The translations under genes were made by a program, and so were the position numbers. From positions 1-33,141 of the forward strand of contig JAUYTX010000097.1 in the NCBI GenBank assembly GCA_030695025.1: a stretch of 33,141 nt of DNA, read 5' to 3'. The DNA is from Bacteroidales bacterium (lineage in GTDB: Bacteria > Bacteroidota > Bacteroidia > Bacteroidales > UBA932). This document shows positions 1 to 33,141 of this stretch, piece after piece. The first letter of the stretch is position 1. The number at the start of each line of letters is the position of its first letter. The notes under the pieces are model-generated. The model was not told where the DNA came from. It made no database searches and saw only the letters and a program-made list of their open reading frames with translations.

Positions 1-139
1 AAAGTTATAATTTTGTTCATTTTTTATTGTACTATTCAATTTTGTGCTTAATTATTTTTAAGGAAATATATTCCATGGGAAATAATAGTGCAAAGATAAA
101 GATATTATCTTAATAAACAAATTTCCTCAGGAAAATAAT

Positions 140-147
140 TATATTTG
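140..147 (+). promoter_or_regulatory. Candidate -7 element of fabI promoter
   Basis: TATATTTG fits the Bacteroidota -7 consensus TAnnTTTG and would give a 5' UTR of about 60 nt before the ATG at 216. No TTG is found at the expected -33 position, so support is partial. A short perfect dyad (TTTCCT-C-AGGAAA, 122-134) lies just upstream. No gene was recognised in 1-215. Confidence 0.4.
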
Positions 148-215
148 CAGTGTAATTAAGATAGGCTGAACAATATTAATTGCGATATGTTTAGTTCTAT
201 GTAAAAAACCTTATT

Positions 216-1079
216 ATGTCTTATAATCTACTTAAAGGAAAAAGAGGGCTTATTTTTGGAGCCTTAAATGAAAGTTCCATAGCATGGAAAACAGCTGAAA
301 GAGTATTTGAAGAGGGTGGGAGATTTGTGTTGACCAATACTCCGGCTTCTATGAAACTTGGCAATGTCGATAAGCTTGCAGAGCAATGCGAAACGATAGT
401 TATACCAGCTGACGCAACAGATGTTGCAGATCTGGAAAATCTCATAACCAAGGGAATGGAATTTCTTGGGGGTAAATTTGATTTTGTGCTCCACTCAATA
501 GGCATGTCTCCCAATGTTAGAAAAGGTCGTACCTATGATGATCTTAACTACCAGTATCTGCATCAAACGCTGGATATTTCTGCTATCTCTTTCCACAAGG
601 TTCTGCAAAGTTGCAGAAAGCTTGATGCGATTAATGATTGGGGCTCTGTTGTGGCTCTCTCATATGTTGCTGCCCAAAGAACTCTTTACGGCTACAACGA
701 TATGGCTGATGCCAAGGCATTGCTGGAGTCAATTGCAAGAAGCTTTGGATATATCTATGGTCGCGAAAAGAACATCAGAATCAATACTGTGTCGCAGTCT
801 CCAACAATGACAACCGCAGGTGGAGGTATTATGGGATTCGATAAGCTTTATGACTTTGCTGAGAGAATGTCCCCTCTTGGTAACGCAACTGCTGAGGAGT
901 GTGCCGACTATGTGATTACTCTCTTCTCTGACCTTACACGAAAAGTTACAATGCAGAATCTCTTTAACGATGGTGGATATTCAAGCATGGGTATGAGTCT
1001 TGCTGCAATGAGCGTTTATCGTGAAGGTCTTGATTACACAGACGTTAAAGACGATAAGAGCAAAAAGAAAAAAGTTTAA
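216..1079 (+). CDS. fabI: Enoyl-[acyl-carrier-protein] reductase (NADH), FabI type
   Basis: This enzyme reduces the trans-2-enoyl-ACP double bond in the last step of each round of type II fatty acid synthesis in the cytoplasm. The 287-residue product is a short-chain dehydrogenase/reductase of normal FabI length. The N-terminal nucleotide-binding loop reads GALNESSIAW (residues 15-24), the FabI variant of the SDR glycine motif. The catalytic residues have FabI spacing: Tyr150, Tyr160 and Lys167 (Y-x6-K), matching Tyr146/Tyr156/Lys163 of E. coli FabI. The C-terminus is a lysine-rich tail, which is unusual but harmless-looking. It starts at an ATG, is followed by its own terminator, and appears monocistronic. 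The FabI versus generic SDR assignment is secure because of the double-tyrosine spacing. Confidence 0.95.
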   Translation: MSYNLLKGKRGLIFGALNESSIAWKTAERVFEEGGRFVLTNTPASMKLGNVDKLAEQCETIVIPADATDVADLENLITKGMEFLGGKFDFVLHSIGMSPNVRKGRTYDDLNYQYLHQTLDISAISFHKVLQSCRKLDAINDWGSVVALSYVAAQRTLYGYNDMADAKALLESIARSFGYIYGREKNIRINTVSQSPTMTTAGGGIMGFDKLYDFAERMSPLGNATAEECADYVITLFSDLTRKVTMQNLFNDGGYSSMGMSLAAMSVYREGLDYTDVKDDKSKKKKV

Positions 1080-1159
1080 TAAACTGATATTTATCATTGA
1101 TTTTCAATGTAATGCATGATGCCATACAGGCTCACACTTGAATTAATTAAGCTAATATT

Positions 1160-1200
1160 GAAGAGATGTGGTTGAATAATCGCATCTCTTCTTTAAATTT
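1160..1200 (+). terminator. Rho-independent terminator after fabI
   Basis: An 11-bp stem (1160-1170 with 1181-1191, one G-U pair) encloses a 10-nt loop and is followed by TTTAAATTT. It lies about 80 nt downstream of the fabI stop and separates it from the sigma factor gene. Confidence 0.65.
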
Positions 1201-1227
1201 AAATGCCCGTTTAGTAGGGTAGTTTCA

Positions 1228-1743
1228 TTGTTATACGGTTATATTTTAAAAAATATCAAATTGAGTAGAGAAGAGTTTCGGAATTTATTCGACAAGAGGT
1301 TTGATTCTGTCAGGAGTTTCATCTATTACAGATGCTCTGACGAAGAGGTTGCTTCTGATATTGCTCAGGATGTCTTTACAAAGATATGGGAGAAAGGGAT
1401 GAATGTTCATCCGGAGAGAGATAAAAACCTGCTTTATAAAATTGCCTCAGATATGTACATAACCAGAGTGAGGCGCAAACGGATAGAATTTAATTTTAGA
1501 AACTCAATAAAGATTGACAGAGAAGATAACTCCCCGGAAGATAATATGCTTTACAGCCAACTTAAGGAAAATTATGCAAAAGTATTAGCGGAGATGAATC
1601 AGGGTCAAAGAGATGTTTTTTTAATGAGCCGCTCTGAGGGATTAAAGTATGAGGAGATATCTCAAAGGTTGGGAATCGGTATTAAAGCAGTAGAAAAGAG
1701 GATGAATGGTGCTCTTAAGATGTTAAAAAAATTGAAGCAATGA
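1228..1743 (+). CDS. ECF-type RNA polymerase sigma-70 factor (FecI-like)
   Basis: An extracytoplasmic-function sigma factor directs RNA polymerase to a small regulon once released by its anti-sigma partner. The 171-residue product has sigma region 2 at about residues 16-85 (core contact and -10 reading, with the DIAQDVFTKIW motif at 44-54) and region 4 at about 115-168 (helix-turn-helix YEEISQRLGIGIKAVEKRM). There is no other conserved domain. No in-frame ATG exists near the start. A TTG at 1228 is the best start, with a second TTG at 1261 possible; both leave region 2 intact. The stop overlaps the start of the FecR gene by ATGA (1740-1743), so the two are translationally coupled, the usual arrangement for sigma/anti-sigma pairs that signal from outer-membrane receptors in Bacteroidota. 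Confidence 0.9.
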   Translation: MLYGYILKNIKLSREEFRNLFDKRFDSVRSFIYYRCSDEEVASDIAQDVFTKIWEKGMNVHPERDKNLLYKIASDMYITRVRRKRIEFNFRNSIKIDREDNSPEDNMLYSQLKENYAKVLAEMNQGQRDVFLMSRSEGLKYEEISQRLGIGIKAVEKRMNGALKMLKKLKQ

Positions 1744-2546
1744 AAAATATTAAATTTGAGCCGGATTGGAAAAGATCAAAAGAACAGATTTGGGATAATT
1801 ATTTCGAAGAATTTACTTCAAATAAACAAATTACCAAAAGATCGTTCTCTTTTCGATATCTGTATGCAACTGCAGCAGCTGCAATAATTTTATTGTTTAC
1901 TTTGCCTAACTTTTATGTTAAAACAGTGAATGTAAACAGGGGTGAGAGAATTATTCATACACTCCCTGACGGATCCACAGTTTCTCTAAATTCCGAAAGT
2001 ACACTAAAATATAAACCCTTAGTTTGGTTTTTGGGCAAATCCGTACAACTTAGTGGTGAAGCACTATTTGAAGTTGTTAAGGGTAAGGATTTTAAAGTAA
2101 TCACAAGCAATGGCTCTGTATCTGTTCTTGGAACATCTTTTAATGTATATGTCAGAGAGGACGATTTTTCTGTAACTTGCTATACCGGTAAAGTAGCCGT
2201 TGAGGCAATGTCAAATTCCGAAAGGGTAGTTTTGGAGAGAAATACAAAATTTGCAAGCAATAAAGATGGAGTTTTTAAAACCATAACTTCTGAGAGTTTT
2301 ACAAAGGGTAACAGCTGGTCAGAAAACAGGTTTGTCTTTGTGTCGGAAGATCTTTCTAAAGTTTTAAATGAGTTGGAGAGACAATATAATATTAAAGTTA
2401 CAGTTGACAGGGATCTGGATTATTCATACACAGGTAGTTTTGAGAAGATTCCTGATCCGTATGAAGTTTTGAGAATTGTAACCACTCCGTTTGATATGAA
2501 AGTATCAGGTAACGGCAAGGAATTTAAAATAACATTTGAAGATTGA
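1740..2546 (+). CDS. FecR-family anti-sigma factor with DUF4974 domain
   Basis: This inner-membrane protein holds the ECF sigma factor until the TonB receptor signals across the periplasm. The 268-residue product has a short cytoplasmic N-terminus (1-39), one transmembrane helix (about 40-58, rich in Ala/Ile/Leu), a periplasmic FecR domain (about 66-160, with the LPDGSTVSLNSES motif at 75-87), and a C-terminal DUF4974 domain (about 195-265), which is expected to contact the receptor's STN domain. It begins at the ATGA overlap with the sigma gene and ends overlapping the TTG start of the receptor gene. The cytoplasmic tail is too short for a full ZAS anti-sigma domain, which is normal for FecR proteins of this phylum. 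Confidence 0.92.
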   Translation: MKNIKFEPDWKRSKEQIWDNYFEEFTSNKQITKRSFSFRYLYATAAAAIILLFTLPNFYVKTVNVNRGERIIHTLPDGSTVSLNSESTLKYKPLVWFLGKSVQLSGEALFEVVKGKDFKVITSNGSVSVLGTSFNVYVREDDFSVTCYTGKVAVEAMSNSERVVLERNTKFASNKDGVFKTITSESFTKGNSWSENRFVFVSEDLSKVLNELERQYNIKVTVDRDLDYSYTGSFEKIPDPYEVLRIVTTPFDMKVSGNGKEFKITFED

Positions 2547-4999
2547 AAAGAGCATTACTGGCAATCATATTCATACTTACAATCTTCCGGATATCTGCTT
2601 CGGAAGTAGTTGTTGTTAAATACAACTCAGTTCCTCTCAATATAGCGTTAACACAGCTAAATAAAAATTATGGGATTTCACTCTCATTTGACGATAGAGA
2701 GCTTTCAGGATACATCATAACAATTTCCGGAAGATTCAAATCCGCAGACGAAGCTATAATCAGAATGTTGGCTAATTTACCTTTAAGACTTAGAAAAATT
2801 TCAGGCGTTTGGGTTATATCTTCTGTTGTAACAGGTAAAACCACTGACAGTTTAAAAATTAAATCCGATGATAATGTGTTAATTGAAGGCGTTGTAATGG
2901 ATGCCCATACCGGAGAAAGACTTCCTTTTGCGTTACTCACTTTAATGGATAAAAGGTTTTATTCAGATAGGAATGGCTATTTTTCATTTAAAGAATCAAC
3001 AGCAAAAAATGAGTCATTATCATATAATGCAGCAGTTGGGTATCTTGGATATAATATTTCAAATGTTACACTTACAGGAGCAAGCCTCAATCGTATTTTT
3101 CTAACTCCTGTATCATTTACCCTAGATACTGTTTTAGTAAAACATTATTTAACCAGTCGATCTTTTCAGTCCGGAGACTCACCGGCATCAGTACGAATAA
3201 ACCACGCCATTGCAAAATACCTTCCCGGGAACGGAGATAATTCGGTATTTAATCTTCTTAGATTAATGCCTGGTGTGAGAGCCTCCGGAGAACCATCATT
3301 TCTATCTGTTTGGGGCTCAAATGAGGGAGAGAGCCTTGTGAAAATGGATGGATACAGACTTTTCGCAATGAATAATTTCAATGAGCAGATCAGTTCTGTT
3401 AACCCTTTTCTTGTTAAAGAGGTTCGGTTGACAAAGGGAGCATTTTCAGTGAACAACGGCGGTGCCTCCGGTTCAGTTGCAGAGATTTATGGAATTGATG
3501 GAAATTCTTCGCACCCAGTGGTTAAAGCGAATATCAATAATCTAACAACCAATTTGTTTGCCTCTGTGCCAACTGGTTCAAGATCGGTATTAATGGCTGC
3601 TTATCGCCAAACATACTACAATTTATACGATGTAAATAAATATAACCCATATGGAAAAAGACCTGAAAATTCAGGATCTCAGGCTTCCAGAGATATTTTT
3701 ATCATCCCTGACTACCTTTTCAGGGATGCCAATCTTAGATTCAAAAGCACATTTGGTGTTGATAACACTTTAACCGCAGGTATTTATGCCGCTAAGGATG
3801 ATTTCAAATATCAGTTTGAATTTGGAGATTTATCTTATGATGCAAAAGAGACCAACAGGCAGTATGCCTTTTCACTGAACATTAACACAAAAATTGGAAT
3901 ACCGGGTAAATCAGACTTATCAATATTTTATTCTTCAAATAATTTAACTGCAGACAATATCAGAAGATATCGGGGCCAAAATCTTACATCATATAAAACT
4001 GATAACCTTATTGGAGAATCTGGTGCAGAGTTTAATCATAAGATAGAGGTGGGTAAAAGAAATTTCATGGACCTTGGACTTTCCGTAAAGTCTTTGTTTG
4101 AAGGTTTTAATGGAGATAATGGAGATAATCAGATTTACTCTTTTTTTATTAACGAGAAATTGGTTTTGGATAAATTTGAAGGAAATGTTGGGATGAGATT
4201 AGACTCATATTTAGGGAAAAGCTATTTTCAACCAAGAGTAGCCGCTGTTTTCAATTTGGGATACGGTATAAAGTTAAATGCTGCATATGGTATTCATAAT
4301 CAGTTCTCAGGAAGAATACCATATATTGACTCAGATGGAAATTTTTCATTCCTGTGGAAGCTTTTCAACGGAGCTAACATACCGGTTATTAAATCGGAGC
4401 ATCTCATTTTAGGTGCATCATACAACAATAAAGGATGGCTTATTAGTAGTGAGGTGTTTAACAGAGAGAGTGAGGGAACCCTGAAATTTTCAAGAAACAG
4501 AGGGAATATCAGAATTGCTGAATATTCAGCAAATATTAAAGGAATTGATATGATGGTCAATAAGGAACACCAGGGATCATACATTTTTGTATCAACTACC
4601 TTTTCGTCTGTTAATGAGAGACTTAATAATGCTGAAAACGGCACTCTTAAATATAACCCTGCAGAGATTAAAGCAGGCTTACTTTTAAATTTTTCTCCAT
4701 TCTTCTTTTCAACCACCTATGTTAATGGATGGGGCTACAGAAGCAGTTATCAAAATATTTCAAGCGATGATACATCCAGTGAAAAGTATTCAAGATTGGA
4801 TATATCTGCAAATTACAGACTTACCAAAAACAGATTTGTGCTCAATATGGGAATTTCTATATTGAATCTGTTAAATACTCTCAATTCCAAATATATCGAT
4901 GTTGTGCCGAACTTGCCTGGTAGTCAATCTGGCTATTTGAATACTTATTCTCAGGCGATTCCTTTTACTCCCTTACTTTCGCTTGAATTAAATTTCTGA
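2543..4999 (+). CDS. TonB-dependent outer-membrane receptor with STN signalling domain
   Basis: This is an outer-membrane beta-barrel that should import a ligand using TonB energy and report its binding to FecR. The 818 residues comprise a signal peptide (1-19), an STN domain (about 22-93), a carboxypeptidase-regulatory-like beta-sandwich (about 112-195), a plug (about 210-318, with LVKMDGYRLF and VKEVRLTKGAFSVNNGG), and a barrel that ends in the aromatic residue expected for BAM insertion (SLELNF). It is shorter than SusC-type receptors (about 1000 residues) and has no SusD partner nearby, so a glycan SusCD role is unlikely; metal complex or other small-ligand uptake is possible but not shown. 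The start is a TTG overlapping the fecR stop (TTGA), which gives a clean signal peptide MKRALLAIIFILTIF. Confidence 0.9.
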   Translation: MKRALLAIIFILTIFRISASEVVVVKYNSVPLNIALTQLNKNYGISLSFDDRELSGYIITISGRFKSADEAIIRMLANLPLRLRKISGVWVISSVVTGKTTDSLKIKSDDNVLIEGVVMDAHTGERLPFALLTLMDKRFYSDRNGYFSFKESTAKNESLSYNAAVGYLGYNISNVTLTGASLNRIFLTPVSFTLDTVLVKHYLTSRSFQSGDSPASVRINHAIAKYLPGNGDNSVFNLLRLMPGVRASGEPSFLSVWGSNEGESLVKMDGYRLFAMNNFNEQISSVNPFLVKEVRLTKGAFSVNNGGASGSVAEIYGIDGNSSHPVVKANINNLTTNLFASVPTGSRSVLMAAYRQTYYNLYDVNKYNPYGKRPENSGSQASRDIFIIPDYLFRDANLRFKSTFGVDNTLTAGIYAAKDDFKYQFEFGDLSYDAKETNRQYAFSLNINTKIGIPGKSDLSIFYSSNNLTADNIRRYRGQNLTSYKTDNLIGESGAEFNHKIEVGKRNFMDLGLSVKSLFEGFNGDNGDNQIYSFFINEKLVLDKFEGNVGMRLDSYLGKSYFQPRVAAVFNLGYGIKLNAAYGIHNQFSGRIPYIDSDGNFSFLWKLFNGANIPVIKSEHLILGASYNNKGWLISSEVFNRESEGTLKFSRNRGNIRIAEYSANIKGIDMMVNKEHQGSYIFVSTTFSSVNERLNNAENGTLKYNPAEIKAGLLLNFSPFFFSTTYVNGWGYRSSYQNISSDDTSSEKYSRLDISANYRLTKNRFVLNMGISILNLLNTLNSKYIDVVPNLPGSQSGYLNTYSQAIPFTPLLSLELNF

Positions 5000-5066
5000 T
5001 AGTGGTAGGGTAAAGCTTTGTTTAAGCGGTATAATGTTAAAAGGAACTTTAAAATCATTTACCAAT

Positions 5067-5933
5067 ATGAAAACAAAAAATTTAATCTACTTGTTTGCAG
5101 GACTTTTTACTTTACTGACTGTTTCCTGCCAGAAATCTGAAATCCCAGTTGATGAGCTTTCAGATAAATTTACTGATGTAATTACTGTATCAGCAGAAGG
5201 TGCAACTGAATTTATTACAAAGAGTGTTGTGCCAACTTTTGAAGACACTGAAGAGTTGACAGCTAATGAAATTGAATTTCTTTTTGCCGTAAGGGAAGAG
5301 GAGAAGCTTGCCAGAGATGTTTATGCACAATTTTATGATTTATTCGAAGTAAAGCCATTTGCAATAATTGGTAAAGCAGAAGAAAATCATATAGCAGCAG
5401 TAGAGCGGTTATTTTACTTCTATTCAATTGAATATCCAAAAGTAGGTGAAGCCGGAGTATTTAAAAATTCAGAGCGTCAGGCTTATTATAATGAGTTGAT
5501 TGCAAAGGGAGATTCGGTTCTTGGAGCTTACAAAGCGGCAGCATACCTCGAAGAGAGAGATATCGCAGATTACAAAGCTGTTCTTAATGACATAACAAAT
5601 CCAAACATTAAAATGGTAATAGAACATCTTTACAGAGGGTCAATAAACCACTTTAAGGCAATGCTTCGCCAGATAGATGCACTTGGAAGCAGTTATGAAA
5701 ATTCGTTCCTTACTCAGGAGGAGTATGACAGCATAATTAAGAGTAATTTTCTGAATGGCAAGAGATACCAAATCAGAGGATCAGAAAACAGGACTAACAA
5801 CGGTAACGGTTTTGGTTTAGCGAAAGCTGCAGTAAACTCCAACGGAGAATGTACTAAAACATCTAACGGGAAAGTCCCGGGAAACCAACAGCAGGCCGGT
5901 AAAATGGGTAAGGGATACAGAGGGGGCAGATAA
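5067..5933 (+). CDS. DUF2202 ferritin-like lipoprotein
   Basis: Function unknown. The ATG at 5067 gives a lipoprotein signal peptide (MKTKNLIYLFAGLF..) with lipobox TVSC and Cys21, so I prefer it to an in-frame ATG at 5034. The DUF2202 domain covers about residues 65-210 of 288 and has the acid/histidine pattern of a ferritin-like four-helix bundle: REEEKLARDVY (77-87), AEENH (104-108), YLEERDI (160-166) and EH-x8-NHF (186-196). That layout could bind a dinuclear metal centre. The last 50 residues are low-complexity Gly/Asn/Lys. The gene follows the TonB receptor by 67 nt without a terminator, which links it to the ligand or metal handled by that receptor. The metal site is inferred from spacing only. 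Confidence 0.8.
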   Translation: MKTKNLIYLFAGLFTLLTVSCQKSEIPVDELSDKFTDVITVSAEGATEFITKSVVPTFEDTEELTANEIEFLFAVREEEKLARDVYAQFYDLFEVKPFAIIGKAEENHIAAVERLFYFYSIEYPKVGEAGVFKNSERQAYYNELIAKGDSVLGAYKAAAYLEERDIADYKAVLNDITNPNIKMVIEHLYRGSINHFKAMLRQIDALGSSYENSFLTQEEYDSIIKSNFLNGKRYQIRGSENRTNNGNGFGLAKAAVNSNGECTKTSNGKVPGNQQQAGKMGKGYRGGR

Positions 5934-5962
5934 TAATACCGGAGTGTGATTATTATATAAAA

Positions 5963-6000
5963 GAGAGGATGACTTGTTCAGGTCATCCTCTTATTATTTT
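5963..6000. terminator. Rho-independent terminator shared by convergent genes
   Basis: The stem GAGGATGAC (5965-5973) pairs perfectly with GTCATCCTC (5982-5990) around an 8-nt loop, with a T-rich tail TTATTATTTT on the plus strand and CTCTTTT on the minus strand. It ends the sigma/FecR/TonB/DUF2202 unit and lies just past the stop of the convergent DUF1460 gene. Confidence 0.8.
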
Positions 6001-6018
6001 ACATCTGTTAATAGTTTC

Positions 6019-6861
6019 TTATAAGGGTCTGGCAACCATTATGCCGTTTCCGTTTTTAGACTTGAGCGAATAATTCATAAGGGTCTCTTTTTCAATGACA
6101 ACCTTCATTTCGGCTGAAGAGGCGTGAATGAAGGTTAATTTGTTGCCCTGAAAGTAGATAAAGGCTACGTGTGAAATGTCAATTCCTCCCATTTTAGTTA
6201 CAAAACAGACCATGTCACCATTTTTGAATGAGGCTCTGTTTTTCTCAATATCAGCTGCAGGAATTCTGAAATTTTTTCTTTCGGTTGCCTCTTGTTCAAT
6301 TTTTTTAATTTTGGCGGTGAGCTCAGGTTTGCCCTTGAGCTGCTTGTACTTCTCGTGATTTGTAGACATTACGTACAGGTTCACCTTGTGCTCAATACCT
6401 CCGGACTCTTGCGTGATGTTCCTGACCAACCCCCTCTTTTCGTTTTCATACAACCAGTCTGTAGTGTAGTGTAACCTGTCGGAATAGTCATTAATTACTC
6501 CGTTTCGGTATCTTATGAGTTGAAGATTTTTTCCAAACTTTTCAAATGTGGGATCTCCCTCTTTAACCGTTTTTGAAAGTGCCAGAACTGTCTCTACCAG
6601 GGTAGTGCAATCAAGTTCACGCAGGTTAATGATCAGCTGTTCAGGCTCTTTTTCAAGTGTATGACCTACATAGGGTGTCTCCAGAAAAAAGAGGGCACTT
6701 TTTGTAACCAAATCTCCCATGCTTATCTCTGTTGCATCACCTATGTGCTGAATGTATCTTTGAAATATCTCTTTGTCCTTGTCTGTTTGTTGAGTTTGAT
6801 TCTGTGCATTTACAATATGTGTAAAAAATACAAAAAATAGTAATATGGCTAATCGCTTCAT
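6019..6861 (-). CDS. DUF1460 / N-acetylmuramoyl-L-alanine amidase-like cysteine hydrolase
   Basis: A secreted NlpC/P60-like cysteine hydrolase of the DUF1460 family, common in Bacteroidota and expected to act on cell-wall peptides in the periplasm. The 280-residue product has a signal peptide (MKRLAILLFFVFFTHIVNA, 1-19). The likely nucleophile is in ELDCTTLVET (about residues 88-97), the histidine in IDISHVAFIYF (about 226-236), and the family pattern of a D/N residue follows in the next strand (FIHASS). Length is normal for the family. It stands alone and converges with the DUF2202 gene on a shared terminator. The substrate bond is not shown by the sequence; the family name reflects structural similarity rather than tested amidase activity for most members. 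Confidence 0.85.
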   Translation of the reverse strand: MKRLAILLFFVFFTHIVNAQNQTQQTDKDKEIFQRYIQHIGDATEISMGDLVTKSALFFLETPYVGHTLEKEPEQLIINLRELDCTTLVETVLALSKTVKEGDPTFEKFGKNLQLIRYRNGVINDYSDRLHYTTDWLYENEKRGLVRNITQESGGIEHKVNLYVMSTNHEKYKQLKGKPELTAKIKKIEQEATERKNFRIPAADIEKNRASFKNGDMVCFVTKMGGIDISHVAFIYFQGNKLTFIHASSAEMKVVIEKETLMNYSLKSKNGNGIMVARPL

Positions 6862-6993
6862 TATTTAGTGGTTTTAAAAGATAACTTATCCCAAAGATCA
6901 ATTTTTTTTGGAAGGGAACCAAAAATAAATTTTAAGGAACCATTTTTGCATATTACTTTAGCCGTTCAGATTTACAATTAAGAATTCTGCCTT

Positions 6994-9900
6994 ATGAAAG
7001 TTAAAAAGGAGTCACTGGGTTTTTTTGATAACCCACAGCAAAACTCAAGAGAGTACATTCATCAGTACATAAAGCTAAGACTGGAAGCACTTGGTCTTGT
7101 TGATGAGGAGTTTGGAAGCGATGATTCTCAAGGTTTTTTACACCTTGCCAAATCATTGATTATCAATTACAGAGAGAGGGAGAGACAGTTTAAAAATTAT
7201 CTTTGCCCTGCAGATCAGCGAATTCAGAATTTTATTCGCAACTACTATAAAGGAGTTGATGTTCCTGAAATAAATATTCCGTCATTCACCTTTACGTTGG
7301 ATTTCTATGGTATTGCCAGAGAGCTTTCCCTTCCTGAAAAAAAGGAGGAGTATACCTCTCAATATCTAAGCTCTTACAGAGTAAAACAGGGAATCCTTCA
7401 TAATCCCCGCCATGACAGAAGAACCACGAAAGGGGTATTTCATATTGCCGAGGGTGGAATGCCAATCCCCGATGATAAAAAGGCTGTACCTATGCTGGCT
7501 GCTGCCAGGCTGCTAAAGAGAGCCACTGAAATTGATGGAGATATATTTAATCTGCCATTTACAGAAGATAATAGCAAAAAGGCTAAAATATTTGTATCTC
7601 TGCTACTTAGGCCTTTAGTAAGTCCAAAGGTTGATGGGATATCTCCAGAAAAAAGCATGGAGGTGAGATTCTTTGCTCCAGGGTCATTGGTTTCAAATCT
7701 TGATTTTGTTGAGTCAATCTTCGGAAATGGAGGTTCGCCATACCATATTTCAAATGATGCCGCACTGGACTTTGATTCATGGAGCGGCCATACAGGTTGC
7801 ATAATTCTGGCTCCGCAATTGAGCAAAATGACTAAGAAAGAGCTTGGATTACCACATATCTCAGAGGCAACAGATAGGCAGAAACGTGACGGTATGTGCT
7901 GGGAGAGTGAAACAGAGTTTTACAACGAAGGAGAGGCTTTTAAACTAACAATGAGAACCGATGAGGGAGTTATTGTTACAGTTATTGCTGACAACTACTT
8001 TGGCTACTCTAAAAAGGAGATAAAGACCTTTATCTCCTATGCTGCAAACCTTCTTGGAAATGCAGAGGAGGAGCACGCAGGTGGGGCACTTATCTTCCCA
8101 TCATATAATCAAGGTGAAGGGCAGCTGACTAAAGCCGAAAACTTTGTAAACTCTCTGGAAAAGGTTGCCTCGATATTTCCTGACATAATTGAAATGAAGC
8201 CGGAGGGATACGGTATAGATAAAAACTATCCGAATATCTTTTATGTTCCTGAAATGAGCAAATTTGACATTAAAACTCAAAGGGTCAGCTGGAGTAAGAA
8301 GAAACAGGATTACAATATAAAGCTACTTCCCGGAAATATATACATTCTGCCTAACGGAAATAAATACCGTATGGAAAAGGCAGCAGCAACGCTGAATTAT
8401 CGCCTTGTTGAGACAAATGCAGAGGGACTGCTTGTTCATAAACCCAGCACTGTATCGGGGGGAGGTAAATCAGAGATTTCAAAATCAATTTCTGATTCAA
8501 TAATCTCCGGATCGTTCTTCATAAAGGATTTTGAATCAGACTTCAATAAGGTAGATGAGATAATAAACTTCAACTACTTTAACAGATTTAAGGTCCTTCC
8601 CGAAAAGGGAAAAACAGACAGTCGTTCGTTTCTGAGCAGTAAAAGATCAATGGGGTCGTCTATAAAATTACTAACGCCCTCTCCTGAGTTTACTGATCAG
8701 TACAATGCCTGGCTTGAGTCTATTCCGCAGTATATAAAAGGGATATCTTTTATTGTTAAAAGGTTTTACCGTGAAGAGTGGGGTAGTGACTGGAAGAAGT
8801 TCTTTTCTGTTGACATTCTTAACGGACAGCCCGGAAATGAACTTAAATATGCAAACCGCAAACTGACAGCTCGTTATTTAAGAGTTGGCTATGATGATAA
8901 AGGGGCATGGAGAACTTTCAAGCTAAGACAGGATTATGTTCACGCCGATAAGATTCAGATGGAAGATGATATTACCGTATCAACAGTTGTTCCGGCATCG
9001 GCATTGTCAAATTTAAATCCAATTGTAAATAACAAGAGCGTTAAGATAATCGAGAATTGTGAATTCAGATTTTTCCAGCGTCCAGATGAAGCTGTAAACA
9101 GAGGATTAGATATAAAGGCCGAAATAGACCTATCATCTCCAAATACATTTATCTCTAACTTTCAGCCTCTTACTTTTCAGGATGCAAAGGATATGTCAGA
9201 AGATGTGATAAATTTCGATTTGTTCACTCCTCCGATGAGTAATATGATTAAAGAGGTTGCCGAGTCAGATACATCAAAATATTTTGTCTCTTCGGCAAAT
9301 CCACGTATTGTAGATGGTAAGCCGACTAAAAATGTGAGATATCTTCAAACCAGAGACGATTTGATTGATCCTAAACCAAAATATATTGCTGAGGTAGGTA
9401 TGAGGTTGTCCCGTACTCTGGAAACATCAAAGCCACTATATGTTCCAGTAAATGCTGTTCTGCCCGGACGTAGGAACAACCCTTCTGAAAAGGGAATCCG
9501 ACCGCTTTCAGTGTATAATCCTGTACATTATCAGGAATTACCAGAGCTGTTTATGGATTTTATCTGCTCTCTTACAGGCAAGTCACCCTCTACTACAGGT
9601 GCGGGCTCCGAAGGCGCCCTTACAAAGGCACCGTTTAATGCTCTATGGCCGATAATTGACCTTAATAACTCACTTGTATCCTTCATTTTGACAGGGTATA
9701 ACGGCTTCACGACTCCGGCGGGATTTATCGGACATAAATACAGAATTGACCATGACCTCAGTCTGCTTGTTCCTGAATTATGGGCAAGATTGAATAACAC
9801 TGAGAGAGATCCAAAACAGATGATTCAAAATAATTACCTTGAGAAAATTGAGGATTTTGAGTACAATGGAAAAAGGATTCCGGCTTCTATTCTCGGCTAC

Positions 9901-10446
9901 AGAATAACTGAGAAGTTTGTGAATGGTTATTTTGGAAGGGTATTTGAGACTCCAAACGTAATATTCCCTGATGATATGCTTAAACCGGAACTCCAGTCTC
10001 TTGAGCAGTTTGCAGATGGTGTTTTGAATATTGTTGAGGCTCAGCAAAAGGTTGCAGAGGCTTACTTCAGAGATGGAAGTATTAACTCTGCCTGTCCTCC
10101 GCTGAAAGCACTTCTAAGCATTATGGCTTATGGCAAATACGAGAATCTAACTCTTACATCACCTGAAATGAGAAACATGTTTACATATGAATATCTTGTT
10201 AATTCAGACTGGTATAAGGGCAGAATTCTGGCTAAACAGCAGTCTGATATAGCACTTTATGCGGGGCATATAAGATATGTAGAGAAGATTATCAGAGATG
10301 ATCAGAATCTGACGCCTGAAATGTATGAGAATCTCATTTCTAGTCTCAATACTCTAAAAGGAAATTATGAATATATATGTTCATACGACTATGTGAAATA
10401 CCTTAATGGTACAATCGGTAAGGATCACATAAAGAGTAGAAGCTAA
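6994..10446 (+). CDS. Very large conserved protein, candidate PPi-type phosphoenolpyruvate carboxykinase
   Basis: The 1150-residue product has no signal peptide, no clear membrane helix and none of the P-loop ATPase, helicase or polymerase signatures I would recognise. Its size, soluble character and blocks such as a glycine-rich STVSGGGKSE segment (485-494), DNYFGYSKKEIKTF (333-346) and TGKSPSTTGAGSEGALTKAPFN (about 863-884) fit my memory of the PPi-dependent PEP carboxykinases of Entamoeba and Propionibacterium (about 1100 residues), which convert oxaloacetate plus pyrophosphate to PEP, CO2 and phosphate. The match is from recall, not alignment, so the function is tentative; the coding call itself is certain. 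In a fermentative anaerobe such an enzyme would connect PEP and C4 acids using pyrophosphate. It is monocistronic, has normal codon use, and its terminator hairpin lies within the 3' end of the convergent LytTR gene. Confidence 0.6.
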   Translation: MKVKKESLGFFDNPQQNSREYIHQYIKLRLEALGLVDEEFGSDDSQGFLHLAKSLIINYRERERQFKNYLCPADQRIQNFIRNYYKGVDVPEINIPSFTFTLDFYGIARELSLPEKKEEYTSQYLSSYRVKQGILHNPRHDRRTTKGVFHIAEGGMPIPDDKKAVPMLAAARLLKRATEIDGDIFNLPFTEDNSKKAKIFVSLLLRPLVSPKVDGISPEKSMEVRFFAPGSLVSNLDFVESIFGNGGSPYHISNDAALDFDSWSGHTGCIILAPQLSKMTKKELGLPHISEATDRQKRDGMCWESETEFYNEGEAFKLTMRTDEGVIVTVIADNYFGYSKKEIKTFISYAANLLGNAEEEHAGGALIFPSYNQGEGQLTKAENFVNSLEKVASIFPDIIEMKPEGYGIDKNYPNIFYVPEMSKFDIKTQRVSWSKKKQDYNIKLLPGNIYILPNGNKYRMEKAAATLNYRLVETNAEGLLVHKPSTVSGGGKSEISKSISDSIISGSFFIKDFESDFNKVDEIINFNYFNRFKVLPEKGKTDSRSFLSSKRSMGSSIKLLTPSPEFTDQYNAWLESIPQYIKGISFIVKRFYREEWGSDWKKFFSVDILNGQPGNELKYANRKLTARYLRVGYDDKGAWRTFKLRQDYVHADKIQMEDDITVSTVVPASALSNLNPIVNNKSVKIIENCEFRFFQRPDEAVNRGLDIKAEIDLSSPNTFISNFQPLTFQDAKDMSEDVINFDLFTPPMSNMIKEVAESDTSKYFVSSANPRIVDGKPTKNVRYLQTRDDLIDPKPKYIAEVGMRLSRTLETSKPLYVPVNAVLPGRRNNPSEKGIRPLSVYNPVHYQELPELFMDFICSLTGKSPSTTGAGSEGALTKAPFNALWPIIDLNNSLVSFILTGYNGFTTPAGFIGHKYRIDHDLSLLVPELWARLNNTERDPKQMIQNNYLEKIEDFEYNGKRIPASILGYRITEKFVNGYFGRVFETPNVIFPDDMLKPELQSLEQFADGVLNIVEAQQKVAEAYFRDGSINSACPPLKALLSIMAYGKYENLTLTSPEMRNMFTYEYLVNSDWYKGRILAKQQSDIALYAGHIRYVEKIIRDDQNLTPEMYENLISSLNTLKGNYEYICSYDYVKYLNGTIGKDHIKSRS

Positions 10447-10471
10447 AAGTTCAATTTCTTTTTTGAAAAGA

Positions 10472-10502
10472 AGAGAGGCTTCAGAAATGGAGCCTCTCTT
10501 TT
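10472..10502 (+). terminator. Rho-independent terminator overlapping the convergent gene's 3' end
   Basis: The 11-bp stem AGAGAGGCTTC (10472-10482) / GGAGCCTCTCT (10489-10499), with one G-U pair and a 6-nt loop, is followed by TTTT. It terminates the large plus-strand gene, and most of it is also the last codons and stop of the minus-strand LytTR gene, whose stop codon is at 10481-10483. Confidence 0.7.
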
Positions 10503-11281
10503 AGTAACTTATAACCTGAAGTGCTTGCCCTGAGACAAACTCCATCTTTAAGATATACGCTGTAGCTCTCTTTCCCAAACAACTCTGCTCTTTGTATCTT
10601 CTCACTGTTCACAATGCAGGAACGGTGGATTCTAATAAAGGTATCCGGTAGGTTTGCCTCAAAAAATTTCATAGTCTGCTCTTTGATATGTTTCCCGTTC
10701 CCTGTAAACAGCATAACATAGTCGCCGTAAGCCTGAATATAGCTAATCTCCTCGGTCTTAATTATGTGAATTTTTGTACCCTCCTTAACAGTAATTTGTC
10801 TAAGCTTTTCATGTTTAATTATCTCACTTTCATAACTTGCCTCAGCCTCATCCTCTTCAAAATATGCTTCATTATCAGATTTAGCTGATTTGGATAGTGA
10901 TGAGTACCACTGAATTGTTATTATCCAAACAGAAAGCCCGACAATATTCATTAATGGCAAAAATTGGGAGAAGTTGTATGGATGTGCCGAGGGTTCAAAA
11001 AAGGCAAAAAAGGCGTACGAAATTGCGGCAGATATTGTTGTTGACAGCACTGCTACAACGGTTTTGGCGGCAAGATTTTTAAAGTAGGAATTAATGTACC
11101 AGTAATAGTATAGAGCACCATACAGTGGCACCATATAGGATGTGCTTACGATTAAAGCAGTTAAAAAATTAGTCTGTGCATAAAAAACAAGAGTAAACCA
11201 CAGGAGAGCAATCATCAGTAAAGATGAAGCTGCTCCTGTGATTTTCCTTTCGAATGACTCTTTAAAAGGTTGTTTTAGCAT
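10481..11281 (-). CDS. Membrane-anchored LytTR-family DNA-binding regulator
   Basis: A 266-residue transcription regulator with a membrane sensor half and a LytTR DNA-binding half. Residues 1-126 contain four hydrophobic helices (about 16-34, 40-62, 72-94 and 106-126). An acidic linker (about 137-155) follows, then a LytTR domain (about 160-265) with the usual EISYIQAYGDYVMLFTGNGK and FIRIHRSCIVN blocks. There is no receiver domain, so it is not a classical response regulator; signals would have to come from the membrane part or from a partner. It is the second gene of a two-gene unit with the LiaF-like protein, 6 nt after that gene's stop. This pairing suggests envelope-stress or membrane-state sensing, with the LiaF-like protein as a candidate modulator (inference). 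Confidence 0.88.
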   Translation of the reverse strand: MLKQPFKESFERKITGAASSLLMIALLWFTLVFYAQTNFLTALIVSTSYMVPLYGALYYYWYINSYFKNLAAKTVVAVLSTTISAAISYAFFAFFEPSAHPYNFSQFLPLMNIVGLSVWIITIQWYSSLSKSAKSDNEAYFEEDEAEASYESEIIKHEKLRQITVKEGTKIHIIKTEEISYIQAYGDYVMLFTGNGKHIKEQTMKFFEANLPDTFIRIHRSCIVNSEKIQRAELFGKESYSVYLKDGVCLRASTSGYKLLKERLHF

Positions 11282-11287
11282 CTGAGC

Positions 11288-12034
11288 CTAGTTTTTTACC
11301 TCAAGACCTCCGAATGAGATATGACCTCTTATTATAAGTTTTTTTGTTGTGTCTGTAAATTCTATTGATTTGTATCTTTTGTCATCTGTTCCGCCGAAAA
11401 AATTATGAGTGGTTACTTTAACCATCCAGTTGTCCGGAACATATATCTCTATGCCTCCGAATGAGCAATCAATATCAATATAGGTTTCAGGTGTTTCCAG
11501 AGTTGTGTGTCTCAGATCAATAATTGTTCCTCCAAAACGGTTAGATATTCTGGCTCCCTTGAAAATAGGTGCCAGGACTATCTGTCTTACCGATCCAAAA
11601 GAGATATCTGAAGTCACAAAGCCTTCATCTGTAGTGTATTCAGCGTCTGCCTTAAACATTTCACCTCTATGCCATCCATAATTATCTCTTTTGCCGCTAA
11701 ACATTTTTATAATCATGACTATACCTATAAAGACGAATATTAGTGGCCAGTAGTCTCCTACCCAGTTTTGTCCCAGTCTTGTAAAGTGTGGAATCAAAAA
11801 GAATGATCCTACGCCAATCATTACTATTCCACCTGTTGTCTGTCTGCGCACTATAGAGAGGCCTATTACTATTAATAGCATCTGCCACGACAGAAGAATT
11901 CTGTAAATAGAATATTCTATGAATCCAAGGTTTTTGCCGATTAGAATGGCTCCTACAGCTATGAAAATTGCAGCTATAAGAATTGAGTTACATTTGTTCT
12001 TTGGGTTACACTCCCCGTGATGTTTAACTTCCAT
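11288..12034 (-). CDS. LiaF/LiaI-like membrane protein (DUF5668-type TM region, toast-rack C-terminus)
   Basis: The 248-residue product has four hydrophobic helices (about 17-35, 45-62, 66-82 and 94-111), like LiaI/DUF5668, followed by a cytosolic or surface beta-rich half (about 130-248) with repeated SFGG/FFGG turns (ISFGSVR, CSFGGIEIYVPDNW, NFFGGTDDK, ISFGGLEVKN), typical of the LiaF C-terminal fold. LiaF in Firmicutes restrains a cell-envelope stress regulator. Here the partner immediately downstream is a LytTR regulator. I chose the ATG at 12034 rather than one 87 nt upstream because a good promoter (12073-12103) lies between them. A perfect 8-bp dyad covers the -33 element, hinting at feedback control of the pair. 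Confidence 0.82.
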   Translation of the reverse strand: MEVKHHGECNPKNKCNSILIAAIFIAVGAILIGKNLGFIEYSIYRILLSWQMLLIVIGLSIVRRQTTGGIVMIGVGSFFLIPHFTRLGQNWVGDYWPLIFVFIGIVMIIKMFSGKRDNYGWHRGEMFKADAEYTTDEGFVTSDISFGSVRQIVLAPIFKGARISNRFGGTIIDLRHTTLETPETYIDIDCSFGGIEIYVPDNWMVKVTTHNFFGGTDDKRYKSIEFTDTTKKLIIRGHISFGGLEVKN

Positions 12035-12072
12035 AATTGAATAATTTTTTAAAATTAATACTTTTTTGATTG

Positions 12073-12103
12073 CAAAAGTATTGTCGGTCAATCGGGAATT
12101 CAA
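12073..12103 (-). promoter_or_regulatory. Promoter of the LiaF-like/LytTR operon
   Basis: Read on the minus strand: TTG (12101-12103), a 20-bp spacer, then TACTTTTG (12073-12080), which fits the Bacteroidota consensus TAnnTTTG exactly. It would start transcription about 33 nt before the ATG at 12034. Confidence 0.65.
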
Positions 12104-12115
12104 CCATTTCCCGAT
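12091..12115. promoter_or_regulatory. Perfect dyad over the -33 element, candidate operator
   Basis: ATCGGGAA (12091-12098) and TTCCCGAT (12108-12115) form perfect 8-bp inverted arms separated by 9 bp. The centre (12103) sits on the TTG of the promoter above. A regulator bound here would block RNA polymerase. Confidence 0.45.
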
Positions 12116-12205
12116 GAACACCGGGGGAAAATCTGTGAAAGCCCCCTTTTTAAGCTTTAGTTGAGATCTTAAATTTAATAATTAATCTGTTTTAAATATA
12201 ACATA

Positions 12206-12236
12206 TTTGTTTATCTAATAATATTGAGTAAATTTA
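12206..12236 (+). promoter_or_regulatory. Candidate promoter of the DUF4143 ATPase gene
   Basis: TTTG (12206-12209), 19-bp spacer, TAAATTTA (12229-12236; seven of eight positions of TAnnTTTG). The -7 element is embedded in a perfect 12-bp palindrome AGTAAATTTACT (12227-12238), so RNA polymerase and a repressor would compete for it. The predicted transcript start falls near the second copy of a 13-bp direct repeat. Confidence 0.5.
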
Positions 12237-12254
12237 CTAGCAATATTGAGTAAA
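12220..12254 (+). repeat. Two 13-bp direct repeats upstream of the ATPase gene
   Basis: AATATTGAGTAAA occurs at 12220-12232 and 12242-12254, 22 bp apart start to start (about two helical turns), and ends 10 bp before the ATG at 12265. The first copy runs into the -7 palindrome. The spacing puts both copies on the same DNA face, as for a dimeric regulator. Confidence 0.7.
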
Positions 12255-12264
12255 ATACTTTCGT

Positions 12265-13449
12265 ATGTTTGAACGTCCTTATTTAAAATTGATTAAAACA
12301 AGAATTGAAGAGCCTAGAAAATTTATTCAGGTTGTACTAGGGCCTCGCCAAGTGGGCAAAACCACTATGATGACTCAGCTTTTATCACAGATCTCAATCC
12401 AAAGCCAGTATGAATCTGCAGACGGTATTTCAGCAACGAGCTCTGCGTGGTTGATGCAGTCATGGGAGTCGGCCAGATTACGCTTAAAAGCATCTGGTGC
12501 TAATGAATATTTATTGGTAATTGACGAAATACAGAAAATTGATAACTGGAGTGAAGTTGTAAAACAACAATGGGATTTGGATACCCGTGATAAAGTCAAT
12601 ATAAAGGTGATTCTGCTTGGATCATCTCGTCTGTTAATCCAAAAGGGACTTACCGAATCCTTAGCCGGTAGGTTTGAAACATTATATCTTACGCATTGGT
12701 CTTATCCCGAAATGCGGGAAGCTTTTGGATGGAGCATTGAACAATTTGTTTACTTTGGTGGGTACCCGGGATCAGCAATACTGGTTAATGATGAAGAACG
12801 CTGGAGTAGCTATATAAGGGACTCTCTCATAGAAACGAGCATTTCTAAAGACATACTTATGCTTACAAGGGTTGATAAACCTGCATTGTTAAAACGCTTG
12901 TTTGATATTGGCTGTCTCTATTCTGGTCAGGTCCTTTCTTACACAAAAATTATCGGGCAGCTTCAAGATGCAGGAAACACTACCACTTTAGCCAATTATT
13001 TAAAGCTTTTATCTGACTGTGGTTTGCTGGGAGGGTTAGAGAAATATTCTGGTGATATAATTCGTAAGCGAGCATCAAGCCCTAAATTTCAGGTGTATAA
13101 CAATGCTCTGATTACTTCTCAAGGTGGTGAAAATTATGAAAAAGCCATTGTAAATCCTCAATTATGGGGTAGACTTGTAGAGTCTTCTGTCGGTACACAC
13201 TTAATTAATAACTCCATATATGAAAGATATAATCTTTACTATTGGCGTGAGGGAAATTATGAAGTCGATTTCGTATTGGAAAAGGGAGATAAATTAATAG
13301 GACTTGAAGTTAAAAGTGGATTAAAATCAGACAATGCCGGAATAGGCATTTTTGCAGAGAAGTTTCATCCTGAAAAAATTTTGCTGGTAGGAACCGGCGG
13401 AGTTCCTTACAAAGAGTTTTTGGAGATTAATCCGGGAGATATTTTTTAA
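12265..13449 (+). CDS. AAA+ ATPase with C-terminal DUF4143 (AAA_14/DUF4143 family)
   Basis: A 394-residue P-loop ATPase of a family widespread and scattered in anaerobic bacteria and archaea, of unproven cellular role. Walker A is GPRQVGKTT (26-34) and Walker B LLVIDE (83-88). An arginine-bearing sensor-like segment follows (LAGRFE). The DUF4143 half (about 190-360) ends with EVDFVLEKG-x5-LEVKSG, which has the D...ExK spacing of a PD-(D/E)XK nuclease-like fold. The gene stands alone between the LytTR unit and tRNA-Asp, with its own promoter and terminator. Such genes are frequently acquired and lost; the position next to a tRNA fits that, but I see no integrase or attachment site. Toxin/antitoxin-like or defence roles have been speculated for the family; nothing here decides it. 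Confidence 0.88.
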   Translation: MFERPYLKLIKTRIEEPRKFIQVVLGPRQVGKTTMMTQLLSQISIQSQYESADGISATSSAWLMQSWESARLRLKASGANEYLLVIDEIQKIDNWSEVVKQQWDLDTRDKVNIKVILLGSSRLLIQKGLTESLAGRFETLYLTHWSYPEMREAFGWSIEQFVYFGGYPGSAILVNDEERWSSYIRDSLIETSISKDILMLTRVDKPALLKRLFDIGCLYSGQVLSYTKIIGQLQDAGNTTTLANYLKLLSDCGLLGGLEKYSGDIIRKRASSPKFQVYNNALITSQGGENYEKAIVNPQLWGRLVESSVGTHLINNSIYERYNLYYWREGNYEVDFVLEKGDKLIGLEVKSGLKSDNAGIGIFAEKFHPEKILLVGTGGVPYKEFLEINPGDIF

Positions 13450-13452
13450 AAC

Positions 13453-13490
13453 AAAAAAAGTCTGCAAGTTTAAACTTACAGACTTTTTTT
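13453..13490. terminator. Symmetric bidirectional terminator between DUF4143 gene and tRNA-Asp
   Basis: A near-perfect inverted repeat: AAAAAAAGTCTG (13453-13464) pairs with CAGACTTTTTTT (13479-13490), with an inner AAGT/ACTT pairing after one C-A mismatch and a TTAA loop. Each strand ends in seven T, so it can stop transcription from the plus-strand ATPase gene and from the minus-strand tRNA. Confidence 0.85.
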
Positions 13491-13491
13491 C

Positions 13492-13568
13492 TGGCGGTAT
13501 GGACGGGACTCGAACCCGCGACCCCCTGCGTGACAGGCAGGTATTCTAACCAGCTGAACTACCACACC
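13492..13568 (-). tRNA. tRNA-Asp (anticodon GTC), CCA encoded
   Basis: Read on the minus strand, the acceptor GGTGTGG pairs with CCATACC (one G-U) and is followed by discriminator G and an encoded CCA (13492-13494). The anticodon arm is CCTGC-CTGTCAC-GCAGG, giving anticodon GTC for aspartate. The T arm carries GGTTCGAGTCC. The D arm has the usual AGTTCAGCTGGTTAGAAT. Mature length is 77 nt with CCA, 74 without. It has its own strong promoter (13589-13620) and shares the symmetric terminator. Confidence 0.97.
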
Positions 13569-13588
13569 AGTTTGCCCTTTTGGGACTG

Positions 13589-13620
13589 CAAATATAGGCA
13601 CTATTTTAATATTTGCAAAA
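13589..13620 (-). promoter_or_regulatory. Promoter of tRNA-Asp
   Basis: On the minus strand, TTTTG (TTG at 13616-13618), an exact 19-bp spacer, and TATATTTG (13589-13596). This is the textbook Bacteroidota -33/-7 pair and serves as the internal reference for judging the other promoters in the window. Confidence 0.8.
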
Positions 13621-13645
13621 TTAATTTAGCCAATTTCTGATATTT

Positions 13646-14191
13646 CTATTGACTTGTCTCCATTGTGAAGAAGGAGAAGTGAACATTACCATACTTTTTT
13701 TCTTTCAAAAAACTTGGATGTTTCTTAAAATTATGAGCTGCAGGATGTTCAAATATAAGAAGGCCCTTCTCTTTTAAAACAGAGGAGCTGAGAATTTTAT
13801 CCGGAATAGATTTTAAATTATCCAGATCATACGGTGGATCGGCAAAAACGATATCATATTTTGCACTACACAAGTTCAGAAAATCAAATACATTATGCCG
13901 AACCACATGCAGGCCCGTAATTTTTAATGATGCGGCAGTGTTTTTAATGAAGTTTGCGTGTGCAATATTCATTTCGACTGCAGTTATTGCATGGCACCCG
14001 CGCGATGCAAATTCAAGACTAATACCTCCTGTGCCGGAGAATAGATCCAGTACAGCTATCTCTTCAAAATCATATGAATTAACAAGTGTATTGAAAAGCC
14101 CCTCTTTGGCAAAATCGGTAGTTGGTCTTGCTGCAAAATTCCTTGGCGGAACTATTTGCCTTCCTTTGTGTTCTCCTCCTATTATCCTCAT
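13646..14191 (-). CDS. rsmD: 16S rRNA (guanine(966)-N(2))-methyltransferase RsmD
   Basis: RsmD methylates G966 of 16S rRNA in the assembled 30S particle using SAM. The 181-residue product starts MRIIGGEHKGR, the family N-terminus, and then RPTTDFAKEGLFNTL (27-41). The SAM-binding motif I is LDLFSGTGGISLEFASRG (about 49-66), and the catalytic motif IV is FADPPYD (about 115-121), the N2-guanine type of D/N-PP-Y/F. Length is normal. It is the last gene of a three-gene minus-strand unit, 6 nt after the DUF3822 gene. Confidence 0.95.
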   Translation of the reverse strand: MRIIGGEHKGRQIVPPRNFAARPTTDFAKEGLFNTLVNSYDFEEIAVLDLFSGTGGISLEFASRGCHAITAVEMNIAHANFIKNTAASLKITGLHVVRHNVFDFLNLCSAKYDIVFADPPYDLDNLKSIPDKILSSSVLKEKGLLIFEHPAAHNFKKHPSFLKEKKYGNVHFSFFTMETSQ

Positions 14192-14197
14192 AGTAAA

Positions 14198-15010
14198 CTA
14201 AAGATCAAACATCATAGATGAGTATTTCATCTCTGAAAACTGGTCGGGTAAAGGTATTGATGGGTTTCTAAAATACTTGACAGAAGAAAAATATTTTGAA
14301 ATATCAAAAATCTCAAGGTCTTTGATGTTACCTCCTACATAGACTGTGGTCAGTTCCGAATTGAACTGAGTCTCCTTTAAGGCAAGTAGCAGAAAATATA
14401 GTGCCGAGTTAAAATGAACAACAGGGAAGGTATTGCAAAAGATAACTCTGTTGCCCTCTGCGGCAACTATGTTAACCGCACCTTTTATGTAATGGAAAAG
14501 AATTTTATTGTGTTCGCTGAAATGTGGCAAATACTTTACAAATGGGTAAACTGTAGGGAATATGCTGAAATGTGGCTGATACTTCTTAATTACATTAAGG
14601 AAAGTGCTGTTTACTGCAAAGAGAATCTTCATACCCTCTCTCTTGACCTCGGCAATGTTTATTTCATCAAGATCATCAAGTTTGTGGAGTGCAGAAAGCT
14701 CTTTTAGGTCGTTGCCTGGTTCATGCAATGAGGCTGGGATCAGAGAGTATTTTTCTGTTCCGTAAATTATTTCAACTTTTTTGAAATTGCCCCTTAAAAC
14801 CGGTGTGTTTTTTAAAATTTCAGAGCACCTCTTTGAAAACAAGGCCATATCGTCTCTGTCCATTGAAAAATCGGAAGCATACACATAAAGTGGTTTGTGT
14901 TGCTTATCATCTACAATCGAAAAAGAAAATCCATTCAAGTCAGCTTGAATGGATAGTCTATATTCCGTTGTCTTCCCCAGCTGAAGCTGACTATTGACAA
15001 TTACAGGCAT
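14198..15010 (-). CDS. DUF3822 family protein
   Basis: A 270-residue protein of the DUF3822 family, which is restricted largely to Bacteroidota and commonly sits directly before rsmD. The family has an actin/ASKHA-like look in its strand pattern (for example FSFSIVDDKQHKPLYVYASDF near the N-terminus and VYVGGNIKDLEIFDIS near the C-terminus), reminiscent of PilM-type proteins, but I see no complete nucleotide-binding signature. No signal peptide or membrane helix. The gene lies 5 nt after the preceding hypothetical gene and 6 nt before rsmD. Function unknown; the domain call rests on overall recognition and gene order. Confidence 0.8.
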   Translation of the reverse strand: MPVIVNSQLQLGKTTEYRLSIQADLNGFSFSIVDDKQHKPLYVYASDFSMDRDDMALFSKRCSEILKNTPVLRGNFKKVEIIYGTEKYSLIPASLHEPGNDLKELSALHKLDDLDEINIAEVKREGMKILFAVNSTFLNVIKKYQPHFSIFPTVYPFVKYLPHFSEHNKILFHYIKGAVNIVAAEGNRVIFCNTFPVVHFNSALYFLLLALKETQFNSELTTVYVGGNIKDLEIFDISKYFSSVKYFRNPSIPLPDQFSEMKYSSMMFDL

Positions 15011-15015
15011 ATTAT

Positions 15016-15621
15016 TTATTCCCAGTTTCCGGCATTGTTGTTAGGAGCGTCAATACTACCAACTTTCAGACCCGGAAAACGACCTGCTATTTCACGATCG
15101 GAGTTTAGATTAACAACAAGCTGCCTTTCAAGACCTTTAAGGAGTAAGTCGTATGGGGCTGCTGCTTCAAAAAGAGGCACGTCAACACCTGATACCTTTG
15201 CAATAATAGCTTTCATTAACATCCTCTGACCACCACTGAAAGGAACGTATGCAAGCGAATCAACAGAAAAACCTGCTCTCTTCAATAGAGTATCTTTCAC
15301 AGCAATTGGAATACTGTCACGAAATACCCTTTTCTGAGCTACTGCTACCGAGTCGTCGAAAGATCCGATCTGTCTGATGATTGTGATTGTTCCGTTCTTG
15401 TAGAAGTCAATCAGCGAATCCATATCGGAGGTAAATTTATTGTACCTTGATTTATATGCAACTTGCAGCGTACGAATGTCTTTTAGCCTTTCGATGCAGA
15501 TAGTCTCTCTGATTCTTCTTTGCTTTTCGAATTCAACAGGCTGCTGAATGCTTTTGTAAATCAAAAAGCCTAAAACTATTATTAGTACAGGCAGTACAAC
15601 TAAAATTAAGATCTTTTTCAT
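15016..15621 (-). CDS. Conserved hypothetical protein with N-terminal membrane anchor
   Basis: I do not recognise a named family. The 201-residue product begins with one hydrophobic helix (about 4-23), then a charged helical segment (about 33-60, KQRRIRETICIERLKDIRTLQVAYKS without low complexity), and a globular remainder. A single N-terminal helix continuing into an amphipathic helix resembles a pseudopilin/minor pilin layout, but a prepilin peptidase site (G-F-T/x-L-x-E) is missing. It is the first gene of the unit with DUF3822 and rsmD and has a consensus promoter at 15688-15718. Together with the PilM-like feel of its neighbour, a membrane assembly role is a guess only. Confidence 0.75.
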   Translation of the reverse strand: MKKILILVVLPVLIIVLGFLIYKSIQQPVEFEKQRRIRETICIERLKDIRTLQVAYKSRYNKFTSDMDSLIDFYKNGTITIIRQIGSFDDSVAVAQKRVFRDSIPIAVKDTLLKRAGFSVDSLAYVPFSGGQRMLMKAIIAKVSGVDVPLFEAAAPYDLLLKGLERQLVVNLNSDREIAGRFPGLKVGSIDAPNNNAGNWE

Positions 15622-15661
15622 TTGTTATAATTGAATTTATATTAATCTTCTTTGACGAAAA

Positions 15662-15715
15662 CGGGGTCTGGTGCTAAATAAGTTCCACAAAAGTAAAATA
15701 AATATTTAGACCCCG
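15662..15715. repeat. 8-bp inverted repeat between divergent promoters
   Basis: CGGGGTCT (15662-15669) and AGACCCCG (15708-15715) are perfect inverted arms 38 bp apart. They stand out as GC blocks in an AT-rich intergenic region. The right arm lies between the -33 and -7 of the minus-strand promoter; the left arm is in the predicted 5' UTR of that transcript. It could be a two-site operator or an RNA stem. Confidence 0.5.
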
Positions 15716-15718
15716 CAA
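15688..15718 (-). promoter_or_regulatory. Promoter of the hypothetical-DUF3822-rsmD unit
   Basis: On the minus strand, TTG (15716-15718), 20-bp spacer, TACTTTTG (15688-15695), an exact match to TAnnTTTG. The transcript would start about 60 nt before the ATG at 15621. Confidence 0.6.
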
Positions 15719-15728
15719 TATATTTTTC

Positions 15729-15736
15729 TAAATTTG
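15729..15736 (+). promoter_or_regulatory. Candidate -7 element of the nrnA promoter
   Basis: TAAATTTG fits TAnnTTTG and lies 17 bp before the ATG at 15753, implying a very short 5' UTR. The -33 position reads TTTAGA, a poor match to TTG. Confidence 0.45.
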
Positions 15737-15752
15737 TCCCAATTATTTTAAT

Positions 15753-16814
15753 ATGAGTCAATACATCTTTATAAAGGAGGCAAAGCAATTTTTTGCGAGG
15801 GTTAAAAGCTCTTCCCGTATTCTGCTTATAAGCCATTCCAACCCGGACGGCGACGCCATTGGTTCAGTAATCGGTCTGAGAAACTATTTGAAAGACAATG
15901 GTATAGATTCTGAAATTGCAGTTCCTAATTCATATCCTGAATATCTATCTTTTTTGGATGAACCAAAAAAAATAAAAGTTTTCTGTGATAAACCCAATGA
16001 GACAATCGATCTTGCAGATAAAGCAGATTTGATAATTGCTCTTGACTTTAACCAACTCTCCAGGGTAGATGAACTTGAGAAGCATGTGCTTGATTCCAAA
16101 GCCTTCAAAATACTTATCGATCACCATCCTATGCCGGATGTAAATTCTTTTGACCTTGTAATCTCAAATCCCGAGGTTTCATCTACAGCAGAACTTATAT
16201 TCTGGATTTTGATGACCATTGAAGAGGAAAAGAATGATAAGGCAATTCAAAACCGCAAAGCTGCTATAAACCAAGAAGTTGCCCGATCGCTTTATGTAGG
16301 AATGATGACTGACACCAATAATTTTTCAAATTCAGTCAATTCCGCTACTTTTTTAATGGCCTCTATTCTAGTGGAGTCGGGAGTTGATAAAGATATGCTG
16401 CAGCATTTGGTGTTCGGAGGTTTTTCTGAATCAAGAATGCGTTTGCTCGGGCATATGCTGTTAAATAAAATGGTGATAGTTGGTTCTTATGGAGCAGGTT
16501 ACATTACTCTTTCAGAAGAAGAACAAATAAAATACGATTTCTCGGAGGGAGATTCCGAAGGTTTTGTTAATCTTCCACTGAGTATAAAAGGGATAAATAT
16601 TTCAGCTTTGTTTACAGAGAAAGGAGACCACATAAGGGTTTCTCTCAGGTCGACAAATGACTTTTCTGTAAACCGTCTCTCCCGACTCCACTTTAATGGA
16701 GGAGGACATGAAAGGGCTGCCGGAGGTAAGTTGTATATCCCTTTCGAAGAGGTTTCAGCCTATTTTGAGCAATCTCTTGCAGTTAGTTTTGATGAATGCA
16801 TGAAAAAGAATTAA
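15753..16814 (+). CDS. nrnA: DHH-DHHA1 phosphoesterase, NrnA-type oligoribonuclease / pAp phosphatase
   Basis: NrnA-type proteins degrade very short RNAs to mononucleotides and dephosphorylate 3'-phosphoadenosine 5'-phosphate in the cytoplasm, using two Mn ions. The 353-residue product has the DHH domain with SHSNPDGDAIGS (27-38), IIALDFN (94-100) and the signature DHH (123-125), and a C-terminal DHHA1 domain with FNGGGHERAAGG (314-325). Length matches the family. It is the first gene of a plus-strand unit with two FKBP-like lipoproteins. It could instead be a GGDEF-less GdpP-like enzyme, but there is no PAS/GGDEF or membrane region, so NrnA is the better call. Confidence 0.92.
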   Translation: MSQYIFIKEAKQFFARVKSSSRILLISHSNPDGDAIGSVIGLRNYLKDNGIDSEIAVPNSYPEYLSFLDEPKKIKVFCDKPNETIDLADKADLIIALDFNQLSRVDELEKHVLDSKAFKILIDHHPMPDVNSFDLVISNPEVSSTAELIFWILMTIEEEKNDKAIQNRKAAINQEVARSLYVGMMTDTNNFSNSVNSATFLMASILVESGVDKDMLQHLVFGGFSESRMRLLGHMLLNKMVIVGSYGAGYITLSEEEQIKYDFSEGDSEGFVNLPLSIKGINISALFTEKGDHIRVSLRSTNDFSVNRLSRLHFNGGGHERAAGGKLYIPFEEVSAYFEQSLAVSFDECMKKN

Positions 16815-16846
16815 TTGTGGAACGGTATTTGGATATCATAAGCCGG

Positions 16847-17380
16847 ATGAAAAAACTGATTTTAATAACTTTTTTTGTTTTTGCTGTTGCCTCTTTGGTG
16901 CTCTCTTGCGCAAAGGATGACCGTGAGATCAATCTTCTTCAGCAGGAGACCTCAATAGAGAGTTATGTTAAGACGTTTAGCGAACAAAGGGTAGAGGTTT
17001 ACAATAAAGTGTGGAGAGTGGTTCTGGAAGAGGGTGCAGAGTCTGCAGAGGCTCAAAAAGGGGACTCTGTTTTCTTTGATTATGCGGCTTATATTTTCAG
17101 TTCAGGAAAAGGGTTTCTATTCTCTACAAATAAAAGATCCATTGCAGAGAGTGCTAAAATGACCCAGGATGTCTCTCTTTTCAAAAAGTGGAAAGTGCGC
17201 TTGGGTAACGGTGAACTTATAACCGGGTTGGAAGAGGGTCTTATAGGAGTGAAAAGAGGCGAAAGGTGTTACGTGGTTTTCTCTTCAAGGAAAGGTTTTG
17301 GCCCTGTTCAAATTGGCTTGGTGCCAAAATTGTCACCTTTAATTTATGAGGTTTGGATTACTGATGTAAAAAAGAATTAA
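16847..17380 (+). CDS. FKBP-like lipoprotein (single, probably degenerate PPIase domain)
   Basis: A 177-residue periplasmic or outer-membrane lipoprotein. The ATG at 16847 gives the signal peptide MKKLILITFFVFAV with lipobox LVLSC (Cys21), so I prefer it to an in-frame ATG inside nrnA. Residues about 55-177 follow an FKBP peptidyl-prolyl isomerase layout: KGDSVFFDYAAYIF, then GLEEGLIGVKRGERCYVVFSSRKGFG (the region equivalent to the GxxxGL..M..GE..... FGP loop) and a final strand LIYEVWITDVKK. Several active-site aromatic positions seem altered, so it may be a chaperone rather than an isomerase. It lies 32 nt after nrnA and is followed by a related two-domain lipoprotein, suggesting an old duplication. 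Confidence 0.78.
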   Translation: MKKLILITFFVFAVASLVLSCAKDDREINLLQQETSIESYVKTFSEQRVEVYNKVWRVVLEEGAESAEAQKGDSVFFDYAAYIFSSGKGFLFSTNKRSIAESAKMTQDVSLFKKWKVRLGNGELITGLEEGLIGVKRGERCYVVFSSRKGFGPVQIGLVPKLSPLIYEVWITDVKKN

Positions 17381-17387
17381 ATTTTTC

Positions 17388-17395
17388 TAACTTTG
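17388..17395 (+). promoter_or_regulatory. Possible internal -7 element before the second FKBP-like gene
   Basis: TAACTTTG fits TAnnTTTG and lies 40 bp before the ATG at 17435. No good TTG at 19-20 bp upstream. It could give separate expression of the second lipoprotein. Confidence 0.35.
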
Positions 17396-17434
17396 TACGA
17401 TTTTTATAATAATCAACTGGAAATAATTTACCGA

Positions 17435-18418
17435 ATGAATACCAAATATTTACTGTCTCCTCTCTTTTTCGCTTTTGCGGCAATGTTAATAGTGTCATCA
17501 TGTGCAAAAGATGTGGCCGAAAGTGCAGACTCTATCGAAAAGAAAGTTTTGGATGCACACATAAAGGTTGTTTACAATGATACAATAACACCCTTGTCAA
17601 CAGGAGTATATGTTATCACTAACAAAAAAGGTACTGGAAGAGAGATCAAGGACGGAAGTTCATTTTTTGTAAGATATTCTACTCTTGACCTTAAGAATAA
17701 TTATATTACAACAAACAGGGATGATATTGCAAAACAGGTAGGAGGGTTCTCATATGCAAATTACTATGGGCCAGTGCTTTTTGAAATGAGCAACTACACT
17801 CTTGTAAGAGGTCTCGAAGAGGCCTTCAGAACACTTAGAGAGGGAAGTGTAGTAAGAATCATCCTTCCATCATGGGCTACAGATTTCGGTTACAAAAACA
17901 GTGACAGATATCACGCTACAACTACTGTCTACGATGTCGAAGTTGTAAAGGTAATTGATGACTATCCGCAGTATGAGCTTGACACACTCCAAAGATTCAG
18001 CAATAAATATTATGACGGCATCGATTCTCTTTTCAGAGGGTACTACTATTATTCATTGAAAGAGGGAACAGGTGATTCACTTAAGGTTGGAACAACTGTC
18101 AAATACAATTATGTAGGGAAACTCCTTAACGGATTCGTTTTTGATACCAATATTGAAGATACCGCCAGGAAATACAAAATCTACAGCTCAGATAATCCAA
18201 GCAAATACAATCCATTATCACTGGAACTTCACGAAGTTGGTAAGACTGGCTCTTCGGGGTCGTCAGTTGTTGATGGTTTTGCTCAAACTCTTTTGCTGAT
18301 GAAGAAAGGGGGAAAAGCTGCAACTTTCTTCTCTTCAAGATGGGGTTATGGAGACAATGCCCAATCCACCGGTAAAAAGCAACAGATGATGTTTTATATT
18401 GAAGTTCTTACAGACTAA
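17435..18418 (+). CDS. FKBP-type lipoprotein with two FKBP-like domains
   Basis: A 327-residue lipoprotein (signal MNTKYLLSPLFFAFAAMLIV, lipobox VSSC, Cys23) carrying two FKBP-like modules: domain 1 at about 55-175 (GREIKDGSSFFVRYSTL, RGLEEAFRTLREGSVVRIILPS, FGY) and domain 2 at about 200-327 (VGTTVKYNYVGKLLNGFVFDTN, VDGFAQTLLLMKKGGKAATFF, SSRWGYG, MMFYIEVLTD). Domain 2 keeps the FDTN and WGYG blocks of active FKBPs; domain 1 has an insertion and fewer of them. It would assist folding of exported proteins in the periplasm. The ATG at 17435 is chosen over an upstream TTG because it yields the lipoprotein signal. It ends at a strong terminator. Confidence 0.85.
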   Translation: MNTKYLLSPLFFAFAAMLIVSSCAKDVAESADSIEKKVLDAHIKVVYNDTITPLSTGVYVITNKKGTGREIKDGSSFFVRYSTLDLKNNYITTNRDDIAKQVGGFSYANYYGPVLFEMSNYTLVRGLEEAFRTLREGSVVRIILPSWATDFGYKNSDRYHATTTVYDVEVVKVIDDYPQYELDTLQRFSNKYYDGIDSLFRGYYYYSLKEGTGDSLKVGTTVKYNYVGKLLNGFVFDTNIEDTARKYKIYSSDNPSKYNPLSLELHEVGKTGSSGSSVVDGFAQTLLLMKKGGKAATFFSSRWGYGDNAQSTGKKQQMMFYIEVLTD

Positions 18419-18443
18419 TCAGAGTTATAAATATCAAAAAGTA

Positions 18444-18480
18444 AAAAGAGGGTGACTTTAATTGTCATCCTCTTTTGCTT
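18444..18480. terminator. Rho-independent terminator between convergent genes
   Basis: A 13-bp stem (18444-18456 with 18464-18476, one G-U) encloses a 7-nt loop, with A/T-rich flanks acting as the T tail on both strands. The core GAGGGTGAC/GTCATCCTC closely resembles the terminator at 5965-5990. Confidence 0.8.
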
Positions 18481-18527
18481 TTGTATCAGGACAATATTTA
18501 TTTTGGTTTGAACAGTCTAGGAAAATG

Positions 18528-19832
18528 TTAGCCCTTAAAGTGAAAATGAGGTCCGAATCTTTCAAATGCAGCTTTGTCCAGGGTCTCTCTGTGATCAGGA
18601 TGGGCAACACTAATAATAAGGCTTGCTCTCTCCTGTAGCGATTTACCATAAAGATTGACTGCACCGTGCTCTGTTACGAACCAGTGAATGTGGTTTCTTG
18701 TGGTAACTACGCCCGCTCCTGAATTAAGTACCGGAGCAATTTTACTTAGCCCTTTATTGGTAACAGATGGCATGGCAATAATTGCCTTTCCTCCTTTAGA
18801 CATGGAGGCTCCGTATATAAAGTCCACCTGACCTCCCACTCCGGAATAGAATGTTGTTCCAAGTGAATCTGCACAAACCTGTCCGGTAATATCAACCTGC
18901 AATGCAGAGTTTATTGCAGTAACTTTTGGGTTTTTTGCAATTATGAAAGGATCGTTTGTGTAGGCAACGTCCTGCATAAGAACCATTGGGTTGTCATCTA
19001 TAAAATCGTAAACCTTTTGCGATCCCATTAGAAATGTTGCAACCATCTTACCTCTGTCAATCGCCTTTTCGGCTCCGTTTATGACTCCGCTCTCAACAAG
19101 CGGAAGCACTCCGTCGGCAAACATCTCTGTATGAATTCCCAGGTTTTTATGGCCACCAAGCTGTGCTAGTACAGCGTTTGGAATAGCTCCGATTCCCATT
19201 TGGAGTGTAGCGCCATTTTCAATAAGGGCTGCACAGTTTCTGCCAATAGCAGTCTCAAGTGCATCAGGTTCGGCAAAGTGGGCAGGTTCGAGTGGAGTAT
19301 TATCTTCAACGAAAAAGTTTATCATACTTAGGGGAATCATGGCATCCCCCCACGCTCTGGGTACATTGCTGTTTACTACAGCTATCACATAATCTGCTGT
19401 TTCGATAGCAGCAAGTGTTGCATCTACAGAAGTACCAAGTGACACAAATCCGTGCTTATCGGGTGTTGAAACTTGAATCATTGCAACATTGCATGGTAAA
19501 ACTCCTGATCTGTAAAGCTTCTGGGTCTCACTCAGAAAAATGGGAATATAATCAGCGTAACCTGCCTGAACGCTTTTTCTCACATTACCTCCCACAAAAA
19601 AGGCCTGATGGAAGAAGATCCCTTCGAAACGTTGTTCGGCATATGGTGCTTCTCCTTCGGTGTGCAGGTGGTGAATTCTGACATCTTTGAATTCGGCTCT
19701 CTCTCCCCGGCGTATTAGCGCATCAATCAGGATTTTTGGAGCACTGGCTACACTGCTCAGGTGAATGTGATCACCCGATTTTACCACTTTTACTGCTTCG
19801 TCGGCGCTGACGAATTTTAGACTTGTGTGCAT
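18528..19832 (-). CDS. Acetyl-CoA hydrolase/transferase family CoA-transferase
   Basis: A 434-residue class I CoA-transferase of the acetyl-CoA hydrolase/4-hydroxybutyrate CoA-transferase family, which moves CoA between acetate and another acyl group through a glutamyl-CoA intermediate. The likely catalytic glutamate is Glu236 in GIHTEMFADG (232-241), matching the active-site motif of 4-hydroxybutyrate and butyryl-CoA:acetate transferases. QMGIGAIPNAV (211-221) and GVGGQVDFIYGAS (about 330-342) are the CoA-loop motifs. The acyl substrate cannot be told from sequence: succinate, propionate, butyrate or 4-hydroxybutyrate are all possible. In a hydrogen-forming fermenter it would help make acetate. 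It is monocistronic, convergent with the FKBP genes and divergent from the SAM hydrolase gene. Confidence 0.9.
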   Translation of the reverse strand: MHTSLKFVSADEAVKVVKSGDHIHLSSVASAPKILIDALIRRGERAEFKDVRIHHLHTEGEAPYAEQRFEGIFFHQAFFVGGNVRKSVQAGYADYIPIFLSETQKLYRSGVLPCNVAMIQVSTPDKHGFVSLGTSVDATLAAIETADYVIAVVNSNVPRAWGDAMIPLSMINFFVEDNTPLEPAHFAEPDALETAIGRNCAALIENGATLQMGIGAIPNAVLAQLGGHKNLGIHTEMFADGVLPLVESGVINGAEKAIDRGKMVATFLMGSQKVYDFIDDNPMVLMQDVAYTNDPFIIAKNPKVTAINSALQVDITGQVCADSLGTTFYSGVGGQVDFIYGASMSKGGKAIIAMPSVTNKGLSKIAPVLNSGAGVVTTRNHIHWFVTEHGAVNLYGKSLQERASLIISVAHPDHRETLDKAAFERFGPHFHFKG

Positions 19833-19890
19833 AATAAGTACTTGAAATTAAATTATATAGAAGCGTTTTTTGATTCTCAAAACTAAGCCG

Positions 19891-19920
19891 CAAATGTATT
19901 AAAATTTTCTATCTTTGCAT
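19891..19920 (-). promoter_or_regulatory. Candidate promoter of the CoA-transferase gene
   Basis: On the minus strand, ATG in place of TTG (19918-19920), 19-bp spacer, then TACATTTG (19891-19898), an exact TAnnTTTG. The predicted 5' UTR is about 50 nt. It overlaps the divergent plus-strand promoter. Confidence 0.5.
19910..19917 (+). promoter_or_regulatory. Candidate -7 element of the SAM-adenosyltransferase operon
   Basis: TATCTTTG fits TAnnTTTG and lies 22 bp before the ATG at 19939. The -33 region does not match. Its position shows that the upstream in-frame TTG at 19915 cannot be the start codon of a transcript made from here. Confidence 0.5.
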
Positions 19921-19938
19921 AATATTTACATCTATCAG

Positions 19939-20715
19939 ATGACCACAGTTACAATTACAAGCGACTGGAAAAACGGCGACTACTATCTGGGTGCTCTTAA
20001 GGGCGCCCTTCTCTGCTTAAGTTCCGATCTTCGTGTGGTCGATATTACAAATTCCATTCCGAATTTTGATGTTTTACAGGAAATTTTCATATTAAAGGGA
20101 ACTTTTCGCCACTTTCCAAAATCATCTATTCACATTATGGGTGTTATGAGTGAACCAAGGCCGGGTGTACCAATGGTAATCCTTTACGGGGAGGGTCACT
20201 ATTTTGTAGGTCTCAATGATGGTAGGTTTTCGCTCCTCTTCAATACCGTTCCACCTATTTGTTTCGAAATTCTAAAAGGAAGAGAGAGCTCAGGCACATT
20301 CTCTTCGCTTGAACTTTTCAGAGAAGCTGTTGATATAATTATCACTAATACATTCGAAAAGAGGACAATAGCATGTGATACCGTGAAAGAGACCGTAACA
20401 GGAGTTGTGAGCACTGCTGACACAATTACCGGAAGGGTGCTTTATTGTGACTCTTTCGGAAATGCGGTGACAAATATCGAGAAGGCCATTTTTGATTCAA
20501 TCAGGAAGGGGAGAGGTTTTACTGTTTTTGTACAGGGACCATACATGAAAATTACCAAGATAGTAAGAGGATATTGGGATAGCAGACCGGGAGAGGTTAT
20601 TGCCCTGTTTAACTCATTGGGATTACTTGAAATTGCGGTTAATCAAGGTGATGTAACTAAACTTGAGAACATTACACCATCATCTGAAATTAGGATTAAA
20701 TTTACAGAGAGATGA
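19939..20715 (+). CDS. SAM hydroxide adenosyltransferase (DUF62 family)
   Basis: This family hydrolyses S-adenosylmethionine to adenosine and methionine using an active-site hydroxide, and is related to SAM-dependent fluorinase/chlorinase. The 258-residue product has the N-terminal block VTITSDW-x5-YLGALKG (residues 4-21), PGVPMVILYGEGHYFVGLNDG in the middle (substrate-site region of DUF62), and the C-terminal beta-barrel signature YCDSFGNAVTNI (about 172-183). Length is normal. The start is the ATG at 19939; an upstream TTG falls inside the -7 element. It begins a unit with mazG and tcdA. Physiological reason for SAM hydrolysis in these bacteria is not established. Confidence 0.88.
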   Translation: MTTVTITSDWKNGDYYLGALKGALLCLSSDLRVVDITNSIPNFDVLQEIFILKGTFRHFPKSSIHIMGVMSEPRPGVPMVILYGEGHYFVGLNDGRFSLLFNTVPPICFEILKGRESSGTFSSLELFREAVDIIITNTFEKRTIACDTVKETVTGVVSTADTITGRVLYCDSFGNAVTNIEKAIFDSIRKGRGFTVFVQGPYMKITKIVRGYWDSRPGEVIALFNSLGLLEIAVNQGDVTKLENITPSSEIRIKFTER

Positions 20716-20756
20716 ACTTAAAATTGAAAATTTAAATATTATAAGATAAGTGATAA

Positions 20757-21572
20757 ATGATTAATGATATGAGCAGAGAGAAGGCAGTTAAAAGTTTTGA
20801 AAAACTTCTTGATATTATGGACAGACTCAGAACTGAATGCCCATGGGACCGTGAACAGACCACCGAATCGCTAAGACCTCTTACAATAGAAGAGACCTAT
20901 GAACTAAGCGACGCAATAATATCCGGGGATAATTTTAATATTAGTAAGGAGTTGGGCGATCTTCTTCTGCACATCGTATTTTATGCAAAAATTGGTTCCG
21001 AAGAGAGGGCATTTAGCATGGAGGATGTTATCGAAAGGTTGTGTGAAAAGCTAATCTACAGGCATCCCCACGTCTTTTCAGAGATAGAGGTTTCCGGGAC
21101 CAAAGAGGTTATTCAAAACTGGGAAAGCCTTAAGAGCAAAGAGAAAAACGGAAACAAAAGCCTTCTTTCAGGTGTGCCGGCATCTCTTCCATCATTAATT
21201 AAAGCATACAGAATTCAGGATAAGGCAAGGGCTGTTGGTTTTGACTGGGATGAAAGAATTCAGGTATGGCAAAAGGTAAAAGAGGAGATTAGTGAGTTTG
21301 AAGAGGAGGTTGAAAAGTCGGTAATTTCAGGTGCAGAGGGTGGGTATGGAGGAAAGGCAGAGGAGGAGTTTGGAGATCTCTTGTTTTCGCTTGTAAATGC
21401 TGCAAGATTATACAATATCAATCCCGATACTGCTCTTGAGATGACAAATAAAAAATTTATAAAAAGATTTGCCCACCTTGAGAAGATTGCAAAAGAGCGA
21501 GGTGTCTCTCTAAAAGAGATGACTCTTGAGGAGATGGACAAAATATGGGAGGAGGCGAAAACAATTGATTAG
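20757..21572 (+). CDS. mazG: Nucleoside triphosphate pyrophosphohydrolase MazG
   Basis: MazG hydrolyses (d)NTPs, including damaged ones, to NMP and pyrophosphate, and can lower ppGpp. The 271-residue product is the two-domain form. Domain 1 has CPWDREQTTESLRPLTIEETYELSDAI (about 27-53) and SKELGDLLLHIVFYAKI (about 62-78), giving the EExxE...ExxD metal site. Domain 2 has VKEEISEFEEEV (about 178-189) and EEFGDLLFSLVNAAR (about 202-216). It starts at the ATG at 20757 (a second in-frame ATG is 12 nt later). Only one base separates its stop from the tcdA start, so the two are co-transcribed. If the large protein at 6994 is a PPi-dependent PEP carboxykinase, MazG would be one of several PPi sources. 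Confidence 0.95.
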   Translation: MINDMSREKAVKSFEKLLDIMDRLRTECPWDREQTTESLRPLTIEETYELSDAIISGDNFNISKELGDLLLHIVFYAKIGSEERAFSMEDVIERLCEKLIYRHPHVFSEIEVSGTKEVIQNWESLKSKEKNGNKSLLSGVPASLPSLIKAYRIQDKARAVGFDWDERIQVWQKVKEEISEFEEEVEKSVISGAEGGYGGKAEEEFGDLLFSLVNAARLYNINPDTALEMTNKKFIKRFAHLEKIAKERGVSLKEMTLEEMDKIWEEAKTID

Positions 21573-21573
21573 T

Positions 21574-22323
21574 ATGGATGGTAAAACAGAGTATGAAACG
21601 GCATCTTGGCTGGAGAGGAGCGAATTGCTTTTGGGAAAAGAGAGTTTGGAGAGGCTCAGAAACACAACTGTTGCAGTCATAGGCCTTGGCGGAGTTGGTG
21701 CGTTTGCTGCAGAGATGGTCGCAAGAGCCGGTACAGGTAGAATGGTTATACTGGATTCAGACGTTATTAATGAATCCAACAAAAATCGTCAGTTGTTGGC
21801 TTTGGAGAGTACAATGGGAAGGTCAAAGGCAACCATTATGAGAGAGAGACTTCTGGACATCAACCCTCATCTTGAGATTATATCTATCGATAGATATCTT
21901 ACCGAAGATAATGTAAATGATCTATTGGGTGGCCAGAAAATTGATTTTCTGATTGATGCCATTGATACACTCTCTCCAAAAATTGCACTTATTAAGTTTG
22001 CCGTAAATTCAAAGATTCCTCTTGTGAGCTCGATGGGTGCCGGGGCAAAAACTGATGCTACAAAGATTAAGATAAAAGATATATCCAAATCGTTTAACTG
22101 TCCTCTTGCATATGTTTTAAGGAAAAAATTGAGAAAAGAGGGTATTTCAAAGGGTTTTAAGGTTGTCTTCTCAGAAGAGCTTCCTAATAGTGAGGCAATA
22201 ATACCGGTTGAAGAACAAAACAAGAAATCGAGAGTCGGCACAATTTCATACCTTCCTGCAGTATTTGGTTGTATTGCAGCGCAGGCTGCAATAACAGCCA
22301 TACTGGAGTTGGAACACTCATGA
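21574..22323 (+). CDS. tcdA: tRNA threonylcarbamoyladenosine dehydratase (TcdA/CsdL, ThiF/E1-like)
   Basis: TcdA uses ATP to cyclise t6A37 in tRNA to ct6A. The 249-residue E1-like product has the nucleotide-binding loop VAVIGLGGVGAFAAEMVARAG (about 34-54), the DSDVINESNKNRQ block (about 61-73) that carries the ATP-contacting Arg/Asn residues, and FLIDAIDTLSPK (about 112-123), the E1 D-x-D-type site. The ATG at 21574 directly follows the mazG stop and gives the usual N-terminus with the WLERSELLLG segment. It lacks the C-terminal domain of ThiF/MoeB enzymes, as TcdA does. Last gene of its unit. Confidence 0.9.
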   Translation: MDGKTEYETASWLERSELLLGKESLERLRNTTVAVIGLGGVGAFAAEMVARAGTGRMVILDSDVINESNKNRQLLALESTMGRSKATIMRERLLDINPHLEIISIDRYLTEDNVNDLLGGQKIDFLIDAIDTLSPKIALIKFAVNSKIPLVSSMGAGAKTDATKIKIKDISKSFNCPLAYVLRKKLRKEGISKGFKVVFSEELPNSEAIIPVEEQNKKSRVGTISYLPAVFGCIAAQAAITAILELEHS

Positions 22324-22348
22324 ACAACCCTGAGGAATGAATTTTTTG

Positions 22349-22356
22349 TATATTTG
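22349..22356 (+). promoter_or_regulatory. Candidate -7 element of the hydrogenase-linked regulatory gene row
   Basis: TATATTTG, an exact TAnnTTTG, 30 bp before the ATG at 22387. No TTG at the expected -33. It is the only consensus-like element I see before the eight-gene row. Confidence 0.45.
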
Positions 22357-22386
22357 TAATGGATATCTAACCTAAACTTACTTCTG

Positions 22387-23517
22387 ATGAATTTTGCCAT
22401 AAAGGAGATTAGCACCTCTAAAGAGATAAAAGAGTTCGTAAAATTTCCACATAAACTTTATAAGTCAAGTAAACAGTATGTGCCCGTCCTTGATTCGGAT
22501 GAAATTAGGGTACTTACAAACAGCCCCTCTCTGGAGTATGCAAAGATTAAACTGTGGGTTGCTGTAGCTTCAAATGGAGAGATTGTAGGAAGAATTGCAG
22601 GGATTTACAATCCAAGATCAAATGAATATCATAACCAGAAACGTATTCGATTCGGGTGGTTTGATCATATTGACAGCAGGGAGGTTGCCGGAGCTTTGCT
22701 AGACTGCGTAGAAGAGTGGGGCAGAGAGATTGGAATGGAGCAGATACATGGCCCTCTTGGGTTTAATACTTGGAATCGCCAGGGAACCCTTACAGAAGGC
22801 TTTGAAAATACTCCACCTGTTAATTGCCTGTACAACTATCCATACTATTCTCAAATACTGGAGGAGTTGGGCTTTGAAAAACAGGTTGAATGGATTCAGA
22901 TAAAACTGAGGGCTGACGGTGGTGTGCCGGATAAAATAAAGAGAATTAATCAGTTACTGCTTGAAAAGCACAAGCTAAGAATTTTAGATGTAGAAGAGTT
23001 AAAGAGAGATCCAAAGTTTCTGAACAACTTCTTTAAAAGCTACAACCAAAGCTTTAGGGATATTGATAATTTTATTCCTCTTACAGAGAGTGAAGTCAGG
23101 AAGATTGCCAAAGATTATATTCCTAAACTGAGAAAAGAACTTACATGTATAATAGTTGATCAGCAGGACAATATTGCTGCTTTTGGTGTCTGTTTCCCGA
23201 ATCTGTCAAAATCATTTCAAAAAGCAGGGGGTAAATTGTTTCCATTTGGCATTTTCCACATTCTTAGGGAATTCAAAAATTATGATACTATAGATCTAAT
23301 GATTCTGGGTGCTGCTCCGGAATGGCAAAACAAAGGAATATCATCAATTTACCATACATTTATTGCAACCAACCTGGAGAGAGGAACAATAAAGTATGCA
23401 ATTACAAATCCGCAGGCAGAGGATAACTCTGCATATAAAGTTTGGGATAGGTATGGTTATGAACCATATATGAGAAGAAAATGTTTTATAAAAGATATTG
23501 AATATGTTACTCAGTGA
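22387..23517 (+). CDS. GNAT-like acyltransferase family protein
   Basis: A 376-residue cytoplasmic protein of a family common in Bacteroidota and usually labelled N-acetyltransferase or hypothetical. The N-terminal half has LWVAVASNGEIVGRIAGIYNPRS (about 57-79) and MEQIHGPLGFNTWNRQGTLTEGF (about 118-140); the C-terminal half has IDLMILGAAPEWQNKGISSIYHTFIATNLERG (about 302-333), where APEWQNKGIS stands where GNAT enzymes bind acetyl-CoA, and then AEDNSAYKVWDRYGYEP, the typical GNAT final strands. That suggests two GNAT-like halves. Acceptor unknown. It overlaps the following DRTGG gene by 14 nt, so it probably is translated with that gene, but a direct part in hydrogenase control is not shown. 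Confidence 0.75.
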   Translation: MNFAIKEISTSKEIKEFVKFPHKLYKSSKQYVPVLDSDEIRVLTNSPSLEYAKIKLWVAVASNGEIVGRIAGIYNPRSNEYHNQKRIRFGWFDHIDSREVAGALLDCVEEWGREIGMEQIHGPLGFNTWNRQGTLTEGFENTPPVNCLYNYPYYSQILEELGFEKQVEWIQIKLRADGGVPDKIKRINQLLLEKHKLRILDVEELKRDPKFLNNFFKSYNQSFRDIDNFIPLTESEVRKIAKDYIPKLRKELTCIIVDQQDNIAAFGVCFPNLSKSFQKAGGKLFPFGIFHILREFKNYDTIDLMILGAAPEWQNKGISSIYHTFIATNLERGTIKYAITNPQAEDNSAYKVWDRYGYEPYMRRKCFIKDIEYVTQ

Positions 23518-23848
23518 GATTTGTGAAATTGTTAACGGAACAGTTGTTTCGGGTGAGAGCAGGCTTAATCAAAAGGCTGAGTATGCCTTTGCTTCAGATC
23601 TTATGAGTGATGTACTCACTCTTAAGGTTGACCATTTTGTTCTTATTACGGGGCTGGCAAATGTGCAGTCCGTTCGTACAGCTGAAATGTCGGATGCCCC
23701 TTATTTACTTTTATGCAGAGGTAAAGAGGTAAGTGAAGATATGCTCAAATTAGCCATTGAGAATAATATTCTAATTATCAAAAGCCCTTTTTCTATGTTT
23801 AAATGTGCCGGACTTCTTTACAGTGCGGGCATAAAACCTGTTTATTAG
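23504..23848 (+). CDS. DRTGG domain protein (first copy)
   Basis: A 114-residue protein made up of a single DRTGG domain, a small alpha/beta fold found next to CBS domains and in phosphotransacetylases, presumed to bind a ligand or regulate. Recognisable elements are the N-terminal helix LLSEICEIVNGTVVSG, the block AFASDLMSDVLTL (about 28-40), which stands in place of the DRTGG motif, and the closing FKCAGLLYSAGI (about 99-110). I place the start at the ATG at 23504 rather than a TTG two codons upstream. Its stop is one base before the ATG of the ATPase gene. A paralogue is encoded at 25641. Such small DRTGG proteins recur in [FeFe] hydrogenase loci of anaerobes. Confidence 0.8.
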   Translation: MLLSEICEIVNGTVVSGESRLNQKAEYAFASDLMSDVLTLKVDHFVLITGLANVQSVRTAEMSDAPYLLLCRGKEVSEDMLKLAIENNILIIKSPFSMFKCAGLLYSAGIKPVY

Positions 23849-23849
23849 T

Positions 23850-24263
23850 ATGCATTTTGAATACAAGGTAGAGGGAGGAGATTTTACACTGGCAGGATAT
23901 GCCTCGTCTCAGATAAAAAAGACACTTAAGCAACTAGGGGCTGACCCTGCCGTGATAAAAAGGGTCGTTGTAGCTTTATATGAAGCTGAGGTAAACATAG
24001 TTGCCCATGCATACAGGGGCGTTATTTATGCAGATATACAGCCTGGAGGTATCATCTTAAGGCTTGTTGATGAAGGTCCCGGTATCCCGGATGTAGAGAT
24101 GGCTATGACAAAGGGCTTTTCAACCGCATCGCCTCAGGTAAGGGAGATGGGCTTCGGAGCAGGAATGGGACTACCCAACATCAGCGAGAATGCAGACTCT
24201 TTTTCGATAGAGACAGAGGTTAACAAAGGAACCACTTTAACAATAGAAATCAACTTTAAATAG
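23850..24263 (+). CDS. RsbW/SpoIIAB-like serine kinase or anti-sigma ATPase
   Basis: A 137-residue stand-alone GHKL ATPase of the anti-sigma regulatory kinase type. The N box is EAEVNIVAHAY (about 45-55), the G1 box DEGPGIPD (about 73-80), and the G2 box GFGAGMGLPNISENAD (about 100-115), followed by GTTLTIEI. It has no phosphoacceptor histidine domain, no membrane segment and no sensor. In Firmicutes such proteins phosphorylate an STAS anti-anti-sigma factor and bind a sigma factor; here there is no STAS, PP2C or sigma partner in the row, so its target must be elsewhere or is one of the neighbours (for example a DRTGG protein). Gap to the next gene is 27 nt. Confidence 0.85.
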   Translation: MHFEYKVEGGDFTLAGYASSQIKKTLKQLGADPAVIKRVVVALYEAEVNIVAHAYRGVIYADIQPGGIILRLVDEGPGIPDVEMAMTKGFSTASPQVREMGFGAGMGLPNISENADSFSIETEVNKGTTLTIEINFK

Positions 24264-24290
24264 TCAGTTTAAATTACAAATAGAGACAAC

Positions 24291-25628
24291 TTGAATATCA
24301 GACACTCGACATATCACAGAGCACTTGAAATTACAGAAAATATCTGTATTGGGTGTTCTCATTGCATAAAAGTCTGCCCAACCGAAGCTTTAAGGGTTGC
24401 CGGGGGAAAAGCGGGCATACACGCAGATTGGTGTATAGATTGTGGTGAGTGTTACAGGGCGTGCCCAACGCGAGCAATAAGGGTAATGGATGATGACTTC
24501 AACAAAATATTCGACTATAAGCATCGTGTTTTGCTGGTACCTTCAGTCTTTTTTGCCCAGTTCAGTGAATCTGTATCCAGAGAGTCAATTTATAATATTA
24601 TTGGAGAATTGGGATTTACAGAGGTGTGTGCAGTTGAGCAAAGTGTTGACTCACTTATTGACGAGATCAACGAGTATGTTAAAGCCGAAGAAAAACCTGT
24701 AATATCATCCTTTTGCCCTGCTGTTATAAGGCTTATTCAGGTAAGATTCCCATCACTGGTAGATCATATTATGAAGCTGCTTCCTCCAATTGAAATTACC
24801 GCTCAATATTACAAAAAGAGGTTTGAAAGAGATGGAATCTCAGAAAGAGACTATGGAATCTTCTATCTGACACCTTGTATCGGCAAGATTGCTGCAGTCA
24901 AATCACCTGTTGGAGGCTATACCTCCCCTATACATGGTGTAATTAATATGGACTTTTTTTACAATAAGGTATATCTTGCCTACAAACAGAGAATCCCAAT
25001 AACAACTACAATTATTATTAATAGTGAGTTGTCATCAAAGGGAGTTCTTTTTCCTACTACAGGAGGCGAATCTTCTCATATTAAGGGCAAAACGCTTGCG
25101 ATTGACGGAATGAAAAACGTGATCGATTTTTTGGAGATGCTCGAAAATGAGGAGATAAAAAATGTTGATTTTCTGGAGATCAGGGCTTGTGATGAATCGT
25201 GTGCCGGTGGAATTCTTTCTCATCGTAACAGGTTTCTCACCGCCGATAGTCTTAGGAACTACGCTGCTAAAACCCCTGAAACGCATAAGTTGGTTGAAGA
25301 TTATAAAAATTACTGTTCAGCTGTGGTTCATATGGATAAAATTGAGCCCCGGTCAATGGTAAAGTATGACAGAGATATTGAGGTTGCAATAAAGAAGATG
25401 GAGAATGCCCGTGAGCTAAAAGAGATGTTTCCGGGAATAGATTGCGGTGCTTGTGGCGCTCCCAGCTGTGAGGCACTTGCAGAGGATGTGGTAAGAGGTC
25501 AGGCAGACATTAATGCCTGTATCTTCCTTAGGACAATTTTTGAAAAGAGGGGAGAGATTACCATAAAAGAGGCCATAAAAATAATGGAGGATATCTGGGG
25601 CAAAGAGAGATTTGATAAAAACGAATAA
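24291..25628 (+). CDS. [FeFe] hydrogenase-like Fe-S protein, putative H2/redox sensor (HydS-like)
   Basis: A 445-residue cytoplasmic Fe-S protein. Order: two [4Fe-4S] ferredoxin motifs (C19-I-G-C-x2-C-x3-C area, 19-29, and C48-x2-C-x2-C-x3-C, 48-58); a hydrogenase large-subunit-like domain (about 80-325); and a C-terminal Fe-S domain (Cys385, 388, 393, 410; PF04060 type as in RnfB). The four cysteines that hold the H-cluster cubane remain (Cys142, 196, 300, 304), but the proton-relay Cys is Phe141, the two conserved Met are Thr194 and Arg298, and the glutamate of MPCxxKxxE is Ala202 (Lys199 remains). Such changes mark putative sensory hydrogenases rather than catalytic ones. There is no PAS domain. 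Start is TTG; an in-frame stop lies 30 nt upstream and no ATG is near. Catalysis cannot be excluded. Confidence 0.85.
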   Translation: MNIRHSTYHRALEITENICIGCSHCIKVCPTEALRVAGGKAGIHADWCIDCGECYRACPTRAIRVMDDDFNKIFDYKHRVLLVPSVFFAQFSESVSRESIYNIIGELGFTEVCAVEQSVDSLIDEINEYVKAEEKPVISSFCPAVIRLIQVRFPSLVDHIMKLLPPIEITAQYYKKRFERDGISERDYGIFYLTPCIGKIAAVKSPVGGYTSPIHGVINMDFFYNKVYLAYKQRIPITTTIIINSELSSKGVLFPTTGGESSHIKGKTLAIDGMKNVIDFLEMLENEEIKNVDFLEIRACDESCAGGILSHRNRFLTADSLRNYAAKTPETHKLVEDYKNYCSAVVHMDKIEPRSMVKYDRDIEVAIKKMENARELKEMFPGIDCGACGAPSCEALAEDVVRGQADINACIFLRTIFEKRGEITIKEAIKIMEDIWGKERFDKNE

Positions 25629-25640
25629 ATAATTGAAATA

Positions 25641-25973
25641 ATGACACTTAGAGAGATTAAAGAGAGTTTGAACCTCAAAGTATATTCAGGTGAAAACCTA
25701 TTGGAAAACGAGGTGACAGGTGGTTATGCATCTGACCTGCTGTCAGATGTTATGGGCCATGCCTCTGAAGGAGACCTTTGGATAACACTTCAGACCCATA
25801 AAAATGTAGTTGGAGTAGCTTCTCTTAAAGATTTGTCTGCCATAATTCTTGTAAAGGGATTTACTCCCGATAAAGAGACTCTTGATATGGCCGGAAATGA
25901 AAACATTCCGGTTCTGGGAACAGATATGGAGACATTTGAGTTTTGCGGAGTTTTATATAACCTTTTGAAATAA
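25641..25973 (+). CDS. DRTGG domain protein (second copy)
   Basis: A 110-residue single-domain protein paralogous to the one at 23504: the same helix (LREIKESLNLKVYSG), the same block in the same place (GYASDLLSDVMGHA, about 28-41) and the same closing FEFCGVLYNLL. The two copies flank the ATPase and sensor-like genes, 12 nt after the latter. Both lack catalytic residues, suggesting a binding or adaptor part; they might form a heterodimer. Ligand unknown. Confidence 0.82.
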   Translation: MTLREIKESLNLKVYSGENLLENEVTGGYASDLLSDVMGHASEGDLWITLQTHKNVVGVASLKDLSAIILVKGFTPDKETLDMAGNENIPVLGTDMETFEFCGVLYNLLK

Positions 25974-25992
25974 AGGTCAGTTTTTAAAATCT

Positions 25993-26706
25993 GTGAAAGC
26001 CGATCTTCACATTCACTCCCTGTTGTCACCCTGCGGAGACATCGAAATGACACCTTTTAACATTGTAACAAAGGCGTTGGAAATGGGCTTGTCTGTGATA
26101 GGCATTACAGATCACAACTCAACCCGCCAGTGTGCTGAGATTGTAAAGATTGCTTCACGCAAAGAGCTTTTTGTTCTTTGCGGAGCAGAAATCACAACAA
26201 AAGAGGAGGTTCATGTGCTGGTTTTTGTTGATGGCCCATCTAATCTGGCAAAATTGCAAAACTATTTGAACGATCATTTACCGCATGTGCCAAATAATAC
26301 GGATGTGTTTGGTTATCAGCTTGTGGTAAACGAAAATGAAGAGGTTCTGTATCAGGAAGAAACCTTGCTGATTAGTGCGCTGGACCAGACAATTGAAGAG
26401 GTCGAACAGTTCATCAGCTCTTTAGGTGGGATCTTTATACCTGCACACATTGACAAAAAACAGAACTCTGTTATGAGTCAGCTTGGGTTCATGCCACCCG
26501 GACTCAGACCAAATGCCCTTGAATTGTCTCCGGGAACCGATGCCGGGATATTCAGGACTAAAAATAAATACCTATCCGGTTTCACTTTTATCCACTCCTC
26601 TGATGCGCATTACCCTGAAGATATCGGAAGAGTATATACAGATATTCCGGTTAAGGAACTCTCATTTGATGGGATAAAAATTGCATTAAGCAGCAATTTA
26701 AAATGA
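25993..26706 (+). CDS. PHP-domain phosphoesterase
   Basis: A 237-residue PHP-family metal-dependent phosphoesterase. The metal ligands are clear: DLHIHSLLSPCGD (4-16), GITDHNS (about 38-44), CGAEITTKEEVHVL (about 62-75), PAHIDKK (about 156-162) and HSSDAHYPEDIG (about 206-217). Family members remove phosphate from nucleotides, histidinol phosphate or phosphoproteins. It starts at GTG (25993), which puts the metal-binding HxH at residues 6 and 8 as usual. Located 19 nt after the DRTGG gene and 18 nt before an ATPase gene, it may act as the phosphatase that opposes a kinase in the row, or make or destroy a small signalling nucleotide (inference). Confidence 0.88.
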   Translation: MKADLHIHSLLSPCGDIEMTPFNIVTKALEMGLSVIGITDHNSTRQCAEIVKIASRKELFVLCGAEITTKEEVHVLVFVDGPSNLAKLQNYLNDHLPHVPNNTDVFGYQLVVNENEEVLYQEETLLISALDQTIEEVEQFISSLGGIFIPAHIDKKQNSVMSQLGFMPPGLRPNALELSPGTDAGIFRTKNKYLSGFTFIHSSDAHYPEDIGRVYTDIPVKELSFDGIKIALSSNLK

Positions 26707-26724
26707 AAGAAACAGTAACTGAAA

Positions 26725-27276
26725 ATGAATGAAATATCTCTGCATATAATAGATATCATACAAAATTCTCTCTCTGCCGGGGCTTCTCTTATCCGCGTTA
26801 TAATTGATGAAAATCTTGTCCATAATTTACTCTCAGTAACAATTGCTGACAACGGAAAAGGGATGACAAAAGAGCAGGTCGAGAGGCTTGATGATCCATT
26901 TTTTACTTCGAGAACTACCAGAAGGGTTGGAATGGGCATTCCTCTCTTCCGACAATCTGCGGAGCAGAGTGGGGGAGATCTAGTAGTTACTTCTGAACCT
27001 GGATTTGGAACAACTGTTAAGGCGAATTTTTTAAATGACCATATTGACAGACCTCCACTGGGAGAAATTGCCAACTCAATGGTTCTAATGATCTCTGCAA
27101 ATCCTGACAAAGATTTTGTGTTTGAATATATCTATAATGGAAGCAGCTATATTTTTGATACAGTTGAAATTAAGTCTGTACTTGAAGAGCTGCCACTTAA
27201 TGACCCGGCTGTTATAAGAATGCTTACTGAGATGATTGATGAGAACATCAAAGATTTAAAAACCCAGTCTGATTAA
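26725..27276 (+). CDS. GHKL (histidine-kinase-like) ATPase domain protein
   Basis: A 183-residue ATP-binding protein of the histidine-kinase catalytic fold without a dimerisation/phosphoacceptor domain or sensor. N box: HIIDIIQNSLSAGAS (about 7-21). G1: IADNGKGM (about 41-48). F/G2 region: DDPFFTSRTTRRVGMGIPLFRQSAEQSGG (about 56-84), ending with GTTVKANF. The C-terminal 75 residues are not assigned. It differs from the RsbW-like ATPase at 23850 in having the HisKA-type F box (FFTSR). Two nucleotide-binding GHKL proteins in one row is unusual. It ends two bases before the sirtuin gene. Confidence 0.83.
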   Translation: MNEISLHIIDIIQNSLSAGASLIRVIIDENLVHNLLSVTIADNGKGMTKEQVERLDDPFFTSRTTRRVGMGIPLFRQSAEQSGGDLVVTSEPGFGTTVKANFLNDHIDRPPLGEIANSMVLMISANPDKDFVFEYIYNGSSYIFDTVEIKSVLEELPLNDPAVIRMLTEMIDENIKDLKTQSD

Positions 27277-27278
27277 CC

Positions 27279-27974
27279 ATGAATAAGCTTAAGAAAATAG
27301 TCTTCCTTACCGGAGCAGGCGTTAGTGCCGATAGCGGTTTGGAAACATTCCGCGCATCTGATGGTCTTTGGGCAAAACACAGAATTGAAGATGTTTGTAC
27401 TCCCGAAGCTCTTGAAAGAAACCCGGCGCAAGTTCTTGAATTTTATAATGCAAGAAGGCGGCAACTAAAAGAAGTAGAGCCAAATACCGGCCATTTTGCA
27501 ATTGCCCGGCTGGAGAAATATTTCGATGCTGAGATAATAACTCAAAATGTGGATAATCTGCACGAAAGGGCAGGTTCGGCAAGAATTTTGCATATGCACG
27601 GCGAATTAACCAAGTGCAGAAGTATGAAAGATAGTTCATATATTTGCACCGTGGAGGGTGATTTGAATGTGGGTGATATGTGTCCTGTTGGTGGTCAGTT
27701 GAGACCCCATATCGTGTTCTTTGGAGAGCAGGTGCCATTAATGGAGAGGGCAATTGAGATTATTTCGACTGCAGACATTGTAGTTGTTGCCGGAACTTCA
27801 CTGGCAGTTTATCCTGCAGCAGGGTTAGTCAGATATGCCCCTAAAGGGGCAGATATCTATGTTATTGACCCCGATCAAGTTGATATTGGTGCGAAAAATG
27901 TAAAATATATTAGAGAACGATTCGCAATTGGAATGCCGCAATTAGCTGAAAAACTGATAAATACATATTATTAA
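27279..27974 (+). CDS. cobB: Sir2-family NAD-dependent protein deacylase (CobB/SIRT5-like)
   Basis: Sirtuins remove acyl groups from lysine using NAD and release nicotinamide and O-acyl-ADP-ribose. The 231-residue product has GAGVSADSGLETFR (12-25), TQNVDNLHERAG (88-99), the catalytic His107 in MHGEL, and PHIVFFGE (143-150). Tyr56 and Arg59 in FYNAR form the Y-x2-R pair that in SIRT5/CobB favours succinyl and malonyl groups. Of the four structural Zn cysteines only three are seen (113, 123, 135; the last reads CPVGG), as in many Bacteroidota relatives. It follows the ATPase gene by two bases and precedes the hydrogenase operon by 112 nt, so it is co-transcribed with the sensing row; it could report NAD/NADH status. 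Confidence 0.92.
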   Translation: MNKLKKIVFLTGAGVSADSGLETFRASDGLWAKHRIEDVCTPEALERNPAQVLEFYNARRRQLKEVEPNTGHFAIARLEKYFDAEIITQNVDNLHERAGSARILHMHGELTKCRSMKDSSYICTVEGDLNVGDMCPVGGQLRPHIVFFGEQVPLMERAIEIISTADIVVVAGTSLAVYPAAGLVRYAPKGADIYVIDPDQVDIGAKNVKYIRERFAIGMPQLAEKLINTYY

Positions 27975-28005
27975 GAAAATTGTTGTTTCAATTGGTAACT
28001 TTTTG

Positions 28006-28045
28006 ATTAATATTTTTTGTAATTCGCTCTTTTATTAATATTTTT
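28006..28045 (+). repeat. 12-bp direct repeat upstream of the hydrogenase operon
   Basis: ATTAATATTTTT occurs at 28006-28017 and 28034-28045, 28 bp apart start to start, in the 112-bp gap before the first hydrogenase gene. The region is very AT-rich, so chance is possible, but the exact 12-base match makes it a candidate regulator site. I could not identify a consensus promoter with correct spacing in this gap. Confidence 0.4.
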
Positions 28046-28086
28046 ACCGCCCAAACCAGGATTTATAACCAATTCAAAATACAAAT

Positions 28087-28488
28087 ATGAATAAGATCAA
28101 ATCCCTTGACGATTTGCGAAAGATGAAGCAAAGTCTGGAGCACGGAATGACAATCCGTGAGAATAGCAATTCGCCGGAGTCTCTTGTTCAGATCCGGGTC
28201 GCTATGGCAACCTGTGGCATTGCTGCCGGTGCCAGAACGGTGATGAACACTCTCATTGAGAAGTTGGAGAAGGAAAAGATTCCCGCTGTGGTGACACAAG
28301 GTGGGTGTATGGGTTACTGCTATGCAGAACCGACTATCGAGGTTAAGGTACCCGGCAAAGATCCGGTTGTCTTTGGTAAAGTCGATTCAGCAGTTGCTGA
28401 GGAGATCGTTGTTAAGTACATCAAAAACGGTGAACTTATTGACGGTATCATTCCTGTGAACTATCAATCAATTAATGAGCAAAAGTAG
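28087..28488 (+). CDS. Thioredoxin-like [2Fe-2S] ferredoxin protein of the hydrogenase operon
   Basis: A 133-residue small Fe-S protein found at the head of many trimeric [FeFe] hydrogenase operons. Residues about 33-130 make a thioredoxin-like [2Fe-2S] fold with MATCGIAAGAR (40-50) and QGGCMGYCYAEP (71-82). Only three cysteines are present (43, 74, 78), since the position of the usual second one reads Ala in CGIAAG; the cluster must have a different fourth ligand or be absent. The N-terminal 30 residues look helical. The protein likely docks on HydB or HydC and may pass electrons. It is 112 nt after the sirtuin gene and overlaps or abuts hydB depending on that gene's start. Confidence 0.85.
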   Translation: MNKIKSLDDLRKMKQSLEHGMTIRENSNSPESLVQIRVAMATCGIAAGARTVMNTLIEKLEKEKIPAVVTQGGCMGYCYAEPTIEVKVPGKDPVVFGKVDSAVAEEIVVKYIKNGELIDGIIPVNYQSINEQK

Positions 28489-28492
28489 AATT

Positions 28493-30286
28493 ATGGCACA
28501 ATACAAAATGCATTTGCTGGTTTGTGGAGGTACCGGTTGCAGGGCCTCACAAAGTGAAGAGGTTGTTGCAAATCTTAACACAGAAATTAAAAAACAGGGT
28601 CTTGAAAATGATGCTCAGGTTGTTACTACCGGTTGCTTCGGCTTTTGCGAAAAGGGGCCAATCGTAAAAATCATCCCTGATAACACTTTCTACACTCAGG
28701 TTACACCCGAAGATTGTGCTGAGATTATCAGCGAGCATGTTCTTAAGGGACGCAGAGTGCACAGACTTCTTTATGAAGATCCTGAGACTCTTAAACACAT
28801 CGAAGATTCAAAGCATATGGGCTTCTATCAGAAGCAGATAAGAATTGCGCTTAGGAACTGCGGTTTTATTGATCCTGAAAATATTGACGAGTATATAGCC
28901 AGAGATGGTTACGCTGCTCTTGGAAAGGTTCTTACAGAGATGACTCCTGCAGAGGCTGTTGATTTACTTAAGAAATCCGGCTTGAGAGGTCGTGGTGGCG
29001 GAGGATTCCCTACTGGTCTTAAGTGGGAAATTGCTGCTTCCAACAAGTCTGATGAAAAATATGTGGTTTGCAATGCAGACGAGGGAGACCCGGGTGCATT
29101 CATGGACCGCTCAATTCTTGAGGGAGACTCTCACTCGGTTATTGAGGCTATGGCAATTTGCGGATACTGTATTGGTGCTTCAAACGGTCTCGTTTACATC
29201 AGAGCAGAATATCCCCTTGCAATCAAAAGGTTGCAGATTGCAATAGAGCAGGCTAAAGAGTATGGTTTACTTGGAGATAACATTCTTGGAACAGGTTTCT
29301 CATTCAATATTGAATTAAAATACGGAGCAGGTGCTTTTGTATGTGGAGAGGAGACTGCTCTTATTCACTCAATGGAGGGGCTTAGGGGAGAACCAACTGT
29401 TAAACCACCGTTTCCTGCAGAAAAGGGTTATCTTGGAAAACCAACCAATGTTAACAACGTTGAGACTTTTGCAAATATCCCGGTTATTTACCTAATGGGA
29501 GCAGAATGGTTCGCAAGCATTGGAACAGAGAAGTCAAAAGGTACCAAAGTATTTGCACTTGCCGGTAAGATAAACAATGTAGGCCTTATTGAGGTCCCTA
29601 TGGGTATCACACTCAGAGAGGTAATCTTCGAGATCGGAGGTGGTATTAAAGATGGTAAAAAGTTCAAGGCCGTTCAAACCGGAGGTCCTTCAGGAGGATG
29701 TCTCACTGAAAAACACCTCGATACACCAATTGATTTTGACAATCTTGTTGCTGCAGGTTCAATGATGGGATCAGGTGGTATGATTGTAATGGACGAAGAT
29801 GACTGTATGGTCTCAATTGCTAAATTCTATCTTGAGTTCACAGTTGAGGAGTCATGCGGAAAATGTGCACCTTGTCGCATTGGTAATAAGAGACTTCATG
29901 AACTTCTTGAGAAGATTTGTGATGGTAAGGGAACTGAAGACGATCTGGAACACCTTAAGAATCTAAGCAATGTTATCAAAGATACATCGCTTTGTGGTCT
30001 TGGCCAGACATCTCCGAATCCTGTTCTTTCTACTCTCGAGCACTTCTCTGATGAATATCTTGCACACGTTAGAGAAAGAATATGTACTGCCGGTAAATGT
30101 AAGGCACTCAAACTATATACTATTATCGCCGATAAGTGTACAGGATGTACAGCTTGTACAAGAGCATGTCCTGTTGCTGCAATTACCGGAGAGAAGCGTC
30201 AACCGCACGTCATTGATGTTGACAAATGTATCAGATGTGGTGCTTGTTACGACAAGTGTAAGTTTTCAGCAATTTATGTTCAATAA
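28493..30286 (+). CDS. hydB: [FeFe] hydrogenase subunit HydB (NuoF-like flavoprotein)
   Basis: HydB carries FMN and the NAD(H) site of the electron-bifurcating hydrogenase. With the ATG at 28493 it has 597 residues: an N-terminal thioredoxin-like [2Fe-2S] domain (Cys11, 16, 48, 52), the NuoF core with GRGGGGFPTG (166-175) for FMN and NADEGDPGAF (about 194-203), the NuoF [4Fe-4S] site SCGKCAPCRIG (about 451-461) plus a distant Cys in SLCGLG, and a C-terminal pair of [4Fe-4S] ferredoxin motifs (Cys549/552/555/559 and 579/582/585/589). This C-terminal extension distinguishes HydB from complex I NuoF. An ATG at 28475 overlapping the previous gene is an alternative start adding six residues. Confidence 0.96.
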   Translation: MAQYKMHLLVCGGTGCRASQSEEVVANLNTEIKKQGLENDAQVVTTGCFGFCEKGPIVKIIPDNTFYTQVTPEDCAEIISEHVLKGRRVHRLLYEDPETLKHIEDSKHMGFYQKQIRIALRNCGFIDPENIDEYIARDGYAALGKVLTEMTPAEAVDLLKKSGLRGRGGGGFPTGLKWEIAASNKSDEKYVVCNADEGDPGAFMDRSILEGDSHSVIEAMAICGYCIGASNGLVYIRAEYPLAIKRLQIAIEQAKEYGLLGDNILGTGFSFNIELKYGAGAFVCGEETALIHSMEGLRGEPTVKPPFPAEKGYLGKPTNVNNVETFANIPVIYLMGAEWFASIGTEKSKGTKVFALAGKINNVGLIEVPMGITLREVIFEIGGGIKDGKKFKAVQTGGPSGGCLTEKHLDTPIDFDNLVAAGSMMGSGGMIVMDEDDCMVSIAKFYLEFTVEESCGKCAPCRIGNKRLHELLEKICDGKGTEDDLEHLKNLSNVIKDTSLCGLGQTSPNPVLSTLEHFSDEYLAHVRERICTAGKCKALKLYTIIADKCTGCTACTRACPVAAITGEKRQPHVIDVDKCIRCGACYDKCKFSAIYVQ

Positions 30287-30295
30287 TCCGAGGCT

Positions 30296-32059
30296 ATGGG
30301 AAATATTAAAGTCAAAATAGATAATGTTGAGGTAGAGGTTAAAAGAGGCTCTACCATCTACCAGGCAGCAAAGCAAATCGGAATAGACATTCCGGTTCTC
30401 TGCTATATGAATCTTAACCACATGCAGATTGAGAACCGTCCGGGAGGATGCCGTATATGTGTTGTGGAAGTCGAAGGAAGAAAAAATCTTGCTCCTTCAT
30501 GCTCTACCGATTGTTTTGATGGTATGGTTGTAAAAACCAAGAGCATCAGGGTACTGAACGCAAGAAAAACAGTTCTTGAACTGATTCTTTCTGACCACCC
30601 GCCAAAATGTCTTGTTTGTTCATCTTCAGGTAAATGTGACCTGCAGGAGCTAGCACAGCGTTTCGGTATCAGAGAGGTTCACATGGTTGAAAATGCTGAG
30701 GTATCAACTTACAGAAAAGATGCCTCTCCAGCACTTAACCGTGACATGGACAAATGTATCATGTGCCGCAGATGCGAAACTGTTTGCAACGATGTTCAGA
30801 CAGTGGGCGCTTTGAGTGCGGTTAACCGTGGTTTTATGTCTGTAGTTGCTCCTGCTTTTGAGCAGGATCTTGTAGATTCACCTTGTACTTTCTGCGGACA
30901 GTGTGTGGCAGTTTGTCCTACAGGTGCACTTACTCCTTACGATGACACCCCAATGATTATAAGAGCTCTTGCCGATCCTTCAAAAACCGTTATTGTTCAA
31001 ACAGCTCCTGCTGTTCGTGCAGCCCTTGGTGAAGAATTCGGATTAAATCCGGGAACACTTGTTACCGGCAAAATGGTGGCAGCTCTAAGGTCATTAGGTT
31101 TCGATAAGGTATTTGACACAGACTTTGCAGCTGACCTTACCATTATGGAAGAGGGTGCAGAGCTTCTAGACAGGATCACAAGATATGTTAACGGTGACAA
31201 GGAGGTTAAACTTCCAATCCTTACATCTTGCTGCCCGGCATGGGTTAACTTCTTTGAGGTTTACTTCCCGGATATGCTTGATGTTCCTTCAACTGCCCGT
31301 TCTCCTCAGCAGATGTTTGGCTCAATTGCCAAAACATATTATGCCGATCTTATTGGAGTGAAAAGAGAAGACCTTGTAGTTGTCTCAATCATGCCATGTC
31401 TTGCGAAGAAATTTGAGTGTCAGAGGGATGAGTTCAAGGTTGACGGAAATCCTGATGTTGATTACTCTATCTCTACAAGAGAGTTGGCATCACTTATTAA
31501 GGCGGCCAATATAAACTTTGACAAGCTTGAGGACGAGGAGTTTGATCTTCCAATGGGTGAATCAACAGGTGCGGGAGTTATCTTCGGTGTTACCGGTGGT
31601 GTAATCGAAGCAGCTGTACGTACAGCCTATGAAGTATTTACCGGAAATAAACTTAACAGAATCAATTTTGAAGAGTTACGCGGTCTGGCAGGTATTCGTA
31701 CTGCTACTATCTATTTTGGAGAGACTCCGATTCACATCGGTATAGCTCACCAACTTGGTAATGCCAGAAAATTGCTTAATGGCATCAGAGAGGGAAGGTA
31801 TAACTTCCACGCCATTGAAATCATGGCATGTCCGGGTGGCTGCATCGGTGGTGCAGGTCAGCCTCTACACCATGGTGATTCAAGCGTAATAAAGGCTCGT
31901 TACGAAGCAATATACAAAGAGGATACAGGCAAAACAATTCGCAAGTCTCATGAAAATCCTTATATAATAAAACTATATGAAGATTTTCTCGGCAAGCCGT
32001 TGAGTGAGAAATCACACCACCTGCTTCATACTCACTACTTTGACAAACATAAAATATAG
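30296..32059 (+). CDS. hydA: [FeFe] hydrogenase catalytic subunit HydA (bifurcating type)
   Basis: HydA makes or oxidises H2. The 587-residue product has an N-terminal [2Fe-2S] domain (Cys36, 52, 55, 69 or 73), the His/Cys3 [4Fe-4S] motif of the complex I G subunit (His101, Cys105, 108, 114), two [4Fe-4S] motifs (Cys154/157/160/164 and 197/200/203/207), and the H domain. All three H-cluster motifs are complete: TSCCPAW (310-316), MPCLAKKFE (366-374) and MACPGGC (510-516), followed by GGAGQP and the small-subunit-like tail. Cluster cysteines are 313, 368, 512 and 516, with Cys312 as proton relay. This architecture and hydB/hydC neighbours mark group A3-type electron-bifurcating enzymes. Maturases HydE/F/G are not in the window. 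Confidence 0.97.
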   Translation: MGNIKVKIDNVEVEVKRGSTIYQAAKQIGIDIPVLCYMNLNHMQIENRPGGCRICVVEVEGRKNLAPSCSTDCFDGMVVKTKSIRVLNARKTVLELILSDHPPKCLVCSSSGKCDLQELAQRFGIREVHMVENAEVSTYRKDASPALNRDMDKCIMCRRCETVCNDVQTVGALSAVNRGFMSVVAPAFEQDLVDSPCTFCGQCVAVCPTGALTPYDDTPMIIRALADPSKTVIVQTAPAVRAALGEEFGLNPGTLVTGKMVAALRSLGFDKVFDTDFAADLTIMEEGAELLDRITRYVNGDKEVKLPILTSCCPAWVNFFEVYFPDMLDVPSTARSPQQMFGSIAKTYYADLIGVKREDLVVVSIMPCLAKKFECQRDEFKVDGNPDVDYSISTRELASLIKAANINFDKLEDEEFDLPMGESTGAGVIFGVTGGVIEAAVRTAYEVFTGNKLNRINFEELRGLAGIRTATIYFGETPIHIGIAHQLGNARKLLNGIREGRYNFHAIEIMACPGGCIGGAGQPLHHGDSSVIKARYEAIYKEDTGKTIRKSHENPYIIKLYEDFLGKPLSEKSHHLLHTHYFDKHKI

Positions 32060-32065
32060 ACCGTT

Positions 32066-32542
32066 ATGAGTACTTTCAAATTACAAGATTGTCACAAGCA
32101 AACATTAAAAGATATCTGTAAGTCGTTTAACAACAATCCTGGCGAGCTTATCAGTGTTCTTCACAAGACACAGAGTGAGTTCGGATATCTTCCCGAAGCG
32201 ATTCAGCGTGAAATAGCAAATAACCTGAAAATTTCGGTTGCCAAGGTCTATGGTGTTGTCACTTTCTATTCATTCTTCACTATGACTCCAAAGGGCAAAT
32301 ACCCAATATCTGTTTGTACAGGTACTGCGTGTTATGTTCGCGGGGCTGAGAAGATTGTTGATGAACTTAAAGATCAACTTAAGATTAAAGTTGGCGGAGT
32401 TACTGAAGATGGTAAGTTTTCACTTGACTGCCTAAGGTGCGTTGGTGCCTGCGGTCTTGCTCCGGTAGTATTGATCGGTGAGAAGGTTTATGGCAGGGTT
32501 GAGGCTCACCAGATTAAAGGAATTCTGGAAAGCTACGAGTAG
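32066..32542 (+). CDS. hydC: [FeFe] hydrogenase subunit HydC (NuoE-like [2Fe-2S] protein)
   Basis: HydC is the NuoE-like subunit that, with HydB, forms the NAD(H)-oxidising arm. The 158-residue product has an N-terminal helical domain (about 10-60), then a thioredoxin-like fold with the [2Fe-2S] ligands in CTGTAC (Cys84 and 89) and CVGACG (Cys125 and 129). The linker SFFTMTPKGKY is family-typical. It begins six bases after the hydA stop, and is the last gene of the operon before the terminator at 32601. In many genomes hydC is the first gene of such operons; here it is last. Confidence 0.95.
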   Translation: MSTFKLQDCHKQTLKDICKSFNNNPGELISVLHKTQSEFGYLPEAIQREIANNLKISVAKVYGVVTFYSFFTMTPKGKYPISVCTGTACYVRGAEKIVDELKDQLKIKVGGVTEDGKFSLDCLRCVGACGLAPVVLIGEKVYGRVEAHQIKGILESYE

Positions 32543-32600
32543 TTCCTTCACCTATTTTGCGACAAAACAGGAATAAAGAACTTAACTGATAAATTTTGAT

Positions 32601-32637
32601 AGGGGCTGTCTAAAAAGTAGGCAGCCTCTGTTTATAT
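32601..32637 (+). terminator. Rho-independent terminator of the hydrogenase operon
   Basis: AGGGGCTGTC (32601-32610) pairs with GGCAGCCTCT (32620-32629) over 10 bp with two G-U pairs around a 9-nt loop, followed by GTTTATAT. It sits 58 nt after the hydC stop. The remaining gap to 32763 is AT-rich; I see no consensus promoter in it. Confidence 0.7.
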
Positions 32638-32763
32638 ATGCATTCGTCAAGAGTTTGTTAATTTATGTGAACTGTGCAAATAGTAAATAAAATTATGTAA
32701 CATACGGCTTATATAAAATCTTCACATTTGTTTTAAGATTATTTAAATTAAAAAACGAGTTTA

Positions 32764-33141
32764 ATGAAAACAAAAAAAATTTTAGCGGTATCAATGATTG
32801 CCGTCATAATGTTCAGTGGTTGTGCAACAATGAATAATAAAACTAAAGGTGGTTTAATAGGTGGTGGTGCCGGAGCTGCAGTAGGAGCAGGTATTGGAGC
32901 TCTTGTCGGAAACGGGAAAGGTGCTGTAATAGGAGCTGCAATTGGCGGAGTAGTGGGGGGAGGTGCCGGAATCCTTATTGGCAATAAGATGGATAAGCAG
33001 AAAGCCGAACTTGAGAGGATTGAAGGAGCTAAGGTTGAGCTTATTACTGATGCGAACAATCTAAAGGCAATAAAAGTAACATTCGATAATGGAATACTTT
33101 TTGCAACTGGCAGGAGTGAGTTGAATGCTACTTCAAAGTAT
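32764..33141 (+). CDS. OmpA-family lipoprotein with glycine zipper (partial, runs off the window)
   Basis: An open frame of 126 codons without a stop at the window edge. The product starts with a lipoprotein signal (MKTKKILAVSMIAVIM, lipobox FSGC, Cys20). Residues about 29-75 form a glycine zipper (GGLIGGGAGAAVGAGIGALVG and so on) that probably inserts in a membrane. After a charged linker (MDKQKAELERIEGA) the start of an OmpA/peptidoglycan-binding domain is seen (VTFDNGILFATGRSELNATSKY). Full-length relatives (YiaD type) are about 220 residues. It would tie the outer membrane to peptidoglycan. It is separated from the hydrogenase operon by a terminator and is probably unrelated to it. Confidence 0.9.
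   Translation, partial: MKTKKILAVSMIAVIMFSGCATMNNKTKGGLIGGGAGAAVGAGIGALVGNGKGAVIGAAIGGVVGGGAGILIGNKMDKQKAELERIEGAKVELITDANNLKAIKVTFDNGILFATGRSELNATSKY

Follow-up and report, generated by a model that had tools for sequence, protein, structure and literature searches.

The genes leading into the [FeFe]-hydrogenase operon of a Bacteroidales bacterium (contig JAUYTX010000097.1; the window is the whole analysed stretch of 33,141 nt) contain a conserved unit of six genes, D1, K1, HydS, D2, PHP and K2, and the sirtuin gene that follows them is a local addition. We assign a probability of about 50% to the reading that the products of the six genes associate physically into a single module for redox signalling, which serves mostly electron-bifurcating enzymes of the NAD/ferredoxin (Bfu/HydBC) type and acts through a proposed chain from HydS via K1 to D1/D2, PHP and K2. 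What has been seen is the gene order, the co-occurrence, gene fusions, the conservation of catalytic and ligand residues, and the persistence of the row without a hydrogenase in some lineages; all biochemical steps of the module are ones that we infer.

According to this proposal, HydS would read the low-potential electron pool via its [4Fe-4S] clusters and, where a diiron H-cluster is installed, H2 as well; in the window organism, which encodes HydF and HydG, it may also hold the H-cluster and sense H2. The state of HydS would be relayed to K1, an attached Ser/Thr kinase of SpoIIAB type, for which D1 and D2 would be phospho-acceptors or ligand-binding partners that replace the STAS protein of the classical partner switch. 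PHP might undo the modification or strip a nucleotide ligand, and the ATP-dependent K2 would dock on HydD/HydC/HydB and gate or assemble the enzyme to match.

Layout and conservation of the row

All seven ORFs of the row as originally predicted were confirmed, with intergenic gaps of 1, 27, 12, 19, 18 and 2 nt. The row and the hydrogenase genes are arranged as follows:

23504..23848, + strand: D1, DRTGG-domain protein, 114 aa (PF07085, 27.5 bits)
23850..24263, + strand: K1, SpoIIAB/RsbW-like GHKL kinase, 137 aa (HATPase_c_2, 44.5 bits)
24291..25628, + strand: HydS, group-D-like [FeFe]-hydrogenase homologue (Fe_hyd_lg_C, 80.1 bits, and PF04060)
25641..25973, + strand: D2, DRTGG-domain protein, 110 aa (DRTGG, 29.4 bits)
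25993..26706, + strand: PHP-type phosphoesterase with intact candidate metal ligands (PHP, 35.4 bits)
26725..27276, + strand: K2, stand-alone MutL/HK-like GHKL ATPase (HATPase_c, 56 bits)
27279..27974, + strand: SIR2-family protein, sirtuin (SIR2, 143 bits)
28087..28488, + strand: HydD-like small protein, 133 aa, on the enzyme side of the row (position conserved; weak 2Fe-2S matches)
28475..30286, + strand: HydB (BfuB-type) flavin subunit (PF01512, Complex1_51K, 154.4 bits; PF10589, 114 bits)
30296..32059, + strand: HydA, catalytic [FeFe]-hydrogenase subunit of A6 type (NF040763, 877.3 bits, cut-off 765; motifs)
32066..32542, + strand: HydC, 2Fe-2S thioredoxin-like (PF01257, 172.5 bits)

The HydD-like protein has no Pfam match, and its matches to 2Fe-2S ferredoxins are weak (24.6 bits vs a cut-off of 150). 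A simple scan of the 112-nt gap between the sirtuin gene and hydD detected no terminator-like site. In the ORF list, D1 begins with a TTG codon 6 bases earlier. The preceding gene (376 aa) runs 14 nt into D1.

A neighbourhood survey of Bacteroidota and Bacillota_A showed that the gene order is kept far beyond close relatives, and the view of the row as a coherent sensing-and-signalling-type unit linked to this enzyme class holds up, with its order widely conserved. All six parts were detected in 10 of 10 close and 2 of 2 distant Bacteroidota loci, in 12 of 17 other loci from the order to which the window belongs (four of the five incomplete ones run into a contig edge) and in 59 of 79 Bacillota_A loci. 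The close-relative set comprises 10 of 12 loci, after exclusion of L038 (a short fragment) and L039 (a weak Clostridium match). For Bacillota_A, 80 regions were fetched from 78 of the 158 HydS-positive genomes and 79 were kept (L136 is a duplicate); they were picked partly for odd ORF lengths and missing A6 enzymes, so that exceptions are over-represented. D2 was detected in 75 of these 79 loci, while PHP and D1 each went undetected in 12, so that not every part is always present, which counts against the module. Among 398 Bacillota_A genomes, HydS and K2 occur together in 153, K2 alone in 15 and HydS alone in 5 (Fisher test, 9e-85, uncorrected for relatedness). Chance clustering is ruled out by the conservation in two phyla. 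The best two matches in foreign genomes are G172 and G180; those in 18 other matched genomes are weaker and are mostly proteins of 580-710 aa. A record labelled Parabacteroides distasonis holds the complete row, which is therefore probably also present in a common gut commensal.

Natural fusions join D and K1 (7 loci), HydS and D (2), K1 and HydS (2), PHP and K2 (6), and K2 and HydD (one locus, L155). Each fusion type is confined to one part of the HydS tree, which indicates about five fusion events. The six-gene unit is old, is apparently linked physically and is present in unrelated anaerobes.

In the original prediction the pathway had seven parts, with the sirtuin as reader of the NAD state, and a SIR2 gene is indeed found in the row of the window and of 8 of its 10 close relatives. 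Its distribution across loci rejects it as a core part: it is missing from the close relatives L030 and L034, where the rest of the row is intact, from all 17 other loci of the same order and from both distant Bacteroidota loci, and it occurs in just one of the 79 Bacillota_A loci, 3.5 kb upstream of HydS. The seven-part pathway is thus highly improbable; a general role for the sirtuin is largely refuted and a local one is possible.

Properties of the individual parts

Solved relatives of K1 at E <= 0.01 are solely the anti-sigma F factor SpoIIAB (2e-8). The N-box residues E45 and N49 and the G1/G2-box residues D74, G76, G78, G103, G105 and G107 are kept in 88 of 88 sequences; the N-box glutamate is catalytic in SpoIIAB. 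With the SpoIIAB profile TIGR01925, K1 scores 46.1 bits, which is below the cut-off of 135. K1 thus shares the sequence family and the N-box residues with SpoIIAB/RsbW partner switching, but, unlike in those systems, no row protein of the window has a Pfam match to a STAS antagonist or sigma factor. Nor did Pfam detect any other known kinase target among these proteins, and this counts against the module reading.

Both the Pfam score and the fold fit the DRTGG assignment. S35 and T49 are invariant in all 80 aligned D1 sequences. In the predicted model of D2, a loop (residues 39-54) that holds T49, Q51 and H53 has a pLDDT under 50, and because of this low confidence we claim no pocket.

PHP carries the candidate metal-ligand motif HxH...DH...E...H...H...DxH, with H6, H8, D40, H41, E66, H74 and H152 present in 80 of 80 sequences and D204 and H206 in 78 of 80. 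K2 matches HATPase_c families only, which leaves about 80 C-terminal residues over. A two-component system in the window was considered and rejected, since K2 has no acceptor-His domain and the row proteins include no receiver. In Bacillota loci, K2 sits between hydC and hydD in 48 of 79 cases and next to hydC in 54 of 79; in the window it lies two genes before hydD. K2 could be an assembly factor. For K1, D1, D2, PHP and K2 as signalling proteins, no biochemistry was found in the literature searched, which again counts against the module.

Window HydS consists of two [4Fe-4S] clusters, an H-domain and a C-terminal Cx2Cx4Cx16C motif (C385-x2-C388-x4-C393-x16-C410), with no PAS domain among its Pfam matches at E 1e-3. 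Group D (M2e) is defined by loss of the proton-transfer cysteine Cys299 and by Ser/Thr at M353 (PMC8163306). As the window protein carries SSFCP (F replacing C299) and TPC (T replacing M353), it has the residues of that group, and by domain architecture and motifs it is group-D-like. The candidate [4Fe-4S]H ligand cysteines C142, C196, C300 and C304 are kept in 92 of 92 HydS proteins, while K199, the lysine holding the diiron site, is variable.

Redox state, hydrogen and enzyme assembly

The row mostly adjoins enzymes that move electrons between NAD and ferredoxin. It is also found beside formate dehydrogenase, HdrA-like or Rnf genes, or standing alone, and some of these non-hydrogenase contexts occur in genomes with neither HydF nor HydG over the cut-off. 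A restriction to H2 or hydrogenase is therefore not borne out. Since the known genes for building the H2-sensing metal site are missing from some carriers, the row probably senses redox state and not only hydrogen.

An H2-specific alternative takes HydS as a sensory hydrogenase in every carrier and lets the row tune the hydrogenase to the H2 level. TamHydS, which turns over H2 and is encoded upstream of a bifurcating hydrogenase according to PMC8163306 and PMC13104023, speaks for it, as do the conserved H-cluster cysteines and the HydG and HydF genes of the window genome. HydG is commoner in HydS-positive than in HydS-negative Bacillota_A genomes (112/158 vs 102/240, counted at our own threshold of E < 1e-80, which lies above profile matches of 1e-50 to 1e-66 that are presumably the paralogue ThiH). 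However, HydG is absent from 10 of 11 HydS-positive genomes without an A6 enzyme, compared to 36 of 147 with one, so that the maturases follow the catalytic enzyme. In addition, HydS is the sole Fe_hyd_lg_C protein in 7 of 14 genomes examined. HydF and HydG do not reach the cut-off in any of these seven, and in four, all from one clade, K199 has been lost. This residue is replaced by Q in one clade and in L209, and by R or E elsewhere. The K199 variation and the maturase-less genomes with a sole HydS weaken the notion that every HydS is an H2 sensor, and we regard it as improbable. K199 is kept in 8 of 13 maturase-less genomes and has been lost in L148, where the genome does carry HydG and HydF. 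Canonical HydA motifs occur in five genomes (G311, G397, G431, G486, G180) where neither HydF nor HydG exceeds the cut-off, and the same maturases are below the cut-off in G352, which has three further Fe_hyd_lg_C proteins; missing maturases are thus no proof of a missing H-cluster.

In a wider form of the redox reading, anaerobes would use the row as a general means of signalling in flavin-based electron bifurcation. The hydrogenase-derived Fe-S protein would respond to the redox state of ferredoxin, with no need of H2 or an H-cluster, and drive a SpoIIAB-type kinase/DRTGG switch together with a K2/PHP arm that acts on the enzyme; the sensing of H2 would be derived or optional. We hold this tentatively, at somewhat less than even odds.

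The row might instead serve assembly or maturation, with K2 (as a GHL-type ATPase), PHP and a D-K1-HydS-D complex acting as chaperones that insert Fe-S clusters into Bfu enzymes or assemble their subunits, without any signalling. However, of 287 genomes with an A6 enzyme, 140 have no HydS at the thresholds used, and K2 is missing as well from 127 of the 140, so that production of the enzyme apparently does not require them. Complete rows standing alone also argue against assembly, as do three Bacillota loci (L088, L103, L148) where a K1-HydS pair comes after a response regulator and hyd genes are absent from the vicinity. We consider the assembly explanation rather unlikely. According to Pfam, the response regulators of these three loci are DNA-binding; the claim that the row includes no DNA-binding protein thus stands for the window but does not extend to them.

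Two hydrogenase-gene candidates were rejected. The "hydA" product of L044 and L045 is HydA-like in its N-terminal part, but its C-terminal part resembles HdrA2 (429 and 430 bits, neither reaching the curated cut-off of 1100), and the 637-aa gene of L088, taken for hydB, codes for an Fe_hyd_lg_C and MCP-signal protein.

Comparison with described systems

No description of the row was found in the open-licence literature searched; the closest described parts are TamHydS and A. woodii HydE. Among group D (M2e) [FeFe]-hydrogenases, only TamHydS from Thermoanaerobacter mathranii has been characterised. Its authors (PMC8163306, PMC13104023) place an AraC regulator on its other flank, whereas in our Bacillota loci a DRTGG protein typically follows HydS. 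The accessible portions of these 2020 and 2026 papers describe no D-K1-D-PHP-K2 unit and leave group D signal transduction open. The row and its fusions name likely partners for it, namely K1, D1, D2, PHP and K2. If HydS proteins from maturase-less genomes do signal with no H-cluster, the label "H2 sensor" is too narrow for the group. Electron bifurcation, which influences how much H2, formate and ATP is produced, would then be under a dedicated redox control in anaerobes.

As judged by family and position, K2 is the likely counterpart of Acetobacterium woodii HydE, a stand-alone ATPase similar to the ATP-binding domains of histidine kinases that is encoded in a five-gene hyd operon with hydC first (PMC3315566). 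Like HydE, K2 is an HK-like ATPase among hyd genes, beside hydC in Bacillota loci, but the operon as described in the available part of that paper has no HydS, K1, DRTGG or PHP gene. The hydrogenase and formate dehydrogenase adjoining the row are of kinds placed in the Bfu (HydABC-type) family (PMC9304861); that paper covers the enzymes, and a term search of its accessible text returned no histidine kinase, ATPase or PHP.

In R. albus 7 and Monoglobus, a HydS-like protein that we take to be group C adjoins a SpoIIE-family phosphatase, an observation in favour of the module reading; at E 1e-3 the R. albus 7 protein matches no PAS family, and the Monoglobus one has PAS matches below the cut-off only. 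The group C HydS type with PAS (TmHydS, as far as presented in PMC10055695, and the R. albus 7 protein) resembles window HydS in having an H-domain and a C-terminal FeS domain, but differs from it in sequence (25% identity) and in its gene neighbours.

Composition and conservation of the row

All seven genes that the original prediction had placed in front of the hydrogenase operon were recovered at their positions among the ORFs of the window, with Pfam and NCBIfam assignments. These are the DRTGG proteins D1 and D2, the SpoIIAB-like GHKL kinase K1, the group-D-like [FeFe]-hydrogenase homologue HydS, the phosphoesterase PHP, the MutL/HK-like GHKL ATPase K2 and the sirtuin SIR2. In the order D1, K1, HydS, D2, PHP, K2, SIR2 they are spaced by 1, 27, 12, 19, 18 and 2 nt, and 112 nt separate SIR2 from hydD, which is followed by hydB, hydA and hydC. 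The family matches of the hydD product (Pfam/NCBIfam) are weak. The window represents the entire contig C45 (33,141 bases) of a 2.25 Mb draft genome that is 90.95% complete. Directly upstream of D1, and overlapping it by 14 nt, a 376-residue protein is encoded (positions 22387-23517) for which no match was found in Pfam or NCBIfam; its gene is kept upstream of D1 in all ten close relatives.

Six of the seven genes, D1 to K2, are kept as a row in Bacteroidota and in Bacillota_A, but the sirtuin is not a constant part. Ten close Bacteroidota loci have D1-K1-HydS-D2-PHP-K2 followed by hydD-hydB-hydA-hydC (in L031, the contig ends within hydA), and SIR2 is present in eight of these, being missing from L030 and L034. 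It is absent from two distant Bacteroidota, which keep the six genes and have HydS identities of 31 and 33%. Within the taxonomic order of the window, HydS was found at E <= 1e-40 in 18 of 58 genomes, the window genome included. The 17 other neighbourhoods contain all six parts in 12 cases and SIR2 in none; four of the five incomplete ones reach a contig edge shortly past HydS, and no K2 was detected in L208. One record labelled Parabacteroides distasonis has a complete row without adjoining hyd genes. A record labelled as a P. distasonis plasmid (L186, NZ_OY725779.1) contains gyrA and is thus probably a piece of the chromosome.

The phylum of Clostridium sp. genome G296, which we named Bacillota_A, was surveyed in 398 genomes; at E <= 1e-40, 158 of them yielded a relative of HydS. 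We read 79 neighbourhoods from 78 of the HydS-positive genomes. The usual order is D1-K1-HydS-D2-PHP-hydC-K2-hydD-hydB-hydA, with the hydC-K2-hydD arrangement in 48 loci, and the complete set of six was found in 59; undetected were D1 and PHP (12 loci each), K2 (10), D2 (4) and K1 (3).

Association of the parts and proposed function

The K2 profile matches 168 of the 398 Bacillota_A genomes at E <= 1e-30. Both K2 and HydS are found in 153 genomes, K2 without HydS in 15 and HydS without K2 in 5 (Fisher 9e-85, uncorrected for kinship). Natural fusions join D and K1 (7 loci), K1 and HydS (2), HydS and D (2), PHP and K2 (6), and K2 and HydD (1). Every fusion type found more than once groups together in the HydS tree, which points to about five fusion events; the PHP-K2 clade includes a short contig piece (L154) in which no fusion was scored. 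Thus, all adjacent pairs of the six, in the gene order of the window, are fused somewhere except D2-PHP, and the K2-HydD fusion extends to a protein of the enzyme operon. Fusions and co-occurrence together give good support to an association of the parts.

Signal and output of the row are inferred, as are a kinase reaction and the substrate it acts on. In the simplest chain, the state of HydS would act on the kinase K1, K1 would act on D1/D2 as acceptor or ligand partner, and these would act through PHP and K2 on HydD and the enzyme. That K2 and the row serve in assembly, instead of signalling, is a serious rival.

The open-licence library searched yielded one unrelated paper for DRTGG with hydrogenase and none that pairs HydABC with a sirtuin, or a bifurcating hydrogenase with anti-sigma and PHP domains; an earlier description in a subscription paper is possible. 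Excerpts of published work describe HydE in the A. woodii genome (PMC3315566), the Bfu family of HydABC-type electron-bifurcating enzymes (PMC9304861) and, for Hydrogenedentota, a HATPase domain carried by group C1 hydrogenases (PMC11406978).

HydS residues and the maturases

None of the 92 aligned HydS lacks any of the four cysteines that we take for the [4Fe-4S]H ligands, and none has Cys at the position of Cys299. Lys199, which we take to be K358 in CpI numbering, is Lys in 86, Gln in 4, Arg in 1 and Glu in 1; among 17 further loci of the window's taxonomic order it is replaced by Gln in one (L209). The HydS-like proteins of L188 (R. albus 7 pRUMAL01) and L189 (Monoglobus) retain a Cys at the Cys299 position, and in both loci a phosphatase of the SpoIIE family comes next; the R. 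albus locus has Rex and adhE on its upstream side. According to the excerpt of a 2026 study (PMC13104023), the C-terminal cluster of TamHydS is not reduced by H2.

All HydG and HydF candidates of sixteen genomes were scored against curated cut-offs. Both maturases exceeded them only in the window genome, G477 and G668; neither did in the other 13, draft genomes being liable to miss genes. In seven of these 13 (G172, G328, G404, G454, G473, G523, G595), HydS is the sole Fe_hyd_lg_C protein (E <= 1e-8, 14 genomes searched), and four of the seven form one clade with Gln for Lys199. Among the 398 genomes, HydG is missing from 10 of 11 that have HydS but not the catalytic HydA type A6, versus 36 of 147 that have both, so that the maturases track the catalytic enzyme rather than HydS.

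Several observations count against reading HydS as free of an H-cluster. Of the 13 genomes with neither maturase, 8 retain Lys199; L148 has lost it despite HydG and HydF in the genome, and HydG is commoner with HydS (112 of 158) than without (102 of 240). Moreover, canonical [FeFe]-hydrogenase HydA motifs occur in five genomes (G311, G397, G431, G486, G180) in which neither HydF nor HydG exceeds the curated cut-offs, and G352 has three additional Fe_hyd_lg_C proteins although it is maturase-less; a missing match is therefore no proof of a missing H-cluster. As to HydA itself, the motif is TSCCP in the window and nine close relatives, and TSCSP, with Ser for the second Cys, in 49 of 51 Bacillota HydA with the motif (e.g. 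L076-L115).

Enzyme contexts other than hydrogenase

The row accompanies more than hydrogenase. In L117 and L118 it leads into hydC, K2, hydD, hydB and a formate dehydrogenase of the molybdenum type that is split between two frames, the larger part of which scores 692 and 688 bits (TIGR01591 cut-off 666). L126-L130 and L152 carry hydC-hydD-hydB, together with similar HydA-like N-terminal parts, in divergent orientation to the row; in L126, the one scanned, this part runs on into a molybdopterin domain. In L044 and L045, a HydA-like N-terminal part is fused to an HdrA2-like part. The row of L044 (2784-14838) stands with hydC, hydD, hydB and this hybrid, and upstream genes resemble malate dehydrogenase, HdrB, HdrC and an HdrA N-terminal part, several of these labels having been assigned by eye.

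D-K1-HydS-D-PHP lies immediately 5′ of rnf genes in L102 (RnfC and RnfD over cut-off), RseC and Rex genes adjoin hydD-hydC-hydB in L120, and six loci (L116, L121, L122, L124, L211, L216) have the six genes without adjoining hyd genes. In L088, L103 and L148, K1-HydS alone represents the row and is preceded by a DNA-binding response regulator. Directly 3′ of K1-HydS in L088 (7034-8947), a second Fe_hyd_lg_C protein of 637 residues carries FeS and MCP chemotaxis-signalling domains, a domain composition that indicates coupling of a hydrogenase-like domain to chemotaxis signalling.
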